Assembly: GCA_021740905.1 (NCBI GenBank)
Contig: JAIOYV010000072.1
Coordinates: forward strand, 1 to 35,950
Reading direction: 5' to 3'
Source of the DNA: Bacteroidales bacterium
Lineage (GTDB): Bacteria; Bacteroidota; Bacteroidia; Bacteroidales; M50B96
DNA length: 35,950 nucleotides
A model generated the notes under the pieces. That model saw only the letters and a program-made list of their open reading frames with translations. It had not been told where the DNA came from and ran no database searches. Below are positions 1 to 35,950 of this stretch, piece by piece (the first letter of the stretch is position 1; each line of letters begins with the position of its first letter). Made by a program: the position numbers and the translations under genes.

Positions 1-1
1 G

Positions 2-106
2 AAAGAATATCAAAAGGGCATTAAGGTTACCAAATCAGATTTGGACGAAGAAAGAATTGTATTTCATCCCAAAATACCAGAACTTAACTACAGAATCTTT
101 CCCTAA
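2..106 (+). mobile_element. ISAzo13-like transposase, C-terminal fragment
   Basis: Frame 2 is open from the window edge to a TAA at 104-106 and encodes 34 residues. They contain GIKVT followed by a FHP...NYRI.P ending. This resembles the last residues of ISAzo13-family (Rhodopirellula-type DDE) transposases, which typically read GIKVTDEE...FHGEWNYTI.P. Only the tail is inside the window, so whether the copy is intact cannot be judged. The match is to a short tail, so the family call is moderate. The next coding trace (a T9SS tail) overlaps it in another frame. Confidence 0.5.
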
Positions 107-458
107 TTTTGTGGAAGTTATTTTGACAGTATTACTAAGCGAAATTACAGTAGTATCCATTTTTGAAATTACAAACGAAGTATTCAGCATAAATACTGTC
201 AAACCCAATGAATTTAGCTGTGCGATCCATCCAAACCCCATAAAAGATGATTTGAATTTTCAGGTATTCAATGCCAAAGGTAAGATATTGAAAGTTGAAA
301 TCTACAACTCGATAGGATGCCAATTATTTACTTCGGAAATTGAAATAAGTACTAATAAGCAAAACACTATAGCCTTGCCAGACCTTTCCCCAGGAATTTA
401 TTTTGCAAAGGTTTTCAATGAATTCAACCAAAATGTTGTGATGAAATTCATAAAATAA
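57..458 (+). pseudogene. Truncated protein ending in a T9SS type A sorting domain
   Basis: The last ~80 residues are a recognisable T9SS C-terminal domain. HPNP opens it, a VEIYNSIG strand follows, then LPDLSPGIYFAKV and a basic end MKFIK. Such domains sit at the end of large secreted surface proteins and direct export through the type IX system. No signal peptide or passenger domain is present. The upstream part of the frame overlaps the end of a transposase in another frame and looks non-native. I read this as the 3' stump of a secreted protein cut by an insertion sequence. The only possible starts are a TTG at 57 and internal codons, so it is probably not translated. The true homologous part begins near 141-210. 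Confidence 0.6.
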
Positions 459-493
459 GCCCGTTTAATTTAGTTATTTTTTAGCTCGTGTTT

Positions 494-525
494 AAGCCGG
501 ATATTTTGGGATCCGGCTTTTTTTT
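494..525 (+). terminator. Intrinsic terminator after the T9SS tail
   Basis: A perfect 9-bp stem AAGCCGGAT/ATCCGGCTT (494-502 and 511-519) encloses an 8-base loop and runs into eight T residues. It lies 36 bases after the stop of the truncated T9SS protein. Confidence 0.85.
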
Positions 526-780
526 AGATGGGATTTATTGACAATACCCTCGGAGAGGGCAAATAGCGATAGAAATGGTAGTTGGTACATCAACCCATTA
601 AGGATGACATAGGTTTCGGTGTTTTTAGAGGGTTTTGTTGCGCTGATGGAATTCCCCCTGCGGTCGAAATCTGTTGAAATATCCCAGCCCAGGTACAAAT
701 CGGATTTTATCCTTGAATTTATCTTGCATTTGCAATTTAGGCCACAATATCCCAACTTTACCAATACAAATCATACAGAA
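526..780. other. Intergenic, probable dispersed-repeat remnants
   Basis: This stretch before the DUF2157 gene has no convincing gene. The sequence at about 541-680 (CCTCGGAGAGGG, AACCCATTAAGGATGACAT, then GAATTCCCCCTGCGGTCGAA) resembles the decayed intergenic repeats frequent in Bacteroidota, but only one copy is in the window. The long open frame that begins at 619 is an upstream extension of the real gene at 781. Confidence 0.35.
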
Positions 781-1821
781 ATGGAAGTATCCAAAAAGCA
801 ATTGCAACAGCTCCTTTCGGCTATCTCTGCCTGGCAGAAAAAAGGGATGTTGAGCGACGACAAGGCCGATGAATTGCGCCAAAGCCTGTCGTACAAAAAA
901 TTCGATTGGAAACAACTGGCCCGCTATAGTTTCTGGACAGCCCTGGCCAGTGCTTTCATTTCGCTTGCCTCGCTGATGGCCGACGATTACATAATTGCCC
1001 TAGCCGAACGCCTGATGCAAACCAGCGATTACATCTTCTCCATTTTCTTTTTTGTTTTCTCGGCGGCCTGTTATTTTTGGGCCTGGCGCATTCAAACCCG
1101 AAAACGCGAGAAACACCTTAGTGTCGAATTTATCTCTTTGGCGGCATCGCTTCTGCTGGGCGGGGCGCTGATCTATTTGTTGAAATCGTTCGATAAAGTG
1201 GGCGATTTCCCTGCCTGGGTCTTTTTGTTGTGCGCTGTTTTGTGGGGCATCATGGCCAATTTCTTTTCATCCGAAAGTACCTGGTTGCTTAGCCTGGTTT
1301 CGTTGTACGGTTGGTTTGGATTGGGCACTTATGCTATTTCTGGCGATCCCTGGTCTTTTCTTGGAATGAACTATGCCTTGCGCTTTGTCATTTTTAGTAT
1401 GCTCCTTTTTTATCTTGGCTATTTTATCCGGTTTTGGGTGAGGTTTAAATTCTATACACTAACACGCTACTTCACCTTATCTGCTTTTTTTACCGCTTTT
1501 TGGTTGCTCTCGATATTTGGGAATTACACCGATTTCGAGGTATGGGAACAAATCCGCCAGGAAAACCTGTACTATTGGGGCATCATTTTCGGCTTGGTGG
1601 CAATCGCCTTTATTATATATGGGATGAAACGCGACGACGATTTTGCACGTGCCTACGGTATTTCTTTTCTTCTGTTGAATATTTACACACGGTATTTCGA
1701 ATTCTTTTGGGAAGAATCGCACAAGGCTATTTTCTTTGCTATACTGGCCGTTTCGTTTTGGTTGATCGGACGGAAGGCGGAAAGGCTGTATAATTTGGAT
1801 TTCCGGAAGAAAGGGGGGTAA
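781..1821 (+). CDS. DUF2157-like polytopic membrane protein
   Basis: This 346-residue protein starts with a soluble helical segment of about 60 residues (MEVSKKQLQQLL, then a lysine/aspartate-rich helix). At least eight hydrophobic segments follow, such as FWTALASAFISLASLM, IFSIFFFVFSAACYFWAW and AASLLLGGALIYLL. An N-terminal soluble helix bundle plus a multi-pass membrane part is the layout of the DUF2157 family, whose function is unknown. I chose the ATG at 781. The 54 codons upstream in the same frame read through repeat-like DNA and have no family character. The gene stands alone between two decayed T9SS traces. The cytoplasmic-membrane location is inferred from the hydrophobic segments. 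Confidence 0.65.
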   Translation: MEVSKKQLQQLLSAISAWQKKGMLSDDKADELRQSLSYKKFDWKQLARYSFWTALASAFISLASLMADDYIIALAERLMQTSDYIFSIFFFVFSAACYFWAWRIQTRKREKHLSVEFISLAASLLLGGALIYLLKSFDKVGDFPAWVFLLCAVLWGIMANFFSSESTWLLSLVSLYGWFGLGTYAISGDPWSFLGMNYALRFVIFSMLLFYLGYFIRFWVRFKFYTLTRYFTLSAFFTAFWLLSIFGNYTDFEVWEQIRQENLYYWGIIFGLVAIAFIIYGMKRDDDFARAYGISFLLLNIYTRYFEFFWEESHKAIFFAILAVSFWLIGRKAERLYNLDFRKKGG

Positions 1822-1824
1822 CAT

Positions 1825-1844
1825 CACCACAATAAATTGTGGTG
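1825..1844. repeat. Short perfect inverted repeat after the DUF2157 gene
   Basis: CACCACAAT (1825-1833) and ATTGTGGTG (1836-1844) are perfect reverse complements separated by two bases, starting four bases past the stop codon. There is no T-tract, so it may aid 3' end formation but is not a classical terminator. Confidence 0.45.
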
Positions 1845-1851
1845 GTATCTC

Positions 1852-1968
1852 AAAGGTATCAATTCCAATTCCTTCATCCTCGATAAAGGAAAACTCGAAA
1901 GTGGCTGCTACATCCTAAAAGCTAGGGACACGAACGGGAATATTTACGTTGATAAATTGATAATGTAA
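1852..1968 (+). pseudogene. Remnant of a T9SS sorting domain
   Basis: Directly after the DUF2157 stop, and in the same frame, the sequence reads NSFILDKGKLESGCYILKA followed by a short strand ending VDKLIM and TAA. The LESGCYILK segment matches the L.sGiYil+ strand of T9SS type A domains, and the hydrophobic/basic end fits. There is no upstream passenger, start codon or HPNP motif. It is the last ~35 residues of a lost secreted protein. Confidence 0.5.
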
Positions 1969-2288
1969 GGAACGGAACGATAGTCACCATGAAGCGGAGA
2001 TCCCGAAAGGAATGAAAGGGCAACGAGCAGTTTTTGTGGGGGGTACACTTTAAAAGTTCACTGGGGTGCGGCAAAATCCAAGATCACTACCATCACAGCA
2101 AAGGCAAACGGGGATGTTTGAGAAATTGGACACAAAATATTATAAATAACCTGTCGTACCTACGGCACTTTGCACAATACCGGATACAAACTTCTACCAT
2201 ACTGTCATCCCTACGATATTAATTATGAATCCGACTGGTGTGGTAGTGTGGTAGGCAGTTAAGCAACAAGCAACCAGCAACCAGTCTC
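1969..2288. other. Intergenic decay region
   Basis: No gene is supported. The segment 2145-2220 (CTGTCGTACCTACGGCACTT, later CTGTCATCCCTACGATATT) resembles decayed Bacteroidota intergenic repeats. At 2262-2285 there is a simple AGCAACAAGCAACCAGCAAC run. A short stretch near 2056-2118 reads VHWGAAKSKITTITAKANGD, which faintly resembles a PKD-type beta strand pair and may belong to the same lost secreted protein as the T9SS remnant. Confidence 0.35.
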
Positions 2289-2993
2289 CTACCCAAACTG
2301 ACTGATATTTTCAAGCTTTTGCATATTTGTGATTTCAATGGCTTTGGCTTGCTCGGTGATGATCCCTTCGCTTTGAAATTCTTTTAAAACCCGGATGGCA
2401 CTGTCTTTCGACATGGCGGTCATGTCGGCAATATCCTGGCGCGAAAGCACAAGTTCGAACAAGGGCTTCCCATACACCTCTTTCGACAAGTAGAGCAAAG
2501 CATCGGCCATCCGCCCGTGCATTTGCTTTTGGGTAAGGCTCATCATTTTATCAAAAGTGAAAATGCTTTGCCTGTTGAGTGATCGAATAAAATCCATGTT
2601 AAAGTCTTTGTTTTCTTCAATCAGGGTTTTCCAATTTTCGACAGGGATAAAGCAAGCCGTGGTTTCCTTTAGGGCCGAAATAGAGTAATGATGCCGGGTG
2701 TCGGAAAATATTCCAGGCCCTCCGGCATATTCACCTTCTTTCAATATTTTTATGATGAGGTTTTTATTCTGAAAACCTTCGATGTACACTTTGGCAAGCC
2801 CTGAAGTGAGGAAAATTATGTGTGTAGCCGAGGTTCCCTGCTTGTAGATCATCTCATCAGGCTTAAAGACAACTTCAAACCGATCCTTGTTCAATACCTC
2901 TAAGTGCTTGTCACTTAACGATTTTGTAATAGGCGATTTGTTATTGCAGTCCTTGCAATCAAAACATCTATGCGATTTCAAAAATTGAGTCAT
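2289..2993 (-). CDS. Crp/Fnr-family regulator with N-terminal Cys cluster
   Basis: The 234-residue protein has an N-terminal C10-x2-C13-x2-C16 cluster, a cyclic-nucleotide-binding-type beta roll (about 30-145), and a C-terminal winged helix-turn-helix with LSRQDIADMTAMSKDSAIR as its recognition region. A fourth cysteine (C114, TTACFIP) lies about where Fnr has its central ligand Cys122. E. coli Fnr binds a [4Fe-4S] cluster through three N-terminal cysteines plus that one, so an oxygen- or NO-sensing cluster is plausible, although the spacing is tighter here. It is divergent from a cytochrome operon starting at 3203 and likely controls it and itself. A TATCTTTG -7 box lies 28-35 bases upstream of its ATG. 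Confidence 0.85.
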   Translation of the reverse strand: MTQFLKSHRCFDCKDCNNKSPITKSLSDKHLEVLNKDRFEVVFKPDEMIYKQGTSATHIIFLTSGLAKVYIEGFQNKNLIIKILKEGEYAGGPGIFSDTRHHYSISALKETTACFIPVENWKTLIEENKDFNMDFIRSLNRQSIFTFDKMMSLTQKQMHGRMADALLYLSKEVYGKPLFELVLSRQDIADMTAMSKDSAIRVLKEFQSEGIITEQAKAIEITNMQKLENISQFG

Positions 2994-3020
2994 AAGTTAA
3001 AAAATACTTTTTCCGTATTA

Positions 3021-3028
3021 CAAAGATA
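3021..3028 (-). promoter_or_regulatory. -7 box (TAnnTTTG) for the Fnr-like gene
   Basis: Read on the minus strand this is TATCTTTG, matching the Bacteroidota primary-sigma -7 consensus TAnnTTTG. It would give a leader of about 23-25 bases. Confidence 0.55.
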
Positions 3029-3050
3029 CATATTAATATGTTTACAATGA

Positions 3051-3074
3051 TATATATCGATTTACATAATGACA
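3051..3074. promoter_or_regulatory. Degenerate Fnr-type operator half-site
   Basis: TATATATCGA here is identical to one arm of the 30-bp palindromes upstream of both collagen-like cytochromes (10192-10221 and 8429-8458). The right half is poorly conserved. It lies about 48 bases upstream of the -7 box of the cytochrome operon, close to the ~52 bases seen at the two palindromes. It is in the divergent promoter region, so it could serve both directions. Confidence 0.4.
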
Positions 3075-3103
3075 TTTACCATGCATGCTAACAGAAATAT
3101 CTT

Positions 3104-3111
3104 TATTTTTG
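3104..3111 (+). promoter_or_regulatory. -7 box (TAnnTTTG) for the cytochrome operon
   Basis: TATTTTTG matches the Bacteroidota -7 consensus and lies about 90 bases before the first gene of the operon. The long leader is AT-rich with no evident structure. Confidence 0.5.
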
Positions 3112-3202
3112 TGTTTTGTAGATGGTAAGCAATATCTACATTTACAATTGTCTAAATAGTTAAATATGTAATTAATATTCTTTCTAATTAATAAATTTTA
3201 GT

Positions 3203-3856
3203 ATGATGCAAAGATCAATTATTAAAAGAGTTATCATGGTGTTCTCAGTAGCACTACTATTTACAGCGTGTGAATATGCATATATTACACCCGAGGTAAT
3301 TGAAGCAAAAAGAGACTTCAAGGAGGACATCGTCCCCATCTTTGAGAACCGTGGTTGCAGTGCAGTGGAATGTCATAAGCCATTAGGTTCGCTGGCACCC
3401 GACTTTTCTTCAGAAAACGTATACGAATCTATTCTGGGTTATGTAGATACAATAAGCCCAGAACAAAGTGCCCTTTATTTAGCGCTTACTACCGGCACCA
3501 CACACAAGGGAATGACATCTTCGGATATGCAGAATGATATTTTACAATGGATCGCGCAAGGTGCAAAGGATAAGGTTGTAATAATACCCAAGAGTTTTGC
3601 AAACGACATTATCCCTATTTTTAATCAGAAATGTAATATGGCAGGATGCCATGTTGAAGGACATTCTGCTGTAGATCTATCGCCAGCAAATGCTTATGCA
3701 AGCATAAATGCAAAGGGGCTGATTGATTTGGCAACTCCTGAAAATAGTGGGTTGTATACAATAATTCACCAAAGTGGTTCACACGACGGACGCTCAACAG
3801 CTACCCAGCAGGCTTTGATCCTTCAATGGATTACCGAAGGAGCTCTGGATAATTAA
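3203..3856 (+). CDS. Diheme-like lipoprotein cytochrome c with two CX4CH motifs
   Basis: The 217-residue protein has a lipoprotein signal (LLFTAC, lipidated C23) and two tandem homologous domains. Each contains an IVPIF/IIPIF helix, a CX4CH motif (C52-C57-H58 and C144-C149-H150) and an ILQWI helix. The domains resemble PF07635-like (planctomycete-type) cytochrome c folds, where the heme motif often carries extra residues. Domain 1 keeps a possible distal Met (THKGM, M104); the equivalent in domain 2 is HDGR, suggesting a different axial ligand. It is the first gene of a four-gene operon, 30 bases before the DUF5777 gene. An outer-membrane-facing periplasmic location is inferred. It probably shuttles electrons between the heptaheme protein and outer components. 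Confidence 0.75.
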   Translation: MMQRSIIKRVIMVFSVALLFTACEYAYITPEVIEAKRDFKEDIVPIFENRGCSAVECHKPLGSLAPDFSSENVYESILGYVDTISPEQSALYLALTTGTTHKGMTSSDMQNDILQWIAQGAKDKVVIIPKSFANDIIPIFNQKCNMAGCHVEGHSAVDLSPANAYASINAKGLIDLATPENSGLYTIIHQSGSHDGRSTATQQALILQWITEGALDN

Positions 3857-3886
3857 TTTATGGTTTCACATTAAACAATTTCAAAA

Positions 3887-4756
3887 ATGAAGAAAATGGT
3901 ATATAAGAGAATAAGTATTTTAGCAATTGGATTCCTGTTTGCCGGGATGTCTTTATTTGCCCAGGAAGATAAACAAGAGGATAAGCCGGTACGTTTTGCC
4001 TGGAATAGCGAATTGCTGATTGATAACCAAACACCCTTGATGCAAAATGAAAAGACCTGGCAATTTCATATACACCACAGGTTTGGGACATTGGAAAACG
4101 GGATCAGTGATTTGTATGGTATTTATGCCCCATCGAATATCCGGATTGGATTGAATTATGGCGTTACCAGTAAGTTGACTATTGGATTTGGCACCGAAAA
4201 GAACAACAAAATGCAAGAGCTGATGTGGAAGGTGAAATTGTTAGAGCAAACAAGATCATGGCGCATACCAATCGACCTTACCTATTTTGGGAATGTGGTG
4301 ATTGATGGCAGAGAAGAAGAAAACTTTGGTACTGACTTTACCTTTACAAACCGTTTAAGCTTCTTCAACCAGCTTATCGTATCCAGTAAATTAACCGACA
4401 AATTATCCTTGATGTGTGCAGTGGGCTATGCTCATTTTAATGCTTTAGATACTGCAAAATATGATGGTATGGCACATGACAAACTGGGGATAACTTTTGG
4501 TGGCAGGTACAATTTCCATAACGAAATGTCCTTTATTATTGAATATGATCATCCTATTGACATTTATGGCGATGAGGAAGAACCTGCAAAACCAAACCTG
4601 GGAATTGGATGGGAAATTAATACAGGTACTCACGCATTCCAGGTAACTGCTGCAAACTACAGTCATATTATCAATCAGAAAAATTTAATATTTAATCGAA
4701 ATGACATGACAAATGGTGGATGGCTAATTGGATTCAATATTGTAGTTCGATTCTAA
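3887..4756 (+). CDS. DUF5777-family outer-membrane beta-barrel protein
   Basis: The 289-residue protein has a signal peptide ending MSLFAQ. Amphipathic beta strands alternate with short turns, with LNYGVTSKLTIGFGTEKN, LIVSSKLTDKLSLMCAVGYA and GGRYNFHNEMSFIIEYD as examples, and the last residue is Phe (IVVRF), as barrel assembly signals prefer. This matches the DUF5777 beta-barrel family, which I recall mostly beside cytochrome c genes. The lumen content and ligand are unknown. Sitting between a lipoprotein cytochrome and a multiheme cytochrome, it could house or position a heme protein in the outer membrane. That is inference from context. It ends 132 bases before the next gene. Confidence 0.75.
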   Translation: MKKMVYKRISILAIGFLFAGMSLFAQEDKQEDKPVRFAWNSELLIDNQTPLMQNEKTWQFHIHHRFGTLENGISDLYGIYAPSNIRIGLNYGVTSKLTIGFGTEKNNKMQELMWKVKLLEQTRSWRIPIDLTYFGNVVIDGREEENFGTDFTFTNRLSFFNQLIVSSKLTDKLSLMCAVGYAHFNALDTAKYDGMAHDKLGITFGGRYNFHNEMSFIIEYDHPIDIYGDEEEPAKPNLGIGWEINTGTHAFQVTAANYSHIINQKNLIFNRNDMTNGGWLIGFNIVVRF

Positions 4757-4888
4757 TCAATGATACTGGAGGAAATGGTTGTAGGCTAACTCAATGCTAT
4801 GGGTTAGTGTAACTCTTACAAAAGTATAAAATTGACAACCACTTCTTTTATTCTTTAAAATCAAAATTTATTACCAAACAGGACAGAT

Positions 4889-5851
4889 ATGAAAAATCAA
4901 CCAATAATAGGGATTTTTTTGGCGATCTATGTATTTACAGGCTTTATGTGTTTTGCACAAGAGGCTGCAGACACCTTGGAATTGCCCGCAAGCGCACTCG
5001 AAAATGAGAGCTGTTTGCATTGCCATGGAGAGGCAAAGTTTGATATGTACAATAGCGACTCATCCATGGTACTGAAAAAGCACATGTACAAAGTTATCGA
5101 CAGAGATTTATTTTACAATCCTTTATCTGTCCATCGTGAGTTTAGTTGTACTGACTGCCATTCGAGTGAATTTAAGGAATTTCCACATCCCCTTGAAGGA
5201 CGTTTTGAGACCCCGCTTGTTTGCATGGATTGTCACGAAGGCGATGATGCTTTTGCCAAGTTTAATTTCGAAGGCATTGCCCAAGAATATGGGGCAAGCA
5301 TTCATCACACCGAATTGGGAGATGAGTTCAACTGTTGGAGTTGTCACAACCCACATGGTTATATCCTCCATGCACGGAGCGATGACAACATTAAGGATAT
5401 TATTACCTACAACAACAATGTTTGCCTTAGCTGCCACAGTAACGTCGATAAGTTTGAATTACTGACCGACCGCGAGCTGATTGACATAATCGGTAATCAC
5501 CAGTGGCTCCCCAATCAAAAAGTACATTTCGAAAATGTACGCTGCATCGATTGCCATTCCAAAACCAGTGACACTACTTTGGTGGCCCATCAGATCCAGC
5601 CAAAAGATAAGGCAGTTAAGAATTGTGTCGAATGTCATTCACAAAATTCGCATCTGATGGCCAGCCTTTATAAATTTCAAACTATTGAGGCAAGGAGCAA
5701 AATAGGTTTTATGAATGCTGTTATTTTGAACGAGTCGTATGTGATTGGTGCCAACCGAAATGTATTTCTTAACCGCGCCAGTATTATAATATTCATCCTC
5801 ACCTTGTTAGGGATAGCCGTACATGCAATTATCCGAATGGTCATTAAATAA
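4889..5851 (+). CDS. Heptaheme c-type cytochrome with C-terminal membrane anchor
   Basis: The 320-residue protein has a cleavable signal peptide and seven CxxCH motifs at C42, C87, C112, C149, C179, C219 and C246. Many additional histidines (H140, H161, H204, H213, H234) are available as distal ligands. A single membrane segment (about 297-317, IIIFILTLLGIAVHAII) ends the chain, with a short basic cytoplasmic tail. It overlaps functionally with the cytochrome b gene 11 bases downstream. The pair resembles a split version of CbcL-type quinol dehydrogenases, in which a multiheme domain is fused to a b-type domain. Predicted role: accept electrons from the b hemes at the periplasmic face and pass them outward. 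Confidence 0.85.
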   Translation: MKNQPIIGIFLAIYVFTGFMCFAQEAADTLELPASALENESCLHCHGEAKFDMYNSDSSMVLKKHMYKVIDRDLFYNPLSVHREFSCTDCHSSEFKEFPHPLEGRFETPLVCMDCHEGDDAFAKFNFEGIAQEYGASIHHTELGDEFNCWSCHNPHGYILHARSDDNIKDIITYNNNVCLSCHSNVDKFELLTDRELIDIIGNHQWLPNQKVHFENVRCIDCHSKTSDTTLVAHQIQPKDKAVKNCVECHSQNSHLMASLYKFQTIEARSKIGFMNAVILNESYVIGANRNVFLNRASIIIFILTLLGIAVHAIIRMVIK

Positions 5852-5862
5852 AAGTAGAAATC

Positions 5863-6477
5863 ATGTCAGAAGAAAAAATATATTTATATCCCATTTGGGT
5901 AAGGATTTGGCACTGGCTAAATGCAATATCATTTTTAGCACTTGTTTTATCAGGCATAAGCATGCAATATGCAAGCTCTGGATTTTCAATCATTCCTTTT
6001 GAACTTTCGGTCACTATGCACAACATAACCGGAATTGCAGTCACCTTTTTAACCCTGATTTTCATTATTGTCAACCGTTTCACCGACAATGGGTTTTATT
6101 ATAATATGACCACAAAAACCCTGGCAACACGGTTATTTAATCAGTCGAAGTATTATTTGTACGGGAAATTCAAAGGAGAAAAACCTCCCTATCCGATTAG
6201 TATGAAAAGGAAGTTTAATCCCTTGCAGCGATTGGCGTATGTGGTGGTGATGTATATTTTTATGCCGTTGCTGATCATTAGCGGTATAGGATTATTTTTC
6301 CCTGAAATAATCCCGGCTAAAGTATTTGCGATGAACGGTATTCTTTTAACCGCAGTGCTTCATGTAATCATGGGTTTTCTATGCTCCCTGTTCCTTGTAG
6401 TGCACCTATATTTATGTACAATGGGATCGTCGGTTGGGGCATTGTTTAAAGGAATGATTACTGGATACCACCAATAA
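5863..6477 (+). CDS. Cytochrome b (b561/HydC/FdnI-type) membrane subunit
   Basis: The 204-residue protein has four hydrophobic segments and four conserved histidines in the places expected for two b hemes: H17 (RIWHWLN), H53 (TMHNITG), H167 (VLHVIMG) and H181 (VVHLYL). This is the layout of the di-heme b subunits of formate dehydrogenase, thiosulfate reductase and Ni-Fe hydrogenase. It is the last gene of the operon and is followed by a strong terminator. It should exchange electrons between the quinone pool and the heptaheme protein encoded just upstream. No molybdopterin or hydrogenase catalytic subunit is nearby, so the partner is most likely only the multiheme cytochrome. Confidence 0.82.
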   Translation: MSEEKIYLYPIWVRIWHWLNAISFLALVLSGISMQYASSGFSIIPFELSVTMHNITGIAVTFLTLIFIIVNRFTDNGFYYNMTTKTLATRLFNQSKYYLYGKFKGEKPPYPISMKRKFNPLQRLAYVVVMYIFMPLLIISGIGLFFPEIIPAKVFAMNGILLTAVLHVIMGFLCSLFLVVHLYLCTMGSSVGALFKGMITGYHQ

Positions 6478-6556
6478 GGTTAAGCAAAAGTGGAATGTTT
6501 ATCAGCTCTCATATCTTGTTGAAATAGAGTTTGAAAATAGGTTAGGAATAATTTGG

Positions 6557-6594
6557 AGAGGGTGTTTCAATACTGGGACACCCTCTTTTTTTTT
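6557..6594 (+). terminator. Intrinsic terminator of the cytochrome operon
   Basis: AGAGGGTGT (6557-6565) pairs with ACACCCTCT (6578-6586) and is followed by nine T residues. Confidence 0.88.
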
Positions 6595-6856
6595 GTTGTT
6601 TGTTTTTCCTTGATTTGAATAAATGGGAGCATGAACAATTTCCGTCGGGGGTAGCGAAGGGAAAAATTCGTATCCAACCATTACATAAAAGTCCATGCTT
6701 CACAACTGCCGGTGCTTTTGAATCTGATTTTATTCCAAACCATAAATACTTCGCTCCTTTCGGAACACTTTGTTTGACTCCAGAAAGGGCACATATTAAT
6801 AGCAAAAAAAAACACCAGTATCCGAAAGCTCAGGGAAGATCAAAGTTGGATATTAA
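6595..6856. other. Intergenic, no gene supported
   Basis: Short open frames exist on both strands, but none has a recognisable domain, promoter or start context. A TTCGCTCCTTTCGGAACACTTTG stretch looks like decayed intergenic repeat material. I see no RNA gene. Confidence 0.3.
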
Positions 6857-6978
6857 ACATCGCACTTGGTAAACTTCAGCACATCAATAGCCCCGTCCTT
6901 TTGGTCGGGGTGTATTGATAAACAAATTGATATGGGCTTTCGCCCAACAAGGTAAATGCGGAAATTTATCCCGTTTAC
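6857..6978 (+). repeat. 122-bp dispersed repeat, copy 1
   Basis: This matches 24306-24427 over the same 122-base length at roughly 85% identity. It contains two hairpins: CCCCGTCC..GGTCGGGG with a TTTT loop, and GGGCTTTCGCCC. In the other copy the second hairpin is GGGCTTTAGCCC, so only the loop differs. It also shares a terminal ATCCCGTTTAC. This is a structured dispersed intergenic element, and no protein is encoded. Confidence 0.8.
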
Positions 6979-7123
6979 AGTAATATTGAATGAAGATGGT
7001 GAACGATTAAATTTTATACTCACCCTCAACTTTTGGTATTGAACCAAATTTTCTTAATTATTTAAGGATAACTTCCAAACATTGTCCATCCTCTTTCAAT
7101 GAACTACTTCAAAATAATATCAT

Positions 7124-7156
7124 AAAAAAGCCCCCCTGCACAAGCAGAGAGGCTTT
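7124..7156 (-). terminator. Intrinsic terminator of cytochrome copy 1
   Basis: On the minus strand AAAGCC pairs with GGCTTT, with an inner CTGC/GCAG stem, and runs into a T-tract (7124-7129 as A residues). It lies about 40 bases past the stop of the hexaheme gene. Confidence 0.7.
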
Positions 7157-7193
7157 CCATTAGCTATAAAAAATTATTAATTAAATCATTGGA

Positions 7194-8309
7194 TTAAATT
7201 CCAAGTGCAGTTTCGCACTGCGTAAGCATAGCTTTGTAGTAAGTTGGGTTGTGAGCACCATGGCTTCTGTCTTCCAGAAGATACATGAAGTTAAACCATG
7301 CATCAAAATGTTCCGTAGAAAGTGAAGCATAAACAGGATGGAAAAGTCCATCTTCTTCAGAAAAATGTACAGCATGGATTCCTTCTAAAGCTTCTCCAAC
7401 AAGCTGAATTCTTTCTGCTATTTCATCCATTTCAGTTTCTTTGCTACCATGGCAAGCATCGCAATTTTCAGCCAATGGCATGAAGCTATGATTGCTTTCA
7501 GGACCCATGTGGCAACCCACGCAACCACCACTGTGTGATGCGTAAGGTACACCAGCAACCGTTCCACCAATTCCTGCCCAGATGTTCCCTTGAGGACCGT
7601 GGTGAGGGCCAGCATGTGTACTACTAATATAAGAGTAACCAGTTGGCACATCAAATACAACTTCAACAGTCATGTTTACTTCGTCAACTGTAACCGATCC
7701 ATTTGGTCCGATAGCTGTGGTGTTTTTGTAAACTTCATAATCAGCACCTGAGAAAGTTCGGGTGTAAGTGGTAGGATCCTTATCAAACGAAGCACGGCCA
7801 GTACGAGCCTGGTGGCAATTGATACATAAATTATTATTTCCTTCATCAACAGTAGCACCACTACCATCTAGCATAGCAACTGCACCTTCTACCCTGAAAG
7901 CATAGTCGGTTGAATCAAAGGTGTTGTGTAAATCGTGACAGGTTGAACATTCCCATGCTTTCGGGTCAGCAATGTCACTAGCTACTTCACCATTTAAAGT
8001 CCATTCAACAAAACCGTCATGTGAGTGACACTGTGCACAAGCTGCTCTTCCACCGGCATATTCAACGGCAATAGCTCCCGAGGCGTGCTGTGACCGTGCA
8101 AACTGAACAGTAATTTGGTTCTTGAGATCTGCATTGTGGCAAACAAGGCAAGTTACATCTCCGTTAAGGCCTGGAGTTCCGTCTGTACCATTTAAACCAT
8201 CTTTACCGGCAGGTCCTTCTGGTCCCTCGCAAGAAGTGAATACAAACAGTCCGAGGAATAATCCTGCAAAAATAGAAGTGATAATTCTTAATTGTAATTT
8301 TTTCATCAT
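7194..8309 (-). CDS. Collagen-stalk hexaheme lipoprotein cytochrome, copy 1
   Basis: The 371-residue protein has a lipoprotein signal (FVFTSC, lipidated C27), then seven Gly-X-Y triplets (about 29-49, GPEGPAGKDG...), then six CxxCH motifs at C54, C91, C121, C162, C263 and C283. Histidine-rich stretches such as THAGPHHGP and the C-terminal DRSHGAHNP supply likely distal ligands. The C-terminal DRSHGAHNP segment is typical of multiheme cytochromes of the c554-like group. It should sit lipid-anchored in the outer membrane or cell surface with the heme domain held off by a short collagen-like stalk. It is about 65-70% identical to the next gene, its tandem duplicate. Control is probably through the palindrome at 8429-8458. 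Confidence 0.82.
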   Translation of the reverse strand: MMKKLQLRIITSIFAGLFLGLFVFTSCEGPEGPAGKDGLNGTDGTPGLNGDVTCLVCHNADLKNQITVQFARSQHASGAIAVEYAGGRAACAQCHSHDGFVEWTLNGEVASDIADPKAWECSTCHDLHNTFDSTDYAFRVEGAVAMLDGSGATVDEGNNNLCINCHQARTGRASFDKDPTTYTRTFSGADYEVYKNTTAIGPNGSVTVDEVNMTVEVVFDVPTGYSYISSTHAGPHHGPQGNIWAGIGGTVAGVPYASHSGGCVGCHMGPESNHSFMPLAENCDACHGSKETEMDEIAERIQLVGEALEGIHAVHFSEEDGLFHPVYASLSTEHFDAWFNFMYLLEDRSHGAHNPTYYKAMLTQCETALGI

Positions 8310-8391
8310 TATAACATTTTAAATTATTAATAAAGTTCCTTTTTCATGTAGCTAAAACTAATACTTTTACGATTCCCCGATTGAATTTAAG

Positions 8392-8401
8392 CAAAGACAT
8401 A
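8392..8401 (-). promoter_or_regulatory. Candidate -7 region of cytochrome copy 1
   Basis: TATGTCTTTG on the minus strand is conserved in both duplicates. Its TGTCTTTG part deviates from TAnnTTTG by one base. It lies about 83 bases before the start codon and ~52 bases downstream of the palindrome centre. Confidence 0.4.
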
Positions 8402-8428
8402 CCATTTTAAAAAAAGAGATATTATCTT

Positions 8429-8458
8429 TATATATATCGAGATATGTCGATACGTGTA
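8429..8458. promoter_or_regulatory. Imperfect palindromic operator, copy 1
   Basis: This aligns base for base with the perfect palindrome at 10192-10221. The inner TCGA...TCGA pair and its 6-base spacing are kept, and the outer arms show a few mismatches. It lies exactly 120 bases from the start codon, as in copy 2. A dimeric Crp/Fnr-type protein is the likely ligand. Confidence 0.6.
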
Positions 8459-8841
8459 CGACATTAGCCTTGGCCAAATATGTTGGCCAGCATGTTTGCG
8501 ACTTGAGAAAGCCTGAAATAGTACACAATTTAAGGAGTAAGACAATCAGGATCAGCTACTACAATGAATGGCATGAATGTGCAGTTGGCGGGAAGTAGCG
8601 AGCCTATAGAAAACAAACTGAATAGATTAAATTTTAATAAAACTAAATAAGAATGCCATTATTCAACCCGTAGAAATTCCTAAATATTGAATTTGTAGGG
8701 GGAATGTAGGTGCATTATAATTGTGTTTGAGGCCATGTAAAAAGCAAATTTGATTAGGTTGCAGACATTCTGGGTGTATGAAAAAACCTGCTTTCTCCAC
8801 AAAAATCTCATTCCTCAAAATTCAAAAATTACAGTTAAAAA

Positions 8842-8865
8842 AAAAGCACCCTGTAGGGTGCTTTT
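8842..8865 (-). terminator. Intrinsic terminator of cytochrome copy 2
   Basis: AAAAGCACCC (8842-8851) pairs with GGGTGCTTTT (8856-8865) around a TGTA loop. An A-tract on the plus strand gives a T-tract on the minus strand. It could also work in the other direction. Confidence 0.85.
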
Positions 8866-8887
8866 CTTTTAGTTTTATGCGAAATAA

Positions 8888-10072
8888 TTAAATTCCAAGT
8901 GCAGTTTCTGCCTGGTTAATTAATTGTTTAATATAAGATGGGTTATGTGCACTATTACTCCTGTCTTCAAGAACATAGATAAAGTTCCACCATGCATCAA
9001 ATTGCGCAGTAGTAAGTGAAGCATAAAGTGGATGGAAAGTTCCATCTTCATCAGAGTAATGCACCGCATGGATGGTTTCCAAAGCTTCTCCAACAGCATG
9101 AATTCTGTCAGCAATTGCATCCATTTCGGGTTCTTTACTAGCATGACAAGCTACACAATTTTCTTCCAAAGGCATAAAGCTATGATCTGAATCAGGACCC
9201 ATGTGGCAAGATACACACCCACCACTGTGTGATGAATAAGGAGTCCCGGCAAGAGTTCCACCAACCCCAGCCCATAAGTTTCCTTGAGGACCGTGGTGTG
9301 GACCAGCATGAGTACTACTAATATAAGCATGCGTAGCCGCTGGTACATCAAATACAACAACAACAGTATCATTGGTTGCATTGATGGTTACTGATCCATT
9401 AGGACCAATCGCAGTGGTTGTTGAATACACATCGAAATCAGCACCTGTGAAAGTCCGGGTGTAGGTTTCATCAGTAGCAACATCATACGAAGCACGATCC
9501 CTACGAGCCTGGTGGCAATTGATACAAGTATTATTTGACCCTCCTTCCACTGTAACTCCACTTCCATCAATTAATTCAACATCAGCACCAAGTCTAAAGG
9601 CATAATCTGTTGCATCAAATGTGGTGTGCAAGTCATGGCAAGTTGAACATTCCCATGCACTTGGATTTGAAATATCTTCGGCAACCTCACCTGTTAATGC
9701 AAATTCAAGATAACCCTCGTGCGAGTGACATTGTGCACAAGAAGCCCTTCCTCCAGCATATTCAACGGCAATGGCGCCTGAAGAATGTTGAGATCTTGCG
9801 AATTGAGCGGCAATTACATTCTTAGCGTATGCACCATGGCATTCCAAACAGGTAATATTGCCATCGACACCATCTGTCCCATCAGAACCGTCGGTGCCAT
9901 TTATTCCGTCTATTCCATTAATACCATTAGTCCCATTTGTTCCATCGGCTCCAGCTGGTCCGGCTGGTCCGGCAGGCCCTGCGGGTCCTTCGCATGACGT
10001 GAAAACAAAAAGTCCGAGGAATAATCCTGCAAACATGGCAGTGATAATTCTTAATTGTAATTTTTTCATCAT
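8888..10072 (-). CDS. Collagen-stalk hexaheme lipoprotein cytochrome, copy 2
   Basis: The 394-residue protein has the same layout as copy 1: lipidated C27 (FTSC), then 14 Gly-X-Y triplets (about 29-70, starting GPAGPAGPAGPAG and continuing with Asn/Asp-rich triplets), then CxxCH at C75, C112, C142, C183, C286 and C306. The 23-residue length difference from copy 1 is almost entirely the extra seven triplets (21 residues), so the stalk varies while the heme domain is kept. The CAQCH, CSTCH and CINCH motifs and the histidine-rich THAGPHHGPQG are identical between copies. A surface-exposed terminal electron donor/acceptor is inferred. It is preceded by a perfect 30-bp palindrome 120 bases from the ATG. 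Confidence 0.82.
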   Translation of the reverse strand: MMKKLQLRIITAMFAGLFLGLFVFTSCEGPAGPAGPAGPAGADGTNGTNGINGIDGINGTDGSDGTDGVDGNITCLECHGAYAKNVIAAQFARSQHSSGAIAVEYAGGRASCAQCHSHEGYLEFALTGEVAEDISNPSAWECSTCHDLHTTFDATDYAFRLGADVELIDGSGVTVEGGSNNTCINCHQARRDRASYDVATDETYTRTFTGADFDVYSTTTAIGPNGSVTINATNDTVVVVFDVPAATHAYISSTHAGPHHGPQGNLWAGVGGTLAGTPYSSHSGGCVSCHMGPDSDHSFMPLEENCVACHASKEPEMDAIADRIHAVGEALETIHAVHYSDEDGTFHPLYASLTTAQFDAWWNFIYVLEDRSNSAHNPSYIKQLINQAETALGI

Positions 10073-10153
10073 CGTAACATTTTAATTAATAATAAAGTTC
10101 CTTTTTTATGTAGCTAAATCTAATATATAATGTAATTTCTGGCTAAATTTAAA

Positions 10154-10163
10154 CAAAGACATA
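10154..10163 (-). promoter_or_regulatory. Candidate -7 region of cytochrome copy 2
   Basis: TATGTCTTTG on the minus strand, identical to copy 1. It lies ~52 bases downstream of the palindrome centre and about 82 bases before the start codon. Confidence 0.4.
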
Positions 10164-10191
10164 CTATTTTAATATGAAAGATATAATCTTT

Positions 10192-10221
10192 TACATATAT
10201 CGACATAAGTCGATATATGTA
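10192..10221. promoter_or_regulatory. Perfect 30-bp palindromic operator
   Basis: TACATATATCGAC (10192-10204) and GTCGATATATGTA (10209-10221) are perfect reverse complements around ATAA. The half-site with TCGAC and a 4-base centre has the geometry of Crp/Fnr-family operators (5-base half-sites around 4 bases), with TCGAC replacing TTGAT. A Crp/Fnr-like gene lies at 2289-2993. Confidence 0.7.
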
Positions 10222-10814
10222 CGGAATTAGGCTGGGTAAAATATGCTGGGCAACATTTATTTTGAATTGGTCATGCGTAGAATAAAGCTATGTCAAAAAA
10301 GTAAAGCATACAGGATCAGATAGTTTAACTATGATCTCACATTCTCAATTGAAAGAAGCTTGAAGGCATAGCAGAAACATGTAGCGACATGATAAATTTT
10401 AATAGAACGAAATTAAGAATTCTTTTTTCCGCCTAAAAAAAATGCGTAAAATTCGTCTTTGTAGTGGCAATGTAGGCCTATATTAATTGTGATTGGAACT
10501 TGGTGATAGACAATTTTGATTGGTTTGCAGCCATTCTTGGTGTTTGATAAAGCCATCCTCCTTCCTAAAAATCCGATCCTCTATTGTGTGTATTAATATC
10601 GTACAAAATACATCAAGGAGCAAACCTATTTACAGGGAAATATGGTTTACTAATTTATTGCAAAAATGCAAACAATTTATTAGCACTTATGAAAAATGTA
10701 TGCTGATATTTGTTTCCGAAAAGGCCTAACAGGTAATGAATTAAAAAAAATGAACAGGAAGTTTCTGCACCATAATATATACATACCTTTCATGGGTATG
10801 TGATTAAAACGCAA

Positions 10815-10845
10815 AAACCCCGAAAGCAGATTGCTTTCGGGGTTT
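10815..10845 (-). terminator. Intrinsic terminator of groESL
   Basis: AAACCCCGAAAGCA (10815-10828) pairs perfectly with TGCTTTCGGGGTTT (10832-10845) around a GAT loop, followed on the minus strand by a T-rich run. It lies 46 bases past the groEL stop. Confidence 0.9.
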
Positions 10846-10891
10846 CATTAAGTTCCCTTTTATGGGGTATATAATATGGTATCTATATGAT

Positions 10892-12544
<1,653 letters not shown>

Positions 12545-12562
12545 TTATGTTCGACAATAGGA

Positions 12563-12841
12563 TTAAATAATTGCAAGAATATCAGACTGGTTCATGATTA
12601 AATAATCATTTCCTTCGTGAGAAATCTCAGTGCCTGAATATTTTCCGTACATAACTTTGTCACCCACTTTTACTTCCATTGGTTCTTCTTCAGTTCCTTT
12701 TCCTACTGCAACTACTTTTCCTTGTTGCGGTTTTTCTTTCGCAGAATCAGGTATAATTATACCAGAGGCTGTTTTTTTCTCTGCTTCAATCGCTTCAATT
12801 AGTACCCGTGTACCGAGCGGCTTAATTTGTACTTTCGACAT
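12563..12841 (-). CDS. groES: Co-chaperonin GroES (Cpn10)
   Basis: The 92-residue protein is the normal size. It forms the heptameric lid on GroEL. The [10 protein letters not shown] opening, the mobile-loop [13 protein letters not shown] and the [14 protein letters not shown] segment are family hallmarks. No CIRCE element (TTAGCACTC-N9-GAGTGCTAA) is present in the 449 bases upstream, so HrcA control is not evident. It is the first gene of the groESL pair. Confidence 0.97.
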
Positions 12842-13229
12842 ATTATTTAAATTTTAAATTAAACATTTTTATTTGCGCCCTGCTTTGTCATAATGTATGC
12901 CAAAGCTTCTTTGTCGCTGTGGGTTAGAAGACAAAAAGGGCAACAATACATTCAAGCTCCTATCTTTCAGGAAGATAATTAAATATGATAAATATTGAGA
13001 GGACTGACATGAAAACTAATTTGCTGACATCATTGCACTTCACTAGCTCCTATTACCTGGGTGTAAGTGCCATTATTTCAGTGTGTAATATATTCCCTTA
13101 TTCGGACAAAAATGAATTTCAGCAATAGTGACAGCCTGACATTCTTTCGATAGTGGGAGTACGGCTCCAATTTTCTGCTTAACCCGATTTGGTGGGGCTT
13201 AGACTTTTGCCCTGGAATTGGCTCCTAGC
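12842..13229. other. Intergenic upstream of groES
   Basis: No gene or CIRCE operator is visible. The 25 bases before the groES start are AT-rich (AAATTTAAAATTT). The rest is unstructured apart from minor repeats such as CTGACAT. Confidence 0.3.
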
Positions 13230-13267
13230 AAAAAAAAAATGCCGGCAAATATGATTTGTCGGCATTT
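13230..13267 (-). terminator. Intrinsic terminator of the lptE-secG operon
   Basis: AAATGCCGGCAAAT pairs with ATTTGTCGGCATTT around ATG with one wobble pair. The A-run at 13230-13239 provides a minus-strand T-tract. Confidence 0.88.
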
Positions 13268-13290
13268 CAAATATCTTATAATTTCAGATT

Positions 13291-13662
13291 TTATTCTGTC
13301 TGTTCAGGGTCTCCTGAATTATCGGGTTGTTCAAAACCGGAAGGTTCCGTAGCCGGAGCTGTGGTCGGAAACTGAGCAGCTTGTTGTGCATCGGTAAAAT
13401 CGACCATTTCGAGTTGTGAACGCGATTCAACAGTCTGGTCTTTTGGGATTACCGCACTGGCAAAAATGCTGAATACCAACAAAGCAATGGCCAGATACCA
13501 TGTCGTTTTTTCGAGAAAGTCGGTGGTCTTTCTTACACCCATCACCTGATTCGATGATGAAAAATTAGAAGCCAGGCCTCCACCTTTTGAGTTCTGCACC
13601 AGAACAATCAAAATCATTAAAATGGCCACTACCAGTATTAATCCTGAAACAATTGTAAACAT
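13291..13662 (-). CDS. secG: Preprotein translocase subunit SecG
   Basis: The 123-residue protein has two membrane segments (about 3-22 and 56-74) joined by the conserved VLVQNSKGGGLASNF loop, with an acidic, Pro/Thr-rich cytoplasmic tail. SecG supports SecYEG-mediated export. It lies nine bases after the hypothetical gene upstream and is the last gene before a terminator. Confidence 0.93.
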   Translation of the reverse strand: MFTIVSGLILVVAILMILIVLVQNSKGGGLASNFSSSNQVMGVRKTTDFLEKTTWYLAIALLVFSIFASAVIPKDQTVESRSQLEMVDFTDAQQAAQFPTTAPATEPSGFEQPDNSGDPEQTE

Positions 13663-13671
13663 TGTAAAATA

Positions 13672-14694
13672 TTATTCGTTTTTTAAGTCCTTTATTTTTT
13701 CAATTTGGTGTGCAAAGTAAATGCTTTTTTCGGGATATTTCAAACTTAATTTTTCATACGCAAGCAAGGCTTTGTTATAGTGCTTTTGGTTGATGTAAAT
13801 TTTTGCTAATGTATCAGTTATGAAGTCATCACTATCTTCGATGCTCGACTCAGAAATATCTTTTTGTTGCTTTTCGGAATGTAAGGGAGGGGCAATTCTG
13901 GGATCAGCTTTAATAAAATTGTCGATAAGCGCTTGCTGATCGTTTCTCGTTGGAGGACTTTCGTTCTTCTTCTCTTCTTCCGATTTCTGTTGAACCATTA
14001 CTTTTGAACCCGGCTGTGACAAAAGTTTGATCCAATCATCAAATGAATGTTTCTCCCTGGCTATTTTGTCAATCCTATTTACAGGATCAGGGATTTCCTT
14101 ATCTGGTGCATGAACATCGTTCAATTCAATTGTTTCGGAGGTGCTCTCCAAAAGGTTTTTTTTCTTCTGAATGGTTTCTTGGGGTTCGGACAAATCGAGG
14201 ATGTGTTGGGGCTCTTCATCCAATTTTTTCAACAGTTCATGCCCAAGCCACTCCCTGATCCCATGCTGATCTTTTTCTGTTTTTTCAGTTTTACCTGTAA
14301 TTGCTTTGTCCTCCGAAGAAATTCCTTCGAATAATTTTTGATCAGAAGATAGGACACTTGCCTTTTTAAAAGCTTTTTCAATAACAGATGGCTTATCTGT
14401 TTCTACATTCGACGAAAATTCTTGTCCTTGTTCGAGGTTAGCTTCTTCTTCTGAATTTTCGGAATGGGGATGCAAGAAACTGTACAATATCTTCCGGTTG
14501 CCCACAAAGGAAGATGAAATCCTAAGCTGCTTGTTGAATTTCAGGTGGCCTATATCGTGCAAGTTTTTGAGGTATAAAAGATGGGCCGTCTGAAAATAGG
14601 GGTATTCAGTTATGATATCTTCCATTACTTTCAGCGAATTATCGTTGAGCAATGCAGGGTTTTCGAGATATGTATAGAACTGTTCGCGGCTCAT
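13672..14694 (-). CDS. Conserved hypothetical with a C-terminal TPR-like helix pair
   Basis: The 340-residue protein has an N-terminal helical domain (MSREQFYTYLENPALLND..., about 1-75) with YPYFQTAHLLYLKNL. A long charged low-complexity middle (about 85-280, rich in Glu, Lys and Ser) follows. A C-terminal TPR-like repeat (LAKIYINQKHYNKALLAYEKLS, about 290-330) ends the chain. I do not recognise a function. It is wedged between lptE and secG with gaps of 8 and 9 bases, so it is translationally linked to envelope biogenesis genes. I chose ATG 14694, which starts eight bases after the lptE stop. A TTG five codons upstream overlaps lptE. There is no signal peptide, so a cytoplasmic location is inferred. 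Confidence 0.7.
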   Translation of the reverse strand: MSREQFYTYLENPALLNDNSLKVMEDIITEYPYFQTAHLLYLKNLHDIGHLKFNKQLRISSSFVGNRKILYSFLHPHSENSEEEANLEQGQEFSSNVETDKPSVIEKAFKKASVLSSDQKLFEGISSEDKAITGKTEKTEKDQHGIREWLGHELLKKLDEEPQHILDLSEPQETIQKKKNLLESTSETIELNDVHAPDKEIPDPVNRIDKIAREKHSFDDWIKLLSQPGSKVMVQQKSEEEKKNESPPTRNDQQALIDNFIKADPRIAPPLHSEKQQKDISESSIEDSDDFITDTLAKIYINQKHYNKALLAYEKLSLKYPEKSIYFAHQIEKIKDLKNE

Positions 14695-14702
14695 GCCCGG
14701 GT

Positions 14703-15239
14703 TTACCAATTTACGACCGATTCATTAAAAATATCTTCTACCAATTGTTTCACAATTTCCTCTGTCAGCTCAGTTTCCACCTGGCTTAAATCCTTTGAAC
14801 TGCTGTAATTTTCGAAGCGGGAAAAGCTTTTGTCAAAATCGAATTTCGAGTCAGGGTCTTTCGAGTTTACGTACCTTACCCGCACCGTTATCGTGAGGCG
14901 GTTTTCAGCAGCCACATCATTTTCTTTTATCGCCATTGGCTTGGTCTCGTAGCCGGTTATCTCGCCCTCGAAATGCAAATCGCCAACCCCGTTTACAAGG
15001 GTAAGGCTGGTTTGCGACACAAATTTATCCTTTAGGGCATCAGTCAAATCCTGGCTCAATTGAGGGTTCACTAAAGGGGCATTATTCTGAAAATAATTCA
15101 CCGAAACTGTTTTTGCATCAGGTGGGATGGATGCTCCCGATAAGGAATAACTTACCGAACCGCATTGCGGCAACCCGGACAAAAGGAAAAATCCGGCAAT
15201 AACTATTTGGACTAAGTATGAAAGTATTTTTCTCATCAT
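14703..15239 (-). CDS. lptE: LPS-assembly lipoprotein LptE
   Basis: The protein has a hydrophobic lipoprotein signal with LSGLPQC before the mature part, then YSLSGASIPPDAKTVSVNYFQNNAP and LTDALKDKF, characteristic of Bacteroidota LptE (PF04390). LptE plugs the LptD barrel that inserts lipopolysaccharide in the outer membrane. The start is set at 15239 (MMRKIL). A TTG ten codons further up is weak. It follows the sigma-54 activator by 46 bases and precedes the TPR-like gene by eight. Confidence 0.85.
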   Translation of the reverse strand: MMRKILSYLVQIVIAGFFLLSGLPQCGSVSYSLSGASIPPDAKTVSVNYFQNNAPLVNPQLSQDLTDALKDKFVSQTSLTLVNGVGDLHFEGEITGYETKPMAIKENDVAAENRLTITVRVRYVNSKDPDSKFDFDKSFSRFENYSSSKDLSQVETELTEEIVKQLVEDIFNESVVNW

Positions 15240-15285
15240 CAACTCTATTAAACAATATTCAATAAACAATAATCATTTAAAAAGA

Positions 15286-16524
15286 TTATCCATCAATATC
15301 ATATTCTTTTATTTTCCTGTATAGTGTGCGTTCCGAAATACCCAGGTTTTGCGCTGCATATTTGCGTTTCCCTTTGTGTTTGTCGAGGGCCTTTTTTATC
15401 AGCTCAATTTCTTTGTCTTGGAGTGACAGTGATTCCTCCACATATTCTTCGGTATCTTCAATTATATGGCTATCTGTTTGAGGGGGATGATAACTGTCCT
15501 GCCGTGGCGTGTAGTCATGGCTTATAGACTGGTCGTTGTCTGCATAAAACTTCTTGATAAGCTGGGCATTTTCCTCCCTGACGGTCACATCGTCAGTACC
15601 ATGATGGATAATTTCATTCACCAGCTTTTTCAAGTCGTTCACGTCGCGTTTCATATCAAACAAAACCTGATACAGGATTTCTCGTTCAGAAGCAAAGGTT
15701 TTTTCATCAACAGGTTTGTAAATGGCCGGTAAGTTGGGCATTGTGGAAACCGGCAGATAAGCTTGTAAGGCTTCGGGCGATATATTTCGTTCCTGTTCAA
15801 TGATTGAAATTTGCTCGGTAATATTTTTCAATTGCCTCACATTGCCGGGCCATTTAAAGTTGATCAGGATTCGTTGGGCGTCTTCGTTTAATTTGATGGA
15901 TGGCATGCGATACCGCTCGGCAAAATCGTTTGCAAATTTTCTGAACAGGAGAAAAATATCCTCCTTTCGGGCACGCAGCGAAGGTATGGTTATGGGCACC
16001 GTATTGAGGCGATAAAACAAATCCTCCCTGAATTTATTCTGGTAAATGGCTTCCATCAGATTCACGTTTGTGGCAGCCACAACACGCACATCGGTTTTTT
16101 GCGCCTTAGACGACCCTACCCTTATAAACTCACCGGTTTCGATAACCCGCAACAAACGAACCTGTGTCGACAGAGGCAATTCGCCCACTTCATCCAAAAA
16201 AATGGTCCCTTTGTCGGCCACCTCGAAATATCCTTTGCGGGCATCGTGCGCCCCCGTAAACGAACCTTTCTCGTGCCCAAACAGTTCGGAATCGATGGTG
16301 CCTTCGGGAATAGCCCCGCAATTGACGGCAATATAGCTTTCGTGTTTTCGGGCACTGTACTGATGGATTATTTTAGGGAAGACCTCCTTCCCCGATCCGC
16401 TTTCGCCGGTAATCAACACCGATAAGTCAGTAGGTGCAACCTGTACTGCAATATCAATAGCCCGGTTTATCAAGGGCGAATTTCCGATTATGCCAAAACG
16501 TTGTTTTATCTGTTGAACTTCCAT
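15286..16524 (-). CDS. Sigma-54-dependent activator lacking a sensory domain
   Basis: The 412-residue protein starts almost directly with an AAA+ sigma-54 interaction domain. It has Walker A GESGSGKE (40-47), the sigma-54 contact loop GSFTGA (87-92, with Ser for the usual Ala), Walker B TIFLDEVG (108-114), and the FYRLNTVPI and WPGNVRQL motifs. A linker of about 80 charged residues leads to a Fis-type helix-turn-helix (NLGISERTLYRKIKEY). There is no receiver, GAF or PAS domain at the N-terminus, so control must come from level, partner or ligand at the AAA+ domain. The start at 16524 is supported by a TAATTTTG -7 box at 16560-16567, which excludes the longer frame. It heads the lptE-hypothetical-secG operon. 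Confidence 0.9.
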   Translation of the reverse strand: MEVQQIKQRFGIIGNSPLINRAIDIAVQVAPTDLSVLITGESGSGKEVFPKIIHQYSARKHESYIAVNCGAIPEGTIDSELFGHEKGSFTGAHDARKGYFEVADKGTIFLDEVGELPLSTQVRLLRVIETGEFIRVGSSKAQKTDVRVVAATNVNLMEAIYQNKFREDLFYRLNTVPITIPSLRARKEDIFLLFRKFANDFAERYRMPSIKLNEDAQRILINFKWPGNVRQLKNITEQISIIEQERNISPEALQAYLPVSTMPNLPAIYKPVDEKTFASEREILYQVLFDMKRDVNDLKKLVNEIIHHGTDDVTVREENAQLIKKFYADNDQSISHDYTPRQDSYHPPQTDSHIIEDTEEYVEESLSLQDKEIELIKKALDKHKGKRKYAAQNLGISERTLYRKIKEYDIDG

Positions 16525-16559
16525 TATTAAGTAAACTTTTTCTTTCAATTCTAATTCAA

Positions 16560-16567
16560 CAAAATTA
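16560..16567 (-). promoter_or_regulatory. -7 box (TAnnTTTG) for the sigma-54 activator operon
   Basis: On the minus strand this reads TAATTTTG. It would give a leader of about 30 bases before the ATG at 16524. Confidence 0.55.
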
Positions 16568-16708
16568 CTGATTTTATGCCTCTTTAAAAAACACCTGACT
16601 GACAAAAATTCCGATTGTAGTTCAAACCTGTAACGAATCGAAAGTCAAAATTTGGTAGTTGTCAGCTCGCGCTTCATATTTGCCGGTTGACTGCCTGTTG
16701 TCCAGGTA

Positions 16709-16730
16709 GAGACGCACGGCTGTGCATCTC
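16709..16730. repeat. Small imperfect palindrome
   Basis: GAGACGCAC and GTGCATCTC flank GGCT with one mismatch. This sequence type (GAGACGCACGGC.GTGC.TCTC) recurs in bacterial intergenic regions as a small palindromic repeat. Only one copy is in the window. Confidence 0.45.
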
Positions 16731-16821
16731 AAAAGTAGCTGACCCCAACTATAAATTGGCTCAACAAAATCTTTGTTGAAAAATGAAACCAGAAATCATA
16801 TCTTCTATACACACATTTTAC

Positions 16822-16829
16822 TACTTTTG
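16822..16829 (+). promoter_or_regulatory. -7 box (TAnnTTTG) for the aminotransferase
   Basis: TACTTTTG lies 23 bases before the ATG at 16852. It falls inside the longer open frame that starts at 16783, so it argues for the downstream start. Confidence 0.6.
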
Positions 16830-16851
16830 TCGGCTTAAATTTTTAAACTGG

Positions 16852-17991
16852 ATGGCATCGACAAAATTACCCAATACGGGCTTTAGCATATTTTCTGAAA
16901 TGACCAGAAAGGCAAATGAATACCAGGCTATCAACCTTTCGCAGGGCTTTCCGGAGTTCGATTGTTCCGATCGATTGAAAGAACGTGTTGCATATTATAT
17001 GGGTAAAGGCTTTAACCAATATGCACCACTCGAAGGGGTATTGCCTCTCCGCGAAAGCATAAGCCATACCATTATAGGATTGCATAATCGTACTTATGAC
17101 CCGGTTTCGGAAATCACCATTACCGCCGGAGCAACACAAGCCATTTTCACAGCCATCACTGCATTTGTGCGCGAAGATGATGAGGTGATAGTGATTGAAC
17201 CCGCCTTTGATACCTACGAGCCTACCATTCGGTTGAACGGAGGCCGCCCTGTATTTGTGCAACTCACCCCGGGCACATATTCTATTAACTGGGACGAGAT
17301 GCAACGGAGCGTAAACTCGCACACCAAAATGATCATCATCAACACCCCACATAATCCCAGTGGGATGACTTTTTCGGAAGAAGATATGCTAAGGCTGCAA
17401 AAGATTGTGAATGGCAGCAAGATTCTCATCCTGAGCGATGAAGTGTACGAGCATATTGTTTTTGATAGGGGCCAGCATCAATCCGTGGCGCGTTACCCCG
17501 AACTGGCTAAACGTAGCCTGTTGATTTCATCGTTCGGAAAAACCTATAATACAACCGGCTGGAAGGTTGGCTATTGTTGTGCCCCGCCTGAATTAACGTA
17601 TGAATTTCGAAAAATCCATCAACTCATTGTGTATGCGGCCAACACACCCATCCAACACGCTTACTCCGATATGTTGGCAGACAAGGACAGTTGGCAAAAC
17701 CTAAAACATTTTTACGAGCAAAAGCGCAATACTTTTGTCAATCTAATAAAAGGCAGTCGGTTTAAGGTAATCCCTTCTTCGGGAACCTATTTTCAGCTAT
17801 TGAATTATTCCGAAATATCGGACAAACCGGATATTGATTTCACCGATTACCTGGTAAAAGAAATAGGCATCGCAGCAATCCCGCTCTCGGTTTTTTACCA
17901 CGAAAAGACCGACCATAAAGTACTCCGGTTTTGCTTTGCCAAAAACGACGATACTCTGGCCGAGGCTGCCCGAAAGCTATGTAAATTGTAA
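16852..17991 (+). CDS. Class I/II PLP-dependent aminotransferase (methionine/KAT-type)
   Basis: The 379-residue protein transfers amino groups using PLP. The PLP lysine is K230 in SSFGKTYNTTGWK. N168 is in NTPHNPSG, D196 is in LSDEVYE, and a SQGFPEF substrate-specificity segment is near residue 30. The SQGFPEF and YAPLEGVLPLR motifs place it with methionine aminotransferase/kynurenine-glutamine aminotransferase-like enzymes, a methionine-salvage or general role. It is divergent from the sigma-54 operon and has its own promoter. The length is normal and the active site is complete. Confidence 0.88.
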   Translation: MASTKLPNTGFSIFSEMTRKANEYQAINLSQGFPEFDCSDRLKERVAYYMGKGFNQYAPLEGVLPLRESISHTIIGLHNRTYDPVSEITITAGATQAIFTAITAFVREDDEVIVIEPAFDTYEPTIRLNGGRPVFVQLTPGTYSINWDEMQRSVNSHTKMIIINTPHNPSGMTFSEEDMLRLQKIVNGSKILILSDEVYEHIVFDRGQHQSVARYPELAKRSLLISSFGKTYNTTGWKVGYCCAPPELTYEFRKIHQLIVYAANTPIQHAYSDMLADKDSWQNLKHFYEQKRNTFVNLIKGSRFKVIPSSGTYFQLLNYSEISDKPDIDFTDYLVKEIGIAAIPLSVFYHEKTDHKVLRFCFAKNDDTLAEAARKLCKL

Positions 17992-18044
17992 AATTACACT
18001 CCAGGTTTTATTGGGTAGTATTCTGCAAAATCTTTTTTCTTCTT

Positions 18045-18052
18045 TATTTTTG
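18045..18052 (+). promoter_or_regulatory. -7 box (TAnnTTTG) for a small ORF
   Basis: TATTTTTG lies five bases before the ATG at 18058. Transcription would start at or just after that ATG, so the message is leaderless or uses the second ATG at 18070. Confidence 0.45.
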
Positions 18053-18057
18053 TTGAT

Positions 18058-18180
18058 ATGAATCTATTGATGATAAGCAATACCTGGGTATATATAATTA
18101 TGGGCATAGTGGCCCTGCACTTTGTAGTTGGGATTGGCTATGTGATCTATAAGATTTACGGGGGGAAGAAAGAAAAATAG
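18058..18180 (+). CDS. 40-residue single-pass membrane protein
   Basis: The frame encodes 40 residues: a short polar start (MNLLMISNTW), one membrane helix (VYIIMGIVALHFVVGIGYVIY) and a basic Lys-rich tail (GGKKEK). The hydrophobic segment followed by positive charges predicts an N-out/C-in single-pass inner-membrane protein. A TAnnTTTG box lies immediately upstream. The alternative start at 18070 gives 36 residues. I do not recognise a family. It sits 66 bases after the aminotransferase stop. Confidence 0.5.
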   Translation: MNLLMISNTWVYIIMGIVALHFVVGIGYVIYKIYGGKKEK

Positions 18181-18507
18181 TTCGGAGTTAAAAAAGTTCG
18201 GAGTTCGGGAATTCTGAGTTCGGGAGTTCTGAGTCCTTTTGCAAATAGTGGTCCCTGACAGGTTCGACCGAGGGTTTCGCTTTGAGCGAAGCCCTCGGTT
18301 GCCAAAGATTTACATTTACCGAAATTGTAACAGGTTTCTCTCTATGGTACCAATGACATCTTCTTGGCAATTGATACGGGGTGGGGATCCCTTTTCGTAA
18401 CACTTCAATTCGACTTCCCAACCACTCAGCTTTTCAACCACTCAACCACTCAACCACCTAACTTCTCAACTCTTCAACTCAGAACTCCCCAACTCAGAAC
18501 TCCCCAC
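18181..18507. repeat. Degenerate GAGTTC-type repeats plus a large hairpin
   Basis: At 18181-18235 GAGTTCGG/GAGTTCTGA units recur. At 18420-18505 the complementary form (ACTCAGAACTCC, CAACCACTCAACC) recurs in the opposite orientation. Between them, CCGAGGGTTTCGCT pairs with AGCGAAGCCCTCGG (18268-18298, one mismatch). No gene is present. This simple-repeat family returns upstream of tgt at 20805-20889. Confidence 0.65.
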
Positions 18508-19587
18508 CTACTTCGGTGCGGTTTTGTACAGGTAGGCGGCAATAAATGTAAATATAATATTTGGTATCCAGGCGGCCAGCAGGGGATTGAAGTTTCCGTT
18601 GATGGCAAATTGTTGCGATATCTGCATAAAAAGGATGTAGGCAAAACTAATCAGCAAGCCAAGGCCAATGTGAAGCCCCAGCCCCCCCTTCACTTTCCGG
18701 GAGGATAATGAAACACCTATCAAAGTAAGGATGAAGGTGGAAAAGGGAAATGCAAATCGCCGGTATTTTTCGATCAGGTAGGCTTCGATATTTTCCACCC
18801 CGTGCATTCGCTGGTTCTCGATAAAAGCATTTAATCGTGGCAGCGACATGGTTTCAACAATATTGTCCCGCATACTAAAATCGCCGGGGGCCATTTTTAT
18901 GGTAGTATCCATCGATGTCCCTTTTTCGATTTCCTCGTCAAGGCCATCTATATTTCGGATATAATAATTGCTTACACGCCATTTCCCGCTTTCTTCATCA
19001 AACTTAACATAGTCTGAATTAAGCTTGGAAACCAGCTTTCCATCCACGAATTTTTCCATAGCAAACTTATAGCCTACACTGTTGGTCACATTGTAGTTCT
19101 CCATATAGATATAAATGCCTGGCTCCACTTGACGGTGAATGTTTCTATCATAATTTCGGTATGGGTTCCGTAAATATTTTTCGGCAAAATCGAGCCTTGT
19201 TTTATTGGCTGGTGGAATTATGTAGCTGCTCAACACAAATGAGAATAGGGCAATGACCAGAGCCGATAAAAAGTAGGGCCACATTAATCGCTTAAAGCTG
19301 ACACCGCTCGAAAGAATAGCGATTATCTCGGTGTTGTAAGCCATTTTCGAGGTAAAGAAAATAACTGCGATGAAAGTAAACAAGGCCGAAAACAAATTGG
19401 CAAAATAAGGGATAAAGTTAAGGTAATAATCAAAAATAATCTCCGACACAGGGGCTTCTTTCTCGATGAAATCGTCGATGCGTTCGGTAATATCGAACAC
19501 CACCGAAATACTGATGATAAGCACGATGGCAAAAAAGAATGTCCCAAGGAACTTTCTGATAATGTATATGTCAAGCTTTTTTAACAA
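18508..19587 (-). CDS. LptF/LptG-family permease
   Basis: The 359-residue protein has an N-terminal LDIYIIRKFLGTFFF helix, two more helices by residue 125, a long periplasmic beta-rich domain (about 130-270) and three C-terminal helices. This is the LptF/LptG (YjgP/YjgQ) fold, the membrane part of the LptB2FG transporter that extracts lipopolysaccharide from the inner membrane. FSMRDNIVETMSLPRLNAFIE and a KYRRFAFPFSTFILTLIG start of helix 4 fit the family. Only one copy is in the window, so it cannot be assigned to F or G. It follows tgt by 49 bases and lies in an operon with it. Confidence 0.88.
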   Translation of the reverse strand: MLKKLDIYIIRKFLGTFFFAIVLIISISVVFDITERIDDFIEKEAPVSEIIFDYYLNFIPYFANLFSALFTFIAVIFFTSKMAYNTEIIAILSSGVSFKRLMWPYFLSALVIALFSFVLSSYIIPPANKTRLDFAEKYLRNPYRNYDRNIHRQVEPGIYIYMENYNVTNSVGYKFAMEKFVDGKLVSKLNSDYVKFDEESGKWRVSNYYIRNIDGLDEEIEKGTSMDTTIKMAPGDFSMRDNIVETMSLPRLNAFIENQRMHGVENIEAYLIEKYRRFAFPFSTFILTLIGVSLSSRKVKGGLGLHIGLGLLISFAYILFMQISQQFAINGNFNPLLAAWIPNIIFTFIAAYLYKTAPK

Positions 19588-19636
19588 TGCCTTTTTTATT
19601 TTGATGCTATATACGCCTATTATCCAAATTTAGTAT

Positions 19637-20767
19637 TTAAAGCCTCTCCGTCACCTTCCCAACCATCGCTTTTTTCCAACTATCGAAAGTCCCGGCAATG
19701 ATTTGCTTTCTGGCTTCTTTCACCAACCAGATGTAAAAACCCAGGTTATGGATGCTTGCTATCTGGGCGCCCAGTATTTCCTTCGAAATTATTAAGTGCC
19801 GAAGGTAAGCTTTTGAATAGAAACTATCGACAAAAGTTGTCCCATTCGGATCGACCGGGCTGAAATCATTTTCCCACCGTTTATTTTTCATGTTGATAAT
19901 TCCCTCGCTGGTAAACAACATGCCATTTCGTCCATTCCGGGTGGGCATCACACAATCGAACATATCAATCCCCAAAGCGATTGATTCGAGAATGTTGGCC
20001 GGGGTGCCCACGCCCATCAGGTAGCGGGGTTTGTCGAAGGGCAATATTTCGGTCACCACATCGGTCATTTCGTACATCACTTCGGCTGGTTCGCCCACAC
20101 TCAAACCCCCAATGGCGTTGCCGTCCATTCCATAACTGGCAATGGTTTCAGCCGATTGTTTCCGCAAATCCCGGAAAGATGACCCTTGCACAATAGGAAA
20201 AAAACTTTGTGTGTGGCCATATTTTGGCCCGGTTTTCAGGAAATGGTCAACCCCCCGTTTCAACCACCGGTGGGTCAGTTCCATCGAGTTTTTTGCATAT
20301 TGAAAATCGGAATCTCCGGGCGGGCATTCGTCTAAAGCCATGATGATGTCGGCCCCGATGGTGCGCTGGATATCGACCACCTTTTCGGGGGTAAAAGTGT
20401 GTTTCGACCCATCGATGTGCGATTGAAAAGTGACCCCCTCCTCTTTGAGCTTTCGCATTTCGGCCAACGAAAAAACCTGGTAGCCTCCGCTGTCGGTCAA
20501 AATGGGTTTGTCCCACCCATTGAATTTATGCAATCCCCCGGCCTGCCCCATTATTTCGAGGCCAGGCCGCAGGTATAAATGATAGGTGTTGCCAAGGATA
20601 ATCTGCGCCCCAATGTCGTCCTTCAACTCACGCTGGTGTACGGCCTTCACCGATCCGGCAGTGCCCACCGGCATAAAAATGGGGGTTTCGATTTCGCCAT
20701 GGTCGGTTTGTATTTTCCCGGCCCTGGCTTTCGACCCCGTGTCGCTTTTTAATAATTCAAATTTCAT
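19637..20767 (-). CDS. tgt: tRNA-guanine transglycosylase (queuosine pathway)
   Basis: The 376-residue protein exchanges guanine-34 of GUN-anticodon tRNAs for preQ1. TDSGGYQVFSL (from residue 91) holds the general-base Asp, and D271 in FDCVMPTRNGRNG is the catalytic nucleophile. GGLSVGEP and NLGFYIWLVKEAR are family segments. The usual zinc cysteines (E. coli C302, C304, C307) are replaced by G309, T311 and D314, while the fourth ligand H340 remains. The ORF could start 50 codons earlier, but that part translates a repeat (NSELSNSEL). A -7 box at 20785-20792 places transcription start just before 20767. It is co-transcribed with the LptF/G gene. Confidence 0.95.
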   Translation of the reverse strand: MKFELLKSDTGSKARAGKIQTDHGEIETPIFMPVGTAGSVKAVHQRELKDDIGAQIILGNTYHLYLRPGLEIMGQAGGLHKFNGWDKPILTDSGGYQVFSLAEMRKLKEEGVTFQSHIDGSKHTFTPEKVVDIQRTIGADIIMALDECPPGDSDFQYAKNSMELTHRWLKRGVDHFLKTGPKYGHTQSFFPIVQGSSFRDLRKQSAETIASYGMDGNAIGGLSVGEPAEVMYEMTDVVTEILPFDKPRYLMGVGTPANILESIALGIDMFDCVMPTRNGRNGMLFTSEGIINMKNKRWENDFSPVDPNGTTFVDSFYSKAYLRHLIISKEILGAQIASIHNLGFYIWLVKEARKQIIAGTFDSWKKAMVGKVTERL

Positions 20768-20784
20768 CTTAAAAAATATTGGCG

Positions 20785-20792
20785 CAAAGATA
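20785..20792 (-). promoter_or_regulatory. -7 box (TAnnTTTG) for tgt-lptG
   Basis: TATCTTTG on the minus strand lies 18 bases before the ATG at 20767, so the longer N-terminal frame is not transcribed. Confidence 0.6.
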
Positions 20793-20804
20793 GGGTTTTG
20801 AGTT

Positions 20805-20889
20805 GAAGAGTTCGGAGTTGAGAGAGTTCTGAGTTGAGAGAGTTCTGAGTTGGATAGTTCGGAGTTGGATAGTTCGGAGTTGAAAGTTA
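20805..20889. repeat. GAGTTG/GAGTTC simple-repeat cluster
   Basis: About nine degenerate copies of GAGTTCGGAGTTG or GAGTTCTGAGTTG in tandem. This is the same family as 18181-18235 and 18420-18505. It brackets the tgt-lptG operon on both sides. Confidence 0.75.
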
Positions 20890-21390
20890 AATAGAAATTA
20901 GGCTCGTAGGTCATCAAACTTACTCCCGAAGTATCGGGATTGTTTAAGTAGAAACTTTTAATATCAGATATGATACTTCAATTTTGCTGAAGGCAAATTC
21001 CCCATACTACTTATCTTACCATAAAAGACATATAAGAAAATATAAATACTTTTATGTCCTTATATGCCTTATCTGGTTTTGCCCTTTTATGATGATGGAT
21101 ACACTGATTATAGGATTGTTTAGATTTCGGAATTTCGTCATAATAGGCTGACAATAACTTCCACCGGACATCCGGGGTTTAAATTAATTCCCGTACTTAC
21201 GGGATCAATAGACAATAATAATTTGGATAGAAACTTGGCCTTGGGGTATGACCCCGCTACCGCACGAATCCTTTCGTACGGTTTAGATTATAAAATAGCC
21301 ACAAAAAAGTTTTTCCCGAAAAGCGGAACAATCAGTCCGGCAGCCAGGGCTCGAAACACGAGACTCGAAACCCGAAACCCGAGACCAAAT
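20890..21390. other. Intergenic with short palindromes
   Basis: No gene is supported. TCCCGA AGTA TCGGGA (20924-20939) and TCCCGTA CT TACGGGA (21189-21204) are perfect short palindromes, and near 21342-21388 there is a decayed CGAAACCCGA repeat. Confidence 0.5.
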
Positions 21391-22158
21391 TCAAAACCCC
21401 TCAAAAATCCCCAGCCCAAACAGCGCGAAATCATACTTTACGGGGTCGGTGGGATCGAACGTTCGAAGGCTTTGAGTAATTTCCAGCACGGCTTTCCAAT
21501 CGTTTTGCTGCCGCGACAGAATTCCCAGCTTTCTACCTACGTTTCCGGTATGCACATCAAGGGGCAGGTATAAACGGGCAGGATCGATTTTGTCCCACAA
21601 ACCAAAGTGGACACCCCTTCCATCCTTGCGCACCATCCACATCAAAAACATATTCAACCTTTTTGCCGATGAGTTTTTAAGGATATTAGCCACATGTTTT
21701 TCAGACCGTTTTTGGTGATCTTCTTCAAGAAAAATAGTTCTGAAATATTCAAGGGCCGATTCCACCGAATTTTCTACTGAATATCCCTTTGTGAAAACCT
21801 GTTCAAGGCCTCCGTGGTTTTTATACATATTCTGGAGCGAGCGGATAAAAAATCGACAATCCTCCCTGTTAAAAGTACGGTGTACAAAAGCATCAAATAC
21901 CGACAAATCGGATTGCTCTGCGTTCAGAATAAATTGGTATGGCTGGTTGTCCATAAAGGCCATCAACCGAAAGGCATTTTTGATAATAGTTTTTCGCTGC
22001 CCCCAGGCGATGGAAGCCGAAAGGAAAGCTGCAATCTCAATATCTTCCTTTGATGAAAATGAATGAGGCACCTGGATCGGATCAGACACTACAAAATCAG
22101 GAGTATTGTATTGATAATACTTCTCGTCGAGAAAGTCTTTTAGTTCGTTTTTTTCCAT
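21391..22158 (-). CDS. TIGR02757-family (DUF2400) protein
   Basis: The 255-residue protein has FLSASIAWGQRKTIIKN and MFLMWMVRKDGRGVHFGLW, matching the TIGR02757/DUF2400 family of Bacteroidota and others. The function is unknown. The DHTG-like LPLDVHTGNVGRKLG segment near the C-terminus recalls endonuclease III-type HhH DNA glycosylase/N-glycosylase folds, but that is only a resemblance. It stands alone, with no signal peptide, so it is presumably cytoplasmic. It ends in repeat-rich sequence and lacks an obvious terminator. Confidence 0.75.
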   Translation of the reverse strand: MEKNELKDFLDEKYYQYNTPDFVVSDPIQVPHSFSSKEDIEIAAFLSASIAWGQRKTIIKNAFRLMAFMDNQPYQFILNAEQSDLSVFDAFVHRTFNREDCRFFIRSLQNMYKNHGGLEQVFTKGYSVENSVESALEYFRTIFLEEDHQKRSEKHVANILKNSSAKRLNMFLMWMVRKDGRGVHFGLWDKIDPARLYLPLDVHTGNVGRKLGILSRQQNDWKAVLEITQSLRTFDPTDPVKYDFALFGLGIFEGF

Positions 22159-22173
22159 GTTGGTCTTTGATGG

Positions 22174-22428
22174 TCATTCGATAGTCATTTGCTTCGCGTC
22201 ATTAGGAAGTCATTCGGTTATCATTCAATTGGCAATTGTTGTCATTCAGTAGTCATTCAGTAGTCATTCAGTAGTCATTCAGTAGTCATTCAGTAGTCAT
22301 TCAATTGTCCTTTGTAGTCATAAGGTTGTCAAATTCGTTGCGAAGTTAATGACAATAAATAACACAAAGCTAATGACTATTGAATGACGGCGAAGCCAAA
22401 TGACGCAAAGCAAATAACTATCGAATGA
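22174..22428. repeat. 11-bp tandem repeats inside an imperfect inverted repeat
   Basis: Five perfect copies of GTCATTCAGTA plus one variant occupy 22241-22306. The flanks form an inverted repeat: 22174-22203 (TCATTCGATAGTCATTTGC...) and 22399-22428 are reverse complements with two mismatches in 30. The whole block is built from GTCATT/AATGAC units. No protein is encoded. It is a low-complexity repeat, not a CRISPR array. Confidence 0.85.
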
Positions 22429-22456
22429 CAGCGAAGCAAATGACAGCGTAGCCAAA

Positions 22457-22493
22457 TAAAAAAAATGAGCCATGCTATAAAGCATGACCCATT
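22457..22493 (-). terminator. Terminator of pepD
   Basis: On the minus strand CATGCT pairs with AGCATG inside a longer mismatched stem (AAATGGGTCATGCT.../...CATTT), followed by a T-rich run (A-run at 22457-22465). It lies about 20 bases past the stop. Confidence 0.7.
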
Positions 22494-22513
22494 TCTTCAA
22501 CTATGAAAAAAAA

Positions 22514-23974
22514 TTATTTTTTTGGAATATTTTTCAATGTTTCAAGCAAGAAATCGTAAAATTTCTGAACAGTTGCAATATTCACTTTTTCGTCGGGCGA
22601 GTGAGGGAAACGGATGGTTGGGCCAAACGAAATCATGTCCCAATTTGGGTAAACACCGCCGAGGAGTCCACATTCCAAACCAGCGTGGATAGCTTTAATC
22701 TCAGGGATTTTTCCAAACTTGTTGTTATACACTTGCTGCATGGTTTTCAAGATAGGCGAATCCATATTGGGTTTCCAACCTGGATAAGCACCTTCAAATT
22801 TAACCGTGGCTCCGGCCAATTCAAACACCGACTCGATGCTGCTGCTCAGTGCAGTTTTGGCCGAATCGACTGAGCTGCGCATGAGGCAAGCTACTTTCAC
22901 CTGTTTGTTTGCAGATTTTACAATGGCCAGATTGGTTGAAGTTTCGACCAAACCAGGCATCGAATCGCTCATGCGGATCACCCCGTTGGGGCAAGCCACA
23001 ATGGCATGGGCCAGTTTGACCTGTGTATCTTCATCCATTAAATTGGCGGGTAAATCTGTAGGTTCCAATATTATTTTCATGTCAGGCTCGGTGACGGCAA
23101 GTTCTGCCTTAACCATGCCTTCGTAATTGGCAACACATTTTTTCAAATCATCTGCTTTGGCTTCAGCAACTACAACCACCGAAAATGCTTCGCGGGGGAT
23201 GGCATTGCGAAGACTTCCGCCATCGATGCTTGCCAAACGCAAGCCATGCTGCTTGTGGGCATGTTTCAGAAAGCGGAACGTGAGAATGTTGGCATTTCCA
23301 CGACCGATTGGGATATCCATCCCGGAGTGACCACCCTTTAAACCTGTAACTGCCAGATTAAAAGCTTTCATTCCGGCAGGAACAGCAACTTCTGTAAAAT
23401 TGAAAGTGATGTTGGCATCTTCGCCACCGGCACAACCGACGTACAATTCGCCTTCATCCTCAGAGTCCATATTAATCAGGATGTCTCCTTTTAAGATACC
23501 TGGCTTGAGGCCAAATGCTCCTGTCATCCCAGTTTCTTCGTCGCACGTAAACAATGCCTCAACAGGCCCATGTGCAACATCTTTGGCTTCCAAAATAGCC
23601 ATTGCAGCTGCCACGCCCATGCCATTGTCAGCTCCAAGGGTAGTGCCATTGGCCGTTACCCAATCACCATCTACGTAGGCTTCGATTGGATCGGTGGCAA
23701 AATCGTGTGTTTTATCGCTATTTTTTTGAGGTACCATGTCGAGGTGGCCTTGCAGCACAACACCTTGGCGGTCTTCCATCCCGGTAGTGGCAGGTTTGCG
23801 GATAATGACATTGCCAACTTCATCTTTAATGGTTTCGAGACCCAGCTTTTTGCCAAAATCAACTATAAAGGCTTGAATTGCATCTTCGTATTTCGAGGGC
23901 CGGGCAATTTGTGTGAGGCTGTAAAAATGTTTCCAGATTACTTTTGGTTCGAGATTTAAAATTTCCTTACTCAT
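22514..23974 (-). CDS. pepD: M20 family aminoacyl-histidine dipeptidase
   Basis: The 486-residue protein has the M20C zinc-peptidase layout. GHLDMVPQ supplies the first ligand His, TTLGADNGMG the bridging Asp, DEETGMTGA the catalytic Glu, NMDSEDEGE a further ligand, and HAGLECGLL a late ligand. Dimerisation residues such as GLKGGHSGMDI are typical of PepD. It hydrolyses Xaa-His dipeptides such as carnosine in the cytoplasm. No signal peptide is present. It is monocistronic, with its own terminator, and is divergent from the secreted C25-like gene. Confidence 0.93.
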   Translation of the reverse strand: MSKEILNLEPKVIWKHFYSLTQIARPSKYEDAIQAFIVDFGKKLGLETIKDEVGNVIIRKPATTGMEDRQGVVLQGHLDMVPQKNSDKTHDFATDPIEAYVDGDWVTANGTTLGADNGMGVAAAMAILEAKDVAHGPVEALFTCDEETGMTGAFGLKPGILKGDILINMDSEDEGELYVGCAGGEDANITFNFTEVAVPAGMKAFNLAVTGLKGGHSGMDIPIGRGNANILTFRFLKHAHKQHGLRLASIDGGSLRNAIPREAFSVVVVAEAKADDLKKCVANYEGMVKAELAVTEPDMKIILEPTDLPANLMDEDTQVKLAHAIVACPNGVIRMSDSMPGLVETSTNLAIVKSANKQVKVACLMRSSVDSAKTALSSSIESVFELAGATVKFEGAYPGWKPNMDSPILKTMQQVYNNKFGKIPEIKAIHAGLECGLLGGVYPNWDMISFGPTIRFPHSPDEKVNIATVQKFYDFLLETLKNIPKK

Positions 23975-24010
23975 ATTATTTTTATTTTAAGGGTTTAGAA
24001 TTTAAAACGC

Positions 24011-24018
24011 TAAAAGTA
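24011..24018 (-). promoter_or_regulatory. Near-consensus -7 box for pepD
   Basis: On the minus strand this reads TACTTTTA, one base off TAnnTTTG, about 37-44 bases before the ATG. Confidence 0.35.
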
Positions 24019-24171
24019 CGGCATATTTTTCAGAAAGAAAAAACAGATCACAGTGGGGCAGTTCTTAGTTGGCAATCTGTCAACCCTCCTGAGCTTGTCA
24101 GATGGCAAAGGCAGGCGTTAGCGGATAGGGGACAGGCAGGTCTTGGTCCTCATCGGCCTAAAATATCCAAT

Positions 24172-24263
24172 ATCGAACATTCAATATCCAATACTGAATG
24201 AGGAAGTATTTGTTCAAGGTTCTTCAACATTTCTCATTCGATGTTCAATATTGAATGTTCGAT
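24172..24263. repeat. Inverted repeat with 34-base arms
   Basis: The 34 bases at 24172-24205 (ATCGAACATTCAATAT...) are an imperfect reverse complement of 24230-24263 (ending TTGAATGTTCGAT), with a 24-base centre. It is a long hairpin in the divergent gap between pepD and the C25-like gene, built from AATATC/GAACATTC-type units. Function unknown. Confidence 0.65.
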
Positions 24264-24305
24264 GTTTAATTTTTTTTCAGATGATTGCATCTTAACCCTA
24301 ATTAC

Positions 24306-24427
24306 ACATCGCACGGGATAAATTTCCACACATCAATAGCCCCGTCCTTTAGGTCGGGGTATATTGATAAACAAGTTGATATGGGCTTTAGCCCAATATG
24401 GTATATGCGAAAACTTATCCCGTTTAC
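24306..24427 (+). repeat. 122-bp dispersed repeat, copy 2
   Basis: Same element as 6857-6978, in the same orientation, with the CCCCGTCC/GGTCGGGG and GGGCTTTAGCCC hairpins. It lies about 30 bases upstream of a TATTTTTG -7 box serving the C25-like gene. Confidence 0.8.
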
Positions 24428-24456
24428 GGTTTACCATTTTCGCCTCATAATTTTCC

Positions 24457-24464
24457 TATTTTTG
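24457..24464 (+). promoter_or_regulatory. -7 box (TAnnTTTG) for the C25-like gene
   Basis: TATTTTTG matches the consensus and would give a leader of about 120 bases to the ATG at 24590. Confidence 0.45.
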
Positions 24465-24589
24465 ACATCCTTATATTTATCGTATTGTTAAAAATTAGAG
24501 AAAAGGGGAAATTGTGTATGTTTTACCATGCAACTATTATGGCCTTGCCTACATCTACTTTTCTATACAAAACTATAAACCTAAATTCT

Positions 24590-27500
24590 ATGAAGAAGTA
24601 CTTAGCCCTTGCAAACTGCGTGAAGTTCGCACTTATCCTAATCGTTTCGGCATTGATCCCTTTTAATATGTTTGCTGAATGGGTCCCCATCAACCCCAAC
24701 CAATCGGTGCAAAGCCCACCCAAAGTGACCATCCTCAGCGACGATATGAACAGTACCGTGCTGAAAATCGAGATCAACGGGTTCAACCTAAAAAATCTCC
24801 AGGTGGGTGGAAAAACCTACCAGACGGTTGATTTATTATCGGATATCTTTTCTACAGAAGCTGGTTATCCTGAGTTGCCATACATTTCAAAAGTTTTGGC
24901 AGTTCCCGATCAGGCAAGCGTTTCGGTCGAAATAATTGAAACAGGCGATGTCGAAACATACAGTAATATTTACCTGCCACCAGCCAGGGTAAGCTGGTAC
25001 GAAAGCCAGGGCGAGACTCCATACACAGAAAACCCGGAGGCCTACCAGTCGATGGACATCTATCCCGCTAATAATGCTGCATTGGACCCGCCAGCCATAT
25101 TTCGCGATTTTCGTATTGCAAGGGTATCGTTATTTCCGGTTCGTTATTTGGCTTTCAAAAAGGAATTGCAGGTAGCTTCGTCCATCACCATCCGTGTAAA
25201 TTATGGCAGTGGAGTGGCGATTAATCCGAAGACCACCGCACGAAAGGCCATTACACCTTCCTTTGGAAAATTGTACCAAGGCTTCATTTTTAATTATCTG
25301 AACGTGTTAAAAAGCTTATACAATGGGGTGGAAGACGGGCAGGAATTGATGTTGTGCATCATGCCCGACGAATTTGTAGCCAGTTTTCAGGTGTATGCCG
25401 ATTGGAAACGCGAAAGTGGCACCAATGTGCACATAACCAAATTCACCGACATAAACGCAAACGCCAGCAACCCCGATATAATAAAAAATCACATTGCCGA
25501 TGCGTATAACAATTGGCCCATTCCGCCAAGCTATGTGCTCATTGTGGGCGACAACAATATCTTTCCAAAGAAGGTCGTAAACTACGATTATTCATTTCCC
25601 AACGAAGATTATTTTGTTGAGATTGAAGGGAACGATTTTTTCCCCGAAATGATGATCGGGCGATTCACCAATCAGGGCGATTACCGGATGCAGGTGATGA
25701 TAAACAAATTCATGAAGTACGAAAAAGACCCGTATGTAACCAATACCGACTGGTTTAAAAAAGGGATTTGTTGTTCGAATAATGAATATGAATCGCAAGT
25801 AGAAACCAAACGCTATGCTGCCGAAATGATGACCTCTGGTGGTTTTACCGTCGATACCCTGATGAGTGATGGCTCTGGCTGGGGTGGAACTCCCTGTTCG
25901 ATGGATTTAAACGATGTTACAAGTGCCATTGATGAGGGGAGAAGTTGGCTGAATTATCGGGGCGAAGGCTGGAGCGACGGCTGGCATGCCAACTGTTATT
26001 TTTTCGATGCCACCGATGTTACGGGTTTGAACAATGGAGAGAAACTCACATTTGTAACCAGTATTGGTTGTGGCGTGGCAATGTTCTCCGCAAACGGTGG
26101 TAATTGTTTTGGCGAGGAATGGATACAACTCGGCACACTGACCAATTTTAGAGGCGCAGTCGCATTTGTTGGCCCAACGTCAAACACACACACTACCTAC
26201 AACAACAAGATAGATAAAGGGATTTATTCGGGAATGTTCCAGGAAGGCATGGAAACACCAGGTACAGCACTACTGCGAGGGAAGCTCTATATGTACAATG
26301 TATTTGGAAACGATCCCTGGGTTGAATATCATTACAGGGTCTATTGTGTGTTGGGCGATCCAAGCATTCATATCTGGAAAGATATTCCACAGACCGTAGC
26401 TGTGAGCCATCCTGCAACCATTGCCATTGGCTATAACCAGGTGGAAGTTACCGTAACTTTTGGAACTTCGGGGGCAGCTGTGGCCAATGCACAGGTTTGC
26501 CTGTCTGGTGACGCCGTTTTTATGACCGGTACTACCGATTCTCTAGGCAAAGTGTTTGTTGGCATTACCCCTCTTGTTGAGGATACCTTGACAATTACGG
26601 TCCGGGGCGGCAATGTTATCCCATACCAGGGAACAATAGCAGTAGTGCAGACTGCCGAGCACGTTGGGCCCAACACTACTCCTGTGATAGTAGATATTGA
26701 TGGCAACCAGAATGGCACGGCAAACCCGAACGAAAACTGCAACATTACCTTTTCGCTGATGAATTGGGGCCTGCAAACTGCCAGCAATGTTCAGGCAACA
26801 CTTACTTCTTCCGACCCCAATGTACAGGTAGTGACCACAAGCCCATTGAGTTTTGGAAATCTGGCTGCCGGTGGTTCTTTTACAGGAAGCCCATTTCAAT
26901 ATTTCATACTGCCAACTTGCCCCATAGGACACGTAATTATTCTCCATTTGCACGTAACCAGCAATACCAGCTCATGGGATTACCAATATTCCGATGTGGT
27001 AAATGGATGCGACTTGGTCTACCTCGATTATGTGGTGAACGACGACAGCATTGCCTTTTCGAATTACCGGATGGATCCGGGTGAGACAGTAAAACTATTC
27101 CTGAAGATTGAAAATATTGGAGAGGATGTTGCCCCAAACACAAAGGGAATCCTCTACTGCAACGATCCCTATATTACCATCGAAGACTCCATGGGTACCT
27201 TTGGATCGTTGGGGGTGGGAGCTTTTGCATTGAGCCAAAATGATTATTTCAAAGTCAGTGTCGATGCCAGCTGCCCGGTTGGGTACCTTGCAGAATATAC
27301 TTTGAAACTATACACCGAAGGTGGGCCCTATCCTTATGAAATTATTCGCACTCTCAGCATTCCGGTAGGCCTTGCAGGGGCCAACGATTACACAGGCCCT
27401 GACCTATATGGATATTATGCCTATTCGAGCGATGATGTGATTTTTGAACAGGCACCGGTTTACGATTGGATGGAAATAAATACGATTGGCACCGAACTGA

Positions 27501-28363
27501 ACATGCCAAGCAGCGATTACACCCAGACTATTACCATCCCCTTTACTTTCAAATATTACAGCATGGATTACACCGAACTTCGGGTAAGTACCGATGGTTG
27601 GATTGCCTTTGGAAGTGGATCGCAAACCGCCTACGAAAACACCCCCTTGCCAAACAACGATAATGTGGACGCTATGGCAGCAGTTTTTTGGGACGATCTC
27701 CACGATAACAACTGGGAAACCGGAAAGCTTTTTTATTACAACGATGTTGCCAACCACCGTCTTATTGTTCAATGGGACAGCATAGCGCATTACAACGATC
27801 AGGACGACCCTGACAAGGAAGTTTTCCAGGCCATTCTTTTGGACCCGGCCTATTATCTTACCCCAACCGGCGATGGTGAGCTTATCTTCCAATACAGTAG
27901 AATTATCGTACGGACAAACTGTACGGTTGGAATTGAGAACAAATTGGAAAATATTGGTCTGCAATACGTGTACAATAATAGCTACGACATTACCGCCTCG
28001 GTACTAAAAAATGATTTTGCGATCAAGTTTACTACCGTACCGCCTTTCTCTACTTTGTCCGATGAAGGCTCGAAAATGGAGGTTCCCGGCTATAGTTTGG
28101 GACAAAATTACCCCAACCCCTTTAGCCCAAACACCTGGATCAGTTATTCGATCCCAAAAGAAGCGAAAGTGGAACTCCATATATTTGACATTAGCGGGCA
28201 GCTGATTCGCACGTTGCAAAACCAGCAACAGGCAGCCGGAAATTATACGCTGATGTGGAATGGATTAAACAACGATGGCGACAAGGTCAGCTCAGGCGTA
28301 TTTTTTTATCGCCTCCAAACAGATGAATTTGTAGCAACAAAAAAATTATTTATGCTTAAATAG
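24590..28363 (+). CDS. Secreted gingipain-type (C25) protein with T9SS tail
   Basis: The 1257-residue protein starts with a signal peptide (MKKYLALANCVKFALILI...). A C25-type propeptide follows (to ~220), then a C25 caspase-like domain (~245-590), an Ig-like C25_C domain (~600-690), two CARDB/APHP-like repeats, an unrecognised beta-rich domain (~950-1150) and a FlgD/T9SS type A sorting domain (~1167-1257, QNYPNPFSP...SSGVFFYRL, ending KKLFMLK). The nucleophile-region Cys (C494 in SIGCGVAMF) and NCFGE (C506) align with RgpB. At the RgpB His211 position (YTGHG), however, this protein has YRGEG, that is E459. H466 follows seven residues later. It is exported through T9SS. Whether it is an active protease is open. 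Start 24590 is preferred over longer frames that run through the repeat. Confidence 0.85.
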   Translation: MKKYLALANCVKFALILIVSALIPFNMFAEWVPINPNQSVQSPPKVTILSDDMNSTVLKIEINGFNLKNLQVGGKTYQTVDLLSDIFSTEAGYPELPYISKVLAVPDQASVSVEIIETGDVETYSNIYLPPARVSWYESQGETPYTENPEAYQSMDIYPANNAALDPPAIFRDFRIARVSLFPVRYLAFKKELQVASSITIRVNYGSGVAINPKTTARKAITPSFGKLYQGFIFNYLNVLKSLYNGVEDGQELMLCIMPDEFVASFQVYADWKRESGTNVHITKFTDINANASNPDIIKNHIADAYNNWPIPPSYVLIVGDNNIFPKKVVNYDYSFPNEDYFVEIEGNDFFPEMMIGRFTNQGDYRMQVMINKFMKYEKDPYVTNTDWFKKGICCSNNEYESQVETKRYAAEMMTSGGFTVDTLMSDGSGWGGTPCSMDLNDVTSAIDEGRSWLNYRGEGWSDGWHANCYFFDATDVTGLNNGEKLTFVTSIGCGVAMFSANGGNCFGEEWIQLGTLTNFRGAVAFVGPTSNTHTTYNNKIDKGIYSGMFQEGMETPGTALLRGKLYMYNVFGNDPWVEYHYRVYCVLGDPSIHIWKDIPQTVAVSHPATIAIGYNQVEVTVTFGTSGAAVANAQVCLSGDAVFMTGTTDSLGKVFVGITPLVEDTLTITVRGGNVIPYQGTIAVVQTAEHVGPNTTPVIVDIDGNQNGTANPNENCNITFSLMNWGLQTASNVQATLTSSDPNVQVVTTSPLSFGNLAAGGSFTGSPFQYFILPTCPIGHVIILHLHVTSNTSSWDYQYSDVVNGCDLVYLDYVVNDDSIAFSNYRMDPGETVKLFLKIENIGEDVAPNTKGILYCNDPYITIEDSMGTFGSLGVGAFALSQNDYFKVSVDASCPVGYLAEYTLKLYTEGGPYPYEIIRTLSIPVGLAGANDYTGPDLYGYYAYSSDDVIFEQAPVYDWMEINTIGTELNMPSSDYTQTITIPFTFKYYSMDYTELRVSTDGWIAFGSGSQTAYENTPLPNNDNVDAMAAVFWDDLHDNNWETGKLFYYNDVANHRLIVQWDSIAHYNDQDDPDKEVFQAILLDPAYYLTPTGDGELIFQYSRIIVRTNCTVGIENKLENIGLQYVYNNSYDITASVLKNDFAIKFTTVPPFSTLSDEGSKMEVPGYSLGQNYPNPFSPNTWISYSIPKEAKVELHIFDISGQLIRTLQNQQQAAGNYTLMWNGLNNDGDKVSSGVFFYRLQTDEFVATKKLFMLK

Positions 28364-28434
28364 GAGATGGAGGAATGGGGTATTAGGGTGGTACTTGCCA
28401 ATTACCATCCAATACTCCACCACTCCATCACTCC
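28363..28434. repeat. Imperfect inverted repeat after the C25-like gene
   Basis: The ~31 bases beginning GGAGATGGAGGAATGGGG pair imperfectly with the ~33 bases ending CACTCCATCACTCC, with an 8-base centre. It starts within the stop codon and is followed by a T-rich run, so it may act as a terminator. Confidence 0.5.
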
Positions 28435-28512
28435 AATTTTTATTTAAATGGAAACTGATTTTTATTCTGCCCAACAACCCTTTCAGAAGGAGCCAATTTA
28501 AGTGACCCAACC

Positions 28513-29700
28513 ATGTACATTTTTTACATTTTACTGGTAATGACAATTGCGGTGGCAATATTTGGTTTGATTGAATACAGGCTACATCAAAAGCGGATCT
28601 ATTCCATCCCCATCCGGATCCACATTAACGGGACCCGGGGCAAATCGAGTGTGACCCGTTTGGTGGGGGCAGGTTTGCGCGAAGGAGGCATTTCATCTAT
28701 TACCAAAGTGACCGGCACTTTTCCCCGGTTGATATTGGAAGATGGCACCGAAACCCATATTTATCGAAAGTCGGGGGCAAATATCCTGGAGCAATTGTCT
28801 ATTGTAAAATTTGCCGCAAAGCGAAAAGCAAAAGCCCTTGTGATGGAGTGCATGGCCCTGCAACCCCAATACCAGACCATCACCGAAAATCAAATGATAC
28901 ACGCCAACATAGGGGTAATGACCAATGTGCGCATGGACCATGTGGATGTGATGGGGCACACACTTCCGGAAATTGCCGAAACCCTGGGCCGTACAATTCC
29001 TAAAAATGCGCATCTCTTTTCTTCTGAAAATATGATCCCTGATCAACTTAAAAAGATCGCAGACAAACGAAACACCGAATGTCATTTTATTGATCTGAAC
29101 ATAGTAAGTGTAGAGGAAATGAAAGGCTTTAGCTATATCGAGCATCGCGAAAATGTGGCCCTCGCCCTGGCTATTTGCGAACAAGTAAAAGTAGATCGGG
29201 AAACCGCACTGCGAGGAATGTACAAGGCCATCCCCGATGCCGGGGCATTGATGTGTTTTCGTGTAAATGCTTTTCAGAAAGAACTATTTTTCTACAATGC
29301 CTTTGCCGCCAACGACCCCGATTCAACCCTAATGATTTGGAACAAGATTAAGGAGGAGATCGGTTTCGAAGGCATCCGTATCGTACTCCTAAATACGCGC
29401 CAGGACCGACTCGATCGTGCCCGTCAGTTGGCCGAAATGTCGGCAAGTAAATTAGGTGCTGAGTTGGACTATCTCATGCTGATTGGGCAGTCCACCGAAG
29501 TGGTAGAGAACATGGCCACCGGTTATGGATTGCCATCACAGAAAATTATAAACCTGGGTTACACAACCCCTCAAAATGTATTTGAAAAAGCATTAGCTTT
29601 AACCGATACCAAGTCGTCGATAGTTGCCATTGGCAATATGGGTGGCATGGGGGCAGAAACATCGGAGTTTTTTGAACATAGAAGTTCTGTAAAATTATGA
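28513..29700 (+). CDS. pgsB: Poly-gamma-glutamate synthase ATP-dependent ligase PgsB/CapB
   Basis: The 395-residue protein has an N-terminal membrane segment (about 2-20) and a Mur-ligase-type P-loop HINGTRGKSSVTRL (38-50). It continues with the CapB hallmarks KVTGTFPRLI, VMECMALQPQYQ and MTNVRMDHVDVMG. It forms amide bonds between side-chain-linked residues using ATP. PgsB and PgsC form the minimal synthase for poly-gamma-glutamate at the inner membrane. Its TGA overlaps the ATG of pgsC (ATGA), the classic coupled arrangement. The substrate (Glu or another amino acid) cannot be told from the sequence. Confidence 0.93.
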   Translation: MYIFYILLVMTIAVAIFGLIEYRLHQKRIYSIPIRIHINGTRGKSSVTRLVGAGLREGGISSITKVTGTFPRLILEDGTETHIYRKSGANILEQLSIVKFAAKRKAKALVMECMALQPQYQTITENQMIHANIGVMTNVRMDHVDVMGHTLPEIAETLGRTIPKNAHLFSSENMIPDQLKKIADKRNTECHFIDLNIVSVEEMKGFSYIEHRENVALALAICEQVKVDRETALRGMYKAIPDAGALMCFRVNAFQKELFFYNAFAANDPDSTLMIWNKIKEEIGFEGIRIVLLNTRQDRLDRARQLAEMSASKLGAELDYLMLIGQSTEVVENMATGYGLPSQKIINLGYTTPQNVFEKALALTDTKSSIVAIGNMGGMGAETSEFFEHRSSVKL

Positions 29701-30149
29701 TTGAATTAGCAATTACATTAGGCCTATTTTTCAGTTTGCTTTCCTACGAAGTTTTCGGGTTGGCTGCCGGGGGAATAGTTGTGCCGGGCTATTTGGCCCT
29801 GCAACTCTCGCACCCCGAACGCCTGGCCGGCACCATGGTGGTAAGCTTTGTGACCTACTTAATCATTAAAGCCCTGGGCAAGTACACCTTTTTATACGGT
29901 CGCCGCCAGATGGTGTTCAGTTTGTTGGTTGGTTGTTTGTTGGCCTATTTTTCGCGCTACTTTTTAATGTTTGATGTAGCGGGTAGTTCAGTCGAGCTTC
30001 AGGCTGTTGGATGGGCAATCCCAGGTTTGATTGCCCACTGGTTTGGCAAGCAGGGAGTCTATAAAACATTAAGTGTATTGTTTGTGGCAGCAGTGCTTGT
30101 TCGCCTGATCGTAATATTAATTTTCAATGGGGCCTTGTTGCCAGAGTAA
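29697..30149 (+). CDS. pgsC: Poly-gamma-glutamate synthase membrane subunit PgsC/CapC
   Basis: The 150-residue protein has four or five membrane helices and the GLAAGGIVVPGYLAL motif typical of CapC, plus FLYGRRQMVFSLLVGC. It is the membrane partner of PgsB. The start overlaps the pgsB stop by four bases, so the two are translationally coupled. It is followed by a 377-base gap carrying a structured repeat instead of the next gene. Confidence 0.92.
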   Translation: MIELAITLGLFFSLLSYEVFGLAAGGIVVPGYLALQLSHPERLAGTMVVSFVTYLIIKALGKYTFLYGRRQMVFSLLVGCLLAYFSRYFLMFDVAGSSVELQAVGWAIPGLIAHWFGKQGVYKTLSVLFVAAVLVRLIVILIFNGALLPE

Positions 30150-30243
30150 TGAAATGAAATAATGCCCCAGATTTACAGATTAAAAATTATACAGAATGAA
30201 AAATATTTAGCAAAGAATGAATCTAATCCGAAAAGTAGATTAT

Positions 30244-30433
30244 TTATCCCTAAGGGATAAAATTTGAATAACCGCCGGTGAAACCGGCGGAGAATGGTGG
30301 AGTATCGTTCTCAACCCTGATAAGGGTTGAACTTTTAGTCTATTCATATTCAGCCCCTATCAGGGCTGTAAGCTGATACTGCCTCTTCCGCCAGTTTCAC
30401 TGGCGGTTATTCAAATTAAGTCCTTTCAGGACT
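30244..30433. repeat. Mirror-arranged pair of REP-like elements
   Basis: Six small hairpins lie in two inverted, mutually homologous halves. These are TTATCCC/GGGATAA (30244-30260), CCGCCGG/CCGGCGG (30272-30290), TCAACCCT/AGGGTTGA (30311-30330), CAGCCC/GGGCTG (30351-30368), CCGCCAG/CTGGCGG (30388-30406) and AGTCCT/AGGACT (30419-30433). The right half read in reverse repeats the order of the left half, including TTTGAATAACCGCC, with compensating changes in the stems. This resembles the REP elements mobilised by RAYT (Y1) transposases. No RAYT gene is in the window. It separates pgsBC from pgsW. Confidence 0.75.
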
Positions 30434-30526
30434 ATCCTGTTAATTTTAGATATTTCGGATTAGGCTCAAGAATTAGAAAGTTGAATCTGTGGCATAGCTT
30501 CATAGAACTTAAGGAAATAAATTAGA

Positions 30527-31684
30527 ATGTATAAATTTAGAGCAAAATCGAATATTGTTTTAACAGTCCTGTCTGTGCTTTCTTTGTTGGCGTTTATTGC
30601 TGTGGAGAATGGAAAGGTGGAGGTGAAGCAAAAATGGTATGCCGAAAAACTTGAAGCGGCCGAACTATCTCAATTGGCAGCCAATACACTGAAAGAATAC
30701 CGGCTTGGCAAAGGTGTTTTTATTGATGCCATTAACGACCCCAACAACACGGCCTTGATTGGCCAGGAATACACACTGGTCACTACCGACCGGGGTTATA
30801 TCGAGGCAAAACTGTCTTCCACAAATCCCAACTTTGCTGCCGTAATTGTCCAGCTTTTAAAGGACGCCGGATTAAAAGAAAAGGACAATGTAGCTGTGGC
30901 TATGACAGGTTCGTTTCCGGGCTTGAATATTTCCATCATGGCTGCCTTGGAAGCCCTCGACCTAAAACCCATTGTCATCACTTCGGTGGGTGCTTCTAAT
31001 TTTGGGGCAAACGATCCCTACTTTACCTGGCTCGACATGGAAAATGTATTGTACGAATCGAATGTGTTCCACACTAAATCGGTGGCTGCATCGATGGGTG
31101 GCGGGGCCGATATTGGCCGGGGCCTAAGTCCCGAAGGGCGGGAATTGATTGTGAAGGCCATTGAACGAAATGATGTTGAATTGATCCAGGAAGATCACCT
31201 CGAAAACAGCATTGCCAAAAGAATGAAAATCTACCAAAAAGAAAGTGGACAAACACCCATAAAGGCATTTATTAATGTGGGTGGTGGAATTGCCAGTTTG
31301 GGAAATACGGTGAATGGGAAAATAATCCCTGCCGGGCTAACCGAATTATTGCCACAAAGCAATTTCCCGGTGCGAGGTGTGATGATCCAGATGGGACAGA
31401 ACGAAATCCCAATCATCCATCTTCTAAACATAAATCAATTATTGACAAAATATGGCTTGCCCTTTAGCCCTGTACCTTTGCCAGAACCTGGCGAAGGCGA
31501 AATTTTTGTGCAGGAGAAATACAGTGTTGTAGTTACTTCTGTTTCAGTATTGATTTTACTCATCGTAATCATCTTTGTGTATGTGAGCGAACGCAAACAA
31601 CATCAACTGGGGACTGAAATTGTTAGCGGGGCAAATAATCCAAAACCAAAAGAAGAAGAGAATGTGGATATACTATCTTTGTAA
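30527..31684 (+). CDS. pgsW: Poly-gamma-glutamate system protein PgsW
   Basis: The 385-residue protein has an N-terminal membrane helix (about 10-26). A long periplasmic domain follows with MTGSFPGLNISIMAALEAL, ITSVGASNFGANDP, SMGGGADIGRGLSPEGREL and VGGGIASLGNTV. A second membrane helix (~333-351) leads to a short cytoplasmic tail. This matches the poly-gamma-glutamate system protein family (TIGR04332), which travels with PgsB and PgsC. Its biochemical role is not established. It is in the same orientation as pgsBC across the REP-like gap and is probably part of the same locus. A -7 box at 31674-31681 lies at its 3' end and would serve the next gene. Confidence 0.85.
   Translation: MYKFRAKSNIVLTVLSVLSLLAFIAVENGKVEVKQKWYAEKLEAAELSQLAANTLKEYRLGKGVFIDAINDPNNTALIGQEYTLVTTDRGYIEAKLSSTNPNFAAVIVQLLKDAGLKEKDNVAVAMTGSFPGLNISIMAALEALDLKPIVITSVGASNFGANDPYFTWLDMENVLYESNVFHTKSVAASMGGGADIGRGLSPEGRELIVKAIERNDVELIQEDHLENSIAKRMKIYQKESGQTPIKAFINVGGGIASLGNTVNGKIIPAGLTELLPQSNFPVRGVMIQMGQNEIPIIHLLNINQLLTKYGLPFSPVPLPEPGEGEIFVQEKYSVVVTSVSVLILLIVIIFVYVSERKQHQLGTEIVSGANNPKPKEEENVDILSL
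31674..31681 (+). promoter_or_regulatory. -7 box (TAnnTTTG) inside the 3' end of pgsW
   Basis: TATCTTTG overlaps the last codons of pgsW and would start transcription close to the ATG at 31695 or 31707. It could give the gene at 31695 separate control. Confidence 0.45.
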
Positions 31685-31694
31685 ATAGTGCTTA

Positions 31695-32189
31695 ATGTTG
31701 AAAGGAATGAGAGACATACTATTTGCGATATTGACAACTTTGATTTTTAGTCCAATATTTGGGCAGGAAATAGATTACGGCGGAGTATATTCATATGGAA
31801 CTTCGCCTGATAGTGGACGTGTCGGAATTATTTATATACATCCGAACTCTGATAGCACACTTTTGTTTTATTTGGAGTTAAATAGAGGTGCCCCTTCATA
31901 TAATACTGGGGCAATTATTGGTCAAATGAATATTTACAGCCCGGGTGATGCTGATTTTACTATGATTAAAGAATCTGATTTTGTTAACTGTAGTATGAAC
32001 TTCTGGTTCACAAACGACTCACTATACATTAGGACAAATTATGAAGCAGATGATTGTGGGTATGGATATGGTGTATACTCTCATGGTGACTTTAAACTTA
32101 TAAATCCAGAAACACCAGAATTCTTTATTGATAGAAGTGGAGAAAAAATATATTTTAAATCTTTGGAATGGACCAAATGGTGGGACTGA
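31695..32189 (+). CDS. Small secreted hypothetical protein
   Basis: The 164-residue protein has a signal peptide ending SPIFGQ. The mature chain, about 140 residues, is beta-strand-like and rich in Gly, Tyr and Asp (DYGGVYSYGTSPDSG, IIYIHPNSDSTLLFYLEL, CSMNFWFTNDSLYIR). Two cysteines in the mature part may form a disulfide. I do not recognise a family. Base composition is more AT-rich than the pgs genes around it, and it has its own -7 box, so it may be a later arrival. The start could also be the ATG at 31707. Its location is the periplasm or beyond. Confidence 0.55.
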   Translation: MLKGMRDILFAILTTLIFSPIFGQEIDYGGVYSYGTSPDSGRVGIIYIHPNSDSTLLFYLELNRGAPSYNTGAIIGQMNIYSPGDADFTMIKESDFVNCSMNFWFTNDSLYIRTNYEADDCGYGYGVYSHGDFKLINPETPEFFIDRSGEKIYFKSLEWTKWWD

Positions 32190-32308
32190 TAATAATTAAA
32201 CAACAAAGTGGAAGCCAATAGTGAAAAACAACTCTACCTAGCCATCCAAAATACGATATGATAACATTAACAACTACTATATAAACGAACAACCAAACTA
32301 TGGCCATT

Positions 32309-33223
32309 ATGAAAAACACTCTATTGCTTTTGCTGATAGCCCTTTTGTCCTTTTCGGGCACAATGGCCCAATCGAGCAAGAAATCGCGCAGTTTGAAACC
32401 GACCAATTATCAAAAGAGGGTCACAACAATTGTCGCGGAAAAATCGAGGAATTATTACTCGCTCGACAATGAGAAGGCTTCAGTTATCACACTTCAGGGG
32501 CCAGGGAAACTTCGGGTACTGACCCGGGGGCGATTTGAACCAAAACAAGGTGATAAAATCGAGTATGAGATTCTGTACACAATTGATGGCGGGGAACAAA
32601 TGCAAGTAAAAATGAGCAAGGTGGTTCGCTCTAAAATTGCAAAATATAAGAACACGGCACTTGGCGTACCTGCCGACAGCAAGGATTTTGAGATAGACCT
32701 GGGACGGGGTTATCACAATATCGAATTCAAACTAACTAAAAATGACATTCCTGTTGCTGTGCGCTATGTGTTTACGCCCACCAAGGCAAAGAAACAAGAC
32801 TGGATTGCATTTTCACCGCTGCAACCGTCCGAGCCTGTCGATTTAATTTCCCGTGAGGAAGCCGTTGGTTATTATCGTTTTTCGACAGACAAACCCATGA
32901 AGGTGGAAGTAAACGGGCCTACCGAATTGCGGATATTGACCCGGATCGAATATCAATACCAGATGAAAGGAAGGATTGATTATCGTTTGCAGGTAAAAGA
33001 AAATGGCAAGGCTATAAACACCTACCAGTTAAGTTCGGTTCGCTCGGAAATTGCGGTGTACAAAACCGACAAAGAGCTGGTTCCAGGCAAAGCCCGCGAA
33101 TTTGTAATTATTGTCCCAAAGGGAAGGCACACCTACGAAATTGTTCCTTTAGACAAAGATAAAAATAAAGTATTAGGCCGCATTTTGTTGCCTAAGAAAG
33201 CAGTAAAACTCAAAAATGATTAA
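32309..33223 (+). CDS. Secreted protein with two tandem homologous domains
   Basis: The 304-residue protein has a signal peptide ending GTMAQ. Two internally homologous units of about 100 residues, offset by ~139 residues, follow. YY49/YY188, GPGKLRVLTR (64-73) / GPTELRILTR (203-212), VRSKIAKYK (106-114) / VRSEIAVYK (244-252), and a Gly-(Arg/Lys)-Gly..H/Y..(I/V)E motif near 131 and 271 repeat in order. Mature pI looks basic. I do not recognise the domain. It sits between the small secreted gene and the barrel gene in the pgs locus. A periplasmic scaffold that binds an anionic polymer would fit the basic charge, but this is inference. Start 32309 is chosen over an upstream ATG at 32300. Confidence 0.7.
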   Translation: MKNTLLLLLIALLSFSGTMAQSSKKSRSLKPTNYQKRVTTIVAEKSRNYYSLDNEKASVITLQGPGKLRVLTRGRFEPKQGDKIEYEILYTIDGGEQMQVKMSKVVRSKIAKYKNTALGVPADSKDFEIDLGRGYHNIEFKLTKNDIPVAVRYVFTPTKAKKQDWIAFSPLQPSEPVDLISREEAVGYYRFSTDKPMKVEVNGPTELRILTRIEYQYQMKGRIDYRLQVKENGKAINTYQLSSVRSEIAVYKTDKELVPGKAREFVIIVPKGRHTYEIVPLDKDKNKVLGRILLPKKAVKLKND

Positions 33224-33269
33224 TGATTATTTATTAATGATAAATGAATTAAAGTGCCAAATTAAACCT

Positions 33270-33374
33270 TAAAGCCTCTGTGCAACTCTGTGTTTTCTTT
33301 GTGAAACTCTGTGTAATAACTTCTTGGCTATACCACAGAGTTTCACAGAGGTCCCACAGAGTTTCACAGAGAAA
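33270..33374. repeat. CTCTGTG/CACAGAG repeat block
   Basis: CTCTGTG units (five, 33270-33330) face CACAGAG units (four, 33335-33372) in opposite orientation, with CACAGAGTTTCACAGAG repeated. It can fold as a hairpin. It lies in the 5' flank of the barrel gene and accounts for the odd N-terminal extension of the longer frame (RVSQRSHRVSQR). This repeat type is common in bacterial genomes. Confidence 0.7.
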
Positions 33375-33384
33375 AAAACGAAAT

Positions 33385-34533
33385 ATGAAAAAACGAAAAT
33401 ATTTACACCATCCCTCCCTTTTTAGAGTATGCCTCCTCATCCTGATGATGTTTAGCCTACTCTCGAACGGGGATGCCCTTGCGCAAAAAAAGAGCAAGAA
33501 GAAAAAGAAAACCACCGATTGGGATATCGAGTTCAGCCTTGGTTCGAGCTACGATGACAATATCCTGAAATACTCCGACAAATACCTCGACCGGTTTATG
33601 AACCACGAGGATGAAGGGCGTTTCCACATCGATACCTACGACGACATTATCCTCCAGCCTGCCATTGGGGCAACATACTCCTTCCGGCTTTTTGGCAAGC
33701 AAAAATCGCAATTGGATGCCAACTTCAAACGCAGTTTTTACATGGTGAACGATATCAAAAGCTGGACTTATGCCAGTTTCGGATTTCGGCATTATCTAAA
33801 CAAGGATCTAAGTTTTAAGCTTTCGTACAGCCACATCCCCTACTTTTACATCCGCCATTTCCGCGACGACGACTGGGTCGATGTTTTCGGCTACACCCAG
33901 GAAACCTTTAGGCCAATGGCATTCTCGAAAGACAGTTACGCCTTTTGGATTCAGAATACTTTCTTCGAAAACACCCGGGTAAAATTTTCATTGTCCTACA
34001 TGAAATACTTTTACAACTCCAGTTTCACCGAGTACGATTGCGACAATATGGAATACGAGCTAAAAATTTACCAACCCATTCATAAAAAAGTAAAATTGGT
34101 GTTGGGCTATCAATTTACAGTTTCCGATGCACAAGCCTACGACGAAAGTTTCGAGACCAAAGAAAGCTCCAACGACTCGGACGGTTCGTTCGAGGAGGAT
34201 CTATTTTCTGTGGGGTTCGATTGGAACATGCCCCGGATTTTCGATCGCTACAATACACTGGATGTAGAGGCAATGGTGATGAAACGGTATTTTTCATCAA
34301 CTCATTATCTGGAAGAAGACCCTACCCATGCGGGTCGGGTAGATGATAATTTTCGTCTGTATATTACCTACGACATAAAATTGAATAAACAATTGAAGCT
34401 CTCTGTTTTCTACAATTGGCTTTACCGAGAATCGGACACCAAAGCAGAAGCGAACAAAGAATATTTAAAAAATGAAAAGGCATATCGTCAGAATCAGCTA
34501 GGGTTTAAGTTGGCCTACGATATAAGTTTATAA
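33385..34533 (+). CDS. Probable outer-membrane beta-barrel, pgs-locus accessory
   Basis: The 382-residue protein has a signal peptide (MKKRKYLHHPSLFRVCLLIL..., cleaved at ALAQ), a Lys-rich stretch (KKSKKKKKTTD) and then alternating polar/hydrophobic strands typical of a barrel (IEFSLGSSYDDNIL, YSFRLFGKQKSQLDAN, LSFKLSYSHIPYFYIR, VKLVLGYQFTVSDA, KLSVFYNWLYRES, LGFKLAYDISL). Aromatic girdle residues recur at strand ends. I do not recognise a family. Within a polymer-synthesis locus, it is the best candidate for an outer-membrane channel or receptor. Start 33385 is chosen because the upstream 35 codons translate a repeat. Confidence 0.6.
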   Translation: MKKRKYLHHPSLFRVCLLILMMFSLLSNGDALAQKKSKKKKKTTDWDIEFSLGSSYDDNILKYSDKYLDRFMNHEDEGRFHIDTYDDIILQPAIGATYSFRLFGKQKSQLDANFKRSFYMVNDIKSWTYASFGFRHYLNKDLSFKLSYSHIPYFYIRHFRDDDWVDVFGYTQETFRPMAFSKDSYAFWIQNTFFENTRVKFSLSYMKYFYNSSFTEYDCDNMEYELKIYQPIHKKVKLVLGYQFTVSDAQAYDESFETKESSNDSDGSFEEDLFSVGFDWNMPRIFDRYNTLDVEAMVMKRYFSSTHYLEEDPTHAGRVDDNFRLYITYDIKLNKQLKLSVFYNWLYRESDTKAEANKEYLKNEKAYRQNQLGFKLAYDISL

Positions 34534-34595
34534 ATAAGGGATAATCTCCCTATTACTTTCAAAATAGAAATATAAAAAAAATAAAAACATAGAAA

Positions 34596-35609
34596 ATGAA
34601 AACCCTTAAATCGTTTGTTTACTTGTTGTTTGCCGCTTTCGTTGTAGTAAGTTGCGGAAAACCAACCGACCCCGAATCTATAAATAATGATGGAAGCACG
34701 GGAGGCTATAGAATAATCGGAAAGCTTTCAACACCAGGTTACCCGCAAGATGTTGTATTGGATAGCAACTATTGTTATGTAACACAAGGTGAAGGTGGAT
34801 TATTGATTGCCGATATCACCGATCGGGAGGATCCGAAGATGGCTTCATTAATAAGCCAGGGTGTAAGGGGGTATTCCAATAAAATTATCCAGAAAGACAG
34901 TATCGTTTATATCTCGGCGGGTTCGTTGGGAGTAACTGCGGTGATAATCTCCGACCCGGAAAACCCTATTGCAGTTCAATCGAACATTGACCTAAAACCT
35001 GCCCGCGATTTTCATATCATGGGGGACTATATGTTTACCTCGATAAGCGAACAGGGAGTGCAATTGGCAGAACTTAGTTATCTGCCCCACCCCGATCCAC
35101 GGAAAGTAATAAAGACATCGGGCTTTGCACGTGGCATGACCTCCACCGCCGACAGTAGTTATTTGTTGGTGGCCTGTGGCGAAATGGGATTGTCCATCTA
35201 CAATATTTCCGATTTTCAGGATGGCTATGGAGATTACCCCCTCGCCGGGTGGGGCGATACAGAGGGCTACGCAGAGGACGTTGAAATATTGCAAGATCAG
35301 GATATTGCCTTCATGGCCTGCGGTACAGCCGGGTTGCAAATCGTCGATTTTTCCGATTCCTCCAATGTCCATGTTGTGGGAGCTTATGATGGCAGTGGTT
35401 ACGCCAAAGAACTTATCTATGAAAACGGCCTGATTTATATGACCGCCGAATCGGGTGGTCTACAGGTGATCAACGTAAGTGATGTAACGGAACCTTTCCT
35501 GGTAGGCTCGGTGAACACCCAATATGCGCTGGGCATCGACAAGGATGATAAGTACATTTATATTGCTGATGAGGACGAGGGGTTGATTATTATTGCGATT
35601 CCGGATTGA
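34596..35609 (+). CDS. LVIVD-repeat beta-propeller lipoprotein
   Basis: The 337-residue protein has a lipoprotein signal (FVVVSC, lipidated C20). About seven blades follow, with the LVIVD-type repeat: hydrophobic Tyr/Gly strand, then (L/I)xIxDxxD. Examples are GGLLIADITDREDP, GVTAVIISDPENP, GLSIYNISD, GLQIVDFSDSS and GGLQVINVSDV. Blade number suggests a beta-propeller exposed on the cell surface. Its partners are unknown. It is the last gene of the pgs-locus block, 62 bases after the barrel gene. A surface anchor or polymer-binding role is inferred only from position. Confidence 0.8.
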   Translation: MKTLKSFVYLLFAAFVVVSCGKPTDPESINNDGSTGGYRIIGKLSTPGYPQDVVLDSNYCYVTQGEGGLLIADITDREDPKMASLISQGVRGYSNKIIQKDSIVYISAGSLGVTAVIISDPENPIAVQSNIDLKPARDFHIMGDYMFTSISEQGVQLAELSYLPHPDPRKVIKTSGFARGMTSTADSSYLLVACGEMGLSIYNISDFQDGYGDYPLAGWGDTEGYAEDVEILQDQDIAFMACGTAGLQIVDFSDSSNVHVVGAYDGSGYAKELIYENGLIYMTAESGGLQVINVSDVTEPFLVGSVNTQYALGIDKDDKYIYIADEDEGLIIIAIPD

Positions 35610-35950
35610 CAGTTGGCAGTCTTCTGTAGGCAGTTCTCAGTTGTAGTCGGCAATTTCTTATCTCAGTTGAATGTATCTTTGACTTTAATGTAACATTTTA
35701 TTGAATCAGGCATAAAAAAAACAAATCTCATCTTAAATGTTGAAAGAAACGAATGGAGTTCATTTTAGAGATAGGTTGCTACGGAGCACTGTCTCCCCGT
35801 GGGGGAGCTTGTCCCAATGTAGTCGGGAAGAATAAGAGGGGGGAATTCTTTCAAACAAATCCACCCACTAGCCCCCGCCAGCGGGGGACATCCTTCAAGA
35901 CAGCTACCAATATTAGCTTTGAATACTTGACAGTCTAAATATATTTTATA
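35610..35950. other. Intergenic repeats at the right edge
   Basis: No gene is supported. Decayed CAGTTGGCAGT-type repeats follow the stop (35611-35655). CTCCCC/GGGGAG (35793-35807) and CCCCCGC/GCGGGGG (35872-35887) are short hairpins within a 100-base region resembling dispersed Bacteroidota repeats. The window ends in AT-rich sequence. Confidence 0.5.

Follow-up and report, generated by a model that had tools for sequence, protein, structure and literature searches.

The locus described here raises the question of how an amide-linked polymer assembled at the inner membrane might reach the surface of a bacterium that has two membranes. No explanation of how poly-gamma-glutamate crosses the outer membrane of such bacteria was found in the portion of the literature searched. 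The window, i.e., the whole 35,950 nt stretch of DNA that was analyzed, contains a cluster of eight protein genes, which includes an upstream gene of the C25 (gingipain) family (Table 1). Open reading frames (ORFs) and profile searches of the window show that the run from pgsB to the propeller gene is entirely on the plus strand. The order pgsB-pgsC-pgsW followed by four envelope genes, as proposed in the initial annotation, agrees with the curated models and the ORFs.

Table 1. Features of the pgs locus, with positions in the window and the principal evidence for each.
Feature	Position	Strand	Evidence
C25 (gingipain-family) protein, secreted, carrying a propeptide and a C-terminal tail of T9SS type	24590–28363	+	PF01364 197 bits; PF08126 73; PF18962 27.9/27
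pgsB, Mur-ligase-type amide ligase	28513–29700	+	TIGR04012 433.8 bits, cut-off 222.7
pgsC, integral membrane partner of PgsB	29697–30149	+	TIGR04011 116.4/96.45; PF14102 (CapC) 113/27 bits
Palindromic element, dispersed, between pgsC and pgsW	30218–30468	.	Inverted arms of 45 nt, 82%
pgsW	30527–31684	+	TIGR04332 343.5 bits, curated cut-off 100
Small secreted protein	31695–32189	+	Present in 1/60 relatives (the window's own genome)
Duplicated-domain protein (dup): signal peptide and two tandem jelly-roll domains (predicted)	32300–33223	+	AlphaFold pLDDT 90.9
14-strand outer-membrane beta-barrel (predicted)	33385 (ATG)–34533	+	AlphaFold pLDDT 86.2
LVIVD beta-propeller lipoprotein	34596–35609	+	PF08309 55.6 bits, cut-off 20.2

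PgsB and PgsC both exceed the curated equivalog cut-offs for the poly-gamma-glutamate proteins. PgsB has a single N-terminal hydrophobic segment by hydropathy, and its NGTRGKS motif is unchanged in 4/4 aligned rows (alignment A3). PgsW displays two hydrophobic segments by hydropathy (residues 6–24 and 330–348) with one domain in between that is presumed to be periplasmic; a comparison with solved structures by sequence gave nothing better than E 0.49. The name PgsW is that of the initial annotation. The palindromic element between pgsC and pgsW has two more long copies and shorter fragments elsewhere in the genome and is not part of the polymer system. The small secreted protein shows no match at other pgs loci. 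It was rejected as a component of the system, being found only in the window's genome among the relatives compared, and is judged to be a local insertion.

The similarity to Bacillus PgsBCA/CapBCA is in PgsB and PgsC, which score above the models for poly-gamma-glutamate synthesis. The difference is that PgsA/CapA is missing here and that PgsW is present, followed by dup, the barrel and the propeller. The absence of PgsA/CapA from the locus, noted earlier, extends to the whole genome: PGA_cap/CapA (PF09587) has no match in this genome (97% complete), and 7 of 14 control genomes do match. A capA homologue located elsewhere thus does not explain export in this organism. The missing CapA is not diagnostic, however, and was discarded as a hallmark of the system, since a PF09587 protein is found somewhere in four of the seven genomes that carry the dup-barrel module. 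CapsuleFinder classes CapA as accessory (PMC5542703). A three-gene locus of a two-membrane bacterium is available for comparison in Francisella capBCA. In PMC5362203 its capA product is entered as hypothetical, under the label 'poly-gamma-glutamate system protein', which is the wording of the TIGR04332 description, and the capsule role of the three genes is questioned in another paper (PMC4688374).

The halves of dup match each other (hhalign 99.7%, E 3.7e-26, 26% identity), which confirms the duplication proposed from first inspection, and conserved Tyr, Arg, Ser and Pro positions correspond between them. There are no solved relatives by sequence. Comparison of the predicted structure with CBM35 gives Z values of 9.7 and 9.0, a modest likeness to carbohydrate-binding modules. 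In the Foldseek list a BcsB-BcsC fusion is at rank 36 (E 6.4e-4) and BcsB at rank 43 (E 7.4e-4); BcsB is absent among the 50 matches listed by VIA-align. From the modeled fold, dup is proposed to be a periplasmic polymer-binding adaptor.

The barrel also has no close solved relative by sequence (best E 0.49 or worse). Its model matches CymA (Z 25.0) and OmpG (Z 21.3), with which it shares the monomeric-porin barrel fold at about 10–13% identity, and weaker yet distinct fold matches link it to two exporters of polysaccharides, PgaA (Z 15.8) and BcsC (Z 14.6). CymA and OmpG are uptake porins, and a porin-like fold does not show export. These best matches fit a turnover system, where the barrel and dup import gamma-glutamyl oligomers or recycle the polymer, as does the modeled fold of dup, in that CBM-like folds often bind for degradation. 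The inward-facing strand positions have a mean of 19.3 Lys/Arg compared with 12.8 Asp/Glu, as counted over rows of the barrel family only with no control barrel, an excess that would suit a polyanion. Two of 22 rows (L032 and L038) have a lumen with no net positive charge, and these count against export. In the model a conserved loop with a short helix joins strands 1 and 2 (residues 58–86) and might block or narrow the lumen. The barrel is proposed, on the basis of its predicted structure, to be an exit channel.

The propeller has an invariant Cys20 in 17/17 aligned rows (alignment A6). The family is generic, with matches in 18 of 34 chosen genomes, including 10 of the 20 that have no pgsW; matches above 200 bits are all inside a pgs locus.

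The order dup-barrel-propeller behind pgsW is common to Bacteroidota, Ignavibacteriota, WOR-3, Fermentibacteria and Eisenbacteria. Dup adjoins pgsW in 32 of 72 loci and the barrel adjoins dup in 24 of 72, with one additional locus where the two are fused. Gene calls at these loci come from a simple script that takes the longest ORF. The counts exclude L007 and L010, which duplicate L014 and L071, and the barrel label of L044 (an 882-aa ORF with no pgsW ORF called). Groups follow the record titles; L029 (Chlorobiota) is counted with Bacteroidota and L027 (Bacterium BMS3Abin03) with Ignavibacteriota, and genome G055 belongs to the window's order. The initial annotation had suggested that the four genes after pgsW form an export path. 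Three of them do recur behind pgsW and the small secreted protein does not; recurrence with pgs genes in particular is a property of dup and the barrel and not of the generic propeller family.

In a sample of 395 genomes of the window's phylum, dup is present in 7 and the barrel in 7. These are the identical seven genomes, and every copy is beside pgsW. Neither protein was found in the 381 genomes of the sample without pgsW, contrary to what would be expected of families occurring mostly apart from pgsBC. The profiles (A4 and A5) were derived from loci found through pgsW, and the best 4–5 first-look candidates per genome were scored, such that distant homologues away from pgs could escape. Locus L065 of WOR-3 encodes dup and the barrel as one fused protein (hhalign 95.9% and 96.9%). 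The fusion was detected with A4 and A5, which were built without L065; the iterative HMMs of the locus survey do contain it. No description of dup or the barrel was found in searches of openly licensed PMC papers.

Outer-membrane proteins of this kind could instead serve to anchor the polymer, or to keep the synthase complex in place in the envelope, while the chain crosses elsewhere. Dup is more widespread than the barrel, and five Bacteroidota loci (L008, L028, L030, L031 and L033; L030 ends 1.4 kb after pgsW) retain it without this barrel. Three of the five carry another family of 272–282 aa; DUF2490 matches one of its members, at a score under the cut-off. We consider anchoring very unlikely, in that the barrel and dup are always together beside pgsW in the genome sample, are fused once, and the barrel resembles open porins.

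None of the five Firmicutes pgsBCW loci retrieved has dup, the barrel or the propeller. Dup and the barrel are also absent from all 26 loci of other phyla (Aminicenantes, Planctomycetes, Polyangia, Nitrospirae, Acidobacteria and others), two of which have no called pgsW ORF and four of which end less than 500 bases after pgsW. The suggestion that every two-membrane bacterium with pgsBCW needs such a path is therefore not upheld; the dup-barrel route is one path and is not universal among two-membrane pgsBCW carriers. In a tree of PgsW, 33/33 dup-bearing rows, L065 included, are within one 40-row branch (96/91), and two of the seven rows without dup (L034 and L043) represent contig ends. The dup label needs five changes on the tree, so a single origin does not follow.

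Bacteroidota have a second type of pgsBCW locus, with other partners (a C69 peptidase, an AspA-like protein and a sub-threshold DctM-like protein) and no dup or barrel. PgsBCW need not imply surface export, given these different partners. The partners of the second type look more turnover-like, and at dup/barrel loci, where both genes are directly behind the synthase genes, no importer is among the recurring families. Turnover is thus improbable in our view, even with a peptidase-family gene adjoining the locus and a gamma-glutamyltranspeptidase (GGT) gene nearby in two of the seven module genomes of the phylum sample (G231 and G314). The window's PgsB is about 25–35% identical to PgsB of the second type, and PgsB homology does not fix the monomer. 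The same export could then serve a different amide-linked chain, of another amino acid or a gamma-glutamyl copolymer, as the initial annotation allowed. This is likewise unlikely, in view of the equivalog scores of PgsB and PgsC and the GGT genes of G231 and G314.

The C25 gene is a conserved neighbor that had gone unmentioned earlier. It is directly upstream of pgsB, and its protein cluster recurs there in 21 loci. The ORF opens at 24398 and the signal peptide begins at the ATG at 24590. The protein has a propeptide, C25 domain and T9SS-type tail in common with the gingipain RgpB and probably with PorU; the sequence match was measured to RgpB (4ief, 83.6 bits). The PF18962 tail, together with SprA in the genome (TIGR04189, 2695 bits), is as expected of T9SS cargo. 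In contrast to the gingipains, the pgs-linked members have Glu or Gln at what we take to be the catalytic His position. By alignment to RgpB this is Glu523 in the window's protein, with Cys558 retained (numbering of the 1321-aa ORF), which therefore does not have the His/Cys pair of an active C25 cysteine peptidase. Of 19 readable members from Bacteroidota and Ignavibacteriota, 18 carry Glu at the His position and the remaining one carries Gln, and the presumed catalytic Cys is present in 19/19.

On balance we think it probable that the cluster encodes an assembly spanning the envelope, which would synthesize an anionic polymer with amide links, in all likelihood poly-gamma-glutamate, and deliver it to the surface of the cell. 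What the polymer is, which way it is transported and what each part does are what we infer from the conserved order, co-occurrence in the 395 genomes, the L065 fusion, the predicted folds of the barrel and dup, the absence from Firmicutes, the lumen charge and the nearby GGT. The 26 loci of other phyla and the five loci with dup but without the barrel weaken this reading. In the proposed scheme PgsB and PgsC would polymerize the chain at the inner membrane, and PgsW, held by its two hydrophobic segments, would receive or guide it at the presumed periplasmic domain. Dup would bind the chain or bridge it to the outer membrane, the barrel would provide the exit, and the propeller lipoprotein and C25 protein at the outer surface would perhaps anchor or trim it.

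Such an assembly may best be read as analogous to synthase-dependent exopolysaccharide secretion (Bcs, Pga, Alg), which has the same plan of an inner-membrane synthase, periplasmic binding domains and a single outer-membrane barrel, the latter predicted here. The parts differ. The enzyme is an amide ligase and not a glycosyltransferase, a Pfam scan of the eight cluster proteins shows no TPR family, and the barrel and dup have no solved relative by sequence. AlgE, PgaA and BcsC have 16–18 strands compared with 14 here. The fuller proposal, of a dedicated polyamide secretion machine (PgsBC, PgsW, a jelly-roll guide and an exit barrel) that resembles the cellulose, PNAG and alginate systems but is built of other parts, and in which a C25-fold protein whose active site has changed attaches or trims the polymer at the surface, is in our estimate evenly balanced between right and wrong.

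We know of no polymer chemistry for the organisms listed. The cluster is common to several two-membrane groups and is probably a means of making an amino-acid polymer and carrying it through both membranes. It is of significance in that it provides two testable protein families, which the genome sample searched shows nowhere but next to PgsW, together with a natural fusion and a predicted channel. If the proposal is correct, Bacteroidota, Ignavibacteriota and WOR-3 would include candidate producers, and the principle of synthase-dependent export would reach from sugars to a polyamide.

The genes of the module are linked. A PgsW-profile scan of named genome contigs gave 69 pgs loci (L-numbers), or 72 with the window, L008 and L009; the pgsW reading frame is not called in three of them (L041, L044 and L049). 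The gene of the duplicated-domain secreted protein (dup) adjoins pgsW in 32 of the 72 loci, with one gene between in the window, and an additional locus, WOR-3 L065, has dup fused to the predicted outer-membrane beta-barrel (barrel). The dup loci comprise 21 of 26 in Bacteroidota, 4 of 5 in Ignavibacteriota/Melioribacter (the fifth stops within pgsW), 4 of 6 plus the fusion in WOR-3/TA06/Stahlbacteria (the sixth stops within pgsW), 1 of 1 in Fermentibacteria, 1 of 2 in Eisenbacteria and the single locus of an unplaced genome. The gene adjoins pgsW in none of five Firmicutes loci, and dup was found in none of 26 loci from other phyla, of which two have no pgsW reading frame and four end less than 500 bases past pgsW.

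In 24 of the 32 loci the barrel gene comes directly after dup. Three of the remaining eight are at contig ends (L012, L018, L040) and the rest (L008, L028, L030, L031, L033) form a single branch in the PgsW tree. The LVIVD propeller gene is next after barrel in 20 of the 24 loci, with truncation at a contig end in two of the 20; the sequence of L019 and L023 stops too soon to show it, and L027 and L036 are true misses. In L065, a single 588-aa protein after pgsW matches both the dup profile (residues 114–245, 95.9%, E 5.5e-9) and the barrel profile (residues 277–582, 96.9%, E 1.7e-10), with profiles that exclude L065 itself.

L008, L028 and L031 have in common another family (272–282 aa, 35–50% identity), located upstream of pgsB in L008; one member has a sub-threshold DUF2490 match. 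An HGSNAT-type acyltransferase and a ~415-aa family, each in 11 loci, lie beside the propeller; in L025 and L032 they are encoded on the other strand. The window's contig stops short of the corresponding position.

Coordinates of features in the window and in compared loci
Locus	Positions	Feature
Window	30218–30468	Palindromic dispersed element between pgsC and pgsW; arms 45 nt, 82%
Window	32300–33223	dup
Window	33276–33371	Gap 5' of barrel gene; cacagag or reverse complement, seven times
Window	33385–34533	barrel; start ATG 33385 replaces GTG 33280 of the ORF list
L008	12360–13208	Other family; dup locus without 14-strand barrel
L028	12031–12849	Other family; dup locus without 14-strand barrel
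L031	8558–9382	Other family; dup locus without 14-strand barrel
L011	10822–11916; 11933–13180	Acyltransferase/~415-aa pair
L083	908–3928	CapA-domain protein near module; PKD domain, T9SS sorting tail

Co-occurrence was analyzed in an independent sample of 395 genomes drawn across the phylum (G-numbers). The curated PgsW model TIGR04332 matches in 14, one being a broken partial match under the cut-off. Seven genomes have dup and the identical seven have barrel, the window's genome included, and all copies adjoin pgsW. The initial annotation would have been contradicted by families occurring mostly without pgsBC; neither dup nor barrel is present in any of the 381 genomes without pgsW. The order pgsB-pgsC-pgsW-dup-barrel is found in all six regions of the other module genomes. 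In four of them (L080, L081, L083 and, as two frames, L085) the propeller comes directly after barrel; in L082 and L084 it does not. The propeller is not specific alone because 18 of the 34 genomes chosen for the test (14 with pgsW and 20 without) match its profile; every match above 200 bits is in the locus. The proposed recurrence of the following families stands for dup, barrel and propeller behind pgsW across groups.

The five Bacteroidota loci without dup (L009, L071, L072, L074, L077) belong to a second type of pgsBCW locus, which Clostridium, Aminicenantes, Acidobacteria and Bipolaricaulota have as well; L045, L046, L050 and L070 are of this type. Its partners are DUF6305, a DctM-like membrane protein (below the Pfam cut-off) and an AspA-like protein, and several loci have C69 peptidases or a GGT-like protein, a likeness judged by eye. 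None of 15 second-type rows falls inside the 40-row branch of the PgsW tree that includes the dup loci; L071 adjoins it. This position and the other partners imply that PgsBCW has been combined with different partners. The second type may represent its own gamma-glutamyl turnover or transport system.

The gene descriptions of the initial annotation were borne out, with PgsB, PgsC and PgsW each over curated NCBIfam cut-offs, as was the lack of CapA: a search of the genome gave no match. CapsuleFinder counts CapA as accessory (PMC5542703). A Pfam scan identifies the last gene as an LVIVD propeller and gives no family above cut-off for the small protein, dup or barrel; no naming of the dup and barrel families was found in the openly licensed literature searched. 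The host genome has the type IX secretion (T9SS) marker SprA and one GGT, on a different contig. The palindromic element has two further long copies and several fragments elsewhere in the genome.

A C25-family protein, overlooked in the initial annotation, is a member of the cluster. Its gene immediately precedes pgsB in the window, and C25 is just before pgsB in 15 of 16 other non-flavobacterial Bacteroidota/Ignavibacteriota loci with at least 600 bases before pgsB (one gene intervenes in L026). L034 has no gene in the 607 bases before pgsB, and the start of the contig truncates L014, L018 and L022. C25 follows the propeller in WOR-3 L042 and L058; L008, L028, L031 and L033 have no C25 gene. 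Alignment of the window protein with RgpB shows Glu at the catalytic His and a conserved Cys. Among 19 readable pgs-linked members (15 from Bacteroidota/Ignavibacteriota loci including the window's kind, four from the phylum sample), this position is Glu in 18 and Gln in one, and all keep the Cys. In the members from WOR-3, Fermentibacteria, Eisenbacteria and L036 the residue is His, Gly or Ile. In G231 and G314 a T9SS-tailed Vps10-like protein adjoins pgsB in place of C25, with a gamma-glutamyltranspeptidase beyond it. G114 and G310 have a CapA-domain protein near the cluster, T9SS-tailed in G310. The L083 protein is a secreted CapA relative, judged by its tail. By analogy with CapD and with PorU, the T9SS sortase, one might guess that the C25 protein anchors or trims the polymer.

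Folds were predicted for barrel and dup. The AlphaFold model of barrel has 14 strands (pLDDT 86.2, pTM 0.78) and is closest to CymA (Z 25.0, 3.8 A, 290 residues), followed by OmpG (Z 21.3), with lower matches to PgaA (Z 15.8) and BcsC (Z 14.6). Strand 1 leads into a conserved loop of 29 residues that contains a short helix. With strand sides assigned by hydropathy, Lys/Arg exceed Asp/Glu at predicted inward-facing positions in 20 of 22 rows of this barrel family, the only one scored. The dup model (pLDDT 90.9) has two jelly-roll domains with modest similarity to CBM35 (Z 9.7 and 9.0); tandem CBM51 and CBM22 pairs are high in its Foldseek list and BcsB is lower. The two halves of dup are homologous as judged from sequence. 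Equivalent positions, hand-picked from conserved columns and retained in both halves, are Tyr52/Tyr191 (29/29 and 29/29 rows), Arg76/Arg215 (29/29 and 28/29), Ser111/Ser249 (23/29 and 27/29) and Pro124/Pro262 (26/29 and 28/29).

We infer the direction of transport, the identity of the polymer and the individual roles of the parts. The four genes after pgsW had been proposed as a path across the periplasm and outer membrane, and the system probably works in the order PgsB/PgsC, PgsW, dup, barrel. PgsB/PgsC would polymerize the chain, PgsW would guide it, dup would bind it or act as a bridge, and barrel would be its exit, with the propeller and C25 proteins acting at the surface.
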